Source: Geobacter sp. (GTDB lineage Bacteria > Desulfobacterota > Desulfuromonadia > Geobacterales > Geobacteraceae). From it: DNA of 64,000 bases. The notes below the pieces were generated by a model, which saw only the letters and a program-made list of their open reading frames with translations, did no database searches and was not told where the DNA came from. Every line of letters begins with the position of its first letter. Position 1 is the stretch's first letter. Where the stretch lies: positions 496,001 through 560,000 of the forward strand of contig PJFC01000001.1 of the NCBI GenBank assembly GCA_003574885.1. The letters run 5' to 3'. A program made the translations under genes and the position numbers. Of this stretch, positions 1-64,000 are shown piece after piece.

Positions 1-567
1 ACCGCTCGATAGTTGGCCCGTCGATGGGCGTGGAACGGAGTTCACCAGTTGCCAACCGGTGGGAAGCCCGGATCTGACGATAATTCCGCCTGCATCCGTC
101 TCCCGGCGCTGCACCTTGATCTGAATCGGTATGATCTCTCCCGGTGCCCCGAAATGGGGAAGCCATCTGACTGCAACCGGGGGGGCGGCTTTAGGGTATA
201 TCAGCAGGAAGATTGCTGCCAGGATCACAATGACCAGCGTCAGTAGCATCGGCCAGCGACGCCGGTGGGGTGTCGGGGATTGGGGTTCTTCTTCCGGGGA
301 AGGCGGCTCTTCATCGCGGCGCAGAATCTCGTTGAGGGGAACCTCAAGGGCAGCGGCCAGTTTTTCCGCGTTGTCCCGTTTAATGGTTGGATATCGGTTG
401 TTTTCCCAACGTGAAATGGTATCGGTGGTCACGCCGACCACGTTTGCTACGTAGAGCTGGGTGAGTTTTTTTGTTTCCCTGATATTTCTGACGCTGCTGC
501 CGTTTACTGCAACCACAGGAGATGTGCTCTTTTCAGGTTTGCCGGTGATTTCATTCATGCTTCCCAT
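1..567 (-). CDS. Membrane-anchored XRE-family helix-turn-helix protein (3' end beyond window)
   Basis: The frame is open from the left edge to an ATG at 567 (in-frame alternative ATG at 558), so the C-terminus is missing. The visible 189 residues have an HTH_3-type DNA-binding domain (about residues 26-80, including TISRWENNRYP), a Pro/Glu/Arg-rich linker, and one hydrophobic membrane segment (about 106-125) followed by an extracytoplasmic part. This is the RodZ-like layout: cytoplasmic HTH, single transmembrane helix, outer domain. RodZ itself is a cell-shape protein, but many delta-proteobacterial relatives are uncharacterised. It is divergent from a periplasmic cytochrome gene, with an 11-bp inverted repeat between them. 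No clear ribosome-binding site supports either start. Family level is fairly sure; the function is unknown. Confidence 0.75.
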   Translation of the reverse strand, partial: MGSMNEITGKPEKSTSPVVAVNGSSVRNIRETKKLTQLYVANVVGVTTDTISRWENNRYPTIKRDNAEKLAAALEVPLNEILRRDEEPPSPEEEPQSPTPHRRRWPMLLTLVIVILAAIFLLIYPKAAPPVAVRWLPHFGAPGEIIPIQIKVQRRETDAGGIIVRSGLPTGWQLVNSVPRPSTGQLSSG

Positions 568-627
568 TTTAGCAGAAATATTGCGGATTCCTCCTTTTTT
601 TTCATGGAAGCATCTCCGGCCGGAACC

Positions 628-657
628 CGACATCGGGTCGCAAATAACCCGATGTCG
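628..657. promoter_or_regulatory. Perfect 11-bp inverted repeat between divergent genes
   Basis: CGACATCGGGT at 628-638 is followed, after an 8-base spacer, by its exact reverse complement at 647-657. It lies in the 171-base divergent spacer between the HTH membrane protein and the c7 cytochrome. No T-run follows on either strand, so it does not look like a terminator. An operator, possibly for the adjacent HTH protein, or an RNA hairpin in the cytochrome leader are both possible. Confidence 0.5.
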
Positions 658-738
658 ATGGCCGAAACGGAAAATGCGTGGTATGTTTTATCCCAATGGA
701 TGCCCAATCCAACTCTTTTAACGGAAAGGAAACAAATC

Positions 739-1011
739 ATGAAAAGAATTATCGCAGCAGCAGCACTCACCCTGTTCACGGCTGGACTGGCCCTTGCCGC
801 CGACACCATTACCCTGCCGGCCAAGAACGGAAACATTACCTTCAACCACAAGCAGCACCAGGAAACCCTCAAGGACTGCAAGATATGCCACGAGAAGGGG
901 CCGGGAAAGATCGAGGGTTTCGGTAAGGACTTCGCCCACAAGACCTGCAAGGGGTGCCATGAGACGAAAAAGCAGGGGCCGACCAAATGCGGAGAATGCC
1001 ACAAAAAATAG
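739..1011 (+). CDS. Periplasmic triheme cytochrome c7, PpcA family
   Basis: The product is 90 aa. A Sec signal peptide (about residues 1-20, ending LALA before ADT) precedes a mature protein of 70 residues with three CxxCH haem sites: CKICH, CKGCH and CGECH. Length, the CHEKGPGKIEGFGK stretch and the GPTKCGECHKK end match my memory of the Geobacter PpcA/PpcB proteins, which shuttle electrons across the periplasm towards outer-membrane conduits during metal or electrode respiration. The ATG at 739 follows GGAAAGGAAAC. A rho-independent terminator lies about 160 bases downstream, so it is probably monocistronic. Two paralogues lie at 4436-5060. Which Ppc it corresponds to cannot be settled without alignment. 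Confidence 0.93.
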   Translation: MKRIIAAAALTLFTAGLALAADTITLPAKNGNITFNHKQHQETLKDCKICHEKGPGKIEGFGKDFAHKTCKGCHETKKQGPTKCGECHKK

Positions 1012-1065
1012 GTACGGCTTCGTCAAAAGTCCATCTGCGGCGTTGCCCGCACCCTTCTTCACTGC

Positions 1066-1084
1066 GGCGTACCTAGTGTACGCC
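1066..1084. repeat. Short intergenic palindrome with a GGCGTAC core
   Basis: GGCGTAC at 1066-1072 pairs with GTACGCC at 1078-1084 across a 5-base loop, and CTGCGGCG precedes it. The same core (GTGCGGCGTA, loop, TACGCC) is seen at 20613-20645, 22071-22096 and 31016-31044, so it belongs to a dispersed palindrome family in this genome, although the flanks differ here. Confidence 0.5.
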
Positions 1085-1168
1085 TCATTCCTCAGGGTAC
1101 AAGCGCCTTGCAGCTGAAGCTTTTTACTGTGCCGTATCGTGCCTTCGGCACGAAGAATAGTCGGGAAA

Positions 1169-1194
1169 GGGGTGGTCGAAAGACCGCCCCTTTT
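1169..1194 (+). terminator. Rho-independent terminator after the c7 cytochrome
   Basis: GGGGTGGTC, a GAAA tetraloop, GACCGCCCC and TTTT. Nearly the same stem and loop terminate the paralogous cytochrome gene at 4436-4705 (4381-4409, minus strand). Confidence 0.85.
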
Positions 1195-1235
1195 CTGTTG
1201 CGACGGGGGGGCAAAGATAGTATCTTCATGGCCTC

Positions 1236-3758
1236 ATGAAGCGCTATTTTTCTGAAAATGCCATTCTCCAGCTGCGGGAATCGATCGACGATGCCGATGG
1301 TAACGAGGTCTTCTTCCTTGGACGGACTGATGAGGCCCGGCTGGTGGTCGAGGTGGAGCCTCTCGCCCGGGGGAACCGGGATGCCGTGGCCGCCATTATG
1401 ATCGCCACCTCTTTTGGCGACGTAGTTATCCACAACCACCCTACCGGTCGACTCACTCCTTCCCAAGCCGATCTGGAGATCGCCTCCATACTAGGGAATC
1501 AGGGTGTCGGGTTCTACATCATCGACAACCGGGCCGAACGCTGCTACCAGGCGGTGGCCCCCTTTGCCCGCAAGGCGGTGGAGCATCTTGCGTTCCCTGA
1601 GGTGGAGCGGTTTTATGCCCCTGACGGCCCCCTTGCCGGTCTCGCCGGTTATGAATTCCGGGAGGAACAGACCCGCATGGCTTTTGCCGTTGCCGAAGCC
1701 TTCAACGGGGATAGGGTGGCGGTCATCGAGGCGGGGACCGGCACCGGCAAATCTCTCGCCTACCTTCTCCCCGCCGCCCTCTGGGCAACCCGCAACAAGG
1801 AGAGGGTGGTCATCTCCACCAACACCATCAATCTCCAGGAACAGCTCACCCGGAAAGACATTCCCTTCCTGCAGAGCCACGGCGGCCTGGAGTTCAAAGC
1901 CGTCCTTGTCAAGGGACGGAGCAACTACCTCTGTCTTCGAAAACTTGCGACGATCAAGAGCGAGCCGGCCCTCTTCAAGGATGAGGCGGCGGAAGAGCTG
2001 GATGCACTCCTGGCCTGGAGCGAAATAACCCGGGACGGTTGCCGGAGCGACCTTAACTTCATTCCCCGGGACGAAACCTGGGAGGAACTCTGCTGCGAAG
2101 CGGACCAGTGCGGAAGGGTCAAGTGCCCCAATTACACCCGCTGCTTTTTCTACACCGCCCGCCGTGCTGCCGCCAGCGCCGATCTTCTTGTGGTCAACCA
2201 TTCTCTCCTCATGGCCGACGTGGCGGTCCGCCAGGAGACCGGTTATGCCTCTACTGCCATCCTCCCCCCGTTCGAACGGCTCATCGTCGACGAGGGACAT
2301 CACCTGGAGGATGTGGCAACAAGTTATCTCTCGAACCAGGTGACCCGTCAGGGGCTCGTGAAGCTGTTCGGCAAACTTCAGCACCCACGCAAGCCCCAGC
2401 GCGGGCTCCTTTCCCAGCTTTCCCTGCAACTCTCCCGGGAAGTACCGGAGGCGCTTGACGATCTCTACATGGAGATCGCCGCTATCCTGGAAAGTCGCCT
2501 CATCCCCCACCGTGCCACCCTGGTGGAGCGGGCGTCCGGAACCCTTGACGCCATAGGGCTTGCTCTCCTCTCGCACCTGAAACGGACCGGCGACAAGGTT
2601 GGAGAGCAAAAACTCCGCGTTACCCCCGCACTCTACGCCACCCCCTACTGGCAGGAGACGGAAGACCGGGTCCGGGAACTGGCCCGGGAGCTTGCCGATT
2701 ATACGGCGGCTCTGCGCGGATTCCTCAAGGCATGCGGGAAGCTCCCGGACAAGGCGGCGGAAAAGCTTGCGGGGAGCCTGATCGATCTGAAGGGAGTCAC
2801 AGGGCGGCTGGAAGGGGTGGTGGAGCAGCTTCTCTTCTTCGCGGGGCGTGAGGAGGGTTTCTGTCGATGGTTCGAGGTGAGCCGGGGACAGCGGGGGATG
2901 ATGGTGCGGCTCTGCTCGTCACCCCTGGAGGTTGCCGAATCACTCAAGAAGGTAGTACTCGACAAGTTCCGGACAGTGGTCGTTACCTCCGCCACCCTGG
3001 CGGTTGGGGAAAAGTTTGACTATCTGGAGCGGCGCACCGGTATCAATCTCCTCCCTCGGGAGCGGGTCACGGAGTTGCTTCTCGCCTCTCCCTTTGATTA
3101 CGGACACCAGGCTTTCGTCGGCATCCCCGCGGATCTGCCGGAGCCGACCTCTCCCGCCTTCGAAGCGGCATTGGGAGAAGTTTTGCTGGAAGGGTTGACC
3201 ATCTCTCAGGGGCGTGCTTTCGTTCTCTTCACCTCCTACGACCTTCTGAGCCGGATCCATGGGCGGCTGTCCAAGCCTCTTGCGGCCCGGGGGCTGACGC
3301 CGCTCCGTCAGGGAGAGCTCAACCGGCACCTTCTTCTTTCCCGATTCAAAAAGGAGCAGAATGCCGTGCTGTTCGGTACCGATTCCTTCTGGGAGGGGGT
3401 TGACGTGCAGGGGAGGGCGCTGGAGATGGTGGTGATTACCCGTCTCCCTTTCCGCGTCCCGACCGAACCGATCCTTGAGGCGCGGGCCGAGCACATCACC
3501 CGGACGGGGGGGGACCCGTTCATCGAGTACACGGTCCCCCAGGCGGTGATCAAGTTCAAACAGGGGTTCGGGCGGCTCATCCGGAGCCGGGAAGATCGGG
3601 GGGCGGTGCTGATCCTGGACAGCCGCGTGTTGTCCAAGAATTACGGGCGCTACTTTCTTCAGGCTCTCGCCGGGGTGGAGCCGGTCAGGGAAAAACGGGA
3701 GGAGGTGCTGGCCAGGATGGCCCGGTTCTTCACCCCTTCTCCCGCATCAGGCGCTTAG
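1236..3758 (+). CDS. DinG/XPD-type ATP-dependent DNA helicase with N-terminal JAMM (RadC-like) domain
   Basis: The product is 840 aa. Residues about 1-115 carry a JAMM/MPN signature: E24, then H66-N-H68-P-T-G, S76 and D79, the spacing of the RadC-type metal site. Residues about 135-840 are a superfamily 2 helicase of the DinG/XPD class: Walker A EAGTGTGKS (165-173), a DEGH box in place of DEAH, four or more cysteines between motifs Ia and II (including a CCEADQC..KCPNYTRC cluster) that could hold a 4Fe-4S cluster, and a C-terminal helicase domain with FGTDSFWEGVDV and QGFGRLIRS. DinG enzymes unwind 5'-tailed forks and D- or R-loops. The JAMM fusion is unusual. The start ATG has only a weak upstream ribosome site. 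The 3' end overlaps the convergent gene by 29 bases. Confidence 0.88.
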   Translation: MKRYFSENAILQLRESIDDADGNEVFFLGRTDEARLVVEVEPLARGNRDAVAAIMIATSFGDVVIHNHPTGRLTPSQADLEIASILGNQGVGFYIIDNRAERCYQAVAPFARKAVEHLAFPEVERFYAPDGPLAGLAGYEFREEQTRMAFAVAEAFNGDRVAVIEAGTGTGKSLAYLLPAALWATRNKERVVISTNTINLQEQLTRKDIPFLQSHGGLEFKAVLVKGRSNYLCLRKLATIKSEPALFKDEAAEELDALLAWSEITRDGCRSDLNFIPRDETWEELCCEADQCGRVKCPNYTRCFFYTARRAAASADLLVVNHSLLMADVAVRQETGYASTAILPPFERLIVDEGHHLEDVATSYLSNQVTRQGLVKLFGKLQHPRKPQRGLLSQLSLQLSREVPEALDDLYMEIAAILESRLIPHRATLVERASGTLDAIGLALLSHLKRTGDKVGEQKLRVTPALYATPYWQETEDRVRELARELADYTAALRGFLKACGKLPDKAAEKLAGSLIDLKGVTGRLEGVVEQLLFFAGREEGFCRWFEVSRGQRGMMVRLCSSPLEVAESLKKVVLDKFRTVVVTSATLAVGEKFDYLERRTGINLLPRERVTELLLASPFDYGHQAFVGIPADLPEPTSPAFEAALGEVLLEGLTISQGRAFVLFTSYDLLSRIHGRLSKPLAARGLTPLRQGELNRHLLLSRFKKEQNAVLFGTDSFWEGVDVQGRALEMVVITRLPFRVPTEPILEARAEHITRTGGDPFIEYTVPQAVIKFKQGFGRLIRSREDRGAVLILDSRVLSKNYGRYFLQALAGVEPVREKREEVLARMARFFTPSPASGA

Positions 3759-4197
3759 CGGTGAAGTTGTAGCACTGGACATAGGAAAGGATCGTCAGGA
3801 TAAACGAGAAGAAGATGACGCTCAGCACGAAACTGTCCTGGGGCGCCTTGAAAGTGAAGGTGATGAAAAAGATGAAGATGGCGGTCTTGATGCTGTCGCC
3901 GATAATCCGTTTGCTCCGGAGCTTTTTCTGTTCCTCCACGGAAAGCTCGCTGGCGCAGGAGTCCACTTCCCGCTCCGCCTCCCGTCCGGCAAACTTGTTG
4001 AGAGGGTAGAACAGGGCAAGCTGGATCACCAGTGTCACGACCACACTGTGGAGGAAACGCTGGGGACGCCCTTCTGCCTGCAGGGCCGCCTGGAAGTATA
4101 TTGCCATGTAGACGAGGAGAATGATAAGGAACACCTGCACAACCAGGTAAATAATGGTCAGCCGCCGCAACCGTTTAAAATCAAAGCTTTTTGTCAT
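3730..4197 (-). CDS. Small integral membrane protein of unknown function
   Basis: The product is 155 aa with about four hydrophobic segments (roughly residues 12-34, 48-66, 103-118 and 124-142) and a charged middle loop rich in Glu, Arg and Lys (about 70-97). No enzyme motif is visible and I do not recognise the family. It converges on the helicase gene and overlaps its last 29 bases, so transcription of one could interfere with the other. The translation is coherent, with short charged ends and regular membrane helices, which supports a real gene. Confidence 0.7.
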   Translation of the reverse strand: MTKSFDFKRLRRLTIIYLVVQVFLIILLVYMAIYFQAALQAEGRPQRFLHSVVVTLVIQLALFYPLNKFAGREAEREVDSCASELSVEEQKKLRSKRIIGDSIKTAIFIFFITFTFKAPQDSFVLSVIFFSFILTILSYVQCYNFTAKRLMREKG

Positions 4198-4380
4198 GGT
4201 TTCTCCAGGATTAACAGGATGTTATTCAACTGAATGCAGGATTTACCATAACAAATCAAATAGCGTTTTACAAGTAAAGAATGCAGCTTCCCGCCGACCT
4301 CTCAAAAGGGAGGCGAAACTTCGTTGGGTGCCGGGTGAGCCTGTGACACCCTTTCCCGGTATACATTTCATTTCATGCAC

Positions 4381-4409
4381 AAAAAAAGGGGCAGTCTTTC
4401 GACCACCCC
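4381..4409 (-). terminator. Rho-independent terminator of the c7 cytochrome gene
   Basis: On the minus strand the sequence reads GGGGTGGTC, GAAA, GACTGCCCC and then seven T. The stem includes two G-T pairs in RNA. It is nearly identical to 1169-1194. Confidence 0.85.
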
Positions 4410-4435
4410 TTATCAGGCTTTCAATCACGCAGATC

Positions 4436-4705
4436 TTATTTCTTGTGGCATTCCCCGCACTTTGTCGGTCCCTGCTTCTTTACCTCATGGCATCCCTTGC
4501 AGAGCTTGTGCGCTGCATCTTTGCCGAGGGTAAGTTTGCCGGGAGCCGCCTCGCCGTGACATACTTTGCACTCGTTTGCCGCGCTGTGTGCCTTGTGGTT
4601 GAAGGTGACATTGCCGTTCTTCGCAGTCATAGTCACCGAATCGGCAGCCGCCGCCGTAGTTGCGGCAAAAGCGACCATCAGTACTCCAGCAAGAATTCTT
4701 TTCAT
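4436..4705 (-). CDS. Periplasmic triheme cytochrome c7, PpcA family (second copy)
   Basis: The product is 89 aa with a signal peptide (about 1-20, ending AAA before ADS) and three haem sites: CKVCH, CKGCH and CGECH. The C-terminal GPTKCGECHKK is identical to that of the cytochrome at 739-1011, while the stretch after the first haem is different (GEAAPGKLTLGKD). The ATG follows CAGGAGGC, a good ribosome site. It lies 88 bases downstream of another c7 gene on the same strand and has its own terminator. The expected role is periplasmic electron transfer; partners cannot be told from sequence. Confidence 0.93.
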   Translation of the reverse strand: MKRILAGVLMVAFAATTAAAADSVTMTAKNGNVTFNHKAHSAANECKVCHGEAAPGKLTLGKDAAHKLCKGCHEVKKQGPTKCGECHKK

Positions 4706-4793
4706 AAGCCTGCCTCCTGAACGAAATAGTGTTAAAACCTGTTTAATATAAGCGCATAATTAAAACATGTCAAGTTCCGTCGGTTTGGCAGGT

Positions 4794-5060
4794 CTACTTC
4801 TTATGACAATCTAAGCACTTAGTCGGTCCGTGCTTCGTCTCGTGGCATCCCTTGCAGAGCCTGTGGGCCGTGGCCTTGTTGATGTCGATCTTGCCGGGCC
4901 TTCCTCCGCCGTGGCAGACTTTGCATTCGAGGCGGGCATTGTGTGCAGCATGATTGAAAGTGACGTTTCCGTTTTTTGCCGGCATGACTACGGTATCGGC
5001 AGCCATTGCCATTGTTGCGACACATGCGACCATTACCGCACCAGTAAGGATTCTCTTCAT
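4794..5060 (-). CDS. Periplasmic triheme cytochrome c7, PpcA family (third copy)
   Basis: The product is 88 aa with a signal peptide ending AMA before ADT and haem motifs CKVCH, CKGCH and CLDCH. It is the most divergent of the three copies: the third haem motif is CLDCH rather than CGECH, and one residue is missing between haems two and three (TKHGP versus TKKQGP). The start follows a GAGGCAGATAC ribosome site. It is the upstream member of a tandem pair that probably arose by duplication; the 88-base gap to the next copy contains no strong terminator, so they may be cotranscribed. Confidence 0.92.
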   Translation of the reverse strand: MKRILTGAVMVACVATMAMAADTVVMPAKNGNVTFNHAAHNARLECKVCHGGGRPGKIDINKATAHRLCKGCHETKHGPTKCLDCHKK

Positions 5061-5141
5061 GTATCTGCCTCCGTGCGAGGATTGTTAAAACTGGCTTAAT
5101 GTATTCCCGTAACAAAAACTTGTCAAGGGTTTACCCATCGC

Positions 5142-5858
5142 TCATGCCACAGCCCGAGCCACCGTAACCACCCTGACCTCCGCTGCGCCCGCCCCTTTGA
5201 GAGTCCGTGCACATTCTGCAACCGTGCTTCCCGTGGTAAAGACGTCATCAACGAGAAGAACCCGTCGCCCCTCCACCCGGGATGGGGCACTTACGGCGAA
5301 CGCCCCCCGCACGTTGACCGCGCGTTCAGTAGCTGCGAGATTTACCTGGGGCTCGGTCCAGCGGATGCGGCGCAGGCAGGTCCGGTCCAAAGGCAGCTGC
5401 CATTGACGCGCCAGTACCTGACCGATCAGTATCGCCTGGTTGAAGCCACGTTGACGCAGGCGCCTGACATGGAGCGGCACCGGGACTACCAGGTCGGCTG
5501 AAGTCAGGGCGATCCAGGGTGCGAGCGTTTCGGAGGTAATCAGACCGAGCGGGCGTGCAAGCTGGACCCGCCGGTCATACTTGAAGCGATGGATCATCTC
5601 CCGTATCGGACCGTCGAATCGGGTTGCGGCCCGGGCGGAATCGAAGCGGGGGGGAGAAAGGGAGCAGGCGCCGCAACGGTGGTCGGAGCCGCCAATGGTG
5701 ACAAACGGCATTCCGCAGAGGTCGCAGAGAGGTGATGAGATGGGGGTAATGGCCTCCCGGCAGCCGGCGCAGATGTGAAGCGGGCCGGCCCCCGGGATAA
5801 AGGTACGACAAATGTGGCAGAGAGGGGGGAAGAGTATGTCGAGAAAAGCGCGAAGCAC
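5142..5858 (-). CDS. comF: ComF-family phosphoribosyltransferase-like protein
   Basis: The product is 238 aa. The N-terminal third has paired CxxC motifs (CHIC, CAGC, CDLC, CGAC) forming a probable double zinc ribbon. The C-terminal part is a type I phosphoribosyltransferase fold with the PRPP loop VLLVDDVFTTGSTV. ComF proteins are needed for DNA uptake in naturally competent bacteria, but their molecular role outside competence is unclear. The start is a GTG with GAGG seven bases upstream. It is the last gene of the operon, 8 bases after the LUD gene. Confidence 0.88.
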   Translation of the reverse strand: MLRAFLDILFPPLCHICRTFIPGAGPLHICAGCREAITPISSPLCDLCGMPFVTIGGSDHRCGACSLSPPRFDSARAATRFDGPIREMIHRFKYDRRVQLARPLGLITSETLAPWIALTSADLVVPVPLHVRRLRQRGFNQAILIGQVLARQWQLPLDRTCLRRIRWTEPQVNLAATERAVNVRGAFAVSAPSRVEGRRVLLVDDVFTTGSTVAECARTLKGAGAAEVRVVTVARAVA

Positions 5859-5866
5859 GCTGTACC

Positions 5867-6520
5867 TCAGAGCCCCAGCTCTTCGTTCACCACCAGTACC
5901 CGCATGTCAGTCAGACGCGGTTTCCGGTCAATGATGGTGGTGACGCGGCAGATTCGGTCGGGCGAATTGCAGTCGGAGCAGAAACCGGTCTTGGCGCAGG
6001 GGGTGTTGTAGTTGAGCCGCTTTGCGTTGGGTGGGGAAGCCCAGTTTTTCACCCGTTTGATGGCGTCATTAATGTCACCGTCCACCAGCTTGTTCCGGCC
6101 GACAACCACGATCACCTGTCGGGGGCCGAAGAACATGGAGGCGGCCCGATTCCCGACACCATCAATGTTGACAAGAGATCCGGAAAGGGTCACCGCGTTG
6201 CTGCCGGTGAGGAACAGGTCGCAGGTCAACTGGCGGCGCAAGATGGCGAGCCTTTCTTCCGAGGAGAGTCCCGGCACGTTATGGATGAGAAGCTCCTTTC
6301 CCTGTGAGCGAAGCGCTTCGATAACCTGTAGATCGACTACCGACAGGGAACCGCCAAAACCGATGGCTTGTGCGGAAGCCGCTTCCTTGAGTATGTACTC
6401 CCGTGCCGAATCGGCAGTGGGACAGTAAAGGGCGGTAAAGCCGTTCTTGCCGAGTGATTCCACCGCCTTTTCGCACTTCTGCTGGTGGGTCCATGCCACC
6501 AGTTCCTGGGTCTGTGTCAT
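5867..6520 (-). CDS. LUD-domain protein (LutC/YkgG-like, DUF162)
   Basis: The product is 217 aa from the ATG at 6520. That start is chosen because GGAGG lies 7 bases upstream and the ATG overlaps the stop of the upstream gene (ATGA); an ATG further upstream at 6553 lacks this support. The LUD domain is seen in GFGGSLSVVDL, FLTGSNAVTLSGSLVNIDGVGNR and VVVGRNKLV. LUD proteins occur as LutB/LutC subunits of lactate oxidation and as stand-alone proteins of unknown role. A C-terminal Cys cluster (CAKTGFCSDCNSPDRIC) could bind metal and is typical of the stand-alone type. The lutA and lutB partners are not adjacent. Confidence 0.85.
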   Translation of the reverse strand: MTQTQELVAWTHQQKCEKAVESLGKNGFTALYCPTADSAREYILKEAASAQAIGFGGSLSVVDLQVIEALRSQGKELLIHNVPGLSSEERLAILRRQLTCDLFLTGSNAVTLSGSLVNIDGVGNRAASMFFGPRQVIVVVGRNKLVDGDINDAIKRVKNWASPPNAKRLNYNTPCAKTGFCSDCNSPDRICRVTTIIDRKPRLTDMRVLVVNEELGL

Positions 6521-7308
6521 GATGTTCCTCCGTTTGAAATAGTTGCCGGCCAAGCCGCAGGGTCCTGACGGTAATAACGGCTCAGCTCCTCGTAAAGAGC
6601 AAGATAGTGCTCTTTAAGCTCTCCAGGGTTTTCGAAGAAAGCTTCCGTCGCCACGGCGAAGAACTCTGCCGGGCTCTCGGCGCCGTAGGGGTCGAGCACC
6701 GGGATTTTCCCCTGAGCGACCTCCTCCTTGAACCGTTCGTATTCGACTTCCAGCGTCCGCTGCCAGTGTTTCCGTGCGGCGCGTCGTGGGAAGAATGGTG
6801 TCCCGTCCGTAATGCCATCCTCGGCGTCCAGCTGGTGGGCGAACTCATGGAGCACGACGTTGTATGCACCCTCTCCGTCTACCCCCGCCATCTGCATATC
6901 CGCCCATGAAAGCACCAGGGTCCCCTGTTCCCAGGATTCGCCGCTGCGCCGGTCGGTTCCCGATGTTACAACCCCCGCCTCGTCCAGTTCCTCGAAGGGT
7001 GCCAGGTATTCATCCGGGTAGACGACAATGGATGACAGACCGGGATAATAATCGGTTTCCCGGTGGAGCAGGAGCAGGCAGGCCTGGGCAGCGATCTTGA
7101 CCCGGATGCCGTCGGTGATCACAATTCCACCCGCGCCTTCGAACTGCTTCTCCGCCAGGAAAACCTGGATATGCGCCTTGAGCTCCTCTCTGTCGGTTAT
7201 TGACAGGGAGTCGTAGAGGGGGACTTCCTGCTCAAGTATCCGTTCCCATGAGGGCGGGAACGGTTGGTTGCGGAGGCGTCTGCGCCGCGAAGCGGTGATG
7301 AAGAGCAC
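6517..7308 (-). CDS. mtfA: MtfA-type zinc-dependent peptidase
   Basis: The product is 263 aa. The gluzincin motif HEFAHQLD (about residues 155-162) and a downstream SPAEFFAVATEAFFE segment supplying the third zinc ligand identify the MtfA family (M90). In E. coli, MtfA is a cytosolic aminopeptidase that interacts with the glucose regulator Mlc; in a Geobacter-type organism the substrate is unknown. The start is GTG with GGGAGA about 6 bases upstream, only 2 bases after the stop of the thioesterase gene. It overlaps the LUD gene by 4 bases, so the two are translationally coupled. Confidence 0.88.
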   Translation of the reverse strand: MLFITASRRRRLRNQPFPPSWERILEQEVPLYDSLSITDREELKAHIQVFLAEKQFEGAGGIVITDGIRVKIAAQACLLLLHRETDYYPGLSSIVVYPDEYLAPFEELDEAGVVTSGTDRRSGESWEQGTLVLSWADMQMAGVDGEGAYNVVLHEFAHQLDAEDGITDGTPFFPRRAARKHWQRTLEVEYERFKEEVAQGKIPVLDPYGAESPAEFFAVATEAFFENPGELKEHYLALYEELSRYYRQDPAAWPATISNGGTS

Positions 7309-7310
7309 GG

Positions 7311-8090
7311 TTACTCTCCCTGGTCAGGCGCAGGATGCCAGCGACTCACAAGCCGGGTCACCTCCCGGCCGTCCATCTCGCTCACCAGTTGGTGGACAAA
7401 GCAGGGTGAGGGCTCGTCACCCTCTTTTGAGCAGCGTGCCACGACCTGGTCACCGTAGAGGGCTTCAGCCCGGAAGGCGATCTCCAGCTCAGCCAGCCGG
7501 AATCCGTCGGTTACTTCGGGGGGAATCGTCTCCAGCGCCCACTCGACATAGACGACGTTATTAACGTGGCGGTTCAGGTCGAGATCGGAGCGGCGCACCC
7601 GGAACGGCATCTCGCTTACCCCCTCACCCAGCGGGGGAAGGGGGGAGAAGTCATCGTCAATTACCCGACGAGAGAGGAGTGGGTATTCGGGAAGATGGTT
7701 GGCGAGACGAACCGGCCGTCGAGTCGCCAGGTCAACCACCGCCCAGGAACTGGTGGCGAGCGCCAGGGTCGTGCCGTCGTCGGCCAGCACTTCGAACTCG
7801 CGGCAGGAGAAGAGCCCTTCCCGGCTTGAGGGCCAAGTCCGGATACGGACCACTGAACCTGTCCCTGAGTCCGCCAAGAACCGCAGATGATAGCGGGAGA
7901 TGACCCAGGTAAGGTTGTGCTTCATGAGATCGCCGACAGATACGCCTAGTTGACGGGCATGATCTTCCGCCGCGTCCTGCAGGTAGTTGAGAAGCGCCGT
8001 AGGGCGTAGTTTTCTCGCCAGGTCCACTTCGTAGGTCCGGACACGAAACTGTTTCTCGTAGATGAGGTCGGTCATTGCCGATTCGTCCAT
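7311..8090 (-). CDS. Acyl-ACP thioesterase (FatA/FatB-like)
   Basis: The product is 259 aa with two hot-dog halves. The first contains the acyl-ACP thioesterase signature DLARKLRPTALLNYLQDAAEDHA and WVISRYHLRF; the second begins near SDLDLNRHVNNVVYVEWALE, which carries the catalytic N-x-H-x-N. It should release free fatty acids from acyl-ACP in the cytoplasm. The ATG at 8090 overlaps the stop of the SGNH gene (TGATG). An internal ATG at 8075 is an alternative start, and neither has a strong ribosome site, which fits reinitiation after the upstream gene. Confidence 0.85.
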   Translation of the reverse strand: MDESAMTDLIYEKQFRVRTYEVDLARKLRPTALLNYLQDAAEDHARQLGVSVGDLMKHNLTWVISRYHLRFLADSGTGSVVRIRTWPSSREGLFSCREFEVLADDGTTLALATSSWAVVDLATRRPVRLANHLPEYPLLSRRVIDDDFSPLPPLGEGVSEMPFRVRRSDLDLNRHVNNVVYVEWALETIPPEVTDGFRLAELEIAFRAEALYGDQVVARCSKEGDEPSPCFVHQLVSEMDGREVTRLVSRWHPAPDQGE

Positions 8091-8698
8091 CAGAAGGCGC
8101 CACTCTTGTGGAGCAGGCGCGTAAGCGCCATGGCAAGCTGCCGGTAACCGGCGGCATTGGGATGGATGTAGTCGGATTTCAGGGAACGGTTTCCGATGAT
8201 GCGGGGAAGGGATTTCCCGTCGTAGGGGACTCCAAACTCCTGTGCTATTTCACCATAGTAGGGGGGTGGGTCCATGGTGAGATTGAAAGAGGGCACCCCG
8301 ACCAGGACCACGGAAATACCCCTCTCCCGTGCAATCCGGACCATGGCGCGGAGATTGTCGGCCGTCTGCCGGCTGTCAAGGTGGCGGATAATGTCGTTCC
8401 CGCCAAGGCAGAGAATCATGAGAGCCGGCCGCTCCTGGTCAAGCTGCGCAGGAAGTCGTGCCAGCCCCTCAGAGGTTACCTCCCCCGGTACGCCGGCGTT
8501 CACCACCCGGAAACCGATCTCCCGGGCCAGGATTGTCGGGTAGCTCTCATTCCTGCCGGCACCGGTGCCGTAGGTGATACTGTCACCGAAAGCAAGCACC
8601 GTTCCGCCCGGTGGAATGGGTGGCACCTTGGGGCGGGAAGGGCAGCCGACAAGGAGCAGCAGAACAGTCATGGTGGCAAGAAGCCGCATCGCTTTCAC
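8090..8698 (-). CDS. SGNH/GDSL-family hydrolase lipoprotein (arylesterase/TesA-like)
   Basis: The product is 202 aa. A lipobox (LLVGC, Cys19) indicates an acylated periplasm-facing lipoprotein. SGNH blocks are present: GDSITYGTGAG (catalytic Ser), the block II glycine in VNAGVPGEVT, GGND (block III) and the DYIHPN block with the catalytic Asp-His. The family comprises esterases, lysophospholipases and thioesterases. The GTG start overlaps the methyltransferase stop (TAGTG); an ATG three codons in is an alternative. Its position directly before an acyl-ACP thioesterase suggests a role in acyl-chain turnover, which is inference. Confidence 0.87.
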   Translation of the reverse strand: MKAMRLLATMTVLLLLVGCPSRPKVPPIPPGGTVLAFGDSITYGTGAGRNESYPTILAREIGFRVVNAGVPGEVTSEGLARLPAQLDQERPALMILCLGGNDIIRHLDSRQTADNLRAMVRIARERGISVVLVGVPSFNLTMDPPPYYGEIAQEFGVPYDGKSLPRIIGNRSLKSDYIHPNAAGYRQLAMALTRLLHKSGAF

Positions 8699-9702
8699 TA
8701 TGATCGAACCGTTCCGGCAATAATGCCGGCCCCGTTGGGAAGCTCCAGGGGAATGCGCCGCACATCGATGAGCCCCGCGGCAGCCAGCATTTCTTTAAGT
8801 TCTCCTTCGGCATACGCCTGCCCATGGGGTGTTCCCAGAAGCATGTTGAGGGAGAAGAGCGCGGGAAAGGGGGGGCCGTCCTTGGTGTCATCCAGAATGA
8901 ACTCCTGTACCAGGAGAAGTCCCCCCGGTCCCAGGGCTGCCACCCCCCTTTTGAGGGTCACGGCACACCCCTCCGGCCCCTCGCCATGGAGGATGTGGGA
9001 GAGCCAGGCAACATCGTAGCGTCCCTCGATCTCCCGGGCGATGAAGTCACCATCTGCGAAGGCGATCCTTTCGGAAAGGCCGAAGCGGGCGATGGTCTTT
9101 TCCGCAAAAGGGCGGGTAGTGGGGAGGTCGACAACGACTGCCGTGAGTTCCGGATTGTGGAGGCAGAAATGGATGGCATAGGTGCCGGGGCCACCCCCAA
9201 GGTCGAGAAGCCGTCGGCGACCGGAGAGATCTATATGAGGAACAATGCGGGGGGCCACCTGCATGGCCAGGTTGAACATTCCCATCTCGAAGCTCTCCCT
9301 CGCCTCCGCATCCGAGGCATGGGAATCCCGTCTCCGGATCGGTTTACCGCTGAGCACCGCCTCGTCGAGATGGCCCCAGCTTTCCATCAGGTGATGATGG
9401 TGCATGATGATGTGTCCAAGGTAGTCAGGGGAGGACTTGGAGAGATGTTTCGCGGCAAAGGGTGTTGATGAGTAGATGTTGCCCCTTTTCTCGGTCAGCC
9501 CCATGGCAGTGAGGGCGTTCAGGAGCATGGCAAGCCCGCGGGGGTCGAGATGCAGGCAGGCTGCCAGCTCAGGAGCAGTTGTCTCAACCTCCGCCAGGTG
9601 GGTGAAGACATCCAGCTTCACCCCGGCGTGAAGGGTGCAGATGCTCCAGTACCCCCCGGAGAACTGTAACAGGTCAGGAACGGTCCAGGTCTTGTTTTCC
9701 AT
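8698..9702 (-). CDS. SAM-dependent O-methyltransferase (hydroxyindole/acetylserotonin type)
   Basis: The product is 334 aa. The N-terminal about 95 residues form a winged-helix dimerisation domain (PELAACLHLDPRGLAMLLNALTAMGL). The C-terminal part is a class I methyltransferase with motif I LLDLGGGPGTYAI (about 165-177) and the post-I acidic residue in VVVDLP. The family methylates small hydroxylated aromatics or polyketides. The substrate cannot be read from sequence. It is the first gene of the six-gene minus-strand operon, and its ATG follows AAGGAGAATGCC. Confidence 0.85.
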   Translation of the reverse strand: MENKTWTVPDLLQFSGGYWSICTLHAGVKLDVFTHLAEVETTAPELAACLHLDPRGLAMLLNALTAMGLTEKRGNIYSSTPFAAKHLSKSSPDYLGHIIMHHHHLMESWGHLDEAVLSGKPIRRRDSHASDAEARESFEMGMFNLAMQVAPRIVPHIDLSGRRRLLDLGGGPGTYAIHFCLHNPELTAVVVDLPTTRPFAEKTIARFGLSERIAFADGDFIAREIEGRYDVAWLSHILHGEGPEGCAVTLKRGVAALGPGGLLLVQEFILDDTKDGPPFPALFSLNMLLGTPHGQAYAEGELKEMLAAAGLIDVRRIPLELPNGAGIIAGTVRS

Positions 9703-9763
9703 GGCATTCTCCTTGTCTCGTCTGCTCCGAAGAGGTTATTCCACGTGGGGTTTGACGGTCTGA

Positions 9764-11014
9764 TCAGAACGGATAGCCGAGCCCGACGAACACCGCCGGC
9801 CCGTCGTTCCCCCAACCGATATCCACCCTGCCGATGAGGTTGGGGCGGACCACTGCCCGGACACCGAGACCGGGATTGAACTCGAAACTGCTGGATTTGA
9901 ATTCAGCGAGGGACTTCATGACCGACCCGAGGTCGACGAACGGGGCCACTTCCCAGTCGGCGGTGACACCGAAGACCTCCCACCGGAATAGGCGTATCCT
10001 CTCCTCCAGGTTGAGGAGGAGATAACTGTTATCGATGAAGCGGTTGCGGCCGTATCCCCGCAGGGTGGTCTCTCCCCCCAGGATGCTGCGCTCCAGGAAG
10101 GGGACGCTTGCTCCCAGGGTCTGGTTGTATATGAGACGGAAAGCGCTAACGTAGCGTGCATCGTCCACGGGGATGAACCCCTTGGCTTCCACCTCATAGT
10201 GGCGATAGTCTGCGGTGCTGCCGAGGATTTTCGAGCTGTTTTCCACCGATACCTTTGCATAACCGCCGAAGGTTGGCATGATGGGGGAGTTGAGGGTGCT
10301 GTAGACCAAGGCAAGCTTCTGGGCATGGGCAGTGAAGCCGTCGATGCCGGGAACGTCCTGTGTCGCGTAGCGGTCGCGGATGAAGGGGATAGAGGAGAAG
10401 GCCCCCCGCATGATGTTGACCCCTTTGAGGCGTTCGCCGAAAACCAGTTGGTAGTATTTGCCGATCTTGTAGCCGGCGCTCACGTTGAAGCCAAACTCCT
10501 GGTCGGCGTAATTGGTTTCGCCCAGTTTGGTGCTGTTGGACTGGAAGCCGAAAAAGCGGGCTGAGCCGTCGGTCGAGTAGAAGACGAAGCTGTTCAGTTC
10601 CAGTTCGTGGCTGAAAAAGGTGGTATCGCGGAACCGCACTTCCACATCGTCATTGATCTTGGACGATTTGGCGAGGTTGAACTCCCAGAAAAGATCCGCA
10701 GTGGGATAGAAGGCCCCGTAAAGGGTGGCGGTGGTGCCGAAGTTGGGATTGTAGTTTACCTGGGGGGCCAGGAGGGTATTGATTTCGTCATGTTTGTCGT
10801 GAATGAGGAAGGCGGTCAGCGCGCCGGAGGTGACCCCCTCGTTGGGGCTCGAAGCGATGACCGGGAGAGGAATGCTGACGACCTTTACCGGATCGCTCGA
10901 TTCCTGGTTTGTCAGGGGGTAGGGGAGGTCCTTGCGGGGGACCATGCTGGTGCAGGCCGAAAGTCCCGCAAACAAAACAAAAAGGAATATACGTAGTGTG
11001 ACATTACTGCACAT
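9764..11014 (-). CDS. Outer-membrane lipoprotein with D15/BamA-like barrel
   Basis: The product is 416 aa with a signal peptide and lipobox (GLSACTS, Cys21). The rest is rich in alternating beta strands and ends in the aromatic GLGYPF typical of outer-membrane barrels. GGETTLRGYGRNRFID is the conserved lid-loop motif of the Omp85/bacterial surface antigen (D15) family. POTRA domains seem absent or minimal, so it is a short barrel-only relative rather than BamA. It may be an export or lipid-related pore; the function is unknown. It stands alone between the operon at 9702 and glgP. Confidence 0.82.
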   Translation of the reverse strand: MCSNVTLRIFLFVLFAGLSACTSMVPRKDLPYPLTNQESSDPVKVVSIPLPVIASSPNEGVTSGALTAFLIHDKHDEINTLLAPQVNYNPNFGTTATLYGAFYPTADLFWEFNLAKSSKINDDVEVRFRDTTFFSHELELNSFVFYSTDGSARFFGFQSNSTKLGETNYADQEFGFNVSAGYKIGKYYQLVFGERLKGVNIMRGAFSSIPFIRDRYATQDVPGIDGFTAHAQKLALVYSTLNSPIMPTFGGYAKVSVENSSKILGSTADYRHYEVEAKGFIPVDDARYVSAFRLIYNQTLGASVPFLERSILGGETTLRGYGRNRFIDNSYLLLNLEERIRLFRWEVFGVTADWEVAPFVDLGSVMKSLAEFKSSSFEFNPGLGVRAVVRPNLIGRVDIGWGNDGPAVFVGLGYPF

Positions 11015-11139
11015 TGGGCCATCTCTCGGATATCACAGGGTAAAAAAGATGAAATAATACCCCTTTTCCCCATTCAGTTCAACCAAAACCTGCTATATCC
11101 CTGAAACCGTGAGGGACGTGGCCGGATTTTGTAAACTGG

Positions 11140-13704
11140 TTATCCCCAGACAAGAAGCCCCGGTTCGTATGTTGCTCCGAGTACGGGGTGTTTCGGCATG
11201 ACCCGGACCAGGAAGCCGTGGCGGCCGCAGAACCGGCATTCCATCTTGCCGCTCAACCGATAGATACCGTCCCCCAGGGAGGTTGCCGTTTCCAGCGAAA
11301 TCAATTCTCCCCCGACGATGGCGCCCCGGGAATCGAGGACACCGAAGTAGGCATCGACAGACACCTCTTCGATGGGAATTTCGCCGCAGCAGATGGTTGC
11401 ACTGACATTGATCCGGTCGCCGACGGACACTTCCCGTTCCCCGTCCGCTTCAACCCCGTCAATCCTGACTTGATGCCAGCTGCGATGAATCTTTTCCTTC
11501 CAGGCCGCAAGGTTGATGGAGAGCTCAAATCCGTTGTTTCCAAGGAGTTGCGACTGTTTTCTGGCGGCGAGGTAAAAGCGGTCAGTATATTCGCATACCA
11601 TGCGGTCGGTGGAAAAGACCGGGCAGAGTGTTTGGAGGGATGCCTTCATGCAGGCGGTCCATCCACGGGGTATGCCGTCGGCTCCCCGGTCGTAGAAAAG
11701 CGGCACGACCTCTTTTTCAAGGAGGTCGTACATGGCACGGCTTTCCACTTCATTCTGGTACTCGATGTCGTCGTAGACCTCGCCACTGCCGATGGCCCAC
11801 CCGTTGTTACCTTTGTAACCTTCACACCACCAGCCGTCGAGGATGCTCATGTTGAGCCCGCCGTTGAAAGCGACTTTCATGCCGCTCGTGCCGCTGGCTT
11901 CCATGGGACGACGCGGGGTATTGAGCCAGACATCCACCCCCTGCACCATGTGACGGGCCACGGCCATGTCATAGTCCTCAATGAAGACGATACGGTGACG
12001 GAACCGCTCCTGGTGGGAGAGTTGGACGATTTCCCTGATCAGTTCCTTTCCCTGGTGATCCGCAGGGTGGGCCTTGCCGGCAAAGATGATCTGTACCGGT
12101 CGGGCCGGGTCGTTGAGCAGCCGCTCCAGCCGGTCCAGGTCGCGCAGCAGAAGGGTGCCCCGCTTGTAGGTGGCGAAGCGGCGGGCAAAGCCGATGGTAA
12201 GGATGCCGGGGTCGAAGACTTCGTCGGCCACGACGATCTCTTTGGCTGTCGCGCCCACCTTGGTGAGCTGTTCCTTGAGCCGGCGACGGGCGAAATCAAC
12301 AAGCTTTTCGCGACAGCGGCTGTGGGTCCGCCACAGCTCGGAATCGGGGATGCGGTTAACCTTGCGCCACAGGTTGTGGTCGGTGGAGTCTTCCAGCCAG
12401 CGGGTTCCCAGGTAGCGGATGAGGAGGCCTGCCTTTTCCGTTGCGATCCATGTCTTCATATGGACGCCGTTGGTGACGGAGGAGAGGGGAAGCTGCTCTT
12501 CCGGGAGTTCGGGCCAGACGTTCTTCCACATCTTGCGGGAGACCTCGCCGTGGAGTTCGCTCACGCCGTTGCTAAAGTCGGCCAGTTTGAGGGCCAGCAC
12601 GGCCATGCAAAAGTTCTCGCCGGGATTCCTGGGGTTCTGTCGGCCGAGGCCGAGAAATTCCTCGCGGGAGAGTCCCATGCTCCGGTAATAGCGTCCCAGG
12701 TATTTTTCCAGCAGGTCTGCCGGGAAATGATCGATGCCTGCTTCCACCGGCGTATGGGTGGTGAAGATGTTACCCGATTTGACCGCTTCCCGCGCTTCGC
12801 TGAATCTGAGTTTTTTTTCTTCCATGATGAGCCGGATCCGCTCCAGAGCGAGGAAGGCGGCATGTCCCTCATTCATGTGGCATACCTGGGGATCGATACC
12901 GATGGCACGCAGTGCCCGTATCCCGCCGATACCGAGGAGAATTTCCTGGCGAATGCGCATGTCCTGGTCGCCGCCGTAGAGTCGGGTAGTGATTTCCCTG
13001 TCTTCCGGGGAGTTATCGTCCAGGTTGGTATCCAGGAGGTAGAGGGGAACCCGTCCGACCTGGACCCGCCAGATGTGAACCCGTACCCGCCGCCCCGCCA
13101 GATCCAGGTCGAAACTGACGGGATTCCCCTCCTTGTCCCGTTCCTGGTGGAGGGGGAGATTGTAGAAGTCGTTTTCCGGGTAGTACTCCTGCTGCCACCC
13201 CTCGATGTTAAGGTACTGGCGGAAATAACCCTGCCGGTACAGGAGGCCGACGCCGCAGAGGGGTATTCCCAGGTCGCTGGCCGATTTCAGATGGTCGCCT
13301 GCCAGGATGCCGAGTCCACCGGAGTAGATGGGGAGTGATTCGTGGATGCCGAATTCCATGGAGAAATAGGCAAACTGCACCCCTTTTTCCCCCTTGTACA
13401 ACCTGTCGAACCAGCTCCTGGCGGAGAGGTAGTCGTTTATTTTTTCCTCGACCCGTGCCAGGTGGGACATGAACCCGTCGTCATGCTTGAGATTTTCCAG
13501 GGTGGCCTGCTGAAGGATGCCGAGCATCTCCACCGGGTTGTGGCGGGTCTCTTTCCAGAGCTCCTGGTCGAGGCGTTTGAAGAGTTCGATCGCTTCAGGC
13601 TCCCAGGTCCAACAGATGTTGTAGGCGATCCGATGCAGCGCAGCCAGTTCCTCCGGCAGGGAGGGGACCACCGTGAAGCGGTGAAGCATTTTGTTGAAAT
13701 CCAT
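11140..13704 (-). CDS. glgP: Alpha-glucan phosphorylase (glycogen/maltodextrin phosphorylase family)
   Basis: The product is 854 aa, the long alpha-glucan phosphorylase type with an N-terminal DUF3417-like segment (LPEELAALHRIAYNICWTWEPEA). The pyridoxal-phosphate lysine lies in EASGTSGMKVAFNGGLN, and HMNEGHAAF and GVHMKTW are family blocks. It releases glucose 1-phosphate from stored glucan in the cytoplasm. Glycogen synthase is 10 kb away at 23316, so both arms of glycogen turnover are in the window but not in one operon. The ATG at 13704 follows AGGAGTAGTCCC. Confidence 0.93.
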   Translation of the reverse strand: MDFNKMLHRFTVVPSLPEELAALHRIAYNICWTWEPEAIELFKRLDQELWKETRHNPVEMLGILQQATLENLKHDDGFMSHLARVEEKINDYLSARSWFDRLYKGEKGVQFAYFSMEFGIHESLPIYSGGLGILAGDHLKSASDLGIPLCGVGLLYRQGYFRQYLNIEGWQQEYYPENDFYNLPLHQERDKEGNPVSFDLDLAGRRVRVHIWRVQVGRVPLYLLDTNLDDNSPEDREITTRLYGGDQDMRIRQEILLGIGGIRALRAIGIDPQVCHMNEGHAAFLALERIRLIMEEKKLRFSEAREAVKSGNIFTTHTPVEAGIDHFPADLLEKYLGRYYRSMGLSREEFLGLGRQNPRNPGENFCMAVLALKLADFSNGVSELHGEVSRKMWKNVWPELPEEQLPLSSVTNGVHMKTWIATEKAGLLIRYLGTRWLEDSTDHNLWRKVNRIPDSELWRTHSRCREKLVDFARRRLKEQLTKVGATAKEIVVADEVFDPGILTIGFARRFATYKRGTLLLRDLDRLERLLNDPARPVQIIFAGKAHPADHQGKELIREIVQLSHQERFRHRIVFIEDYDMAVARHMVQGVDVWLNTPRRPMEASGTSGMKVAFNGGLNMSILDGWWCEGYKGNNGWAIGSGEVYDDIEYQNEVESRAMYDLLEKEVVPLFYDRGADGIPRGWTACMKASLQTLCPVFSTDRMVCEYTDRFYLAARKQSQLLGNNGFELSINLAAWKEKIHRSWHQVRIDGVEADGEREVSVGDRINVSATICCGEIPIEEVSVDAYFGVLDSRGAIVGGELISLETATSLGDGIYRLSGKMECRFCGRHGFLVRVMPKHPVLGATYEPGLLVWG

Positions 13705-13856
13705 GGGACTACTCCTTCGTCGAGCGAAAGTCGAAATGAACAGGGTTTGTGCAACGCAACATCTGGAGACGCAACATGCTGCGTCCCCGGGTAAAGATGC
13801 CGGTGAACCGCTTATCCATGATATCAGATGGAGTACTGTTCACAAGTACGGGAAAA

Positions 13857-15221
13857 CTATGGTTTTTCGATGCCGAATTTTTCCAGGCGGTACTGGAGGG
13901 TTTTGTAGCTCATGCCAAGGAGAGGGGCTGCCTTGCTGATGACCCATCCGGCCCGGTCCATCGCCTTGACGATGAGCTCCCTTTCCAGGCTCTCAATGGA
14001 TATTCCTTCGACGGGGAATTCAAAGGGGAGGCGGGCTGCTGTCGTCCCTTCCTCGTGGATCTCGGCAGGGAGGTCTTCCGGTTCGATGTAGTCACTTTCT
14101 GCCATCAACACCCCTCGCTCGATGACCGATTCCAACTGGCGGACGTTGCCGGGCCAGCCGTAGTTGAGCAGGAGTTTAAGCGCCGGTCTGGCAATCCCTT
14201 TGAGCGGAATTCCCGCAGCGGAACTGTACTTGCGGACGAAGAAGTCGGCCAGGGCAGCTATATCGCTCCCCCGCTCCCGGAGCGGGGGGAGGCTGATGCG
14301 GATGACGTTGAGGCGGTAAAAGAGGTCTTCCCGGAACTGGCCTCGCCGGATTTCCCGCTCCAGATCCTTGTTGGTGGCGGAAATTATCCTTACATCCACC
14401 GGGACGTTGATATTTCCGCCCACACGGCGAATCTCCTTCTCCTGGATGGTGCGGAGCAGCTTGGCCTGCATTCCCACATTCATCTCGCCGATCTCGTCGA
14501 GAAAGACGGTCCCGCCGTCGGCTGCCTCGAAAATACCGATTTCCCGGCTGCCGGCCCCGGTGAAAGAGCCCTTTTCATGGCCGAACAGCTCAGATTCGAT
14601 GAGGGTGTCGGGAATGGCGGCGCAGTTGATGGCGAAGAACGGTTTATCCTTGCGGAGGCTGTTGTCGTGGATGGCGCGGGCCACCAGTTCCTTGCCGGTC
14701 CCCGATTCGCCATAGACGAGTACCGTGGAACCGGTGGGGGCGATCTTGTTGATGACGCGAAACACTTCTTTGATTTTCGGATGTTCGCCGATAATAGTGG
14801 GGACCGTCATGGTCTCTGCCAGCTTCCGGTGGAGCGACAGGTTTTCCCGGATAAGTCCGATATGCTCGAATGCCCGTTTCAGTGTAAGGAGGAGGTCCTC
14901 CCGTTCGATCGGTTTCTCCAGGTAGTCGAAGGCCCCCTTCTTCATTGCTTCAACGGCGGAGTCGATCGTGCCGTGGGCTGTCATGATCACAACGCACTGC
15001 CGTGGGTTGGCAGCCAGCGCCTGCTCCATGAGCTCCATGCCGGACATCCCCTGCATCTTCAAATCGGTCAGCAGGAGGTCGAATTCCTCTTCCTCAAGCC
15101 GGGCCAAGGCCTCCTTTCCACCAGGAACGGCCGTGATCCGGTACCCTTCCCGACTGAGGATCGTCTGGAGGATCTCCCGCTGTCCCTTTTCATCGTCCAC
15201 TACCAGTATGCTGCCCGTCAT
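13857..15221 (-). CDS. Sigma-54-dependent response regulator (NtrC/AtoC class)
   Basis: The product is 454 aa from ATG 15221, which follows AAGGAGACACT; the longer open frame to 15308 has no such site. A receiver domain (residues about 4-118) has phospho-acceptor D53 (LLLTDLKM). The AAA+ domain (about 140-375) has Walker A GESGTGKE and the sigma-54 contact loop as GSFTGA rather than the usual GAFTGA. The C-terminal Fis-type HTH includes SKAAPLLGMSYKTLQYRL. It should activate sigma-54 promoters when phosphorylated, most likely by the kinase encoded just upstream. Targets are unknown; the divergent hyp operon is a candidate only by position. Confidence 0.94.
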   Translation of the reverse strand: MTGSILVVDDEKGQREILQTILSREGYRITAVPGGKEALARLEEEEFDLLLTDLKMQGMSGMELMEQALAANPRQCVVIMTAHGTIDSAVEAMKKGAFDYLEKPIEREDLLLTLKRAFEHIGLIRENLSLHRKLAETMTVPTIIGEHPKIKEVFRVINKIAPTGSTVLVYGESGTGKELVARAIHDNSLRKDKPFFAINCAAIPDTLIESELFGHEKGSFTGAGSREIGIFEAADGGTVFLDEIGEMNVGMQAKLLRTIQEKEIRRVGGNINVPVDVRIISATNKDLEREIRRGQFREDLFYRLNVIRISLPPLRERGSDIAALADFFVRKYSSAAGIPLKGIARPALKLLLNYGWPGNVRQLESVIERGVLMAESDYIEPEDLPAEIHEEGTTAARLPFEFPVEGISIESLERELIVKAMDRAGWVISKAAPLLGMSYKTLQYRLEKFGIEKP

Positions 15222-15239
15222 AGTGTCTCCTTTGGAGAC

Positions 15240-15378
15240 AGGTAAAGGTAGAGGTGAAGGTAAATAAAAAACGGAAGATTCATGTTTTCTCCCTGCACCT
15301 GTTACCACGCCTGTTTTCTGTTGACTCTCGAGGATGAGAGATAGCCTTTTCTCTACCTCTACCTCTACCTCTACCTGG
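15240..15378 (-). repeat. Inverted hexamer-repeat arms between kinase and regulator genes
   Basis: The plus strand has four perfect CTCTAC units starting at 15353 and, about 85 bases away, AGGTAAAGGTAGAGGTGAAGG at 15240-15260. In minus-strand RNA the two arms can pair over about 25 positions with a single mismatch, counting G-U pairs. The second arm abuts the kinase stop codon and the first ends 19 bases before the regulator start, so the hairpin spans the whole intergenic transcript. A smaller CTCTC/GAGAG stem lies in the loop. Confidence 0.6.
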
Positions 15379-16792
15379 TTTTCTGCGGCAGGATCATAGT
15401 GAAGGTGGTCCCTTTTCCCAAGCTGCTTGTAAGTGTGATTTCACCGCCATGCTCTTTAATGATCCGCTCTGTTATGGCAAGTCCCAGGCCGATCCCCGCT
15501 TCTTTCGTGGTAAAGTAAGGTTGAAATATCTTGTCCAGTTCATCCGCGTCGATTCCCTTTCCCTGATCGGTACAGGTGAGGCGAAAACAATTGCCTTCAC
15601 CGTCATAGCTTGCCCCCAGGGTTATTTCCCCTCCGTCGGGCATGGCTTGGCCCGCATTGGTGATGAAATTGAACAGGCAGTTACGCAGCAATTCCTGGTC
15701 TGCCTGAATGGGGGGGAGATCGTCGGGCATATCCGTGACGATCCTGATTCTCTGTTCGTCGAGTTTGTCCTTCAGAATCGGCAGTACCTTGGCTACCAGT
15801 TCCGGATAGGCGAAGCTGGTGAGTCGGAGTTTGAGCGGGCGGCCGTAATTCATGAAGTTGAGCACCATATAGTTTGCCCGGCGCACCTCTTCCTTGATCT
15901 TGTCGGTCAGGTCTTCCAACTCTGCCCGGTGCTGCTCCGTGCACTCGGGGAGGATCTCGCTCTTCAGGTGGTCGATGGCGAGACTGATGTAGTTGAGGGG
16001 GTTGCGTATTTCGTGGGCGATGCCGGAGGCCAGCTGCCCGACCTTGGAGAGATGCTCTGCCTCGTAGAGCCGCTTTTCCAGGGCTTCCTTCTCGCGAAGT
16101 TTTGTCACCATCTCGTTGAAGCTTTCTGCCAGGTCACCGATTTCGTCGCCGGTCTCCACCGGGAAGGTGACCGACAGATCTCCGGCGGAAACCCGTTTGA
16201 CGTTCTCCGCCAGGCGATGGATTGGCCGTGTGTAGCGGCGGGCCAGATAAAAGGTGAGAAAGATGCCGAGCATGAATACCAGTGATGTCGCCAGCAGACG
16301 ACGGAGGAAGTTGGCATGCTGGATATTGCTGATGTTGTCGAGGAGGAGATTGATCTGAACGTAGCCGAGCTGCTCGTCGCCGACGATGACCGGCACTACC
16401 AGGTCGTAGGGGCGTGTGGAGGCGGAGCCGGTAACGCCCCGAAGGGAGGAAGCCCGGAGGCCTTTTCCCAGTTTTCGTATTTCCCGTTTCTTGCCGACCT
16501 TTGCCGGGTCGGAAGAGTTAATGATCTCCCCTTCGTTGTCGATGATGTTGATCTCGTTGATACCTTTGTCCCGTGCTCCCTTCAGGTATTCCGTCAGGCG
16601 CGCGGACTGGTCTTCCGACTCGGATGTCAGGTCTTCGACAGAGAGCTGGATTGCCTTGGAGACCTCAGTAGAGCTTTCCTGGATCTCGTGAACCAGGTCG
16701 TTCTGGCTATACTGGTTCATCATGAAGAGGGTCAGGATGGCGATGACCAGGAGCGACATCATGATGATCACCAGTTTGGTATTGAGCTTCAT
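15371..16792 (-). CDS. Membrane sensor histidine kinase (NtrB-like, HAMP)
   Basis: The product is 473 aa. Transmembrane helices lie at about 7-25 and 165-184, flanking a periplasmic sensor region of about 140 residues. A HAMP domain follows (about 185-238), then a coiled segment, the HisKA phospho-acceptor H260 in SGIAHEIRNPLNYIS, and a HATPase domain with N-box NFITNAGQ and G-boxes DQGKGID and GIGLGLAI. It should phosphorylate the response regulator 150 bases downstream. The ligand is not recognisable. The gene is divergent from hypA with a 246-base spacer. Confidence 0.93.
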   Translation of the reverse strand: MKLNTKLVIIMMSLLVIAILTLFMMNQYSQNDLVHEIQESSTEVSKAIQLSVEDLTSESEDQSARLTEYLKGARDKGINEINIIDNEGEIINSSDPAKVGKKREIRKLGKGLRASSLRGVTGSASTRPYDLVVPVIVGDEQLGYVQINLLLDNISNIQHANFLRRLLATSLVFMLGIFLTFYLARRYTRPIHRLAENVKRVSAGDLSVTFPVETGDEIGDLAESFNEMVTKLREKEALEKRLYEAEHLSKVGQLASGIAHEIRNPLNYISLAIDHLKSEILPECTEQHRAELEDLTDKIKEEVRRANYMVLNFMNYGRPLKLRLTSFAYPELVAKVLPILKDKLDEQRIRIVTDMPDDLPPIQADQELLRNCLFNFITNAGQAMPDGGEITLGASYDGEGNCFRLTCTDQGKGIDADELDKIFQPYFTTKEAGIGLGLAITERIIKEHGGEITLTSSLGKGTTFTMILPQKTR

Positions 16793-17038
16793 AGCGTCCT
16801 TTTTTCGTGCCGGTGCGGGGTGACGGCACGGCAGTTGGCGGGTGATTCGAGCAATGCACCAGCGATGACAATTTACGGATTATACACCAGCGGTGCGGGC
16901 GAAAACAAGGAGTTACTCCTCGCAGTAATTCGCTTGACCCGGGCCTCAAGTGTATACAACTTTTCTTCTTGGAAGGGATTTGCTAGTATGAACGGTAAAA
17001 TAAAGAACTGACGACTTTTCCGCCCACAAGGAGGCCTG

Positions 17039-17371
17039 TTGCACGAACTTTCCCTGACCCAGAGCATCATTGATATCTGTCTCCACCATGGGGAGGGGAA
17101 GCGGATTACCGTCGTGGTCCTGGAGATCGGCGAACTCTCCGGCGTTGTCCCCGATGCCGTTGAGTTCTGCTTCGATGCCTGCAGTCGGGGAACCTTGCTG
17201 GAAGGGGCGCGTCTCGTCATTGAGCGGATCCCGGCCCGTGGAGAGTGTCACGACTGCGGGGCTGAGTTTCATCTCGATACCTATTTCGATCCTTGTCCCT
17301 CCTGCGGTGGTTTCAGTCATGCCGCTATCTCCGGCGAGGAACTACGGGTCAAAGAACTGGAGGTAGAGTAA
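17039..17371 (+). CDS. hypA: Hydrogenase nickel-insertion protein HypA
   Basis: The product is 110 aa. The start is TTG at 17039, supported by AAGGAGG 5 bases upstream and by the conserved MHEL N-terminus: His2 is the nickel ligand of HypA. The zinc site is two CxxC pairs (CHDC and CPSC). HypA works with HypB to deliver nickel to the NiFe-hydrogenase large subunit in the cytoplasm. It is the first gene of hypABFCDE, and hypB starts 3 bases after its stop. Confidence 0.96.
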   Translation: MHELSLTQSIIDICLHHGEGKRITVVVLEIGELSGVVPDAVEFCFDACSRGTLLEGARLVIERIPARGECHDCGAEFHLDTYFDPCPSCGGFSHAAISGEELRVKELEVE

Positions 17372-17374
17372 CGT

Positions 17375-18139
17375 ATGTGTACTACGTGTGGATGTGACAC
17401 CGACGAACATCATGACCACGACCATGGGGATGGCCACCATCATCACCATCACGAGGGTGAGCCGCGGCCCGGCACCGGCACCCGCATCGCGGTGGAGACC
17501 GATCTGCTGGCCAAGAACCATCGCTTTGCCGAGGGGAACCGGCAGCTCTTTGCGGCAGGGGAGGTGTTCGTGCTGAACCTGGTCAGCTCCCCTGGTTCCG
17601 GCAAGACCACGATCCTGGAGCGGACCCTGCGGGACCTCAAGGGTGACCTCCGCAGCGCCGTGATCGAGGGGGACCAGCAGACTGATAACGATGCTCAACG
17701 GATTGCGGCGGCCGGTGTCCCGGTGCAACAGATCAATACCGGCGCTGGTTGCCACCTGGACGCCCACATGGTCGGTCATGCTGCCGAACATTTTGACCTG
17801 GCCAGCCTGGACATCCTCTTCATCGAGAACGTGGGGAACCTGGTCTGCCCCGCCTCTTTCGACCTGGGTGAGCACCACAAGGTGGTGGTCCTCTCCGTGA
17901 CCGAGGGGGAGGACAAGCCGCTCAAGTATCCACAAATGTTCCATGCCGCCGATATCATGCTTCTCAACAAAATTGACCTCCTCCCCCACGTGGATTTCGA
18001 TGTGGCGAGATGCCGGGAGATGGCCCGCCGGGTCAATCCCCACATAACCATCTTCGAGCTCTCCAGTCGGAGCGGGGAGGGGATGGCTGACTGGTATGGC
18101 TGGCTGCGGGAGCGGGCGGGGAGTAGAAGTAAAGCGTGA
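17375..18139 (+). CDS. hypB: Hydrogenase nickel-chaperone GTPase HypB
   Basis: The product is 254 aa. The N-terminus has CTTCGC, the high-affinity nickel motif type, then a His-rich tract (about residues 11-26, including a run of six His) that may store nickel. The SIMIBI-class G domain has Walker [10 protein letters not shown], the metal-site segment [12 protein letters not shown], and NKID. GTP hydrolysis drives nickel transfer via HypA. Its stop codon lies inside an 8-bp hairpin (18136-18157) that separates it from hypF. Confidence 0.96.
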
Positions 18140-18157
18140 GGGGTGAGCGCCCCTCAC
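18136..18157 (+). promoter_or_regulatory. Hairpin over the hypB stop codon
   Basis: GTGAGGGG at 18136-18143 pairs with CCCCTCAC at 18150-18157 around a 6-base loop. There is no T-run, so it is unlikely to be a terminator. It may stabilise the hypAB message or modulate hypF translation. Confidence 0.5.
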
Positions 18158-18188
18158 GGATAAGGCGTACACAATTAAACGGATACGA

Positions 18189-20459
18189 TTGGAAATAGAA
18201 GGAATCGTCCAGGGGGTTGGGTTTCGTCCCTTTATCTACCGGCTTGCCGACAAACATCGCCTGCGGGGATGGGTGCGCAATACCGGCCGCGGCGTTCAGA
18301 TCGAAGCGGAAGGGGAGCCGGAGGATCTGGCGTCTTTTCGCAAGGCGATCTCTTCCGAAGCACCGCCTTTGGCGGTGATAACCGAACTCCGTTGCTCGGA
18401 GCAGGTTCCGGCGGGGGAGACCGGGTTCGCCATTCTTGCCAGCGGAGGTGGCGAAAGCCGGGCCATGATATCTCCCGACTGCGATGTTTGCCCTGACTGT
18501 CTCGCTGAGCTGTTTGACTCTACAGACCGGCGCTACCGCTACCCCTTCATCAACTGCACCAACTGCGGCCCTCGCTACTCCATCATCACCGGCATCCCCT
18601 ACGACCGACCGCTCACCACCATGGCACCTTTTGCCATGTGCCCCGCCTGCCGGGCCGAGTACGACGATCCCGCCAGCCGCCGGTTCCATGCCCAGCCCAA
18701 CGCCTGCCCGGTCTGCGGGCCACGCCTTCGGCTCTCCGCGGCGGTAGAAACCGATGTTGCCGGCGATCCCCTCGACGGAACGGTTCGCCTGCTCCGGGAG
18801 GGGCGCATTGTTGCGGTCAAGGGGGTGGGAGGCTATCACCTGGCGGTGGATGCCGGCAACGAAGAGGCGGTCCGGGAGCTGCGTCGTCGCAAACAGCGGG
18901 ACGAGAAGCCATTTGCCCTCATGGCATCTGATCTGGAGGAGATTACCGGTTTTGCCCTGCTGGACGAAACCGAGGCACGCCTCTTGAGCGGCACCGAGCG
19001 TCCCATCGCGCTTCTCCGGAAAAAGGAAGGGAACACTATTGCTACCTCGGTGGCGCCGGCTAACGGCTATTTCGGGGTGATGCTCCCTGCAACCCCCCTC
19101 CATCACCTTCTCCTGCAGGGGAATTTTTCCGCACTGGTCATGACGAGCGGCAATGTCACCGACGAGCCGATCGCCTTCAGGGATGACGAGGCGCGGTCGC
19201 GGCTCGCCGGCATCGCCGATGCCTTCCTGATCCATGACCGGGAGATCTATGCCCGGCTTGATGATTCCGTTGTGCGGGTATTCCAGGGGAATCCCCTCTT
19301 CCTGCGCCGTTCACGGGGATACGTGCCGCGTGGGGTCCTCCTTCCCGCTCCCCAGAGGAGTGTCCTGGCGGTGGGGGGGGAACTGAAGGCCGCCGTCTGC
19401 CTGACGCGCGGCGACCAGGGGTTTCTCAGCCAACACATCGGCGACCTGAAGAATGCCGCGAACCTTGCCTCCCTGGAGGAGACCGTCGTCCACATGCAGA
19501 GGCTCCTGGACGTCAAGCCGGAGGTGGTAGCCCACGATCTCCATCCCGACTACCTTTCCACTGCCTACGCCACCCGCATCCCCGGTATTTCCACCCTGGC
19601 TGTGCAGCACCACCATGCCCATCTCGCCTCTTGCATGGCGGAAAACGGTCTGGATGGCGAGACCCTCGGGGTTATCTTTGACGGCACCGGCTATGGTCTG
19701 GACGGTGCCATCTGGGGTGGTGAGTTCCTTCTCGGCGACTACCGCGGATTCCGGCGCGTCGGGCAGTTCAGCTATGTTTCCCTTCCGGGTGGTGACGCTG
19801 CGGTCCGGGAGCCTTTCCGGATGGCCATCTCCTGGCTTCACCGGACATACGGCGCGAAGCTCTTTGACCTCTCCCTTCCCTGTCTGGCGGAAGTGGGGGA
19901 GACGGAGCGCGGCATCCTGCTCCGTATGCTGGAACGGGGGCTCAATTCACCCCCAACCTCAAGCTGCGGTCGTCTCTTCGATGCCGCTGCCGCCATTCTC
20001 GGGGTCCGCTCCCGGATCAGCTATGAGGGTCAGGCAGCAATCGAGCTGGAGGCTTTGGCGGAACGAGGGATGCCGGGGGCGCCGCTCCCCTTTGCCCTCT
20101 CCGCAGAGGATGACCGCCTGGTGGTTGACTTTGCCCCTCTCTTCCGGACGATGACGGAAGAGCTGCTTGCCGGTGTGCCGGCTGCCAACCTGGCGCGCCG
20201 GTTCCACGCCACGGTCGCCCTGGCGGCGGCAACAGTTTGCGATGAGGTACGGAAGAACTCCGGTGTCAACCGCGTCGCCCTCTCTGGCGGGGTGTTCCAG
20301 AACCGGCTTCTGAGCGAAGAGATGGTGACGCTGCTCCGCGCGCGGGGATTCGACGTTTGCACCCACCGCCTCGTTCCCCCCAATGATGGAGGGCTGGCCC
20401 TCGGCCAGGCGGTGATCGCCGGGTGGAGCAACGCGCCTTTTCCGCAATCTCTGCGTTGA
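18189..20459 (+). CDS. hypF: Carbamoyltransferase HypF
   Basis: The product is 756 aa from the TTG at 18189. Domains in order: acylphosphatase-like (EGIVQGVGFRPFIYRLA), double zinc ribbon (CDVCPDC, CTNC, CPAC, CPVC), YrdC-like, and a Kae1-like carbamoyltransferase (HHAHLASCMAENGLDG and DGTGYGLDGAIWGGE). It converts carbamoyl phosphate to the thiocarboxamide on HypE that becomes cyanide ligands of NiFe-hydrogenase. The start is doubtful: the in-frame KRIRL before it fits the family, and an ATT at 18174 has AAGG 8 bases upstream. The last codons coincide with a repeated sequence also found at 62396-62440. Confidence 0.95.
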   Translation: MEIEGIVQGVGFRPFIYRLADKHRLRGWVRNTGRGVQIEAEGEPEDLASFRKAISSEAPPLAVITELRCSEQVPAGETGFAILASGGGESRAMISPDCDVCPDCLAELFDSTDRRYRYPFINCTNCGPRYSIITGIPYDRPLTTMAPFAMCPACRAEYDDPASRRFHAQPNACPVCGPRLRLSAAVETDVAGDPLDGTVRLLREGRIVAVKGVGGYHLAVDAGNEEAVRELRRRKQRDEKPFALMASDLEEITGFALLDETEARLLSGTERPIALLRKKEGNTIATSVAPANGYFGVMLPATPLHHLLLQGNFSALVMTSGNVTDEPIAFRDDEARSRLAGIADAFLIHDREIYARLDDSVVRVFQGNPLFLRRSRGYVPRGVLLPAPQRSVLAVGGELKAAVCLTRGDQGFLSQHIGDLKNAANLASLEETVVHMQRLLDVKPEVVAHDLHPDYLSTAYATRIPGISTLAVQHHHAHLASCMAENGLDGETLGVIFDGTGYGLDGAIWGGEFLLGDYRGFRRVGQFSYVSLPGGDAAVREPFRMAISWLHRTYGAKLFDLSLPCLAEVGETERGILLRMLERGLNSPPTSSCGRLFDAAAAILGVRSRISYEGQAAIELEALAERGMPGAPLPFALSAEDDRLVVDFAPLFRTMTEELLAGVPAANLARRFHATVALAAATVCDEVRKNSGVNRVALSGGVFQNRLLSEEMVTLLRARGFDVCTHRLVPPNDGGLALGQAVIAGWSNAPFPQSLR

Positions 20460-20580
20460 TCTTCGGGATACGTCTCCGCGTCATCCCTTGATCGCCTTGA
20501 CCTTGCAAAAAAAATCGCGTTGCTGCAACATTGGCAATAATTTCAATACAGGATTAAACCACCAAACTTCTAAACGGACA

Positions 20581-20667
20581 ATTTTTCGTCCTGGCACGGC
20601 TGTCGAGGGAGTGTGCGGAGGCGTAGCAGCGCTACGCCTCCGCACAAACAGTCCCGAAGACTTACGC
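20581..20667 (+). repeat. 85-base intergenic repeat, copy 1, with 15-bp perfect hairpin
   Basis: The repeat runs from ATTTTTCGTCCTGGCA to GAAGACTTACGC. Its centre is GTGCGGAGGCGTAGC (20613-20627), loop AGC, and the exact reverse complement (20631-20645). A near-identical copy lies in the opposite orientation at 22049-22132, so the pair brackets hypC-hypD. Confidence 0.8.
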
Positions 20668-20704
20668 AGCCGGGGCGGAAAAGCGCCCATTTCCCGGAGG
20701 CGAT

Positions 20705-20935
20705 ATGTGTGTAGGCGTACCGATGCGTATCATCAGCATCGATGGCACCGATGCGGTGGCCGAGATTGACGGGGTGAAGCGGGAAGCGAGCCTCATGCTC
20801 ATGGCGGATGAGCTGCGGGTGGGGGATTTCGTCATCGTCCATGCCGGATTTGCCATCTCCAAACTGGATGAAGACGAGGCCAGGGAGACGCTGGAGATGA
20901 TGCGGGAAGTGTTCAGACCTGAGGACCTGGCATGA
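20705..20935 (+). CDS. hypC: Hydrogenase maturation chaperone HypC
   Basis: The product is 76 aa. It begins MCVGVPMRI; Cys2 is the invariant residue that holds the Fe(CN)2CO unit with HypD and contacts the hydrogenase large subunit. A GGAGG site lies 5 bases upstream of the ATG. It overlaps hypD by 4 bases (ATGA). The length is usual for the family. Confidence 0.96.
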   Translation: MCVGVPMRIISIDGTDAVAEIDGVKREASLMLMADELRVGDFVIVHAGFAISKLDEDEARETLEMMREVFRPEDLA

Positions 20936-22023
20936 ACTATCTGGACGAATTCCGCGACCGCCAGGTGGTGCTCGGTTTTGCGGAGCGGATCAGAGGCCTG
21001 GTCGCCGGGCGGACCACCCCCATGACCTTCATGGAGATCTGCGGCACCCATACCATGGCCATTTATCAGTACGGCATCCGCTCGCTCCTGCCGGCAGAGG
21101 TGCGGCTCATCTCCGGCCCCGGCTGCCCGGTCTGCGTCACCCCCAACGGCTATGTGGACCGAGCCATCGCCCTGGCCCGACTTCCCGGTACGGTCATCGC
21201 CACCTTCGGAGACATGGTGCGGGTCCCCGGCTCCAGTACCTCCCTCATGGAGGAGCGGGCACGGGGTGCGGATATACGGATCGTCTATTCCCCCCTTGAT
21301 GCCGTTGCCCTGGCGGCCAGAAATCCGCAGCTCCGGGTGGTCTTTCTCGGGGTCGGCTTCGAGACCACGGCGCCGGCCATAGCGGGGAGCATCCTGGCGG
21401 CTGAGCAACAGGGGCTTGCCAACTATTTTGTCCTGACGGCCCACAAGACCATCCCGGTGCCGATGCAGATCCTGGCCGCCGATCCCGAGCTCTCCATCGA
21501 CGGCTATCTTTGTCCTGCCCACGTGAGTGCCATTATTGGCGCCAATGCCTACCGTAACCTGGCCGAAGGACAGGGGGTCCCCTGTGTGGTCACCGGCTTT
21601 GAGCCGACCGATGTGATGCAGGGTGTGGAAATGCTGGTCCGGCAAGTGCTGGCTGGAGAGAGCCGGGTCGAGAACCAGTACCGGCGGGTGGTAACTGCGG
21701 AGGGAAATGTTCGAGCCCAGGCGGTGCTGGCCCAGGTCTTCACCACCTGCGACGTTGAATGGCGCGGTATCGGGGTGATCCCCGGCAGCGGTCTCAAGAT
21801 CGCCGAGACGTATGCCCGCTACGATGCTGAACGGGCCATTCCCGTGGCGGTAGAAGAGTTGCGGGAACACCGGGGGTGCCTCTGTGGCGAGATACTCAAG
21901 GGGAAGGTGAGCCCCTTCGATTGCCCGCTCTTCGCCACTACCTGCACGCCCGAGGCGCCGGTGGGGGCATGTATGGTGTCGAGTGAGGGGACGTGCGCGG
22001 CGGCGTATAAATACGGTCGTTAG
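20932..22023 (+). CDS. hypD: Hydrogenase maturation Fe-S protein HypD
   Basis: The product is 363 aa. Conserved HypD blocks are MEICGTHTMAIYQYGIR, SGPGCPVCVTP and GFETTAP, and a C-terminal Cys set (GCLCGEIL, DCPLF, C-T) binds the 4Fe-4S cluster. HypD assembles the Fe(CN)2CO moiety with HypC and HypE. It is translationally coupled to hypC. A repeat element (22049-22132) follows before hypE. Confidence 0.96.
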   Translation: MNYLDEFRDRQVVLGFAERIRGLVAGRTTPMTFMEICGTHTMAIYQYGIRSLLPAEVRLISGPGCPVCVTPNGYVDRAIALARLPGTVIATFGDMVRVPGSSTSLMEERARGADIRIVYSPLDAVALAARNPQLRVVFLGVGFETTAPAIAGSILAAEQQGLANYFVLTAHKTIPVPMQILAADPELSIDGYLCPAHVSAIIGANAYRNLAEGQGVPCVVTGFEPTDVMQGVEMLVRQVLAGESRVENQYRRVVTAEGNVRAQAVLAQVFTTCDVEWRGIGVIPGSGLKIAETYARYDAERAIPVAVEELREHRGCLCGEILKGKVSPFDCPLFATTCTPEAPVGACMVSSEGTCAAAYKYGR

Positions 22024-22048
22024 GGGAATGCCGCTTTCCGCCCTAGTC

Positions 22049-22132
22049 GCGTAAGTCTTCAGGATCTCTTGTGCGGCGTACTTCCAGTACGCCTCCGCGT
22101 GTTCCCTCGACAGCCTTGCCAGGACGAAAAAT
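22049..22132 (-). repeat. 85-base intergenic repeat, copy 2, inverted relative to copy 1
   Basis: Read on the minus strand it starts ATTTTTCGTCCTGGCA, as copy 1 does, and ends GAAGACTTACGC. The inner palindrome differs (GCGTAC/GTACGC with a shorter arm). It lies between hypD and hypE. Confidence 0.8.
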
Positions 22133-22186
22133 CGACATTCCTGTTATTCTTTAATGTTTGTTGTTTATAAACTTTCAGGAGTCAAA

Positions 22187-23197
22187 ATGGATAAAGACCT
22201 CATATTGTTAGGCCACGGCAGCGGCGGGAAGCTTTCTCACGCGCTTCTTGACGACCTGATCATCCCGACCCTCTCGGGGATTCCGGTGGCGGGGCAGAAC
22301 GATGCGGCGGTGGTGGAAGTTGGCGGCCAGCGGCTTGCCTTTACCACCGACTCCTACGTGGTGGACCCGATCTTTTTCCCCGGGGGAAACATCGGCACCC
22401 TGGCGGTGAACGGGACGGTGAACGACCTGGCCATGATGGGGGCGCGGTCGCTCTTCATGAGCGTCGGGCTGATCCTGGAGGAGGGGATGAGCCGCCGGGA
22501 ACTGGCCACGATCCTTGCATCCATGCGGGAGGCTGCCGACCTGGCGGGAATCGCCATCGTCACCGGAGATACCAAGGTGGTTCCCCGAGGGAAAGCGGAC
22601 CGGCTCTTCATCAATACCTCCGGGGTCGGCGCGGTGGAAAACGGGGTGGAGATCAACGGCTGCAATGCCCGGGTCGGGGACAAAATCATCATCAACGGAA
22701 CCATCGGCGACCACGGCATTGCGGTGTTGGCAGCCCGGGAGGGGTTGGAACTGGGTACTGATATCGAAAGCGACTGCGCTGCCCTGAACGGACTGGTGGC
22801 TGAGCTGCTCCATGAAGGGGAATACCTTCACGTGCTGCGGGATCCGACCCGCGGTGGCGTAGCGACTACCCTCAAGGAGATTGCCATTCAATCCAGGGTG
22901 ACCGTCACCCTCAGGGAGGAGTCGTTACCGCTCAAGAAAGGCGTCAAGGGGGTCTGTTCCATTCTCGGCCTCGATCCGCTCTATGTGGCGAACGAAGGGA
23001 AACTCCTGGCGATCGTTTCGCCGGAGCGGGCCGATGCGGCGCTGGAGAGGATGCGTTCGCACCCCCTCGGCCGTGATGCGGCCATAATCGGCGAGGTGAC
23101 TGCCGTTTCCGATGGCCGGGTACAACTGGAGACCTCTGTGGGTGGCATGCGGGGGGTAGAGATGCTGGCGGGGGAGCAACTGCCGCGGATCTGCTGA
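22187..23197 (+). CDS. hypE: Carbamoyl dehydratase HypE
   Basis: The product is 336 aa from ATG 22187, which has AGGAG 6 bases upstream. An in-frame ATG at 22154 would add 11 residues without a ribosome site. The AIR-synthase/PurM fold is seen in GHGSGGKLSHALLDDLI and DPTRGGVATTLKEIA. The C-terminal PRIC tail carries the cysteine that is thiocarbamoylated by HypF and dehydrated to thiocyanate. It completes the hypABFCDE set; no hydrogenase structural gene is in the window. Confidence 0.96.
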   Translation: MDKDLILLGHGSGGKLSHALLDDLIIPTLSGIPVAGQNDAAVVEVGGQRLAFTTDSYVVDPIFFPGGNIGTLAVNGTVNDLAMMGARSLFMSVGLILEEGMSRRELATILASMREAADLAGIAIVTGDTKVVPRGKADRLFINTSGVGAVENGVEINGCNARVGDKIIINGTIGDHGIAVLAAREGLELGTDIESDCAALNGLVAELLHEGEYLHVLRDPTRGGVATTLKEIAIQSRVTVTLREESLPLKKGVKGVCSILGLDPLYVANEGKLLAIVSPERADAALERMRSHPLGRDAAIIGEVTAVSDGRVQLETSVGGMRGVEMLAGEQLPRIC

Positions 23198-23315
23198 ATT
23201 GCAATTCAATTAACAGGGATGAAGAGGCTATACAGGATAAGAACCTGACGTCCGTACTTTTTTCGCAACGCTACGATTTACGTTTCCTTGTGATGTAGTT
23301 TCAACGAGGTTCTGC

Positions 23316-24803
23316 ATGGGACTGAACATTCTGATGGCCGCCTCCGAGGCGGTGCCCTTTGCCAAGGAGGGAGGGCTGGCCGATGTGGTCGGTGCGCTTC
23401 CCCGGGCGCTGGCTGCGCGCGGCCATGACGTGCGGGTGGTGATGCCCCGCTACTTGAAGGTTGATCGGGAGCGATACGGACTGAAACTTCTCCCTGGCGT
23501 GCTCGTGGTCCCCATGGGAATTATCGGTACGATGTACTGCGGTGTCTACGAGGGGCGGCTTCCCGGCAGCGGCGTTTCCGTCTATTTCCTGGAGCATGAG
23601 CAGTTTTATGGTCGTGGCGGAGGGCTCTACGAGGTTGACAACGTGGGGTACCTGGACAACGATAACCGCTTCATCTTTCTCTCCAAGGCTGCCCTGGAGC
23701 TTTGCAAAATGCTCGACTTCCGGCCCGACGTGGTCCATGCACACGACTGGCACACGGCAGCCATCCCGGTTCTTCTCAATACCCTCTACCGCGGCGATCC
23801 CCACGTGGGGAATGCGGCGTCACTGCTTACCATTCATAACATGCAGCACCAGGGAACGTTCTACGAAGGTGCGATGGAGGTTCTTGGCGTCGGCTGGGAG
23901 CACTTCACCTTCCTCGGACTGGAAAAAGACAACCAGGTGAACCTGCTCAAGGGGGGGCTCTACCATGCCACCCTGATCAATACCGTCAGCGAGGGGTATG
24001 CCCGGGAGATCCAGACCCCGGAGTACGGCTGGGGGTTGGAGGGGGTGGTACGGGAACGGAGAGCCGACCTTTCCGGTATCCTCAACGGGGTGGACTACGG
24101 GGAATGGAGCCCGGAGAGCGACCCCTTCATTCCGGCTAGCTACACGTCCGAAAATCTGGACGGTAAGAAAATCTGCAAGCGGGAGTTGCAGCAGGCCATG
24201 GGGCTGCCCGAGCGGGATGACGTCCCCCTCATCGGCATGGTGTCGAGGCTCGTGAAGCAGAAAGGGATCGATGTACTGGCCGAGGCGATCCCCCGTATAC
24301 TGGAACTCGATGCCCAGTTCGTCATGCTCGGCGCTGGCGAACCGTGGGCCCACTTTTACTTCGGCGACATCCAGGCGGCTTTTCCTGATCGGTTCCGTTG
24401 CGTCATCGGTTACGACAATCCCCTTGCCCACCGGATCGAGGCGGGAGCAGATTTTTTCCTCATGCCTTCCGCTTTTGAGCCGTGCGGCCTGAATCAGATG
24501 TACTCTCTCCGCTATGGCACCCTTCCCATCGTCCGGGCTACCGGTGGCCTCGATGACAGCGTGGAGAATTTTGACGAACGTTCCCTCTCCGGCACCGGTT
24601 TCAAGTTCCGGGACCTCAATGCCGGAGCGCTGTTCGATACCGTCGGCTGGGCTGTCCACACCTGGTACCATCGAAGGGATGCCGTGGAGGCACTCATCCG
24701 GAATGCCATGGGCCGGCGTTTCACCTGGGATGAATCGGCGCGCGGATATGAAGGGCTCTATGCAAAGGCGGTAGTCAGGCGGGGGAGAAATGCGGGTAGG
24801 TAA
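23316..24803 (+). CDS. glgA: Glycogen synthase (ADP-glucose type, GT5)
   Basis: The product is 495 aa. The ADP-glucose-binding KEGGLADVVGALP motif is at residues about 16-28, and the C-terminal catalytic block PSAFEPCGLNQMYSLRYGTLPIVRATGGLDD is intact. It extends alpha-1,4-glucan using ADP-glucose in the cytoplasm. It sits 118 bases after hypE, with no terminator seen between, but its role is unrelated to the hyp genes. The start ATG has a weak ACGAGG site. Confidence 0.95.
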   Translation: MGLNILMAASEAVPFAKEGGLADVVGALPRALAARGHDVRVVMPRYLKVDRERYGLKLLPGVLVVPMGIIGTMYCGVYEGRLPGSGVSVYFLEHEQFYGRGGGLYEVDNVGYLDNDNRFIFLSKAALELCKMLDFRPDVVHAHDWHTAAIPVLLNTLYRGDPHVGNAASLLTIHNMQHQGTFYEGAMEVLGVGWEHFTFLGLEKDNQVNLLKGGLYHATLINTVSEGYAREIQTPEYGWGLEGVVRERRADLSGILNGVDYGEWSPESDPFIPASYTSENLDGKKICKRELQQAMGLPERDDVPLIGMVSRLVKQKGIDVLAEAIPRILELDAQFVMLGAGEPWAHFYFGDIQAAFPDRFRCVIGYDNPLAHRIEAGADFFLMPSAFEPCGLNQMYSLRYGTLPIVRATGGLDDSVENFDERSLSGTGFKFRDLNAGALFDTVGWAVHTWYHRRDAVEALIRNAMGRRFTWDESARGYEGLYAKAVVRRGRNAGR

Positions 24804-24899
24804 ACGGTTGCGGTGCGTCGCTGGGGAGCAATTTTCTGTGAGATTAAGCTTCTGAATCTGTAGGGGCGCTTGCTCCGCCCGATGTGAGTTGCCCGTTTT

Positions 24900-25778
24900 T
24901 CAGTTTTCCATAAGCTCAATTTCCACATAGTCGGCCAAAGTCGGGTCCCCTCCCTGCTTCAGGGTCACTTCCGTATAGTACATGCTCCGGTCGCGGTAGG
25001 TGTAGCCTCCCACCGTAGTCTGCCGGGCTAGAGTCCTGATGCCAAAAAGGTCGTTCGAGGTTGGATGGTCTGCCGGGTTGCCGGTGGTTGTGACGATGGG
25101 GTGAATCTCTTTGAGTTTCTTCACATAGTAGTCGTGAACGTCGGCAAGAGGTGCCCGGGCTGCGTAAACCAGCCGCTTCCGGTTCCCCTGCCCCTCCGCG
25201 GGAATTTCCGCCTCTCGCAGTCTGGCCCCGGGGAAGCGTCCGGCCTTCGGCTCTACGGCAACGGGTTCTCTGTTAGGCATGATGGTGAGTCGCTGCCACT
25301 TTCGACCGAAATCCCCGTCTACGGCGATGTTCATCTCTTTTCCGTTGACGAAAAGGGGCGGGATCGGCCCGTTATTCGCGATGTTCGTCACTACGCTGGT
25401 GGACACATCCACAGCGTCATTGTTGTCAGCGACTTTTCTGGTCATAGTGATGGCTGCAGCCACCGTGGACCGGTTGCCATCGAAGGGGCCGTAAAAGGTG
25501 GCACCGTAAGTGCTGATTCCCCGGGAAAGGAGGGTGTCGGAATAATCATCGAGCATCCCCCCCTTGATGGGTTGCTGCGCGATGATCCTGACCAGACAGT
25601 CATTCTGCTTGAAAGCTTCGACGGCTAGGCTCTTGACGGGAAATGGGGGTGTGAAGGCGCTGACGAGGAATTGGTTGCCCTGTGCCCGTGCCGTTGGTGA
25701 CAATGGACCGGAAAGGCATATAAGAATGGCGAGCAGGGCGATGGATGTTCGAAGGATCTTGTCAGGAAAACCAGTCAC
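24900..25778 (-). CDS. Secreted protein of unknown function
   Basis: The product is 292 aa. A Sec signal peptide (about 1-33, with hydrophobic core LLAILICLSGPLSP and cleavage near ARAQG) implies periplasmic location. The mature part is mixed alpha/beta with no cysteine pairs, haem motif or enzyme motif that I recognise. The only cysteine in the mature part is in NDCLVRI. The gene stands alone, downstream of the hppA terminator. Upstream there is a perfect 14-base palindrome (25836-25849) that may be an operator. Confidence 0.75.
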   Translation of the reverse strand: MTGFPDKILRTSIALLAILICLSGPLSPTARAQGNQFLVSAFTPPFPVKSLAVEAFKQNDCLVRIIAQQPIKGGMLDDYSDTLLSRGISTYGATFYGPFDGNRSTVAAAITMTRKVADNNDAVDVSTSVVTNIANNGPIPPLFVNGKEMNIAVDGDFGRKWQRLTIMPNREPVAVEPKAGRFPGARLREAEIPAEGQGNRKRLVYAARAPLADVHDYYVKKLKEIHPIVTTTGNPADHPTSNDLFGIRTLARQTTVGGYTYRDRSMYYTEVTLKQGGDPTLADYVEIELMEN

Positions 25779-25835
25779 ATGTACCTCCGGGGAAAATGAC
25801 GAGAGATTGAGTGCCCCAATCTGTTGGGAATGCTG

Positions 25836-25859
25836 TTAGCAGCTGCTAATTCTTAGCAG
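25836..25859. promoter_or_regulatory. Palindromic candidate operator with repeated TTAGCAG half-sites
   Basis: TTAGCAGCTGCTAA at 25836-25849 is a perfect palindrome, and a third half-site TTAGCAG follows at 25853-25859. It lies about 60-80 bases upstream of the start of the secreted-protein gene and downstream of the hppA terminator, which suits a regulator-binding site. Confidence 0.45.
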
Positions 25860-25921
25860 GTTTTTGAGATGATTGCCACTGATTTCATGATGTGCATGCT
25901 GAAAATGATAAATTTTGGATC

Positions 25922-25962
25922 AAAAAAAGAGTGACGGCCTCCAGACCGCCACTCTTTTTTTT
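25922..25962. terminator. Bidirectional rho-independent terminator downstream of hppA
   Basis: AGAGTGACGG and CCGCCACTCT form a 10-bp stem (one G-U pair in minus-strand RNA) around an 8-base loop, flanked by an A-run on the left and eight T on the right, so it can act on both strands. It closes hppA. Confidence 0.85.
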
Positions 25963-25984
25963 AATAATGGTTGTACCGTTGCTG

Positions 25985-28057
<2,073 letters not shown>

Positions 28058-28259
28058 CCTCCTTGTAGAGTTGTGCCTCTGAAAGGCGTGGGTTCGGGAA
28101 GGGAAAACGCAGAATCATACGAGGAAAAGCAGTGTCTTGTCAATACTAAAAGTAGTGTTCCTGCCGGAGAAACGTCCCTCGGGAAACAACGCCACGTGCG
28201 GACGTGGATGACGTCTTACATCTTGCGCTCTTGTCACCCAAAGGGTATTATGGGACATC

Positions 28260-29519
28260 ATGTTATTGAAATATGGTGATACGGCCTTTGACTGCGGGAT
28301 AGGCGAAGGCCGGCTGGCAGGTGTCATACGTGCTGTGGTGCCGGAGCCTGTCGCAGGCGCCGGGCAGCTGGTGAATGATGCTCTTGACCGGTGTGAAGAG
28401 TATCTGGCACTGTTCCAGCGGGGCGAGCGGGTGATTATCGTCACGTCGGACATTACCCGCCATACGGGGAGCGAGGTATATCTGCCGCTCCTCGTTGAAC
28501 GTCTGATCCGGGTAGGCATCAAGGAGAGCGACATCGAGATTGTCGTCGCCCTCGGTATCCACCGGAAGCAGACTGAAGCCGAGCATAAAAAGATAGTAGG
28601 CGCGCTTTACGGCCGGATCCGTGTCACGGACCACGACTGCGATGATCCGGGGAAACTGGTCTATCTGGGGAAGACCGGCAACGGGGTCGGCGTCGAGATA
28701 AACCGGCGCGTTGCCGAGGCGGACCGGGTGATCCTCACCGGCACAATCGGGTTTCATTATTTTGCCGGTTTCGGTGGCGGCCGGAAGGCCATCCTGCCGG
28801 GCGTCGCGAGCAGACAGGCGTGCATGGCCAGCCACTTCGCCGTACTAAATCCAGGGGAGGGGAGCGGCAGGAATCCCCGGGCGACCACCGGCAACTTGGA
28901 GGGGAATCCGGTCCATCAGGCCATGGAGGAGGCGTGCGCCATGGTGCAGCCGGCCTTCATCCTCAATACGGTCCTTTCTCCCGACAAGCGTATCGTTGCC
29001 GTCTTTGCCGGAGACTGGCGGGAAGCTTTCACGGCAGGCTGCCGTTACTATGCAGAACATTTCACCTGCCGTCTCGCCGCCCCGGCCGACCTGGTGGTGG
29101 TATCCTGCGGCGGGTTTCCCAAGGACATCAACTTCATCCAGGCCCACAAGTCCATGGAGTACGGGAGCCAGGCATTGCGGGAGGGGGGCGTTCTCGTCCT
29201 TCTGGCCGAGTGCCGGGACGGGTACGGCAACGGCACCTTTTTCGACTGGTTCCGTCACAAGGAACTGCCGGAGTTCGAGGCGGCGCTCCGGCGCAATTAC
29301 GAGATCAACGGCCAGACCGCCTATTCAACCCTTTACAAGGCCCGGCGCTACCGGGTCATTCTCGTTTCCAGCCTTCCCCCCGAAGAGGTGCTGACCATGG
29401 GTATGACCCCTGCGGCGTCGCTGGATGAAGCGCTTGCCAGGGCGGAAGCGATGCTGCCGAAGGACTGTACGGCGTATGTCATTCCGGAAGGCGGAACGGT
29501 GCTGCCGGTGATTTCGTAG
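28260..29519 (+). CDS. larA: LarA-family nickel-dependent (lactate) racemase
   Basis: The product is 419 aa. Family blocks are SDITRHTG, GIHRKQTEAEH, FHYFAGFGGGRKAILPG and the SHFA segment. By spacing, H166, K176 and H192 correspond to H174, K184 and H200 of Lactiplantibacillus LarA; K184 is the residue that binds the nickel-pincer cofactor. LarA homologues racemise lactate or other 2-hydroxy acids, and substrate range varies. The neighbouring glcD and glcF favour lactate. The cofactor genes larB, larC and larE are not nearby. It is divergent from hppA. Confidence 0.9.
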   Translation: MLLKYGDTAFDCGIGEGRLAGVIRAVVPEPVAGAGQLVNDALDRCEEYLALFQRGERVIIVTSDITRHTGSEVYLPLLVERLIRVGIKESDIEIVVALGIHRKQTEAEHKKIVGALYGRIRVTDHDCDDPGKLVYLGKTGNGVGVEINRRVAEADRVILTGTIGFHYFAGFGGGRKAILPGVASRQACMASHFAVLNPGEGSGRNPRATTGNLEGNPVHQAMEEACAMVQPAFILNTVLSPDKRIVAVFAGDWREAFTAGCRYYAEHFTCRLAAPADLVVVSCGGFPKDINFIQAHKSMEYGSQALREGGVLVLLAECRDGYGNGTFFDWFRHKELPEFEAALRRNYEINGQTAYSTLYKARRYRVILVSSLPPEEVLTMGMTPAASLDEALARAEAMLPKDCTAYVIPEGGTVLPVIS

Positions 29520-29585
29520 GTGCGCGGTTCCCGCCCCCTGGGTAGGAGAACCCTGCCCCTATATTTTTGATCAGAAAGAGACGCT

Positions 29586-30968
29586 ATGCTTGATGAACGT
29601 ATCATCCAGAGTTTGAAAGACATCGTCGGGACGGAGAATGTGGCCACCGAAGCCCAGGACCTTCTCTGCTACTCCTACGATGCCACCCAGATGGAGTTTC
29701 TTCCCGATGTGGTGGTCTATCCGGGGAGCGCAGAGGAAATCTCACGGATGCTCAGACTTGCCAACAGCGAACATATCCCGGTCTTCCCCCGGGGAGCGGG
29801 AAGCGGGTTCTCCGGCGGCAGCCTGGCCAAGGGGGGAGGGATAGCCCTCGTTACCACCCGCCTCAACCGCATCCTTCGCATCGATCAGGAAAATCTTCTC
29901 GCCGAAGTGGAACCGGGTGTGGTGACGGAACATTTTCAGCAGGAAGTGGAGAAGCTTGGCCTCTTCTATCCTCCCGATCCCGCATCCCTCAAGTTTTCCA
30001 CCCTGGGGGGGAACGTCTCCGAAAACGCCGGCGGCCCCCGGGCCGTCAAGTACGGCGTTACCCGCGACTTCGTCATGGGGCTGGAGGTGGTCCTCCCTGC
30101 GGGGGACATCATCCGGACCGGTGGCGAAACCTACAAGGGCGTCGTGGGATATGACCTCACCCGTCTCATCGTCGGTTCCGAGGGGACTCTTGGGGTGGTC
30201 ACCAAGATCATCTTCAAGCTCCTCCCCTATCCGGAAGCGAAGAAGACCATGCTTACCACCTTCGATTCCATCGACGGCGCGGCGCGGGCGGTTTCCACCA
30301 TCATCAAAAACAAGATCATTCCTACGACACTGGAATTCATGGATTACGCCACACTCCAGTGCGTCGACCGGCGGTTCAGCCTGGGTTTGCCGGCTGAGGC
30401 CCGGGCGGTGCTCCTCATCGAGGTGGACGGCGACCGGGATCTGATCGAAAAACAGGCGGCAAAAATCCACGAGGTGATCAAGCCCCTGGGGCTCGTGGAA
30501 TTCAAGGTGGCAAAGGACGCCGCCGAGTCCGAGGCTCTCTGGAAGGTGCGGCGGCTTGTTTCTCCGTCCCTGCGCGACGTTAACCCGGACAAGTACAATG
30601 AAGACATCGTCGTCCCCCGGAGCAAAGTCCCCGACGTCATCCGGCGCATCGAACAGATCCAGAAGAAGTACGACATCCCCATCGTCAATTTCGGCCACGC
30701 GGGGGACGGCAACATCCATGTCAACATCATGATCGACAAGGCGGTGCCGGGGATGGAGGAGAAGGCCCACGAGGCTATCGCCGAGGTCTTCAAGGCTGCC
30801 CTCGACCTGGGGGGTACCATGTCGGGGGAGCACGGCGTCGGGCTTTCCAAGCAGCCGTTCATCCCGCTGGAGCTGTCGCCGACCCAGATAGCTACCATGC
30901 AGGCGATCAAGAAGGCCCTGGATCCGAACAACATACTGAATCCCGGCAAAATGTTCCCCGCAGGATAA
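29586..30968 (+). CDS. glcD: FAD-linked 2-hydroxyacid dehydrogenase (glycolate oxidase/D-lactate dehydrogenase GlcD type)
   Basis: The product is 460 aa. The PCMH-type FAD domain has FPRGAGSGFSGGSL and GGNVSENAGGPRAVKYG; the C-terminal domain ends GGTMSGEHGVGLSKQPF...DPNNILNPGKMF, typical of GlcD and D-lactate dehydrogenases. It should oxidise D-lactate or glycolate and pass electrons to the Fe-S protein encoded next. It lies 66 bases after larA, which would let the cell use both lactate enantiomers. Confidence 0.93.
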   Translation: MLDERIIQSLKDIVGTENVATEAQDLLCYSYDATQMEFLPDVVVYPGSAEEISRMLRLANSEHIPVFPRGAGSGFSGGSLAKGGGIALVTTRLNRILRIDQENLLAEVEPGVVTEHFQQEVEKLGLFYPPDPASLKFSTLGGNVSENAGGPRAVKYGVTRDFVMGLEVVLPAGDIIRTGGETYKGVVGYDLTRLIVGSEGTLGVVTKIIFKLLPYPEAKKTMLTTFDSIDGAARAVSTIIKNKIIPTTLEFMDYATLQCVDRRFSLGLPAEARAVLLIEVDGDRDLIEKQAAKIHEVIKPLGLVEFKVAKDAAESEALWKVRRLVSPSLRDVNPDKYNEDIVVPRSKVPDVIRRIEQIQKKYDIPIVNFGHAGDGNIHVNIMIDKAVPGMEEKAHEAIAEVFKAALDLGGTMSGEHGVGLSKQPFIPLELSPTQIATMQAIKKALDPNNILNPGKMFPAG

Positions 30969-31011
30969 GACACGCTTTTGGCGCCATAAAGCGGGTTTGC
31001 GTTCGGTCTTT

Positions 31012-31082
31012 CCTTGTGCGGCGTAGCGCTGCTACGCCTCCGCGGATGCCCTCCGCAACCCCCACTCTGGCATTCAAAATCG
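31012..31082 (+). repeat. Intergenic repeat related to the hypCD-flanking element
   Basis: CTTGTGCGGCGTAGC, a short loop, GCTACGCCTCCGCG and a CCCTC...AAAATCG tail parallel the layout of the element at 22049-22132 in plus-strand reading, though its right flank has diverged. It lies between glcD and glcF. Confidence 0.6.
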
Positions 31083-31116
31083 TGCCTTAACTGGGTTGAA
31101 TCGCAACGCATCATGA

Positions 31117-32397
31117 ATGAAAAAAGGCTTGATTGTGGACCCTTTGAAACGAGTAGAACAAGAACTGAAGAAGTGTGTCAAGTGCGGGGCCTGTAGGGCG
31201 CATTGTCCGGCGTTTGCCGCCTGGCAGCGGGAGCCGGCGGCGGCCCGTGGTAAAGTGGCACTGGCGCAGCACCTGATGAAACAGGACATCGAACTGGATG
31301 ACCAGACGTATCTGGCCATGTCCAAGTGCCTACTCTGCGGCAGCTGCGTGGAGAAGTGTCCCAACGAGGTGCCGACCGACGAGATCGTTATCGCGGCCCG
31401 GGAGGCGCTGGCCGAGCGACGAGGCTTGACTACCTTCCACCAGGCAGTGGGGCGGGTCATCCGGAACCGCAAGCTGATGAACTTCGGGGCTCTGGCGGCC
31501 GCCATCCTGGGGCCCCTTTTCTTTCGCAAGGTCCCAGCCACGTCGGGGCTGCGGCTCCGCTTTCCCCTTCCCTTCGTGGGGGGTAAGCGCCATATTCCCC
31601 AGCTGGCGAAGAAGCCGTTCCTTAACCGTCATCCCGAGGTGATCCAGGGGGAGCCGGGAAAGCCGCGCATCGTCTTTTTCGTCGGCTGCATGACCAACTT
31701 TGTCTACACTGAAGTGGGGGAGGCTGCTCTGGCTCTCTTCCGGCACCTGGGGTGCACGGTCATCATTCCGAAGGATCAGCAGTGCTGCGGCCTGCCCGGA
31801 ATGTCCGGCGGCGATCTGGCGACGGTACGGGAACTGGCGGTGAAGAACCTTGCTGCCCTCGAGAAATACGAGGCCGACTACATCATGACCGCCTGCGCCA
31901 CCTGTGGCGGGGCGCTCCACAAATTCTACCCGCTTGTGGTGGGGAAAAGAAATCCCGACCTCCTGGCACGGCTCAAGGCCATTGCCGGGAAGACCGTCGA
32001 TGCCGCCCAGCTTCTGCAGCAGCTCGGCCTGAATCCGGCGGAGACCGGTGCCGGGGAAGCGGTTACCATCACCTACCACGACCCATGCCACCTTCGTACG
32101 CGCGGAATCACGCGACAGCCGCGGGAGTTGCTCCAAGGTACGCCAGGGGTTGAACTGACCGAGATGGAGGGGGCCGACAAGTGCTGCGGTCTGGGGGGAA
32201 CCTTCAACGTCTACCACTACGACATGTCCCTCAAAATCAATGCCGGCAAGAGTGAAGCCATTCAGAATACGGGTGCCGAGGTGGTGGTGACCGGCTGTCC
32301 CGGCTGCATGATGCAGTTGTCCGACGGCCTCAAGCAGGTAGGGGCACGGACCAGGGTTATGCATACCCTTGAAATCCTGGCCCGCAAACTTCGCTAG
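31117..32397 (+). CDS. glcF: Fe-S oxidoreductase subunit (GlcF-like, CCG domains)
   Basis: The product is 426 aa. Two N-terminal 4Fe-4S motifs (CVKCGACRAHCP and CLLCGSCVEKCP) are followed by two cysteine-rich CCG domains (QQCCGLPG and DKCCGLGG), the GlcF/heterodisulfide-reductase-D-like layout. It would carry electrons from GlcD to the quinone pool. Starts are uncertain: ATG 31117 has a poor ribosome site, and an in-frame GTG at 31135 is preceded by AAAAGG at a reasonable distance. A repeat element lies just upstream. Confidence 0.92.
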   Translation: MKKGLIVDPLKRVEQELKKCVKCGACRAHCPAFAAWQREPAAARGKVALAQHLMKQDIELDDQTYLAMSKCLLCGSCVEKCPNEVPTDEIVIAAREALAERRGLTTFHQAVGRVIRNRKLMNFGALAAAILGPLFFRKVPATSGLRLRFPLPFVGGKRHIPQLAKKPFLNRHPEVIQGEPGKPRIVFFVGCMTNFVYTEVGEAALALFRHLGCTVIIPKDQQCCGLPGMSGGDLATVRELAVKNLAALEKYEADYIMTACATCGGALHKFYPLVVGKRNPDLLARLKAIAGKTVDAAQLLQQLGLNPAETGAGEAVTITYHDPCHLRTRGITRQPRELLQGTPGVELTEMEGADKCCGLGGTFNVYHYDMSLKINAGKSEAIQNTGAEVVVTGCPGCMMQLSDGLKQVGARTRVMHTLEILARKLR

Positions 32398-32551
32398 CTC
32401 AACCGGTTTAACTCTTAATTGTGACAAGCTGTTTTGTTTTTCGCTTAACCCTCGGCTCGCATGACCGTGAACAGAGCAAAACAGAGATAAAATACCTCGT
32501 CAAAACAGGCTGTTTCACTCTGCGAAATTTATGTTTGATAAAAATTTTTTA

Positions 32552-32597
32552 TTGACATTAGAAGTTGAAATAGTTTATCTATTACCGGGTAAAATAG
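32552..32597 (+). promoter_or_regulatory. Candidate promoter and operator of the XRE-cupin gene
   Basis: TTGACA at 32552-32557 is a consensus -35; 17-18 bases later TTATCT/TATCTA is a weak -10. Overlapping it, CTATTACCGGGTAAAATAG (32579-32597) is an imperfect palindrome around ACCGGGT, a plausible autoregulatory site for the regulator encoded 39 bases downstream. The region is very AT-rich compared with its surroundings. Confidence 0.5.
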
Positions 32598-32635
32598 AAA
32601 CTAGTTTTATTTTATCGTTTATAGGTGGAGATTAA

Positions 32636-33199
32636 ATGACCGATTACAACATCGGCGCCAAAATAAAAAAACTCCGGCTTGCAAAGAAAATGACCCTCCA
32701 GGCGGTTGCCAGGGAGACCGGTTTTTCGCCTGCCCTGATCTCGCAGATCGAAAACAATAACGTCTCTCCTCCCATAGCCACTCTGTCAAAAATCGCCAAG
32801 TTTTTTGACGTCAAGATCGGACTCTTCTTCAACGAGGACGAGGAAGAGTGTCGCTACGAAGTGGTGCGCAAGGGTGAGCGCAAGGTCATCCCCCGAGTGA
32901 TCTCCCGGGCCGGCACCAGCCAGGGCTACTCTTACGAATCCCTGTCGTTCCGCAAGCAGAACAAAAAAATGGAGCCCTTTTTCCTGACCGTGACGGAAAG
33001 GACCGCCGAAGAGAACACCTACAGCCATGATGGCGAGGAGTTCCTCTTTATCATGAAGGGTGTAGCGGAAATGCTGCTGGATGATGAGCGTGTCACACTG
33101 CAGGAAGGGGATTGTGTCTACTTTGATTCGTCTATGAAGCACCGCCTTCTGTCAAAGGATGGCTCAGAGGTGCAGGTGCTGGCGGTCGTTACGCGATAG
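32636..33199 (+). CDS. XRE-family regulator with C-terminal cupin domain
   Basis: The product is 187 aa. An HTH_3 domain (about residues 7-62, with ALISQIENNNVSPPIATLSKIA) is joined to a cupin_2 effector domain (about 110-185, with YSHDGEEFLFIMKGVAEMLLDD and EGDCVYFDSSMKHRL). Such regulators sense small ligands and often control the neighbouring catabolic genes. Here the propionyl/methylmalonyl-CoA genes follow on the same strand, and the lactate genes precede. A GGTGGAG ribosome site lies 6 bases upstream of ATG. Confidence 0.92.
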   Translation: MTDYNIGAKIKKLRLAKKMTLQAVARETGFSPALISQIENNNVSPPIATLSKIAKFFDVKIGLFFNEDEEECRYEVVRKGERKVIPRVISRAGTSQGYSYESLSFRKQNKKMEPFFLTVTERTAEENTYSHDGEEFLFIMKGVAEMLLDDERVTLQEGDCVYFDSSMKHRLLSKDGSEVQVLAVVTR

Positions 33200-33368
33200 C
33201 AGAAAACTCGAAGTTCACTCATTCAACGTTCCCGCGTTGAGCGCCCCATGCCACTCCTCTGGTTTCTTCCCTTCGAGAAGATGCGGATTGTCGGCAACCT
33301 GTAGAAAACAGACCTTTTAACCGATTCCCTTTGCAGTTATTATCCCATGTACCGGAAGGATGGCTGAG

Positions 33369-35093
33369 ATGTCTAAAAAAGCGATACAACCATCATTGAA
33401 GAACCCCTTTTCGCCTGAAAAAGTTGTAGATTTCACCATACCGGGAGAAATACCCGGAAAAAAGGGTGGCTATGAGGAGGCGATGAAGGAGGGGCATGAC
33501 CTGATCGAGCGTCCGATCAAGTCTGTCAGTATTGCCCAGATCGAGAAGCAGCACTTCAAGAAGAGGATGACCGTCTGGGAGCGGATCCGTGTGCTCAGCG
33601 AAAAAGAGCCCAACATCCTCTTCCAGAACTGGGGCAAGAATCTGGACGGTGCCTCGCTGGTGACCGGCATACTCAATATCAACGGACGTGACGTGGCTCT
33701 TTACGGCCACGACTTTACGGTACGGGCCGGCTCCATTGATGCCACCAACGGCCGCAAACTCGCACTTCTCTTCCAGATGGCAGGGGAAAAAGGGATCCCG
33801 GTCATCGGGATGAACGATTCGGCTGGTGCCTTTGTGCCGGCCGGGGTGGGCGGCCTGGACGGTTATGCCGAGGCGTTTACGGCGCTGCGCAAGATCAGTG
33901 GCGTAGTCCCCTCCATCATGTGCATGTTCGGCTTCAATGCCGGCGGTGGCTCCTACCTCCCCCGTCAGGGGAGCTTTGTCATTCAGCCGAACGATACGTT
34001 CTTTGGCCTGACCGGACCCGGCGTCGTCAAGTCGGTCCTGGGCGAGGACGTTACCCCCGAAGACCTGGGTGGCCCCAAGGTGCATGGTGCCTCCGGGGTT
34101 GCGGATCTGACGGTGGAAGATGAAGTGGGTGCCCTGCGGGCGGCGATCCAGCTTCTGAACTACATTCCCGACAACAACAGCGTCATGGCTCCCTTCCAGA
34201 AGACCAGCGATCCCCTTGATCGCAAGACCTGGGAGATCAATACCCTGCTGAAGAAATCCTTCAACTCGCCTACCGGTTTCAATACCCCCTTCGATGTCTC
34301 GATCATGATCCAGCAGATATGTGACCATGGCGATTACTTCGAGATCCAACCCGACCGGGCCCGCGAGGCGGTGACCGCCTTCGGTCGTCTCGGGGGAAAC
34401 GTGGTCGGTTTTGTTGCCAATAACAGCGCAGTCTCTTCAGGCCAGATCTCCGTGGATTCCGCCTACAAGATCGCTCGCTTCAACCGCTTCTGCAATATCT
34501 ACAACATACCGATCATCTTCATGGAAGACACTACCGGCTTCCTGCCGGGGCGCGAACAGGAGACCCGCGGCATCGTCCAGGCCGGCCGGGCCATGCTTGA
34601 TTCCATCGTCGATATCCGCACCCCGCGTATTCTGCTGATTATCCGGAACGCCTACGGCGGTGCCTACGCATCCTACAATAACTATCCTACCGGTGCTGAT
34701 CTGGTTCTGGCCCTTCCAACCACGCGTCTTGCTGTTATGGGACCGGCAGGGAAGGAGTTCGTTTACAAGGATGAGCTGCGCAAGATTCGTGGTGCCGCCA
34801 CCGAGAGGATCAAGCTGGGAGTTCAGGAGCGGGTTAATGCAGGGATGGATGCCGGTGAGGCCCGGAAGGACGCGGAGAAAGACGTTGCGGAATGGCTGAA
34901 GATCGAGGAAGCGGCACTGAATATGCGCTATGAAAAAGAGCTTATGAATCCGAAGGAAGGTCTGGCATTGGGCTCCATTTCGTCGCTTGTCATGCCCACC
35001 GACCTGCGCAAGGTCCTGGGAGAAAACATGAACTTCCTGCTCAGACACTACAAACCGGGGCCGATGCAGGCAATCCAGCGCGAGTTTCACTAA
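33369..35093 (+). CDS. Acyl-CoA carboxylase carboxyltransferase subunit (propionyl-/methylmalonyl-CoA type)
   Basis: The product is 574 aa from ATG 33369, which has GGAAGG 9 bases upstream; an ATG at 33360 abuts that site. Crotonase-fold carboxyltransferase blocks include [42 protein letters not shown] and [14 protein letters not shown]. It is about 60 residues longer than usual PccB proteins, with a longer N-terminus and a linker. It should move CO2 between biotin and propionyl-CoA together with the next gene product. Context (methylmalonyl-CoA mutase and epimerase downstream) supports propionyl-CoA as substrate. Confidence 0.88.
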
Positions 35094-35138
35094 GTATAGA
35101 ACTATATACCTAATTCGACGAATTGGAGATATCTACCC

Positions 35139-38039
35139 ATGCCACAAGCAGCCGATTATTACATGCACAACCCGCTGATCCACCGAGAGCGCCGTCTGGG
35201 CAAATCCACCTCAGAATGGGTGCGCTCTTTCTCCTGTGAAGACCTGAAGCCGCTGATCGTCTGCCGGGGCCCGATCCGCAAAGAAGCGATGGATGTTTAC
35301 CAGGAAATGGGGATTACCCACTTCGGAATCCTCCTTTCTGAGAAGGATTCCATAGTCTACCCCAATGCCCTTGCTCCTGAACTGCGCCAGCTGACCGACT
35401 CCCGTCGTGTCCACCGGGTGCCCGACTATACCGGTGCCAGCAAGGAAGAGCGGGTAGAGCGGATCAACCAGATCATCCAGATCGCCAAGGATAACGGTTA
35501 CGACTCGATCTTCGCCGGCTACGGTTTCATGGCCGAAGATGAAGAGTTCGTGGCGGCCATTGAAGCGGCCGGACTCAACTTTATCGGCCCCTGTGCCGCT
35601 ACCCAGGCCCGCGCCGGTAAGAAGGACGAGGCCAAGCGTACGGCACTGTCGGTGAATGTCAGTGTTACTCCCGGCGTGGACAACGTTACTGCCAGGACCC
35701 TCCTGAAAAAGCACCCGACCCGGGAGCAACTGCTGGCACTGGTCAAGGCCGAAGAACTGTCCTGCGACACTAAGCTGCTGAAGGATACCAAGCTTCCCCT
35801 CGAGACCCTGGCCGATCATATCCTGATGACCTCCTACGCCAAAGGGATCGACCTGTACTCCATAGAAGAGTTGTGTGCCCAGGTCGAGACAGAGGTTGCC
35901 GAACTGTTCCGCAAGCATCCCAAAAGTCGTTTCCGGCTGAAGGCTATCGGCGGTGGCGGCGGCAAGGGGCAGCGAATTCTGGGTGCGTCGCTCCTTGCGG
36001 CGAAGAATGCTGACGAGAAAATGATCGCGAAGGCGGCCGCAGAAGCCCCGACCCTTGTGCGTGAAGTCCTTAATGAGGTCAAGGCCAATGGGGTGGGCGA
36101 CAACAAGAACGTCCTGATCGAGCTGAATATCGAACAGACCCGCCACAACGAGATCCAGCTCCTGGGGAACGGTGAGTGGTGCGTCTCCCTAGGAGGGCGT
36201 GATTGCTCCCTGCAGATGCACGAGCAGAAGCTGCTTGAGGTTTCCGTTACCCAGGAAGGACTGCTGGCAGCCATCGAAAAGGCCAGGTCTGCCGGCAGGA
36301 AAGAAGAGGTCAAGGCTCTCGAGAGCGACCTGAAGGTCCTCAAGCGGATGGAAGAAGAGTCGGCCCGCTTCGGTGAGGCGGTTGGGCTGGACTCCGCCTC
36401 CACCTTCGAGTGCATCGTGGACCGTGACCGCCACTACTTTATGGAGGTCAACACCAGGATCCAGGTGGAGCACCGGGTGACCGAACTCTGTTACTCCCTC
36501 AAGTTCACCAACCCCAAGGATAAGAACGATTTCTTCATCGTTGAGTCCCTAGTTGAGGCCATGGCCCTCCTGGCCCGCCACAAACAGCGTCTGCCCAAGC
36601 CGGAGAGGGTTGTCCGTTTCAACGCCTCGGTCGAGGCCCGACTGAACGCAACCGACCATTCTCTTTCTCCCCATGCCGGTGGCATGGTCCGTTACTGGTC
36701 CAAGCCGATCAAGGGGGAGGTGCGTGATGACCAGGGGATCAGCATGGTTAATCCCGACACCGGCCTGTTCGTGAAGTACAAAGTGGCCGGTGCCTATGAC
36801 TCCAATATCGCCCTGCTGCTCACCAAGGGGGAGGACCGCCTGCGCAGTTACGAGCGCCTTTCCGAAGTGCTGCGCAGCACCACCCTTCGGGGGAGTTCCC
36901 TGGCCACCAACCTTGAGTTCCACTATGGCCTGGTTAACTGGTTCCTGGGGCGTAACGTCAATGCCAAGCCCACCACCCGCTTCGTCGTTCCTTACCTGAC
37001 CCTGGTGGGTACCCTCAAGGAAGAGGCAAACAAGCTGGATGTGGTCTATGCCTTCATACAGATGAAAAAACACTACGCCAAAATGGTTACTGAGCAGTAT
37101 GCCGGCCAACCGGACATGTGCGCCCGCGAACTGAAAAACATCGCGGCCATCCTGGATCGCAAAGGAACCCTGCTTACCCGTCCCATGGCGCGCCTACTGG
37201 ATGATCCCCATCTGCTTTCCGGCTGGCTTTCCATGAACACCAAGAATTTTCGCATCGACAAGGGAAAGGTGATCTGGCTGCGTAACCCGCTCGGCGTGCT
37301 GAACGAGACCTACGAATACCTGCACATGAGCTATCGTCCCCACAAGCCGGCAGCAGAGATCATCTGGGATCACGACAATGAACTGCTCCAGCAGTCGCTG
37401 CATTTCTACCGTACCCTGCGGGAGAAATTCGGTTTTGAGCGGGATGAGTATTTCAAGCTCAATGAAGTTTTGAATAAGGAGAAGCCGCAGGGGGGGTTTG
37501 ATGTCGAGATGTGGGACCGGATTCGCTCGGCTCATTATGGTTACGAATGTGGACTGGAACTGCTTGGTATGCTGTTTCTGATCGGTGGAAACACCAACTT
37601 CTGGGATATGTGCGTACAGGATGACCTGGAAGTGGTGATCCCCGATTATCTCACCGACCTCGATCTCCAGGCCCGGATGAAAAAGATCCTGGTGCCGCCA
37701 CCGGCCACCAAGGCCGACGAAATCGTTGCGGTCTGCGGCGGGATGTACTACGCCCAGGAGGCACCGGGGCTCCCCGCCTTTATCAGCGAAGGAATGCACT
37801 TCGAGAAGGATCAGCCCCTGTATATCATCGAAGTCATGAAGATGTTCAACACCATCAGGGCTCCCTTTTCCGGCACTATCGACAAGATACTGATTGAAGG
37901 CGGAGACGGGACCATCGTGCAAAAAGGTCAGCCGCTCTTCAAGATCACTCCGGATGAGAAATTCGTCGAAGTCGATCCCAAGCTGATTGAAAAGGCAAAG
38001 CGTGAGCGGACCCTTGATTACCTTAAGGCGGTACTCTAG
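35139..38039 (+). CDS. Biotin carboxylase / biotin-carrier fusion, enlarged form
   Basis: The product is 966 aa. An N-terminal biotin carboxylase is seen in the preATP-grasp segment (KPLIVCRGPIRKEAMDVYQEMG), GFMAEDEEF, RLKAIGGGGGKGQR, and the catalytic FMEVNTRIQVEHRVTE. The C-terminal lipoyl-like domain ends with biotinylation site EVMKM (Lys about 901). It is about 300 residues longer than PccA: there is an insertion of about 55 residues before the glycine-rich loop, and a long unassigned middle (about 560-850). It presumably supplies carboxybiotin to the upstream carboxyltransferase, but the substrate is inferred from neighbours. Confidence 0.85.
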   Translation: MPQAADYYMHNPLIHRERRLGKSTSEWVRSFSCEDLKPLIVCRGPIRKEAMDVYQEMGITHFGILLSEKDSIVYPNALAPELRQLTDSRRVHRVPDYTGASKEERVERINQIIQIAKDNGYDSIFAGYGFMAEDEEFVAAIEAAGLNFIGPCAATQARAGKKDEAKRTALSVNVSVTPGVDNVTARTLLKKHPTREQLLALVKAEELSCDTKLLKDTKLPLETLADHILMTSYAKGIDLYSIEELCAQVETEVAELFRKHPKSRFRLKAIGGGGGKGQRILGASLLAAKNADEKMIAKAAAEAPTLVREVLNEVKANGVGDNKNVLIELNIEQTRHNEIQLLGNGEWCVSLGGRDCSLQMHEQKLLEVSVTQEGLLAAIEKARSAGRKEEVKALESDLKVLKRMEEESARFGEAVGLDSASTFECIVDRDRHYFMEVNTRIQVEHRVTELCYSLKFTNPKDKNDFFIVESLVEAMALLARHKQRLPKPERVVRFNASVEARLNATDHSLSPHAGGMVRYWSKPIKGEVRDDQGISMVNPDTGLFVKYKVAGAYDSNIALLLTKGEDRLRSYERLSEVLRSTTLRGSSLATNLEFHYGLVNWFLGRNVNAKPTTRFVVPYLTLVGTLKEEANKLDVVYAFIQMKKHYAKMVTEQYAGQPDMCARELKNIAAILDRKGTLLTRPMARLLDDPHLLSGWLSMNTKNFRIDKGKVIWLRNPLGVLNETYEYLHMSYRPHKPAAEIIWDHDNELLQQSLHFYRTLREKFGFERDEYFKLNEVLNKEKPQGGFDVEMWDRIRSAHYGYECGLELLGMLFLIGGNTNFWDMCVQDDLEVVIPDYLTDLDLQARMKKILVPPPATKADEIVAVCGGMYYAQEAPGLPAFISEGMHFEKDQPLYIIEVMKMFNTIRAPFSGTIDKILIEGGDGTIVQKGQPLFKITPDEKFVEVDPKLIEKAKRERTLDYLKAVL

Positions 38040-38069
38040 CCACCTGCGCTGAAATGAAGCGATAACCCC

Positions 38070-38097
38070 GTAGGGGCGACTGGAAAGTCGCCCCTAC
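38070..38097. repeat. Perfect 12-bp hairpin repeat of the GTAGGGGC type
   Basis: GTAGGGGCGACT, loop GGAA, AGTCGCCCCTAC. A degenerate half of the same sequence occurs at about 24861-24880. No T-run follows, so it is more like a REP-type palindrome within the operon than a terminator. Confidence 0.65.
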
Positions 38098-38120
38098 ATC
38101 TGCATATGGAGAGTGAACTT

Positions 38121-39773
38121 ATGAGCATCCAGGAGAGCAAAAAAAAGTGGCAGGAACGGGCAGAAAAGGGACTGGCCAAATCCCCGGAACGGAAGAAGGA
38201 GTTCAGCACGACATCCAACATAGAGGTGGAGCGCTGCTTCGCCCCCGGATTCGACTACCCCGGCTATGAAGAACAGCTCGGTTTCCCGGGCGACTACCCG
38301 TTCACCCGCGGGGTTCAGCCGACCATGTACCGCGGACGCTTCTGGACCATGCGCCAGTATGCGGGATTCGGTACGGCAAAGGAGTCAAACGAACGGTACA
38401 AATATCTTCTGTCCGCAGGCCAGACCGGCCTGTCAGTAGCGTTCGACCTTCCCACCCAGATGGGGTACGATTCCGATGCCTCCATGAGCCTGGGGGAAGT
38501 CGGGAAGGTCGGGGTCGCCATCGACTCCCTTGCGGACATGGAAATCCTTTTTGACGGCATTCCTCTCGACAAGGTCTCCACCTCCATGACCATCAATTCT
38601 ACGGCGGCCATCCTGCTCGCCATGTACATTGCGGTGGCGGAGAAGCAGGGGGTATCGGCGGACAAGATTTCCGGTACCATCCAGAACGACATTCTCAAGG
38701 AGTACATGGCCCGGGGCACCTATATCTATCCACCCAAAGAGTCGATGCGGATCATTACCGACATCTTTGCCTACTGCAAGGATCATGTGCCCAAATGGAA
38801 CACCATCTCCATCTCCGGTTACCACATCCGCGAGGCTGGTTCCAGCGCGGTGCAGGAGGTGGCGTTTACCCTTGCGGACGGCATCGCATACGTGGACGCT
38901 GCGATCAAGGCCGGTCTGGATGTGGACGAGTTTGCCCCCCGCCTGGCATTCTTCTTCAACGCCCACAACAACCTGCTGGAGGAGGTGGCCAAGTTCCGCG
39001 CCGCCCGTCGCATGTGGGCCCGCATCATGAAGGAGCGATTCAATGCCAAGTCTCCCAAGTCTCAGATGCTCCGCTTCCATACCCAGACTGCTGGCTGCAC
39101 CCTCACCGCCCAGCAACCGGACAACAACATCATGCGGGTTACCATCCAGGCACTTGCGGCAGTTCTCGGCGGCACCCAGTCACTCCATACCAACTCCCGC
39201 GACGAGGCCCTGGCTCTCCCCACCGAGGATTCGGTCCGGATCGCCCTCCGCACCCAGCAGGTCATTGCCTGTGAATCGGGTGTGGCCGATTCCATCGACC
39301 CCCTGGCGGGATCCTTCCTCGTTGAATCCCTGACCGATCAGATTGAGAAGGCCGCCATGGAGTACATCGAGAAAATCGACAAGCTTGGCGGGGCCGTGGA
39401 GGCCATTTCACGGGGCTTCCAGCAAAAGGAGATCCAGGACTCGGCCTATGCCTACCAGCGGGGGATCGAGACCGACGACCTGATCATCGTCGGTGTCAAC
39501 AAGTTCACGGTCGCCGAACCACCCCCTACCGGACTGCTGAAAGTGAAGGAGGAAGTGGAAATATCACAGAAAAAATCCCTTGCCGGCATGAAGGCGCAGC
39601 GGGACCAGGCAAAGGTGCAGGATGCATTGAAAGATCTCGAAACAGCCGCCAAAGGGAGCGCCAATCTGATGCCGCACATCCTTACCGCAGTCAAGGCCTA
39701 TGCAACACTGGGGGAGATTGCCAACGTCTTCCGTGACGTCTTCGGTACCCACAAGGAAACGGTGGTGCTCTAA
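38121..39773 (+). CDS. Methylmalonyl-CoA mutase, catalytic (TIM-barrel) subunit
   Basis: The product is 550 aa from ATG 38121, with GGAGA 8 bases upstream; an ATG at 38106 overlaps that site. Family blocks are [63 protein letters not shown] and GCTLTAQQP. It ends about where the substrate-binding domain ends and lacks the C-terminal cobalamin-binding domain (no DxHxxG). It must pair with a separate B12-binding subunit, which is not in the window. It interconverts R-methylmalonyl-CoA and succinyl-CoA. Confidence 0.92.
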
Positions 39774-39847
39774 CTTGATTGTTGCGGAAAATTAGACGAG
39801 TTGTAACATCGTTGACGCACTATCCATCTATAGTGGCGGAGTTAATA

Positions 39848-40252
39848 ATGCTTGAAAAAATAAATCATATCGGCATTGCGGTCCGATCTCTCGATGAGGC
39901 GATCCCTTTTTACCGGGACAGCCTTGGCATGAGCCTCGAAGGGATCGAAGTGGTGGCCGAGCAGAAGGTGCGGGTTGCTTTTTTCCAGATAGGGGAATCG
40001 AAGATTGAACTCCTGGAGCCGACGGGGGACGACAGTCCTATTGCCGGGTTTCTGGCTAGGAGCGGTCCGGGAATCCACCATGTCGCCTACGAAGTTGAGG
40101 ACATTGAGGCCTCCATCGGAAAGATCATGCAGGATGGTGCCCGCATGATCGATGCCGTCCCCCGTAATGGTGCCCACGGCACTCGGATTGCCTTCATTCA
40201 TCCCAAGAGCAGTAACGGTGTTCTTACCGAACTCTGTCAGAATGTCCACTGA
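39848..40252 (+). CDS. mce: Methylmalonyl-CoA epimerase
   Basis: The product is 134 aa from ATG 39848, which has GGAG 6 bases upstream. It is a glyoxalase/VOC-fold protein with metal ligands in INHIGIAV, IELLEP, GPGIHHVAYEV and the final TELCQ. It converts S- to R-methylmalonyl-CoA and links the carboxylase to the mutase. It lies 74 bases after the mutase gene and is the last gene of the likely operon. Confidence 0.93.
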   Translation: MLEKINHIGIAVRSLDEAIPFYRDSLGMSLEGIEVVAEQKVRVAFFQIGESKIELLEPTGDDSPIAGFLARSGPGIHHVAYEVEDIEASIGKIMQDGARMIDAVPRNGAHGTRIAFIHPKSSNGVLTELCQNVH

Positions 40253-40343
40253 TACGTCCCGTTCTGAGGAGCTTTCAGCGGGGTAACTACCCGTCTGATC
40301 GTGAATATTTTTGCGTTGCCGGATCAATGTCAAAGATTTTTCC

Positions 40344-40370
40344 TTGACTTTGGTTCGAGATAATTATAGT
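40344..40370 (+). promoter_or_regulatory. Sigma-70-type promoter of the structured leader
   Basis: TTGACT at 40344-40349, with -10 candidates TATAGT (40365-40370, 15-base spacer) or TAGTGT (17-base spacer). The surroundings are AT-rich. Transcription would start near 40377, just before the hairpin-rich stretch. Confidence 0.6.
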
Positions 40371-40567
40371 GTTTCATAAATTTTAAAACATTGTTTGCGT
40401 GATTATGTTATATGTAGCAAACAGTTGGGCAAAGATCTGCTGGTTTGGCTTTTTCACTGATAGCCGAGGGAGTCTGGCCAGGCTCAGGCTCCGCTGGTCG
40501 CTTCCAACTGTTGACATCCGGCAGTCAATGGGTTATGTTAACCCAGCTTCATCGGGCAAGGATAATA

Positions 40568-40675
40568 ATGAACCTTACACGCATGAACACAAGCCAACAG
40601 AAGTGCAACGGGAAGACCAATGTCTTGCGTCCTGCAGGACGACATTGTTCAGAGCCCTGTTTCGTCTACCCGTGA
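40568..40675 (+). CDS. Candidate 35-codon leader peptide
   Basis: ATG 40568 has AAGGA 5 bases upstream, a proper ribosome site. The 35-residue product starts MNLTRMNTSQQKC and ends CFVYP, with three cysteines, no signal peptide and a basic character. The stop TGA (40673-40675) falls in the loop of the terminator hairpin at 40653-40705, so ribosomes reaching it would disrupt the left arm. That geometry is what an attenuator would need. It may also be a chance frame: no homology is known to me. Confidence 0.35.
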   Translation: MNLTRMNTSQQKCNGKTNVLRPAGRHCSEPCFVYP

Positions 40676-40705
40676 TGTCGGGGAGCGGAGCGGGGCTTTT
40701 CTTTT
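40653..40705 (+). terminator. Terminator or attenuator of the structured leader
   Basis: AGCCCTG (40653-40659) pairs with CGGGGCT (40691-40697), with an inner CCCG/CGGG stem, followed by TTTTCTTTT. It lies 139 bases before the porin start. Confidence 0.65.
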
Positions 40706-40843
40706 GGAGGGGGATTTTAACGTACCCGAGTATTTCGGCACTCTCTTGTGAAAGGTGGTGATACCCCTAAGGATTTAAGCAGTAGGCTGCAGAATGTGAT
40801 TGATTTTATTTTGATTCCTAATCAACAACGAAGGAGGTAACAG

Positions 40844-42268
40844 ATGAGCATGAAAAAGAGACTTTTGGCTGTCGCCGCAGTATCGGCCCTGACTGTCGCA
40901 ACGGCGGTGCCTGCGCTGGCGCTGGATAACGAGTTCCACGGCCTGTTCCGGGTGCGGGGGATCATCGACAATTTCAACGATGGCGCCGGCGGCCCAGTTG
41001 GGCTGAAAAACAATCCCGGGACCAGAAGTTACATCGAGCAGCGGGCCCGCCTCATGTACATCGCCAAGGCAAACGATGACCTGAAGCTGGTGACCCACTT
41101 CGAATTCGACTCCCGCTGGGGCGACAACTCCTACGGTTCCAACGGTAGCACAAGAAACAACGGCGGCGGCATTGGCGCTGACCAGACCAACCTGGAAACC
41201 AAGAACATCTACCTGGACTTCAACATCCCCTCAACACCGGTGAATGTTAAACTCGGTATCCAGGGGTTCGACGACGGCTACAAAGGGATCATATCCAGCA
41301 CCGACGCCGCCGGCCTGGTAGCCAAAGCCAAGATGAGCTTCGGCTCCCTCGGCGGGGCCTATTTCCGGTTTGATGACGCTGTCACTGGCACTGGTGCAGC
41401 TGCTACTGCAACGGCACCTGCTAGCTATACCAACAGTTACGTTGGTGTGCCGGCATCTTCTACCACCGCAGGCAGCGTGATCCAGAATTCAACCCCCGGT
41501 TACCTGACCCGCGATCTGGTAAACCTGAATGCCAAGGTCAATGTTACCAAAGACGTGAAGGTGGGCGTTGACTATTACCTCCTCTACAGCGACGTGCTGC
41601 GCCAGACACAGAACCGCGCTAACATCCACATGGCAGGTATCAACGCCGAGGCCAAAGTCGGTCCGGCAACCGTCGACGGCTTCGTCCTCTATCAGACCGG
41701 TAGACTCGGGTCAGCCATTGGAACTGATTCACAGAAGGTCAGCGCCTTTGCAGCCAATGTGGGTGCCAAAGTGAAGGCCGGTCCCGGGACCCTGCGCGCC
41801 AATGCCCTCTATATCTCCGGCAACAGGGATAATGGGACGAGCACCCGTAACGACTTTCAGACGATCTTGGAGCGGGGTGCTACCACCCCCGGCCATGCCT
41901 TCTATGCAAGCGAGATGCAGATCATGCTCCGCAACAAGTACAACATGAGCTCCGACCGGGCGGTCGTGTTCGACCTGAATAACGGTAGCCAGGGCCTCCT
42001 TGGTGGTTTCGTCGGCTATGACCTGGCCATCGACAAGTTCTTCATGAACAGCAATCTTGGTGCGGCAGCCGTTGCCAGGAGCGCAAGGGCAGGAAGCGAC
42101 TACCTCGGTACCGAGCTTAACACCGAGATCGGCTACAAGATGTACGACAACCTGACCACGTCCGTGCAGGCCGGTTACATGCTGCTGGGCCAATACTACA
42201 AGCCTGCCAATGGCTCCTGGGCGGAGAACCCCTACACCGCCAAGCTGCAGGTTAACTACACCTTCTAA
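40844..42268 (+). CDS. Outer-membrane porin-like beta-barrel protein
   Basis: The product is 474 aa with a signal peptide (about 1-27, cleavage near ALA-LDN). The mature chain has alternating polar/aromatic strands, many Gly/Asn/Thr-rich loops, and ends LQVNYTF, the barrel C-terminal signal. It resembles the OmpJ-type major porins of Geobacter, which influence cytochrome content of the outer membrane; that is a resemblance, not an alignment. AAGGAGG lies 6 bases upstream of ATG. The gene is preceded by a structured leader and followed by a strong terminator, so it is a single-gene unit. Confidence 0.85.
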   Translation: MSMKKRLLAVAAVSALTVATAVPALALDNEFHGLFRVRGIIDNFNDGAGGPVGLKNNPGTRSYIEQRARLMYIAKANDDLKLVTHFEFDSRWGDNSYGSNGSTRNNGGGIGADQTNLETKNIYLDFNIPSTPVNVKLGIQGFDDGYKGIISSTDAAGLVAKAKMSFGSLGGAYFRFDDAVTGTGAAATATAPASYTNSYVGVPASSTTAGSVIQNSTPGYLTRDLVNLNAKVNVTKDVKVGVDYYLLYSDVLRQTQNRANIHMAGINAEAKVGPATVDGFVLYQTGRLGSAIGTDSQKVSAFAANVGAKVKAGPGTLRANALYISGNRDNGTSTRNDFQTILERGATTPGHAFYASEMQIMLRNKYNMSSDRAVVFDLNNGSQGLLGGFVGYDLAIDKFFMNSNLGAAAVARSARAGSDYLGTELNTEIGYKMYDNLTTSVQAGYMLLGQYYKPANGSWAENPYTAKLQVNYTF

Positions 42269-42280
42269 ATGACGGTAGTA

Positions 42281-42313
42281 GTGCGCCGGAGGGAACTCCG
42301 GCGCACTCTTCTT
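42281..42313 (+). terminator. Rho-independent terminator of the porin gene
   Basis: 11-bp stem GTGCGCCGGAG / CTCCGGCGCAC with loop GGAA and tail TCTTCTT. Confidence 0.9.
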
Positions 42314-42384
42314 CCGATTGACAAGGTGTGAAAAGCTGCTCTAATTATCTTCAGAGTATCAATTCTGTGAACGGAGGTTACGCC

Positions 42385-42657
42385 ATGAAGAAAGTTGCGG
42401 TTATGGTAATGGCAGCATTCATGATGTCGGCGGCGATGCCGGCTTTTGCCCAGATGACAAAGGAAGAGAAGGACCAGTGCCTGCTCGCTTCCAAGAGTTG
42501 CATGGGTGAAGTAAGCAGTATCCAGCAGAAAATGAAGAAACTGAACGCTGAGATCAAAAAAGGTAAGAAAGTTTACTCTGCCGAAGAGCTGAAGAAGCTC
42601 CAGGACAAGCTGAAAGAAGCGGAAGATATCCTTGACAAGTTGAACACCAACAACTGA
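42385..42657 (+). CDS. Small secreted coiled-coil protein
   Basis: The product is 90 aa from ATG 42385 with GGAGG 8 bases upstream. The signal peptide (about 1-22, PAFA before QMT) gives a mature protein of 68 residues, very rich in Lys and Glu, with two Cys (CLLASKSC) and a predicted long helix (about 42-86) with heptad-like Leu/Ile spacing. It is probably a periplasmic helical protein; the function is unknown. It is a single-gene unit with its own terminator. Confidence 0.82.
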   Translation: MKKVAVMVMAAFMMSAAMPAFAQMTKEEKDQCLLASKSCMGEVSSIQQKMKKLNAEIKKGKKVYSAEELKKLQDKLKEAEDILDKLNTNN

Positions 42658-42679
42658 TTTCTGCCGATTCGGTATAGAA

Positions 42680-42710
42680 GGGGGGAGAGGAAACTCTCCC
42701 CCCTTTTTTT
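42680..42710 (+). terminator. Rho-independent terminator of the small secreted protein gene
   Basis: 10-bp stem GGGGGGAGAG / CTCTCCCCCC with a GAAA loop and seven T. Confidence 0.92.
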
Positions 42711-42821
42711 ACTTGCGACGCTCATCCTTCGAATTAAACTCAGCTCCATCGTAAATGTTTTGACTTGCAGACCCCCCTTTGCCATAATCACCACGCTTGA
42801 AACCACCCGTAAGGAGTTGCC

Positions 42822-44363
42822 ATGAAAAAGTTTGCAGTTTGCCTTACCCTGCTTCTGTTATTTATCTATGTGCCTGCTGGTGGCGCGGCCCCCATAAAGG
42901 CTTATGTCAGCGAATTCTCCGTTACGGGTGGGCAGAACAAGGATGAGCTGAAAGGGGTCCTCCAGACTCTCCTTACAACGCGGATTACCAGCGATGCCGT
43001 CACTACCCTCGACAATAAAACCGGGGCCGAAGTTATTGTCAGTGGAAGTTATCTGCAGATTGGCAAGGTGTTCAGCATCGATGCCGTTGCCAGGGATGTC
43101 AGAGGGAATGTGGTGACCCGCTCTTTTGTCCAGGGTGAAAGTCAGGACGAGCTGATCGCAGCTGTCGGTAAACTGGCGCAGGTGCTGGCCGGCGGGATCG
43201 CAAAGAATTACGTGCCGACAGTGTCTTCACAACCGGTCGCGCCGGTGGCAGGGGCCGTAACGGTGCCGGTTGTGGCGCCACCGACTGATATTGTCAGACC
43301 CGTGGATATCATAAAACCGTCAACCGCTGAAAAAGCAGTTGATGCTGCCACCCAGCCGGACATAATACGGGCGGCTCCGGTTGCGAAATCTGTGGGTGGC
43401 GGATGGGTGAGCCAGCGTCTGACCGGTGTCATGAGCGGTATCGCTCTGGGAAGAACTCTGGAAAATGGCGAGCGGGAGGTCTTTGTCGCGGGGAACCGGA
43501 CCTTGAAATACTACCAGATGGGTGAAGGGCTGAAGCTTGTCGCCGAAGTCTCGACCAGCGGCGAAGAGAAGATCCTCGGCGTGGACACGGCTGACCTTGA
43601 TGGTGATGGCGTACAAGAAGTCTATCTGACGGTGCTGAGTGGCGAGTCCCTGGTTTCGCGGGTCTATCTGGCGGATGGCGCTACCCTGAAAAAGATCGCC
43701 GACAATCTTCCGTACTTCATGCGAGGGATGGCGCTGGCGGGTGGAAAGAAGAAGATTTACGTACAGCAGATGTCGTCCGATACGGATTTTTACGGAGACG
43801 TCTATGAACTTGTCAAAAGCGGCGACCGCTATGAGATGAAGAATCCCCTCAAGCTCCCCCGGTTTGCCTTTCTCTACAACTTCAACCAGTTCAAGGACCG
43901 GGAGGGGAAGACCAATTTTGTGGTCATCCATCCCGATGGCTACCTGATGGTCTACTCAGCTTCACGGGATGAATTGTGGCGGAGCAGCGACAAGTACGGG
44001 GGGTCAGAAGTCTATTTCCAACGTCCCGACCTGAGCAATTTCAGGACGACCGGTGATCCCATGCGCTGGATATTCCTCCAGCAGCGTATCACGGTTACCG
44101 GGAGCGGCGAAATAGTCGTGCCGCAGAACGGCGGATTCTGGGTTGTGGGGAATAGCCGATCCTACGGAAAGAGTGCGGTAGTTGCATTTGCATGGGATGG
44201 TTCGTCGCTTGAAGAGAGATGGAGAACCCGGCAGAGTCAGAACTATCTGGCGGACTACGCTTTCGATGAGACGCGCAAAGAGCTTGTCCTGCTTGAAGCC
44301 GTGAAGAAAGAGGGGCTTCTGGACAAGGGGGCCAGCGCGCTCTACATCAAGAAAGTAGAGTAA
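42822..44363 (+). CDS. Secreted FG-GAP/VCBS-type beta-propeller protein
   Basis: The product is 513 aa. A signal peptide (about 1-22) precedes a TolB-N/FlgO-like alpha/beta domain (about 24-130, IKAYVSEFSV...AEVIVSGSYLQIG). A Pro/Val-rich linker (about 132-190) follows, then a C-terminal propeller-like region with the calcium-type loop DTADLDGDGVQEVYLT. It is expected to be periplasmic or outer-membrane associated. The role is unknown. A TAAGGAG site lies upstream of ATG and a strong terminator follows, so it is monocistronic. Confidence 0.8.
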   Translation: MKKFAVCLTLLLLFIYVPAGGAAPIKAYVSEFSVTGGQNKDELKGVLQTLLTTRITSDAVTTLDNKTGAEVIVSGSYLQIGKVFSIDAVARDVRGNVVTRSFVQGESQDELIAAVGKLAQVLAGGIAKNYVPTVSSQPVAPVAGAVTVPVVAPPTDIVRPVDIIKPSTAEKAVDAATQPDIIRAAPVAKSVGGGWVSQRLTGVMSGIALGRTLENGEREVFVAGNRTLKYYQMGEGLKLVAEVSTSGEEKILGVDTADLDGDGVQEVYLTVLSGESLVSRVYLADGATLKKIADNLPYFMRGMALAGGKKKIYVQQMSSDTDFYGDVYELVKSGDRYEMKNPLKLPRFAFLYNFNQFKDREGKTNFVVIHPDGYLMVYSASRDELWRSSDKYGGSEVYFQRPDLSNFRTTGDPMRWIFLQQRITVTGSGEIVVPQNGGFWVVGNSRSYGKSAVVAFAWDGSSLEERWRTRQSQNYLADYAFDETRKELVLLEAVKKEGLLDKGASALYIKKVE

Positions 44364-44388
44364 GAAGTACCAACCGTTCCGAACGGTT

Positions 44389-44421
44389 CAGCGGGGATGC
44401 CCTGAAGGGTATCCCCGCTTT
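44389..44421 (+). terminator. Rho-independent terminator of the FG-GAP protein gene
   Basis: A stem AGCGGGGATGCCC / GGGTATCCCCGCT with a 5-base loop, followed by TTTC. The T-run is short. Confidence 0.7.
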
Positions 44422-44547
44422 CATTGGGGGATTTAATCGTTGACTTTCCACCGGTATATTGCTAGCATTTCAAGCGTTTTGCTGCAATCCGGAAGCATCC
44501 TGACCACGTTCTGTGCATAACATACCCAGTCTGAAAGATACGCCGAA

Positions 44548-47174
<2,627 letters not shown>

Positions 47175-47239
47175 AATATAGGTAAAAAAATTCTTGACCG
47201 GCTGGACGGAATGTAGTATAAAGTTTTTCTTGTCGCAAC

Positions 47240-47315
47240 GAGCCGCTAGCTCAGTTGGTAGAGCACCTGACTTTTAATCAGGTGGTCGTTGGTTCGATCC
47301 CAACGCGGCTCACCA
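47240..47315 (+). tRNA. tRNA-Lys (anticodon UUU)
   Basis: Acceptor GAGCCGC pairs with GCGGCTC. The D arm AGCTCAGTTGGTAGAGC, the anticodon stem CCTGA/TCAGG with loop CTTTTAA (anticodon TTT), and the T arm GTTGG-TTCGATC-CCAAC are complete. The CCA end is encoded. Confidence 0.97.
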
Positions 47316-47316
47316 T

Positions 47317-47394
<78 letters not shown>

Positions 47395-47403
47395 CAAATC
47401 AGA

Positions 47404-47437
47404 AGGCCCCGGAGTTCATCTCCGGGGCCTTTTTTTA
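47404..47437 (+). terminator. Rho-independent terminator of the tRNA pair
   Basis: 11-bp stem AGGCCCCGGAG / CTCCGGGGCCT with loop TTCAT and seven T. Bases 47438-47674 hold no gene; a weak TTGAGG...TTTAGA promoter candidate is at 47580-47608. Confidence 0.92.
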
Positions 47438-47674
47438 TTTATCGCCATGTACTTGCTTGTCTTTCGTGAATGTTCCCTGATCACATTGCGCCGAGATTAT
47501 TCCACCATTCATTCACTCAGCGCGAACGCCGCTTGCTGTGACATGATGGCATGGACCGCCCGGGTTGGGGGGATGCTGGTTGAGGCAATCTGCTTGTACA
47601 TTTTTAGAAAAAAAGGTAGTCTCACAGTCTCAGACCAACATAGTCGACATACATCACTTTATAGGAGTCTTGCC

Positions 47675-48445
47675 ATGAAACAACTTGTGAAATCTCTATC
47701 CTTTGCCTGGTTACTGGTGCTTCCTTCCCTCGGAGTGGCGGCCGGCCCGACTGCTTCCCACCCTGCTCTTGCACCCGCGACTCTTCCGGCCGCGACTCCT
47801 CCGGCTAAGGAAGACAAGGGAGACGGCGCCATCACGGGGAAAATCGTTGAAACCATGAACAGCGGTGGATACACCTATGTCAACCTGGAGAAGAACGGCA
47901 AAAAGACGTGGGTGGCTGCAGCCGAGAGCCGCGTGAAAGTAGGGCAGGAGGCGAGTTGTCCGTCCGGCATGAAAATGGACAATTTTACCAGCAAGACTCT
48001 TAAGCGCACCTTTGAGAGCATAGTCTTTTGCAATAGCCCGTTGGAAACGGTGGGAGGCAAAATGGATGCCGCACAGAAGTCTCCCGGCAGCAAAGGGGCG
48101 AAAGTCGCTTCCGCCGAGGCGATCAAGGTCGAGAAGGCAAATGGTGCCAATGCTTATACCGTTGGCGATATCTACAAGAACAAGTCCAGGCTGGACAAGA
48201 AGACGATCGTGGTGCGTGGGAAGGTGGTAAAGGTGTCGAGCGGCATCATGAACAAGAATTGGATACACCTGCAGGATGGTACCGGCAGCCAGAAAAAAGG
48301 GACCCACAACCTCGTGGTCACTTCCCAGGACCTGCCTTCCGTGGGGGATGTGGTGACTATGCAAGGTACCCTCTATAAGGACAAGGACTTTGGCAGTGGT
48401 TACAAGTATGATGTAATCGTGGAAAAGGCAACGATTCAGAAATAG
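47675..48445 (+). CDS. Secreted protein with two OB-fold domains, NrfJ-like
   Basis: The product is 256 aa from ATG 47675 with AGGAG 8 bases upstream; the longer open frame runs back through the tRNA genes and is not used. A signal peptide (about 1-22) and a Pro/Ala linker precede the first domain (about 50-120, GKIVETMNSGGYTYVNLEKNGKKTW), which resembles NrfJ-type proteins linked to nitrite reductase systems. A second OB-fold domain follows (about 160-256, VRGKVVKVSSGIMNKNWIHLQDGTG). It is probably periplasmic; the ligand is unknown. Confidence 0.82.
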   Translation: MKQLVKSLSFAWLLVLPSLGVAAGPTASHPALAPATLPAATPPAKEDKGDGAITGKIVETMNSGGYTYVNLEKNGKKTWVAAAESRVKVGQEASCPSGMKMDNFTSKTLKRTFESIVFCNSPLETVGGKMDAAQKSPGSKGAKVASAEAIKVEKANGANAYTVGDIYKNKSRLDKKTIVVRGKVVKVSSGIMNKNWIHLQDGTGSQKKGTHNLVVTSQDLPSVGDVVTMQGTLYKDKDFGSGYKYDVIVEKATIQK

Positions 48446-48547
48446 TCACAGTTTTTCTCCCAAGGTACTTTAGCTCTGTTTCGAGGATGTCAGCCCTAAC
48501 GACTTCCGTCACCGAACTCATTGTTACTGGGTGTACAGGAAATGCAG

Positions 48548-49720
48548 ATGCACAACACTGCTGACGAAACGGCTGCAATTGAAGTTGCCCCGCTGCGGAG
48601 GGCTTCCCGGGAGGATGTGCGGCGTGCCCGGTCCCGGATACTCATGGAAGAGACCATTTCTCTTCTGATGGAAACGATGCCTGCTTATGGGCTCATTCTC
48701 AACGAGGAGCGTCAGGTGCTGGCGGTCAATGACCGACTGCTGACCGCTTTCGGCATACATGACGCGACCGCCCTGGTAGGCAAGCGGCCGGGCGAGGCGA
48801 TCAACTGCATTCATGCCGATGAAGGCGTCGGAGGATGCGGAACGGGGAAACATTGTGCGGGTTGCGGCGCGGTAATGGCCATCCTGCAAAGTCAGCAGCA
48901 GGGGCATTCAGCGACCCGGGAGTTCCGGATTACCATGGATGTCGACAGGTCCGCCAGTCTTGACCTGGAGGTAACGGCAACACCGATGCATGTCGGAGGC
49001 ATGAAGCTGACGGTGTTTTCCATGCGGGACATCAGTGCCGAAAAGCGGCGCGATGTGCTGGAGCGGGTCTTTTTTCACGATATCATCAATACTGCCGGCG
49101 GTATTCACGGCCTTGCCGAAGTTCTCGCCCGGGGGGACTTGCTTACACCTGAGCAGGATAGGGAGTATCGTCTCTGGATGGTGAATCTTGCCCAACAGCT
49201 GGTGGAGGAGGTCACCTACCAGCAGGAACTGGTTTCGGCGGAAAAGGGGGATTTTCGCCCGACACTCAGTGCTCTGTCGGTGCCGGAACTATTGAGAGAG
49301 ACGCAGGCTCTCTATGCCAACCATGACATTGCATCGGGAAGGAGTCTGGTGCTCGGGGCAGTGCCGGAATGCCACATCGTCAGTGACCGGGCTATCCTGC
49401 GCCGGATTCTTGGTAATATGGTGAAGAATGCACTCGAGGCGGCCAAGGCGGGAGAGGTGGTAACGATTTCCGCGGAGACGGGATCCGACACCATTACACT
49501 GTGTGTTCATAACCCCGGAGTCATCCCTCTTGACACGCAGTTGCAGATATTCCAGCGTTCCTTCAGCACAAAGGCCGATGCCGGGCGAGGGATCGGTACT
49601 TACAGTATCAAGTTGTTCGGAGAGCGCTACCTGGGGGGAAAGGTCGGTTTTTGCAGCAGGGAGCCCGACGGCACCATCTTCAGTATCTCTCTTCCTCGCG
49701 AACTGCCCTCCCGTTCATAA
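48548..49720 (+). CDS. PAS-domain sensor histidine kinase, soluble
   Basis: The product is 390 aa from ATG 48548, chosen because AGGAA lies 6 bases upstream; TTG 48521 and ATG 48542 are possible. No transmembrane helix. The PAS domain (about 48-165) contains a Cys-rich insert CIHADEGVGGCGTGKHCAGCG that could bind metal or sense redox state. The phospho-acceptor is in FFHDIINTAGGIHG, and the ATPase domain has NMVKNALEA and GRGIGTYSIKLF; the G1 box is HNPGVI rather than DxGxG, as in related kinases. No response regulator is adjacent. Confidence 0.88.
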   Translation: MHNTADETAAIEVAPLRRASREDVRRARSRILMEETISLLMETMPAYGLILNEERQVLAVNDRLLTAFGIHDATALVGKRPGEAINCIHADEGVGGCGTGKHCAGCGAVMAILQSQQQGHSATREFRITMDVDRSASLDLEVTATPMHVGGMKLTVFSMRDISAEKRRDVLERVFFHDIINTAGGIHGLAEVLARGDLLTPEQDREYRLWMVNLAQQLVEEVTYQQELVSAEKGDFRPTLSALSVPELLRETQALYANHDIASGRSLVLGAVPECHIVSDRAILRRILGNMVKNALEAAKAGEVVTISAETGSDTITLCVHNPGVIPLDTQLQIFQRSFSTKADAGRGIGTYSIKLFGERYLGGKVGFCSREPDGTIFSISLPRELPSRS

Positions 49721-49771
49721 GCCGTCTGAGACTGAATTTACACCTGCTGCTAATTAAAATGTAAAAAACAC

Positions 49772-49800
49772 TTGCCATCTAACACAATTGCCTCTATACT
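49772..49800 (+). promoter_or_regulatory. Sigma-70-type promoter of the DEAD-box helicase gene
   Basis: TTGCCA at 49772-49777 and TATACT at 49795-49800 with a 17-base spacer. This leaves a 5' leader of about 228 bases. The 314-base gap 49721-50034 holds this promoter and the long leader; I see no ORF or terminator in it. Confidence 0.65.
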
Positions 49801-50034
49801 TCAAAAGTTGTACACTTCCAGCCCGGCGGCTTGCAGTCACCATGCCGCCCCCAGCTGCATCGCTCACTAACCCCCTCTCTGTTTTGGCATTTCTTTCCTG
49901 AAACAGCGTTCAATACACGGTTGGCGACGATGAATTAAAGTCGGTCGTCCCTGTGTTGTCGCCGTTCCTCAGTGGCCCATCCGTTTGGTCCCGCGGCCCA
50001 CGCATGTCCCCGCAAACCTACGAAAAGGATATCC

Positions 50035-51396
50035 ATGTCGTTTGCAGATCTGCAGCTTTCTTCTTCCATTCTCAAGGCCATCACCGCGTGTGGCTACACC
50101 GAACCTACACCGATCCAGGAACAGGCCATCCCCCAGGCTCTTGCCGGCCATGATCTCATGGCTACCGCCCAGACGGGAACTGGCAAAACGGCAGCTTTTG
50201 TTCTCCCTGCCCTCAACCGCCTGTCTGAACCGTCGTTGGAGAAGGGTCGTGGCCCCAGGATCCTGGTGCTGACGCCAACCCGTGAGTTGGCCAACCAGGT
50301 CACCGATGCGGTCCGCACCTACGGCAAGTTCATGCGCGTCAGGAGCGCCGCAATTCTCGGCGGGATGCCTTATCGTGAACAACTGCGCCTCCTTTCTCAG
50401 CCCCTCGACATCGTGGTGGCCACTCCCGGAAGGCTTATCGACCACCTGGAGAGGGGCCGAATCTCCCTGAACAGGCTGGAGGTTCTGATTCTCGATGAGG
50501 CCGACCGGATGCTCGACATGGGATTCAGCGAAGATGTCGACCGCATTGCGGCAGCAGCACCGGCCAGCCGGCAGACCCTTCTGTTTACGGCGACGATGGA
50601 TAAAACCATGGCCGGTCTCGCACAGCGCCTTTTACGGGAGCCGGTGCGCATCGAGATTGCTCCTAAACAGGTTACCCTCGATACCATCGAGCAACGTCTC
50701 CATGTGGCGGATAACCTGCAGCACAAGAACCGCCTTCTTCAACACCTCATCTCCGACACAGAGCTGACCCGGGCGATCATCTTCTCTGCCACAAAAGTCG
50801 CAGCCGACCAGTTGGCTAGTGAACTCAGCTCCCAGGGGCATTCTGCCGCCGCCCTTCATGGCGACATGACCCAGGGTGCGCGCAATCGGACCATCATGAA
50901 CATGAAGCGGGGCAAGATCCGCCTGCTGGTCGCCACCGACGTGGCAGCGCGAGGACTGGATGTTACGGGTGTCAGCCATGTAATCAACTTCGATCTGCCG
51001 AAGTTCGCCGAAGATTATGTCCACCGTATCGGCCGTACCGGCCGGGCCGGCGCCAGCGGCATTGCCATCTCCTTTGCCTCTTTCAACGAGATCAACTACC
51101 TGGAAAAGATCGAGCGGTTCATTGGTAAATCTCTGCCGCAGCTCGTCATACCCGGGCTTGAGCCGACACGGCCGTTTCGCGCCCGTACCGGTGGTGGCCC
51201 ACGCAACGATTCCCGTGGAACTGGCCGCAAACCTGCCAAGTTCTCGGCAGGGGGACAGCGTAACGAGCAGAGCAGGGGTGAGGCTGCAGGCAAGTCCCGT
51301 ATAAAAAAATGGGGTGCCCCGCGCCGTGAACAGGCACCGGTCGTGGTGGAGCATCGCGGCAGCGCCGCCAGCCGCTCTGGACGGCGAGTCATTTAG
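50035..51396 (+). CDS. rhlE: DEAD-box ATP-dependent RNA helicase (RhlE-like)
   Basis: The product is 453 aa from ATG 50035, which has AAGGA 7 bases upstream. Motifs in order: Q-motif (GYTEPTPIQEQAIP), ATAQTGTGKT, PTRELANQ, ATPGR, LDEADRMLDMGF, FTATM in place of SAT, HGDMTQGARNRTI, ATDVAARGLDV and HRIGRTGRAG. A basic, Gly/Arg-rich tail of about 80 residues likely binds RNA. Its role is unwinding structured RNA, in ribosome assembly, RNA decay or cold adaptation. The long leader is typical of cold-regulated helicase genes, which is inference here. Confidence 0.93.
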   Translation: MSFADLQLSSSILKAITACGYTEPTPIQEQAIPQALAGHDLMATAQTGTGKTAAFVLPALNRLSEPSLEKGRGPRILVLTPTRELANQVTDAVRTYGKFMRVRSAAILGGMPYREQLRLLSQPLDIVVATPGRLIDHLERGRISLNRLEVLILDEADRMLDMGFSEDVDRIAAAAPASRQTLLFTATMDKTMAGLAQRLLREPVRIEIAPKQVTLDTIEQRLHVADNLQHKNRLLQHLISDTELTRAIIFSATKVAADQLASELSSQGHSAAALHGDMTQGARNRTIMNMKRGKIRLLVATDVAARGLDVTGVSHVINFDLPKFAEDYVHRIGRTGRAGASGIAISFASFNEINYLEKIERFIGKSLPQLVIPGLEPTRPFRARTGGGPRNDSRGTGRKPAKFSAGGQRNEQSRGEAAGKSRIKKWGAPRREQAPVVVEHRGSAASRSGRRVI

Positions 51397-51424
51397 TATC
51401 ACCTACAATTGACGTGACAAAAAA

Positions 51425-51457
51425 GCGCCCCCTCTGTTCAGGAGGGGGCGCTTTTTG
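51425..51457 (+). terminator. Rho-independent terminator of the DEAD-box gene
   Basis: 11-bp stem AGCGCCCCCTC / GAGGGGGCGCT with a 7-base loop and a T-run. Confidence 0.9.
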
Positions 51458-51760
51458 TTGCTGTCACACCAAAATCTTTTCCATCTGTGTTGAAACCCTG
51501 AATACTCATCCTGGCTTCTGGTTTTTTAGCGCATCGCATAATCCCGTAGTGCTCCGTTATTTCCCATGTGTGTTGTAACATGCTGTTATTGCAGGGGCCA
51601 GTCAAAGATCGGTCTCTTGCCTGTAATTTGTAAGCCGCCATATAACGAGATTAAGCCGTGCGGAAAAAATGCAAAATACATCGTCTTAAGCATATATTAA
51701 TATGAAAGGGATTTAACGCTGCAACATACCGTAATTGCATAAGATTAAGCTTTAAGGGAT

Positions 51761-51766
51761 TATAAT
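51761..51766 (+). promoter_or_regulatory. Perfect -10 box upstream of the small membrane protein
   Basis: TATAAT. No good -35 lies at 16-18 bases; TTGCAT is 20 bases away. The 449-base gap 51397-51845 otherwise holds the helicase terminator and AT-rich sequence in which I see no gene. Confidence 0.35.
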
Positions 51767-51845
51767 TTTAATGAAAGGGTCAGTCTGGCTTTTCTTATGC
51801 AATTTAACGGGCAATACAACGATGTGCAAGATTATGGAGGACGCA

Positions 51846-52211
51846 ATGGATTTTTTGTCCACAATGATGCTGGTACTAATAGCTCTTCTGATCTCTTTGT
51901 CGCTCCCGAGGATCTATGCAGACTGGTTGTCGCTCCAGAACCACTTCGTCGAGGGTGAGGTTGAGCAGCTCCGGGCCTTGCTGTCTTTAAAGAAACTGGG
52001 AATGCAGCGGCATTTTGGCTTGGCCGTACTTGCCATAGTCATGGCAAAAGTCATCGAGGGAAGCTCTCTTGCCGAAGGAGCGCCGCAACTGTCACAAATT
52101 ACGGCAGTCTACGCTTGTATTTCACTGATGCTGGCCTCTGTTGAGTCTCTGTTTGCCCAGAAAATAACCGCTCAGCTCTCCACTGTTCAGGAGACGGAGG
52201 ATCGGTACTAG
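51846..52211 (+). CDS. Small membrane protein of unknown function
   Basis: The product is 121 aa from ATG 51846, which has GGAGG 5 bases upstream; the open frame back to 51771 has no comparable site. Two to three hydrophobic segments (about 3-23, 52-68 and 82-100) and short charged tails suggest an inner-membrane protein. No family motif is visible. It is not overlapped by other likely genes. Confidence 0.68.
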   Translation: MDFLSTMMLVLIALLISLSLPRIYADWLSLQNHFVEGEVEQLRALLSLKKLGMQRHFGLAVLAIVMAKVIEGSSLAEGAPQLSQITAVYACISLMLASVESLFAQKITAQLSTVQETEDRY

Positions 52212-52373
52212 CTTCCCGCAAAATTTAACGCCTTGCGTCATCAGGTTATATTCGCATAAACACGCCGTGCACTGTCTTGCACCTATTCTCCGGTCGACCC
52301 CGCCGCGCTTATATTCACCTTCTGATGTTGCCAGTCTAAACCCGCGATCATACTTTGCGTAGCATCCCGTTTC

Positions 52374-53627
52374 GTGTATGATGCCTTCATGACACTCTTC
52401 GTCCTCGGCATCTGGCTTATCATCACCGCTTGTGGCTACCTTCTTCGTGCGCTCAACCTTCGGCACCTGCGAGCCCATGGCAACGAGCTTCCCCCGGAAT
52501 TTAACGGAATCATCGATAGTGAGACCCTGCGCCGCACCGTAGCCTACACCCTGGACCAGAGTCGGGTCGGTCTGATGGAATCGCTTTACGACAATCTCCT
52601 CCTTCTCCTCTTCCTGTTCGGCGGGGTTCTCCCCCTCTATGACCGCTGGGTGGCATCACTTACTCCTTCGTTCATCGTCGGCGGGGTCCTTTTCTTTCTT
52701 CTCATTACTTTAGCCCAGACCCTGCTTGACACCCCCTTCGATCTCTACCGGACCTTCCGGCTAGAAGCCCGCTACGGTTTCAACACCACGACCGGCCGTC
52801 TCTGGCTTGCCGACCTCTTCAAAGGAATTGCCATCACCTTGATTCTTCTTGGCTCCCTGACTTCAGGAGCTCTGGCCATTATTCGATGGAGTCCCGGGTG
52901 GTGGTGGCTCTGGGTGTGGGTTTTTTTTGCCGTCGTTTCCCTCGTCCTTATGTACATAGGGCCCTACGCCATCGAACCGCTCTTTAATAAATTCGAACCG
53001 GTGAAAGAAGAGGGGCTTGAGGATGAAATCAGACTCATGGCCGAACGGGCGGGACTGACGGTGAGCCGGGTCATGCAGATTGATGCATCGAAGAGAAGCT
53101 GGCATTCCAATGCCTACTTCACCGGCATCGGTAGGGTGAAGCGGATTGTCCTCTACGATACCCTCATCCGGCAGATGACCCACCAGGAAATTCTGGCGGT
53201 GCTTGCCCACGAGATCGGTCATTGGAAGAAGGGGCACATCTGGAAACAACTTGTGATGACGGAGGTGGGGGCTCTCCTGGCCAGTTACGCAGCGTGGTGG
53301 CTGCTGGGGTGGGGCGGTCTGCCTGGCCTCATCGGCCTTTCAGGGAGCTCCTTCGCTGCCCGGTTGACGATCCTCGCGTTTCTGGGGTCGATGCTTGCAT
53401 TTCCCTTCACTCCCTTCTCCAGTTGGCTGTCCCGCCGCCACGAATGGGAGGCTGACCGGTTTGCCACGGAACTCTCCGGCCATCCAGGGGCGCTCGCCAC
53501 CGCCCTCGTCAAGCTGTCCGCGGAAAACCTCGCTAATCTCCATCCCCATCCTTTCTACGCCTGGTTCTACTATTCTCACCCCCCCGTGGTTGAGCGGGTG
53601 CAACGGTTACAGGCGTCTGCTGATTAG
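52374..53627 (+). CDS. M48-family membrane metalloprotease (Ste24/CAAX protease type)
   Basis: The product is 417 aa. Several membrane helices occupy the N-terminal half, and the catalytic domain has HEIGHWKKGH (about 280-290) with third ligand Glu in RRHEWEADRFATEL. The C-terminal HPHPFYAWFYYSHPPVVERV block is typical of Ste24-type rather than HtpX-type members. Bacterial Ste24 homologues are inner-membrane proteases of unclear substrate. Starts are GTG 52374 or ATG 52389; neither has a clear ribosome site. Confidence 0.88.
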   Translation: MYDAFMTLFVLGIWLIITACGYLLRALNLRHLRAHGNELPPEFNGIIDSETLRRTVAYTLDQSRVGLMESLYDNLLLLLFLFGGVLPLYDRWVASLTPSFIVGGVLFFLLITLAQTLLDTPFDLYRTFRLEARYGFNTTTGRLWLADLFKGIAITLILLGSLTSGALAIIRWSPGWWWLWVWVFFAVVSLVLMYIGPYAIEPLFNKFEPVKEEGLEDEIRLMAERAGLTVSRVMQIDASKRSWHSNAYFTGIGRVKRIVLYDTLIRQMTHQEILAVLAHEIGHWKKGHIWKQLVMTEVGALLASYAAWWLLGWGGLPGLIGLSGSSFAARLTILAFLGSMLAFPFTPFSSWLSRRHEWEADRFATELSGHPGALATALVKLSAENLANLHPHPFYAWFYYSHPPVVERVQRLQASAD

Positions 53628-53686
53628 CAACGTCAATCTGCATAACCTGCAAACGGGGGACATGCTGAAAATATTCTGGCTGTAAG

Positions 53687-53753
53687 GCGACGCAAAAAGT
53701 GCAGGGACATGCCCAGGCATCTTTTCTTGGCGTCTTTTTGTCTTTGCGTCGAT
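53687..53753. terminator. Candidate convergent terminator with long inverted repeat
   Basis: CGACGCAAA near 53688 and TTTGCGTCG near 53745 are exact reverse complements, with a small inner stem and T-runs on each strand. It lies between two converging genes. Confidence 0.4.
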
Positions 53754-53772
53754 TGATGCGAGTCAGTGGGGG

Positions 53773-54474
53773 TCAGATGGCCTTGCGCCAGGCGAGCCGC
53801 CGTTCCAGCCAGCGGGAAAGGCTGGTGAAGGCATAGCAGAGGAAGAAGTAGAGCACTGCAATGAAGATGAATATCTCGGTCGGGTAGGCCATGGTCCGGT
53901 TGTTGATCTGGGTGGCGACGTGGGTCAGTTCGGAAACACCGACGATGAAGGCGAGGGATGTATCCTTGATAAGGGAGACGAATTGGTTGACGAAGGAGGG
54001 GATCATGTTGCGCAGACCCTGGGGAAGCACGATGTAGAGCATTACCTGCCAGTGCTTGAGGCCGGTGGAAATGGCCGCCTCGGTCTGCCCTGCGGGGATA
54101 CCTTCGATGCCGGCGCGGACAATCTGGGACATGTAGGCGGAGGTGAAGAGGGTAAGTCCCATGATGACGGTCTGACTTTCCGGAACGGTGCGTCCCATGA
54201 GGGCCGGGAGGAGGAAATACATCCAGAATATCACCATGAGGAGCGGCAGGCCGCGAACTGCATTTATGAACAGGTTGACGGGGTAGCTGATGAACGGATT
54301 GCGAACGAGGCTCAAAAGCCCCAGTACGAGCCCGCCGAAGAAGGAAAGGATGCAGGATGCAACCGCAAGGTAGATGGTAAGCCCAAGGCCGCCAAGGGGG
54401 CCGTGGGGGTAACGGCCAATCATGAAGTAGGTGAAGTTGTCCGTGATGACGTTAAAGTTGAACAGTTCGCCCAT
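53773..54474 (-). CDS. Polar amino-acid ABC transporter permease (HisM/GlnP type), second
   Basis: The product is 233 aa from ATG 54474, one base after the stop of the previous permease; the frame extends upstream without reason. About five membrane helices and the EAA loop (AISTGLKHWQVMLYIVLPQGLRNMIPSFVNQFVSLIKDTS) mark an inner-membrane permease. It is the last gene of the ABC operon. Such paired permeases usually serve glutamate, aspartate or glutamine uptake. Confidence 0.92.
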   Translation of the reverse strand: MGELFNFNVITDNFTYFMIGRYPHGPLGGLGLTIYLAVASCILSFFGGLVLGLLSLVRNPFISYPVNLFINAVRGLPLLMVIFWMYFLLPALMGRTVPESQTVIMGLTLFTSAYMSQIVRAGIEGIPAGQTEAAISTGLKHWQVMLYIVLPQGLRNMIPSFVNQFVSLIKDTSLAFIVGVSELTHVATQINNRTMAYPTEIFIFIAVLYFFLCYAFTSLSRWLERRLAWRKAI

Positions 54475-54475
54475 G

Positions 54476-55183
54476 TCAAACCGCCCTGTTCGGGTTGAGC
54501 ACCCGTTTGTCGTAGAGATGAACCAGCGCGGTAATGCTTGAGGAGAGTACCAGGTAGACAACGGTTGCCGCGGTGAACGCCTCGAACCCCTTGAAGGTGT
54601 AGCTCTCTACCTGGCGCGCCTGGTAGGTGAGTTCCATGACGCCGATGGTCATGGCCAGAGACGAGTTCTTGGCCAGGTTGAGGAACTGGTTGACCAGGGG
54701 GGGGACGGTGATCCGGACCGCCTGGGGGAGAATGATGTACTGCATGGAGCGAAGAAACGAGAATCCGGCACTGCGGGCTGCCTCCATCTGTTCCTTGGGG
54801 ATGGAGAGGACGCCGGAGCGGATGTCTTCGGCTATAAATGCCGAGGTATAGATGGTCAGCGCGATAACCGCAGCGGCAAACTCGAAGTTCGTGCTGTTGA
54901 GCCAGTCATTGACCGCCGTGGGAAGGATTTTGTAAGAACCGAAGTACCAGAAAAATATCTGCACGAGGAGCGGTGTGTTCCGGAAAAACTCCAGGTATGC
55001 CAGGGCAAACCAGCGTGCCGGCCGGAAATTGCTCATTCGCATGACTGCGATGAGAAGTCCGACGATGAACGCCAGAACGATTCCGACAACGGAGATCTGG
55101 AGGGTGACCTTGCAACCGGACACCAGCCACTCGAAATATTTGCCGGACGTGACGACCGACCAGTCGAACTGATACGTGAGCAT
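54476..55183 (-). CDS. Polar amino-acid ABC transporter permease (HisM/GltJ type), first
   Basis: The product is 235 aa with about five membrane helices and the EAA loop AARSAGFSFLRSMQYIILPQAVRITVPPLVNQF. EFFRNTPLLVQIFFWYFG is characteristic of glutamate/aspartate-type permeases. It forms a heterodimer with the product of 53773-54474. It is 60 bases downstream of the binding-protein gene. Confidence 0.92.
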   Translation of the reverse strand: MLTYQFDWSVVTSGKYFEWLVSGCKVTLQISVVGIVLAFIVGLLIAVMRMSNFRPARWFALAYLEFFRNTPLLVQIFFWYFGSYKILPTAVNDWLNSTNFEFAAAVIALTIYTSAFIAEDIRSGVLSIPKEQMEAARSAGFSFLRSMQYIILPQAVRITVPPLVNQFLNLAKNSSLAMTIGVMELTYQARQVESYTFKGFEAFTAATVVYLVLSSSITALVHLYDKRVLNPNRAV

Positions 55184-55243
55184 GTGAACTTTTCCGTGAG
55201 GAGTGAGGCGTAAGGAATGTATCCCTACGCCTCACTGGTTACC

Positions 55244-56068
55244 TTATTTGTCTGCTGTAATCTTGAAATTCCGCTTCAAGTGGAACTGGGTATTCGGGCC
55301 GAACCATTTTTCGAAGATCTTCTTCGCTTCGCCGCTTTTCTCCATTTGCAGGATGGTCTTGTTCACGAAGTCGACGAAGTTCTTGTCCCCTTTGCGCATT
55401 CCGAGGCCATAGGGTTCATCGGAAATCTGCAGGTTCGGGATCTCGAACTGGGCCTTGTTGGGGGCCTTGGCGAGAATACCGGCCAGGATCGCCTCGTCAG
55501 TAGTGACGGCAGCGACCTTCCCCTGTTGCAGTGCCAAGAAGGCCTGGGGGTAGTCGTCGAAGGAGAGGACGGTAGCCGTCGGGATGGATTTCTTCACATT
55601 TTGCTCCGAAGTAGAGCCCTTAGCGGTGCCGATCTTCTTTCCTGCCAGGTCTTTCAGTGTACGGACAGTTCCTTTTTTGGTGATAAACTTCTGGCCGGTA
55701 AAGAAGTAAGTATGGCTGAAATCGACCTGCTTGGCCCGCTCAGGGTTTTTGGTCATGGTGGCGGCGATGATGTCGATGTTCCCCTCCTGGAGCTGGGGCA
55801 TCCTGCTGGCAGAGGTCACCGGCTTGAGTTCGACCTTGACGCCGAGTTTCTTGGCGATGGCATTGATGAAGTCAATGTCGTAGCCGACGATGGAGCGGGT
55901 CTTCTCGTCGATGTAGCCGAAGGGGGGAAGGGAATCCTTGACACCCGCCACGAGGACACCTTTCTTCTTGACCTCCGCCAGGGTGTCGGCGGGGGGAGCC
56001 GCAAGTGCTGCCGTACCAAGAACGCCAACCAGTACCAGAGCCAGTGCAACGGTTATCAGTTTCCTCAT
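55244..56068 (-). CDS. Periplasmic amino-acid-binding protein of the ABC transporter
   Basis: The product is 274 aa from ATG 56068, which has AAGGAGG 8 bases upstream; a GTG start at 56110 is less likely. A signal peptide (about 1-23, TAALA before APP) and family 3 solute-binding features are seen: GVLVAGVKDSLPPFGYIDE, GYDIDFINAIAKKLGVKVEL and AAVTTDEAILAGI. Its ligand is probably an acidic or polar amino acid, by family. Confidence 0.93.
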   Translation of the reverse strand: MRKLITVALALVLVGVLGTAALAAPPADTLAEVKKKGVLVAGVKDSLPPFGYIDEKTRSIVGYDIDFINAIAKKLGVKVELKPVTSASRMPQLQEGNIDIIAATMTKNPERAKQVDFSHTYFFTGQKFITKKGTVRTLKDLAGKKIGTAKGSTSEQNVKKSIPTATVLSFDDYPQAFLALQQGKVAAVTTDEAILAGILAKAPNKAQFEIPNLQISDEPYGLGMRKGDKNFVDFVNKTILQMEKSGEAKKIFEKWFGPNTQFHLKRNFKITADK

Positions 56069-56127
56069 GCCATGTTCCTCCTTAAAAAAATGGTGATTGC
56101 AGATTAACACTGAAGGGGGTTTTCCGT

Positions 56128-56862
56128 TTAGTGCATGGGGGAGAGAAGTTGTTTTAAAAACTGTTGTGCCCGTTCATGCTGTGGATTGCGGAAAAACTCC
56201 TCAGGTTTTGCCTCTTCCAGCACAACTCCGTGGTCCATAAAGGCGACCCGGTGGGCGACCTCCCGGGCAAAGCCCATCTCGTGGGTTACCACCACCATGG
56301 TGATCCCGGTCCCCGCCAGGTCCTGCATGACCGCCAGCACCTCGCCGATCATCTCCGGATCAAGTGCCGAGGTCGGCTCGTCGAACAGCATGATCTTCGG
56401 CTTCATGGCCAGGGCGCGGGCGATGGCGACCCGCTGTTGCTGCCCGCCGGAGAGCTGGGAGGGATAGGCGTCCCGCTTTTCGGCCAGTCCGACCCGTGCC
56501 AGCAGAGTCATTGCCTGCTCCTCCGCCTCCTTCTTCGATGTCTTGCGTATCTTGAGGGGGGCCAGGGTAATGTTGCTGAGAACGGACAGGTGGGGGTAGA
56601 GGTTGAACTGCTGGAAAACAAAGCCGATCTCAGCCCGAAGTTTGTTGATGTCGGTTCTTTTGTCCAGGAGGTCCATCCCGTCAACGACAAGTTTCCCTTC
56701 ATTGATGGGCTCCAGCTGGTTGATGGTGCGGATGAGGGTGGACTTGCCGGAGCCGGATGGTCCGCAGACGACCAGTACCTCTCCCGGCGTGATCCGGAGG
56801 TTGATATCGTTTAAAACGTGGAGTTGTTTGAACCACTTATGGACACCGGTAAACTGGATCAT
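56128..56862 (-). CDS. glnQ: Amino-acid ABC transporter ATP-binding protein (GlnQ/GltL)
   Basis: The product is 244 aa from ATG 56862 (AGGAG 8 bases upstream). Walker A is [10 protein letters not shown]-loop [11 protein letters not shown], signature [15 protein letters not shown], Walker [13 protein letters not shown], and switch His in VVVTHEMGF. It powers the two permeases. It is the first gene of the operon, with a good promoter 70-95 bases upstream. Confidence 0.94.
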
Positions 56863-56929
56863 TGCCTGGCTCCTGGCAGATTTGTGATTGAAGGGATGCT
56901 CGCCCGGATACTGGCGTAAAATCTCCACA

Positions 56930-56957
56930 ATTGTAGCTACATCGGCAAAAAAATCAA
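56930..56957 (-). promoter_or_regulatory. Sigma-70-type promoter of the amino-acid transporter operon
   Basis: On the minus strand, TTGATT (56957-56952), a 16-base spacer and TACAAT (56935-56930) precede glnQ. Confidence 0.55.
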
Positions 56958-57003
56958 TCTACAAACTGCTGTTCTGTAATTAAAATGGTTTATTAGGCGT
57001 GCC

Positions 57004-57840
57004 TCAGGGGAGGGCCGGCCGGGAGAGAATCCCTCTGATCGGAATCTCATAATGACCTGGAGACGTCAGGTGCTTTGTCAGGAGGAGAAAGACGAATTTC
57101 TGCTGCTCGAGAAACTCGGGTTTTGGCATCAATTCAAGGGTGAGATTGAGGGGTGCGTTGGCGAGGGGGGCGGTTATGGGGAGATCCCCCTTGAGCCGCA
57201 CATAAAGTCCATCCCCCTCAAGGGAGAAACTTTCAAGGGTTGCTTTGCCGCCGGTAATTTTCAACATTCCCTGTATCTGCCGGTAGTTTGCGTCCGGCAA
57301 CGGAGTCCCGCCAATCTTGATGCCGGCCAGTTCCGCCCCTTTGACGTCAAGCTTTACCTCGCCGCGGGCAGTCTTCTGGCGGCCGCGCAGACGCGCGTCG
57401 ATCTGCAGAATTCCCTTGGCGGAAGCGCCAGTGACGGTGGGGAAGAACGGAATATCCTCCAAACGGATCCCGCTGGCATGCAGTTCGCCTCCCTGGCGGT
57501 GGGACCATATGCCTTCGAGTTTGCCGCTGCCGACCCTTGCCTGGGCGGTAACCTTTACGTCTCCAAGAAAGAGCGGCAGGATTTGCAGTCGGACCGTTGC
57601 CGTGTCGGCTCGAAAAAGAGGTCCGCGATCATCGCCGATCTCCACTGCTTTGGCGGTGAGGCCGAAGGGGAATGCCTTCCCAAAGTTTGAAGCGTGAAAA
57701 ATGTACCCTTCGTTGGCAAGTCCGCGGACAATAACGCCTTGCAGTGCCCTCGAAGGGATGAAAAACAGGGTAAGGAACAGGAAAATAACAAGAGCCGAAG
57801 GGATCCCAACGGTCAGGTAGAGCCAACGACGCGGTTTCAT
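57004..57840 (-). CDS. gspN: Type II secretion system protein GspN
   Basis: The product is 278 aa. One N-terminal membrane helix (about 8-28) is followed by a long periplasmic beta-rich region with repeated short strands, as in GspN/AsmA-like proteins. It starts within the gspM stop (ATGA overlap), so it is coupled to gspM. GspN is a non-universal T2SS component whose role is not well known. Last gene of the gsp operon. Confidence 0.82.
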   Translation of the reverse strand: MKPRRWLYLTVGIPSALVIFLFLTLFFIPSRALQGVIVRGLANEGYIFHASNFGKAFPFGLTAKAVEIGDDRGPLFRADTATVRLQILPLFLGDVKVTAQARVGSGKLEGIWSHRQGGELHASGIRLEDIPFFPTVTGASAKGILQIDARLRGRQKTARGEVKLDVKGAELAGIKIGGTPLPDANYRQIQGMLKITGGKATLESFSLEGDGLYVRLKGDLPITAPLANAPLNLTLELMPKPEFLEQQKFVFLLLTKHLTSPGHYEIPIRGILSRPALP

Positions 57841-58385
57841 CGCTGCCCTGTCGGCGCTGCCTTGAGGAGGGCAATGGTGAGGGTCAGATCGAGGCGGGAC
57901 GGGTCATCGAAGCGGGTCTTGAGAAACGCCTTTTTGATGACGACGGGCTTGCTCCCCTTTTCCAGCCGGTGGAGGAGGTTGACCGTTTCGTTAGGGGTGA
58001 GCCCGTCCATTTTCACTTCAGCGGCGTCTTCGACATAACCTGGCTGTTCCTCTCCCTTTACTGGCTTGATCTGGCTGTTCTTTCCCTTGATTCCTATCTC
58101 GTCGATGAGCTTGGCCGGAGAGTCGTCGGGACGGGTAGCGGCGAGGCGGTTCGCCAGTTTTTGGGCACCGGCGTTAGCAACCTGGTAACGCTGGCTGAGG
58201 ACGAGCATTTCGGCCACATCCCCTTCCCTTGCGGTGCGGAGTTTAGCAAGATGGGCGATCCTGGTATTTGCGGCGGAGAAAAGCACGGCCAGGGCGAGGA
58301 CGACGGCGATGCCGATTCCCCAGCGGAGACGGGTGGTGCTGTCGAGATTACGGTACTGTTCGGCCAGGAGGCGCAGATAGGTCAT
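57837..58385 (-). CDS. gspM: Type II secretion system protein GspM
   Basis: The product is 182 aa with a short cytoplasmic start, one membrane helix (about 23-41) and a periplasmic coiled-coil/ferredoxin-like region. It is recognised mainly by position between gspL and gspN and by size. GspM bridges GspL in the inner-membrane platform. It overlaps gspL by 4 bases. Confidence 0.82.
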   Translation of the reverse strand: MTYLRLLAEQYRNLDSTTRLRWGIGIAVVLALAVLFSAANTRIAHLAKLRTAREGDVAEMLVLSQRYQVANAGAQKLANRLAATRPDDSPAKLIDEIGIKGKNSQIKPVKGEEQPGYVEDAAEVKMDGLTPNETVNLLHRLEKGSKPVVIKKAFLKTRFDDPSRLDLTLTIALLKAAPTGQR

Positions 58386-59707
58386 TTCTTCTCCTCCTTG
58401 TATGTGCCGCGGAACTGGAAACTGACTGTTCCATCAGGTTTTGATTTTATCTCGCTTACTTCACCATCGCTGAACGCGGCAGCTGCCCGTGTCTTGAAAT
58501 CATTAACTCCCTGGATGGAACGGGCATCCCCCTTGAGCCGGAGCTGCCCGTGGTCGAATTCCGCCTCGTAGATGCCGGTGATGTCGTCACCCTTGAGCTC
58601 CGCCGCTTTGGTCAGCGCTGCCAGAACGCTACCGGTCGCCGTGCTGCCGGAGAGGCGCCGTATTTCACCCTTCAGTTCTCCGACGGCATCCACTGGCTTC
58701 TTCCGGTTCGGGAACACCTGCCGGTAGACGGTGAGAATCGAGGTGTCAAGGGAGTTCAGGTCCCGTCGCACCAGGTAGTAGCGGACAGATGTCTCGGCGA
58801 TGAGTGCGACGATAAGGATTGCCGCAAGGACCAGGGTCATTCTTAACTTGCGGCGTGCCGACGCGTCGCCGGCGGTGTACGCCAGGTTGCCGCTCCTGAA
58901 GTTGACGGCTGCTCCGGAGACGCAGGCTGCTGCAACGGCATAGGTGGAGGCAAGGTCCCGTGCAGTCTCTGCATCGCCTGCAAATGCACGGGCTGCAGAG
59001 CCGGTCAGTGGAAGCTGCCTGAACGTCAGGCCAGCAGCGGTTTCGGTGGCAGGTGCATGTGCCAGGACGCCGTGGAGGAACACCTCACGGACCGCTATCT
59101 CTTTGCCGAGTTCCAGGGCAGCCAGGGTTCGCGCTACTTCTGCGACAGGATCGACATCTGCAAGGGGGCGGCAGAACAGGAGCCGACCGTTCTGGGTTAC
59201 GGCCAGTGCCTCGCCGTCGGTAATGGCAACCGGCTCTGTCGTGTCGGACGGCGAAAGGAGTTCGGCCCAGTGAAGGGGAGCGACGCTTACCGTTTCCGGT
59301 TCGAGGCCGGCCTCGGTCATGGTTCGTATCAGATCGGACACCCCGCTACGCCTGGTCCATACCGCCAGGGACTTGCCGTCGGCCAGGGGGATTGCGTCGA
59401 ATACCAGTTCGTCGGTGTCGATGGCCGTTTCCCCTTTGAGCTCCAGAGGGAGTACCTGGCGCGCCTTGCGTCGGTCGGCGAGAGGAAGGTCAATCTCCCG
59501 CAGAAAGAGGCTGGAGGGGGGAAGGGACAGCACAACTTTTTCTTCGTGCTGGCGTTTGCCGGCCAGTTCCTTCAGCAGGCCGGCAAAGTCAGGCTCGCCG
59601 GTGAGAGGATTGCGGCCACCTTCCAGGAATGCAAGCTCACTGCGTCGGCGCTGAAAACGCCCCCAGAGCACCTCGCTATTCGTCAATTGTACGATAAGGT
59701 ACGTCAT
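58382..59707 (-). CDS. gspL: Type II secretion system protein GspL
   Basis: The product is 441 aa. The N-terminal cytoplasmic part has an actin-like fold (KVVLSLPPSSLFLREIDLP), followed by a membrane helix (about 273-292) and a periplasmic ferredoxin-like domain. GspL recruits the GspE ATPase to the platform. Overlaps by one base with gspK (TGATG) and by four with gspM. Confidence 0.88.
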   Translation of the reverse strand: MTYLIVQLTNSEVLWGRFQRRRSELAFLEGGRNPLTGEPDFAGLLKELAGKRQHEEKVVLSLPPSSLFLREIDLPLADRRKARQVLPLELKGETAIDTDELVFDAIPLADGKSLAVWTRRSGVSDLIRTMTEAGLEPETVSVAPLHWAELLSPSDTTEPVAITDGEALAVTQNGRLLFCRPLADVDPVAEVARTLAALELGKEIAVREVFLHGVLAHAPATETAAGLTFRQLPLTGSAARAFAGDAETARDLASTYAVAAACVSGAAVNFRSGNLAYTAGDASARRKLRMTLVLAAILIVALIAETSVRYYLVRRDLNSLDTSILTVYRQVFPNRKKPVDAVGELKGEIRRLSGSTATGSVLAALTKAAELKGDDITGIYEAEFDHGQLRLKGDARSIQGVNDFKTRAAAAFSDGEVSEIKSKPDGTVSFQFRGTYKEEKK

Positions 59708-60633
59708 CAGTATTCTCTCCAGTAGAGCATTGTTGCCTGGTTGCCGCTGACTCTTACCACGGTTTCTATTATTCTCGCCGTTTCATGTACCTGGCCGCGG
59801 GAGATCAGGCGGTACACGGTGCTTTTGGTCTGGATCCTGGTTTGCAGGGCGATACCGATCTGGTCCAGACCGGCAACCTTGAGAATGTCCGCCGGTGATT
59901 TGAACGGCGTGGTTTTCCGGTAGTCCATGATTCGCGCCACCAGGTCGTCGGTCATCCCTTCGTCAAGGGCGGCCAGCAGCTGGGGGGGTGCGGTATTGAT
60001 GTTGATCAGTGCCGGCGAGCCCGGGGGAGAGTCTGCAAAGACGGTGAGCAAGGGGCGCAGCTGCTTCATTGTCTTTGCATCGAACCCTTTGACGAGCCGC
60101 AATTCGTCGACGGTATCGAGCCAACCGTTCTTTGCCGTATAAGGTGGTTGCAACGAACGATAGTACGTCGTTTCTCCCCCCGCAGGCTTTGGTTCATCGT
60201 TGGTATCTACCCAGTCGGCAATGCCGTCGCACAGGTCCGGGGAGAGGCCGGCTTTCTTAAGGAAACGGGTGGCTATGGGGTAGTAGGCGTCGATGAAATT
60301 CCCGTTGGATCCGGCTATTGAGTTGAGGTTGATCTTGGCAGCCTCATCTTCGATGGTCACCTCCACAGAGCCCTGCTCGGTGTCAAGCTTCAGGGGGTTG
60401 GCCCACGGGTCGAGGAGTGACGTGAACCCCTGGGTCGCCATGGTGAACTGGAGCAGCTTGATCCCTCCCGCCACGCCGGACTCGGCAAGAAGGCTCGCCT
60501 GCTGGCCATCGACGAAATTCTGGCGGGAGCTGGTATCCACATAGACTTCGTTCACGAACTCGACGACCAGTGCCACCAGCAGGGCGCTCACCACGAGGGT
60601 TATGACCAGGGCGAACCCCTTTTCGTTTCTCAA
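59707..60633 (-). CDS. gspK: Type II secretion minor pseudopilin GspK
   Basis: The product is 308 aa. A prepilin start NEKGFALVITLVVSALLVALVVEFV has a Gly-Phe cleavage site and no Glu5, as expected for GspK. The large helical domain contains helix-hairpin-helix-like ININTAPPQLLAAL. It caps the pseudopilus tip with GspI and GspJ. Confidence 0.92.
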   Translation of the reverse strand: MRNEKGFALVITLVVSALLVALVVEFVNEVYVDTSSRQNFVDGQQASLLAESGVAGGIKLLQFTMATQGFTSLLDPWANPLKLDTEQGSVEVTIEDEAAKINLNSIAGSNGNFIDAYYPIATRFLKKAGLSPDLCDGIADWVDTNDEPKPAGGETTYYRSLQPPYTAKNGWLDTVDELRLVKGFDAKTMKQLRPLLTVFADSPPGSPALININTAPPQLLAALDEGMTDDLVARIMDYRKTTPFKSPADILKVAGLDQIGIALQTRIQTKSTVYRLISRGQVHETARIIETVVRVSGNQATMLYWREY

Positions 60634-61298
60634 CTGCCGGTCACTCGCGGAGTGGCGATGGTGGAGAACTCGGTGGTGTCATCCCCTTCCTTGAGCCTTA
60701 TGGTAACCCGAACAGCCTTAGGCACCCCTACGTTGAGGCCGGGAGCGGTATCCCAGCTCCTGACCCATTTGCTGCCGTCATAGCATTCCACCAGAAAACC
60801 TTCCACATTCTCCATCTGCGGGTAGGGGAGGGGTGTCCCTGGCAGATAACGGTCCTGGGCCTCCCGGGTCAGTTCCAGGTGCTTTTCCTTCTCCTCCGCC
60901 CGGTAGCGCACCATTACCTGATCAGAGGTGGGAGCGCTGTCGCTGCGGGGCGGGACGAAGGTGGCGAAAGTCAGTGTGGAGGCTGGCCTGCCGAAGGAAT
61001 CGCGGTCTTCCACCACGAACGTGACAAGCGGTTTCCCTCCCAGAGGCGAGGGGCCGCGAATGAACGCTCCCGACAACTCCCGTCGAATCTGATCCAGCGT
61101 GGTACGTAGCTCGCGACGGGTTTCCATCCCGGCTGCTGCTATGTCCCGGCCGCGGGTGAGGGAAAAGAAGGTGCCGTAGAGGGCGGCGAACAGTATCGTA
61201 AGAAGTGCCAGGGCTACGAGCAGTTCCAACAGGGTGAACCCGCCGTTCTCTTCCGGTTGTTGCGTGAGGCAGACTGTTCCGGTTATCGAATTTTTCAT
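60630..61298 (-). CDS. gspJ: Type II secretion minor pseudopilin GspJ
   Basis: The product is 222 aa. The prepilin peptidase site is GG-FTLLELLVALALLTILFAAL at about residue 20. The mature domain is beta-rich, as in GspJ. It overlaps gspK and gspI by four bases on each side. Confidence 0.92.
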   Translation of the reverse strand: MKNSITGTVCLTQQPEENGGFTLLELLVALALLTILFAALYGTFFSLTRGRDIAAAGMETRRELRTTLDQIRRELSGAFIRGPSPLGGKPLVTFVVEDRDSFGRPASTLTFATFVPPRSDSAPTSDQVMVRYRAEEKEKHLELTREAQDRYLPGTPLPYPQMENVEGFLVECYDGSKWVRSWDTAPGLNVGVPKAVRVTIRLKEGDDTTEFSTIATPRVTGS

Positions 61299-61657
61299 GG
61301 CTCCGGACTCCTCACGGTCAGGGTCAGTTCCTGGTATTTCGCTAGGGTCAGCGTGTGCCGATCCCCGTCCCAGGCGACCGTGAAGGTCAGCCTTTCAACC
61401 CCCGGTATCTCGGCGGGTTTCTTCTCCATCTTCCAGGTTATGTCGGGGTGCCGTGGGGCGAAGTTGCCCGAGGCCTGTTTCTCTCGCAGGAAGTTGGGGT
61501 CGTCCAGTTTGGCCCGGGCCAGCAGCATGGCTTCGGTTTCCTCCTTGTCACGGGTGACGATTCCCAGGTGATAGTTGTAGGAGGTGATGACCGTCAGTAT
61601 CACACCGGCAAGGATGGCCAGGGCAACCATAATCTCCAGCAGGGTGAATCCCTTCAT
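61295..61657 (-). CDS. gspI: Type II secretion minor pseudopilin GspI
   Basis: The product is 120 aa from ATG 61657, which has GGAGG 7 bases upstream and overlaps the gspH stop; the open frame much further upstream is not used. MKG-FTLLEIMVALAILAGVIL is a short-leader prepilin signature. It initiates pseudopilus assembly with GspJ and GspK. Confidence 0.93.
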   Translation of the reverse strand: MKGFTLLEIMVALAILAGVILTVITSYNYHLGIVTRDKEETEAMLLARAKLDDPNFLREKQASGNFAPRHPDITWKMEKKPAEIPGVERLTFTVAWDGDRHTLTLAKYQELTLTVRSPEP

Positions 61658-62211
61658 TGCCCCACCTCCTGGTATCCTTCCTCGACCTTGACCTTGCCGT
61701 TCTGGGGGTAGGCGGTCACCGTGAAATGGCTGTCGCGGCTCCCCTTCAGGTGGATTACCGTAAAGTCCTCCAGACCTCCCGGGCCGAAGTTGACGGACAC
61801 CTCGCCTGAAGCGACCTTTCCGAGCCGGGGGATGGTCACATCCTCGACATTGATTCCGTCGGACAGTATCTGCCGACTGAAAAACGGGTCGGAGTCGGTG
61901 CCCTCTTCGCCATCCACTATTTTTACCACCGTGAGCCTGGTGTCGGACAGGTTGACCCTGAGCCGGTAGGCGCTTTTTGTGGTGACAGCCTTGTCTTCCA
62001 CATACCGGATCGTTGCCGCCAAGGTACGGGCCGAGCCGCGCAGTCTGGCGGCATCGGTGGACGGAAGTCGGGGAAAGACCAAGAGCGCCACCATCGCAAG
62101 AATGGCCAGCACCACCACCAGTTCGATGAGGGTAAAACCGCCGGGAAGGCAGTTTTGAGTTTTGACCCAAACTACGGGCCTGAAGAGTTTTGAATTTTGA
62201 GTTATTGTCAC
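61654..62211 (-). CDS. gspH: Type II secretion minor pseudopilin GspH
   Basis: The product is 185 aa with a GTG start. The cleavage site GG-FTLIELVVVLAILAMVALL comes after an unusually long leader of about 25 residues. The leader-coding DNA contains TCAAAATTC and two TCAAAACTC units, so it may derive from the repeat-rich spacer just upstream. Minor pseudopilin of the T2SS. Confidence 0.88.
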   Translation of the reverse strand: MTITQNSKLFRPVVWVKTQNCLPGGFTLIELVVVLAILAMVALLVFPRLPSTDAARLRGSARTLAATIRYVEDKAVTTKSAYRLRVNLSDTRLTVVKIVDGEEGTDSDPFFSRQILSDGINVEDVTIPRLGKVASGEVSVNFGPGGLEDFTVIHLKGSRDSHFTVTAYPQNGKVKVEEGYQEVGQ

Positions 62212-62440
62212 AGCAACTCGAAAAATATGTCGAAGCCCATAAAACTAATCCGACAGGGACGCGATTTTTGTGCGAGATCAAGGCTGACGTAGCACCCTGA
62301 CATCGGGCATAAACAGTGCTACGCCGCACAATTTCACTTGTGAAATTGGACCGCGAAGGCGCCCCGAAGGGGGCGGCCGACAGGACGAGTCTCAAGGAAT
62401 TCCGAAGGCCAACGCCGAGATTGCGGAAAAGGCGTGTTCG
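62212..62440. repeat. Palindrome-rich repeat between gspG and gspH
   Basis: Three stems are seen: CGTAGCAC/GTGCTACG (62288-62323), AATTTCAC/GTGAAATT (62330-62347) and GCCCC/GGGGC (about 62361-62374). The segment 62396-62440, read on the minus strand, matches hypF's 3' end (CGCCTTTTCCGCAATCTC, about 20435-20452). It interrupts an otherwise gap-free operon. Confidence 0.7.
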
Positions 62441-62884
62441 CTACTTCATGTCATAGTTGCATATGTCCGCATCCTTCCCTTCTCCCCCCTTGACGCTGTC
62501 GGCGCCGAGGGAACAGAGGTCGTAGTCACTGTGCTCTCCGGGGGAGAGGTAGACGTAGTCGGTCTTCCACGGGTCCTGGGGGACCTGCTTACTCTCCAGG
62601 TATCCCTCGGCCTTGTAGTTCTTAGGTATAACCCCCACGGTCGGCTTGGTAATGAGGGCCGCCAGGCCCTGCTCGGTGGACGGATAGACGCCGTTGTCCA
62701 GCTTGTAGAGCTTGAGTGCGCTTTCGATATCCCTGATCTGGTTCTTGGCTACCGTTATCTTGGCCTCGTCGCTCCGCCCCATGATCTTGGGAGCAACCAG
62801 GGCTGCCAGCAGGGCGAGAATGACGATCACCACCATGATCTCGATGAGGGTGAAGCCGCGGTTGTCGCGTAAGGTGTTGTGCAT
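62441..62884 (-). CDS. gspG: Type II secretion major pseudopilin GspG
   Basis: The product is 147 aa from ATG 62884 (AGGAG 9 bases upstream). Prepilin site RG-FTLIEIMVVIVILALLAALVAPKIMG, then the GspG blocks YKLDNGVYPSTEQGLAAL and DPWKTDYVYLSPGEHSDYDLCSLGADS with the C-terminal calcium-site residues. It forms the pseudopilus shaft. Confidence 0.97.
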   Translation of the reverse strand: MHNTLRDNRGFTLIEIMVVIVILALLAALVAPKIMGRSDEAKITVAKNQIRDIESALKLYKLDNGVYPSTEQGLAALITKPTVGVIPKNYKAEGYLESKQVPQDPWKTDYVYLSPGEHSDYDLCSLGADSVKGGEGKDADICNYDMK

Positions 62885-62938
62885 GGGTAAATTCTCCTCT
62901 TGTGGGTTCAACGTTCGAGGTTGTGTTAACGTTGAACC

Positions 62939-64000
62939 TTATTTGACCAATTCATTCAACTGGAAGATGGGGAGCAGGACGGCAATGACCACGAAACCGA
63001 CACATACCCCCATCCCCAAAACCAAAAGCGGTTCCAGAAGAGCCATGGAACGGGTAACTGCGGTGTCGAATTCCTTCTGGAAGGCTGACCCGGCTTTGGC
63101 GAGCATTTGTTCCAATTCTCCCCCCTTTTCCCCCACTGCCACCATGTGGACAAGGAGGGGGGGAAAGAGCGGACTCTTGCCGAGGCCGGCCGCCAGGGTT
63201 CCCCCCTGGATCAGCTCTTCCCGCACCTGGGCCAGGCAGTTCCGGTATTCACGGTTAACCACGACCTCGCCGGTTATCTCCATGGAGCGGGTGACCGGCA
63301 CACCGCTGGCGAGAAGAAGCCCGAGGACCTTGGCAAAGCGGGAGAGAATCAGCTGCCTGGTGAGACCTCCGACGATGGGGAGGCGAACCATCCAGTGGTC
63401 CTGCCATTGTCGGACGCTTTCCTTACGTCTCAGTCGGTCATAACCGAGGAGTGCCCCGCAGCCGAGCAGCACCACGAGCCACCACCACTTTTGGAGGACC
63501 GAGCTCACCTTGATGAGTATGATGGTGATGAACGGCAGGGTTGCCTTGCTATCCTGGAAGACGGTGATAATCTTCGGTACCACGAAGGAGAGCAGGAACA
63601 GCATCACCCCGCTTCCGACAATGAGCATCAGGACCGGGTAGGCAAGGGAGGTGACCACCTTGCTCCGGACAGCTTCCTGGTCTTCCAGAAAGTCCGCGAG
63701 TTTTTCCAGGACGGTTTCCAGCGCCCCGCTCGCCTCGCCTGCCGCCACCATGCTGATGTAGCTTTCGCTGAAGACATGGGGTTCGCTGGCAAAGGCCTTT
63801 GCCAGGGGGGCACCCTCCGCCAGCCGGTCCCTGATCCGGTTGAGGATATTTTTGAGCTCTCCCGGACGTTCCTGCTCGTAGAGGGTAGTAACCGACTCGT
63901 ACACCGGCACCGACGAGCCGAGGAGGGTAGCAAGCCGGCGTGTCATCAGGGCGAGTTCGGAAAGACTCACCCGGTGTTTCAGGCTCCACCGTGCCTTTCC
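62939..64000 (-). CDS. gspF: Type II secretion inner-membrane protein GspF (5' end beyond window)
   Basis: The frame stays open to the right edge (residues WSLKHR precede VSLSELAL), so the N-terminus lies outside. At least 353 residues are visible with two T2SSF domains: SLSELALMTRRLATLLGSSVPVYESV and LSRFAKVLGLLLASGVPVTRSM, each followed by membrane helices. GspF is the polytopic platform protein of the T2SS. The gspG gene starts 54 bases beyond its stop. Confidence 0.95.
   Translation of the reverse strand, partial: GKARWSLKHRVSLSELALMTRRLATLLGSSVPVYESVTTLYEQERPGELKNILNRIRDRLAEGAPLAKAFASEPHVFSESYISMVAAGEASGALETVLEKLADFLEDQEAVRSKVVTSLAYPVLMLIVGSGVMLFLLSFVVPKIITVFQDSKATLPFITIILIKVSSVLQKWWWLVVLLGCGALLGYDRLRRKESVRQWQDHWMVRLPIVGGLTRQLILSRFAKVLGLLLASGVPVTRSMEITGEVVVNREYRNCLAQVREELIQGGTLAAGLGKSPLFPPLLVHMVAVGEKGGELEQMLAKAGSAFQKEFDTAVTRSMALLEPLLVLGMGVCVGFVVIAVLLPIFQLNELVK

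Follow-up and report, generated by a model that had tools for sequence, protein, structure and literature searches.

The DNA analysed here, a window of 64,000 nucleotides from a Geobacter sp. contig (PJFC01000001.1), raises the question of what is done by a long leader that precedes the gene of an outer-membrane porin. The leader lies between a methylmalonyl-CoA epimerase gene, which ends the upstream unit (39848-40252, + strand; TIGR03081, 170 bits, cut-off 114.95), and a gene for an OmpJ-type outer-membrane porin of 474 amino acids (40844-42268, + strand; Alginate_exp PF13372, 28.2 bits, cut-off 25.2), whose Shine-Dalgarno sequence AAGGAGG can be read at 40831-40837 (+ strand). In a profile search the porin scored 91.1 bits against NF033939, below the cut-off of 250, and one published OmpJ peptide is matched at 13 of its 16 residues, the remaining seven peptides being matched less well. 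OmpJ of G. sulfurreducens has been described as required for metal reduction (PMC1186022), and ompJ is listed with values of -1.68 and -1.52 in a csrA-deletion transcriptome of this species (PMC11934962). The epimerase protein as a query identified 41 places in 38 of 48 genomes of the family, 40 of which were read (30 loci and 10 that were fetched). An OmpJ-like porin follows the epimerase in 34 of these 40 loci and was not seen after it in L054, L060, L063, L084, L085, and L086, some of which are at contig ends. Two members of the genus also carry porin paralogues (L020, L032) which, by eye, lie directly after an ABC-transporter-like gene and are without this leader.

The first-pass annotation could match the leader to no riboswitch or housekeeping RNA consensus, and the Rfam search of the window agrees, returning two tRNAs only. 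With E values up to 10 the leader itself gave four sub-threshold matches, none of them credible, and 14 related loci gave one sub-threshold match. The 6S RNA (RF00013) was considered and rejected, with no match at the leader and three matches over the cut-off elsewhere in the genome. The occurrence of three 6S matches over the Rfam cut-off in a single genome (L013, L014, and L015, outside the window) is a separate observation. The peptide encoded within the leader (described below) has no NCBIfam or Pfam match. Among the 48 family genomes the four genomes of the genus match it well and nothing outside the genus is better than E 0.0074; four non-genus matches range from E 0.0074 to 0.083, and three of the four have an internal stop. 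No description of the leader was found in Rfam, in the main texts of comparative RNA and uORF surveys, or in the Geobacter literature searched. The main text of one article names the Geobacter motifs yjbM and nifV and contains no 'porin' (PMC11109978), and that of another contains neither 'Geobacter' nor 'porin' (PMC2965389).

Two promoters can be recognized within the leader. Promoter P1 (40344-40370, + strand), with TTGACT at 40344-40349 as the -35 and TATAGT at 40365-40370 as the -10 element, had been proposed from the sequence and is present in the window as well as conserved in the genus alignment and in family leaders. Its spacer measures 15 nt in the window and 16 nt in three genus relatives, and P1 is absent from the promoter-scan listing because that scan allows spacers of 16-18 nt. 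In a broad pattern it is found in 33 of 34 family leaders, missing only in L059. The beginning of the P1 transcript (TTTCATAAATTTTAAAACA...GTTTG; 40371-40397, + strand) forms a near-invariant block in the genus alignment. Judged by eye, a box like its TTTTAGAACA reappears in further families of the order, and 40371-40397 and the spacer between -35 and -10 (TTTGTTTG) are apparently conserved beyond the family. Perhaps this transcript start and spacer constitute a regulator site. Promoter P2 (TTGACA-17-TATGTT; 40511-40539, + strand) emerged from the promoter scan, the genus alignment, and a family script. Its -10 element reads TATGTT in the window and TATATT in three genus relatives, and of the 34 family leaders 11 have a P2: the script detected it in 10, and the promoter scan in the window. 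Between the terminator and the porin a narrow promoter pattern found no match in 28 of 33 leaders, and a broader scan of the window found no + strand promoter in 40706-40843. In five Geomonas-type leaders (L061, L068, L069, L079, L081) a TTGACT-15-TATAGT arrangement overlaps the 3' arm and tail of the terminator, which may be chance or a third promoter.

The leader is present in all four genomes of the genus, and their alignment (the window, SKS4.bin43, AOG1, and Geomobilimonas luticola) resolves into three zones. Hardly any change is seen in P1 and the ~25 bases with which its transcript begins, 40398-40503 has diverged, and the region from ~40505 to the porin start is highly conserved and comprises, in order, P2, the leader ORF, the terminator, and a box, GAAAGGTGGTGAT, with complementarity to 16S rRNA. 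Neither P2, nor this box, nor the conservation throughout the family figured in the first-pass annotation. The dense secondary structure that it reported is borne out, as the fold of 40377-40707 was equalled by none of 100 dinucleotide shuffles (z -3.25). It had further described two mutually exclusive stems, which are present in the window (6/6 and 9/9 pairs) but are not kept in relatives. At aligned columns the three relatives retain 4, 4, and 2 of the 6 pairs of the first stem and 7, 5, and 4 of the 9 pairs of the second. Genus alignment and pair counts place most of both stems in the non-conserved spacer 40398-40503 (+ strand), the least conserved part of the leader, and in the window the terminator is not involved in them. 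The sequence CAACTGTTG with upstream bases forms looser, shifted pairings in each relative (6-9 pairs), and the second stem is therefore called unproven rather than absent. As a functional switch the competing stems are not supported, given their decay at aligned columns in the genus relatives; such a switch is probably fortuitous. A conserved antiterminator competing with the terminator was not found by alifold in 18 Geomonas-type leaders, where the common fold is part of the terminator only; the 14 closest of these also show weak upstream helices. The genus fold is drawn from four sequences, too few to judge.

Within the conserved zone lies the leader ORF, 35 codons in length (MNLTRMNTSQQKCNGKTNVLRPAGRHCSEPCFVYP; 40568-40675, + strand), with an AAGGA Shine-Dalgarno sequence read at 40558-40562 (+ strand) and a TGA stop at 40673-40675 inside the terminator hairpin. 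The frame, its ribosome site, and the placement of its stop had all been noted from the window, and start, ribosome site, and stop are kept in 4/4 genus genomes, the single length change being 3 nt. In the genus pN/pS is 0.47 in frame and 1.45 and 0.91 in the other two frames, and variable columns are spread evenly over the codon positions (8, 9, 10). These data fit a frame that is translated under weak peptide constraint. Members of the window genus share a C-terminus with cysteines, C.EPCF, whose conservation may be explained by the terminator arm, which encodes it. The peptide differs between genera. The longest run of a single residue is 3 in 33 ORFs and 2 in the window, and no run is common to all. 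Most of these ORFs comprise 14-39 codons, with only 4 codons in two distant leaders, and a start motif defined after seeing the leaders, GGTG[GTC][CT][AC]ATG, is found in 10 of them.

The terminator had likewise been recognized at the outset, and consists of a hairpin of -29.1 kcal/mol (40653-40697, + strand) followed by the U-rich tail TTTCTTTT (40698-40705, + strand), although a simple terminator scan lacked this hairpin and listed another site at 40508. A terminator is found in 33 of 34 family leaders, with none in L082 and with those of L046 and L083 named from the sequence by eye. In 14 Geomonas-type leaders the terminator helix covaries, with 94.2% of cells paired and 10 of 20 pairs changed on both sides; shuffles scored as high in 0 of 500 cases on four of five measures and in 13 of 500 on the fifth.

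In the window the ORF stop codon begins at base 21 of the hairpin. For a blind choice of ORF, the start codons of every leader were ranked by their pairing with 16S rRNA, with a penalty of 1 kcal/mol for GTG or TTG, and the top one was taken wherever its stop lay. The stop then fell between 15 nt before the hairpin and the hairpin end in 30 of 33 leaders, against 10.3 expected when the part of the leader that precedes the hairpin is dinucleotide-shuffled, a count that overstates the evidence because the leaders are related to each other. The misses are L049, L050, and L051, and L059 succeeds via an ORF other than the one later kept. Counted by genus, with one hand-averaged value for each and genus g7 (3 of 4) taken as a success, placement holds in 7 of 9 against 2.2 expected (P about 5e-4). 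When the start motif is used where present, 27 of the 33 leaders have their stop inside the hairpin, 5 have it 11-13 nt before the hairpin, and 1 has it past the hairpin. If a ribosome at the stop covered 12 further bases, the residual hairpin would be of -6.8 kcal/mol or weaker in the 27 leaders with an inside stop, whereas the hairpin would be nearly untouched in the 5 with a stop before it. The hairpin starts 24-97 nt after the ORF start. Within this interval no obvious U-rich pause tract was found by a crude test of T runs, the longest of which measures 2-4 nt in the 14 leaders counted and 2 nt in the window.

Beyond the terminator a pattern search identified an extended Shine-Dalgarno-like box, GAAAGGTGGTGAT (40750-40762, + strand), 94 nt before the porin start. 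No start codon lies at the usual distance after it, and the porin has its own normal ribosome site besides. The box differs by one base from the genomic stretch L076, which we take to be the complement of the 16S 3' end, and the longer box pattern occurs five times in the window's genome (the leader, the presumed 16S rRNA end, and three others). The form GAAAGGNGGTG is found 75-96 nt before the porin start in 14 of the 33 family leaders with a terminator: it is present in 14/14 leaders outside the Geomonas-type set and L053, and in 0/19 of the others (18 Geomonas-type leaders and L053). Duplexes of box and 16S range from -17.9 to -21.8 kcal/mol. Directly after the terminator is a purine box, GGAGGGGG (40706-40713, + strand), detected by script in 9 of 33 leaders. 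The genome also encodes a TIGR00649 protein (626.9 bits, cut-off 400), presumably a member of the RNase J family.

These features lead us to favor, at somewhat better than even confidence, the reading of the OmpJ-type porin leader as a translation-coupled transcription attenuator. In its working principle it is best read as resembling E. coli pyrBI, without being a pyrBI member, and porin synthesis would probably be coupled to how closely ribosomes trail RNA polymerase in the leader. From what is read directly, namely the sequence, its conservation, and the position of the stop relative to the hairpin, we infer how transcription terminates or reads through, the direction of control, the signal that it answers, and what the box does. 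RNA polymerase would start at P1, and in this genus and some others also at P2, transcribe the short ORF, and meet a terminator, the 5' arm of which is formed by the last part of this ORF. A close ribosome, positioned on the stop within the hairpin, would keep the 5' arm unpaired and allow read-through into the porin gene. If translation were late or not initiated, the hairpin would form and a short RNA would be released. Since the position of the stop is conserved and the peptide is not, the signal is probably not a single amino acid but a general one, perhaps ribosome availability or the relative speed of ribosome and polymerase. In the read-through mRNA the 16S-complementary box would probably hold a 30S subunit far from the start codon, which could stabilize or prime an abundant porin mRNA in the manner of a STAB-SD.

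Work in E. coli provides a measure for this geometry. A ribosome at a stop codon near an intrinsic terminator represses termination; moving the stop from 28 to 5 nt upstream lowers efficiency from ~90% to <10%, and full termination is reported only when the stop is more than ~27 nt away (PMC4824070). In pyrL the advancing ribosome inhibits termination (PMC5021804). By analogy, the window fits the geometry of the stop-near-terminator tests. In the same E. coli work, terminators lying less than 100 bp into a coding region are described as effective unless polymerase pauses, the ribosome not having caught up (PMC4824070), and the hairpins at 24-97 nt after the ORF start, within this <100 bp range, count against an attenuator. 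The weak coding constraint of the window-genus ORF and the lack of a terminator in L082 count against it as well, as do the three misses of the blind choice and the 4-codon ORFs of two distant leaders. Since the hairpin follows so soon after the ORF start, termination may be the default, with read-through requiring pausing or fast initiation. In the five leaders whose stop lies 11-13 nt before the hairpin, the coverage model predicts marginal blocking. The proposal of a cis attenuator with a leader peptide before the porin, put forward in the first-pass annotation, stands in altered form: the overlap of ORF and terminator is kept through the family, but the two-stem switch is not. If the reading is true, the attenuator would link metal respiration to translation state, a regulatory layer new to the literature searched, and the leaders would provide a compact natural series for the effect of stop-to-terminator distance on read-through.

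The porin query finds matches in 103 of 141 genomes of the order, and 32 upstream regions were chosen for reading, in 31 of which the porin start was found. The box is exact in 13 of these 31, one of which, L107, belongs to the same family as the window, and families f3 and f4 again show terminators together with P1-like promoters. In f3 a GGTGTCAATG start scores best in L092, where the stop precedes the hairpin by 10 nt, and in L118, where it does so by 15 nt; in L091 a variant start ranks second, with a stop 7 nt before the hairpin. In the sister family f4 the stops of the best-scoring frames are scattered between 46 nt upstream and 70 nt downstream of the hairpin start, and so the ORF rule fails there. 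Seven f4 leaders have in common a long element between promoter and hairpin. It is a conserved aptamer-like RNA (CUGAAACAAACGAACC...GUAGCUAACCGAUU...CCGGGAGCGAAACACACUGUGAACGUUUCAG) that precedes the terminator-like hairpin in leaders of OmpJ-like porins (L120-L166, e.g., L120:1501-1714). Model R1, built from these seven leaders, finds 47 genomes among the 141 of the order and likewise 47 among the 277 of the class, with one match in each, all within f4 and across 6 genera; the seven source genomes are among the 47, and 40 are new. Downstream of R1 the exact box is found in 45 of 47 and a looser form in 2, and the porin start was found in 38. A structure was derived from a MAFFT alignment of the 47 with alifold, the apical helix being placed by best pairing. 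It has 93.9% of cells paired and 17 of 32 pairs changed on both sides, with 0 of 500 shuffles as high on all five measures; its derivation from the same sequences, however, tilts the comparison with slid controls in its favor. Covariation resides nearly entirely in the apical helix (5/5 pairs) and the terminator-like helix (11/13). In the core, the long-range helices vary so little (97-98% paired) that the alignment speaks neither for nor against them. Length changes of a single base directly behind the conserved CUGUG argue against a reading frame at that place. The f4 element had no Rfam match at E 0.1 in the seven leaders scanned, its novelty being judged against Rfam, and we read it as a riboswitch candidate. 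A tentative view, which we hold at rather less than even confidence, is that the porin mRNA has kept its promoter type, terminator-like hairpin, and 16S box throughout the order (with exceptions; the box is missing in 19 of 33 window-family leaders) while the sensing part was exchanged. In the window's family this part would be an ORF that stops in the terminator; in f4 it would be a new riboswitch-like RNA of ~120 nt whose core hardly varies, present a single time in each of 47 genomes among the 141. If true, a major porin of metal-respiring bacteria would be under premature termination in both families, with translation read in one and a ligand in the other. The f4 element would be a concrete riboswitch candidate with a known downstream gene, and is a stronger novel lead than the window leader.

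Several other explanations of the window leader have to be weighed. It might specify an independent short transcript, from P1 or P2 to the terminator, that acts as a trans sRNA or small mRNA, with the porin transcribed from another start or by incidental read-through. P2 just before the ORF, the high conservation from P2 to the terminator in the genus, and the strength of the terminator would all suit such a transcript. However, a search of 48 family genomes for the peptide gave nothing outside the genus better than E 0.0074, both ORF and RNA sequence vary between genera whereas the position before the porin is constant, and no promoter is seen between terminator and porin either in 28 of 33 leaders (narrow pattern) or in the window (broader scan). 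We regard this explanation as unlikely. The independent sRNA offered by the first-pass annotation as its second option also loses ground, as blastn at E 0.01 matches genus members only among the loci compared and adjacency to the porin is kept in 34 of 40.

Attenuation specific for a peptide or codon, in which the ribosome would stall within the ORF in response to a single amino acid, to a small molecule, or to the peptide being made, is somewhat less probable still. The combination of leader ORF and terminator is compatible with it, as are the C.EPCF kept in the genus and the pN/pS of 0.47, but C.EPCF is encoded by the terminator arm, no residue run exceeds 3 in 33 ORFs or is common to them, and the common fold of the 18 Geomonas-type leaders is only part of the terminator, with weak upstream helices in 14. 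A leader that senses a ligand or protein as an RNA switch, the ORF being incidental, appears very improbable. The fold z of -3.25, the weak upstream helices of the 14 closest Geomonas-type leaders, and the conserved structured RNA in the leader of the matching porin in f4 argue for it; yet alifold keeps only part of the terminator in the 18 Geomonas-type leaders, the 47 R1 matches are all in f4 with none in f1 (strict filters), and the named stems decay.

Among known systems the translation-coupled attenuator proposed here is most readily compared to pyrBI, in whose leader (pyrL) a translated ORF also runs into an intrinsic terminator and a close ribosome blocks the hairpin (PMC5021804, PMC4824070). 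Unlike pyrBI, the gene controlled is that of a porin and not pyrimidine genes, there is no obvious U-rich pause tract before the hairpin by the crude T-run count, and the ORF, which has no more than 4 codons in the shortest cases, usually has its stop within the hairpin. In the growth-rate attenuator of E. coli ampC a ribosome at a very short leader frame beside the terminator tunes expression. The shortest frames here resemble that of ampC, whereas most are 14-39 codons in length and end inside the hairpin. An amino-acid leader-peptide attenuator of the trp, his, or ilv type is not supported, a run of codons for the regulated amino acid being absent, the longest identical run being 3 in 33 ORFs. 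The ilvB and fthC uORF motifs, likewise obtained by comparative search, share with the porin leader a conserved ORF with a terminator (PMC11109978). The ilvB motif is described with enrichment of Ile, Leu, and Val codons and an antiterminator (PMC11109978), whereas the 33 ORFs here have no such enrichment. The 16S-complementary box has its closest counterpart in the STAB-SD of the Bacillus thuringiensis cry3A 5' UTR, a non-initiating Shine-Dalgarno-like sequence able to pair with 16S rRNA, at which the 30S subunit blocks RNase J1 (PMC4113751). Both are complementary to 16S rRNA and lie in a 5' UTR away from the start codon, and a TIGR00649 gene is present in the window's genome; the porin box differs in matching up to 13 bases of 16S with one mismatch, in its location behind a proposed attenuator, and in belonging to a different phylum.
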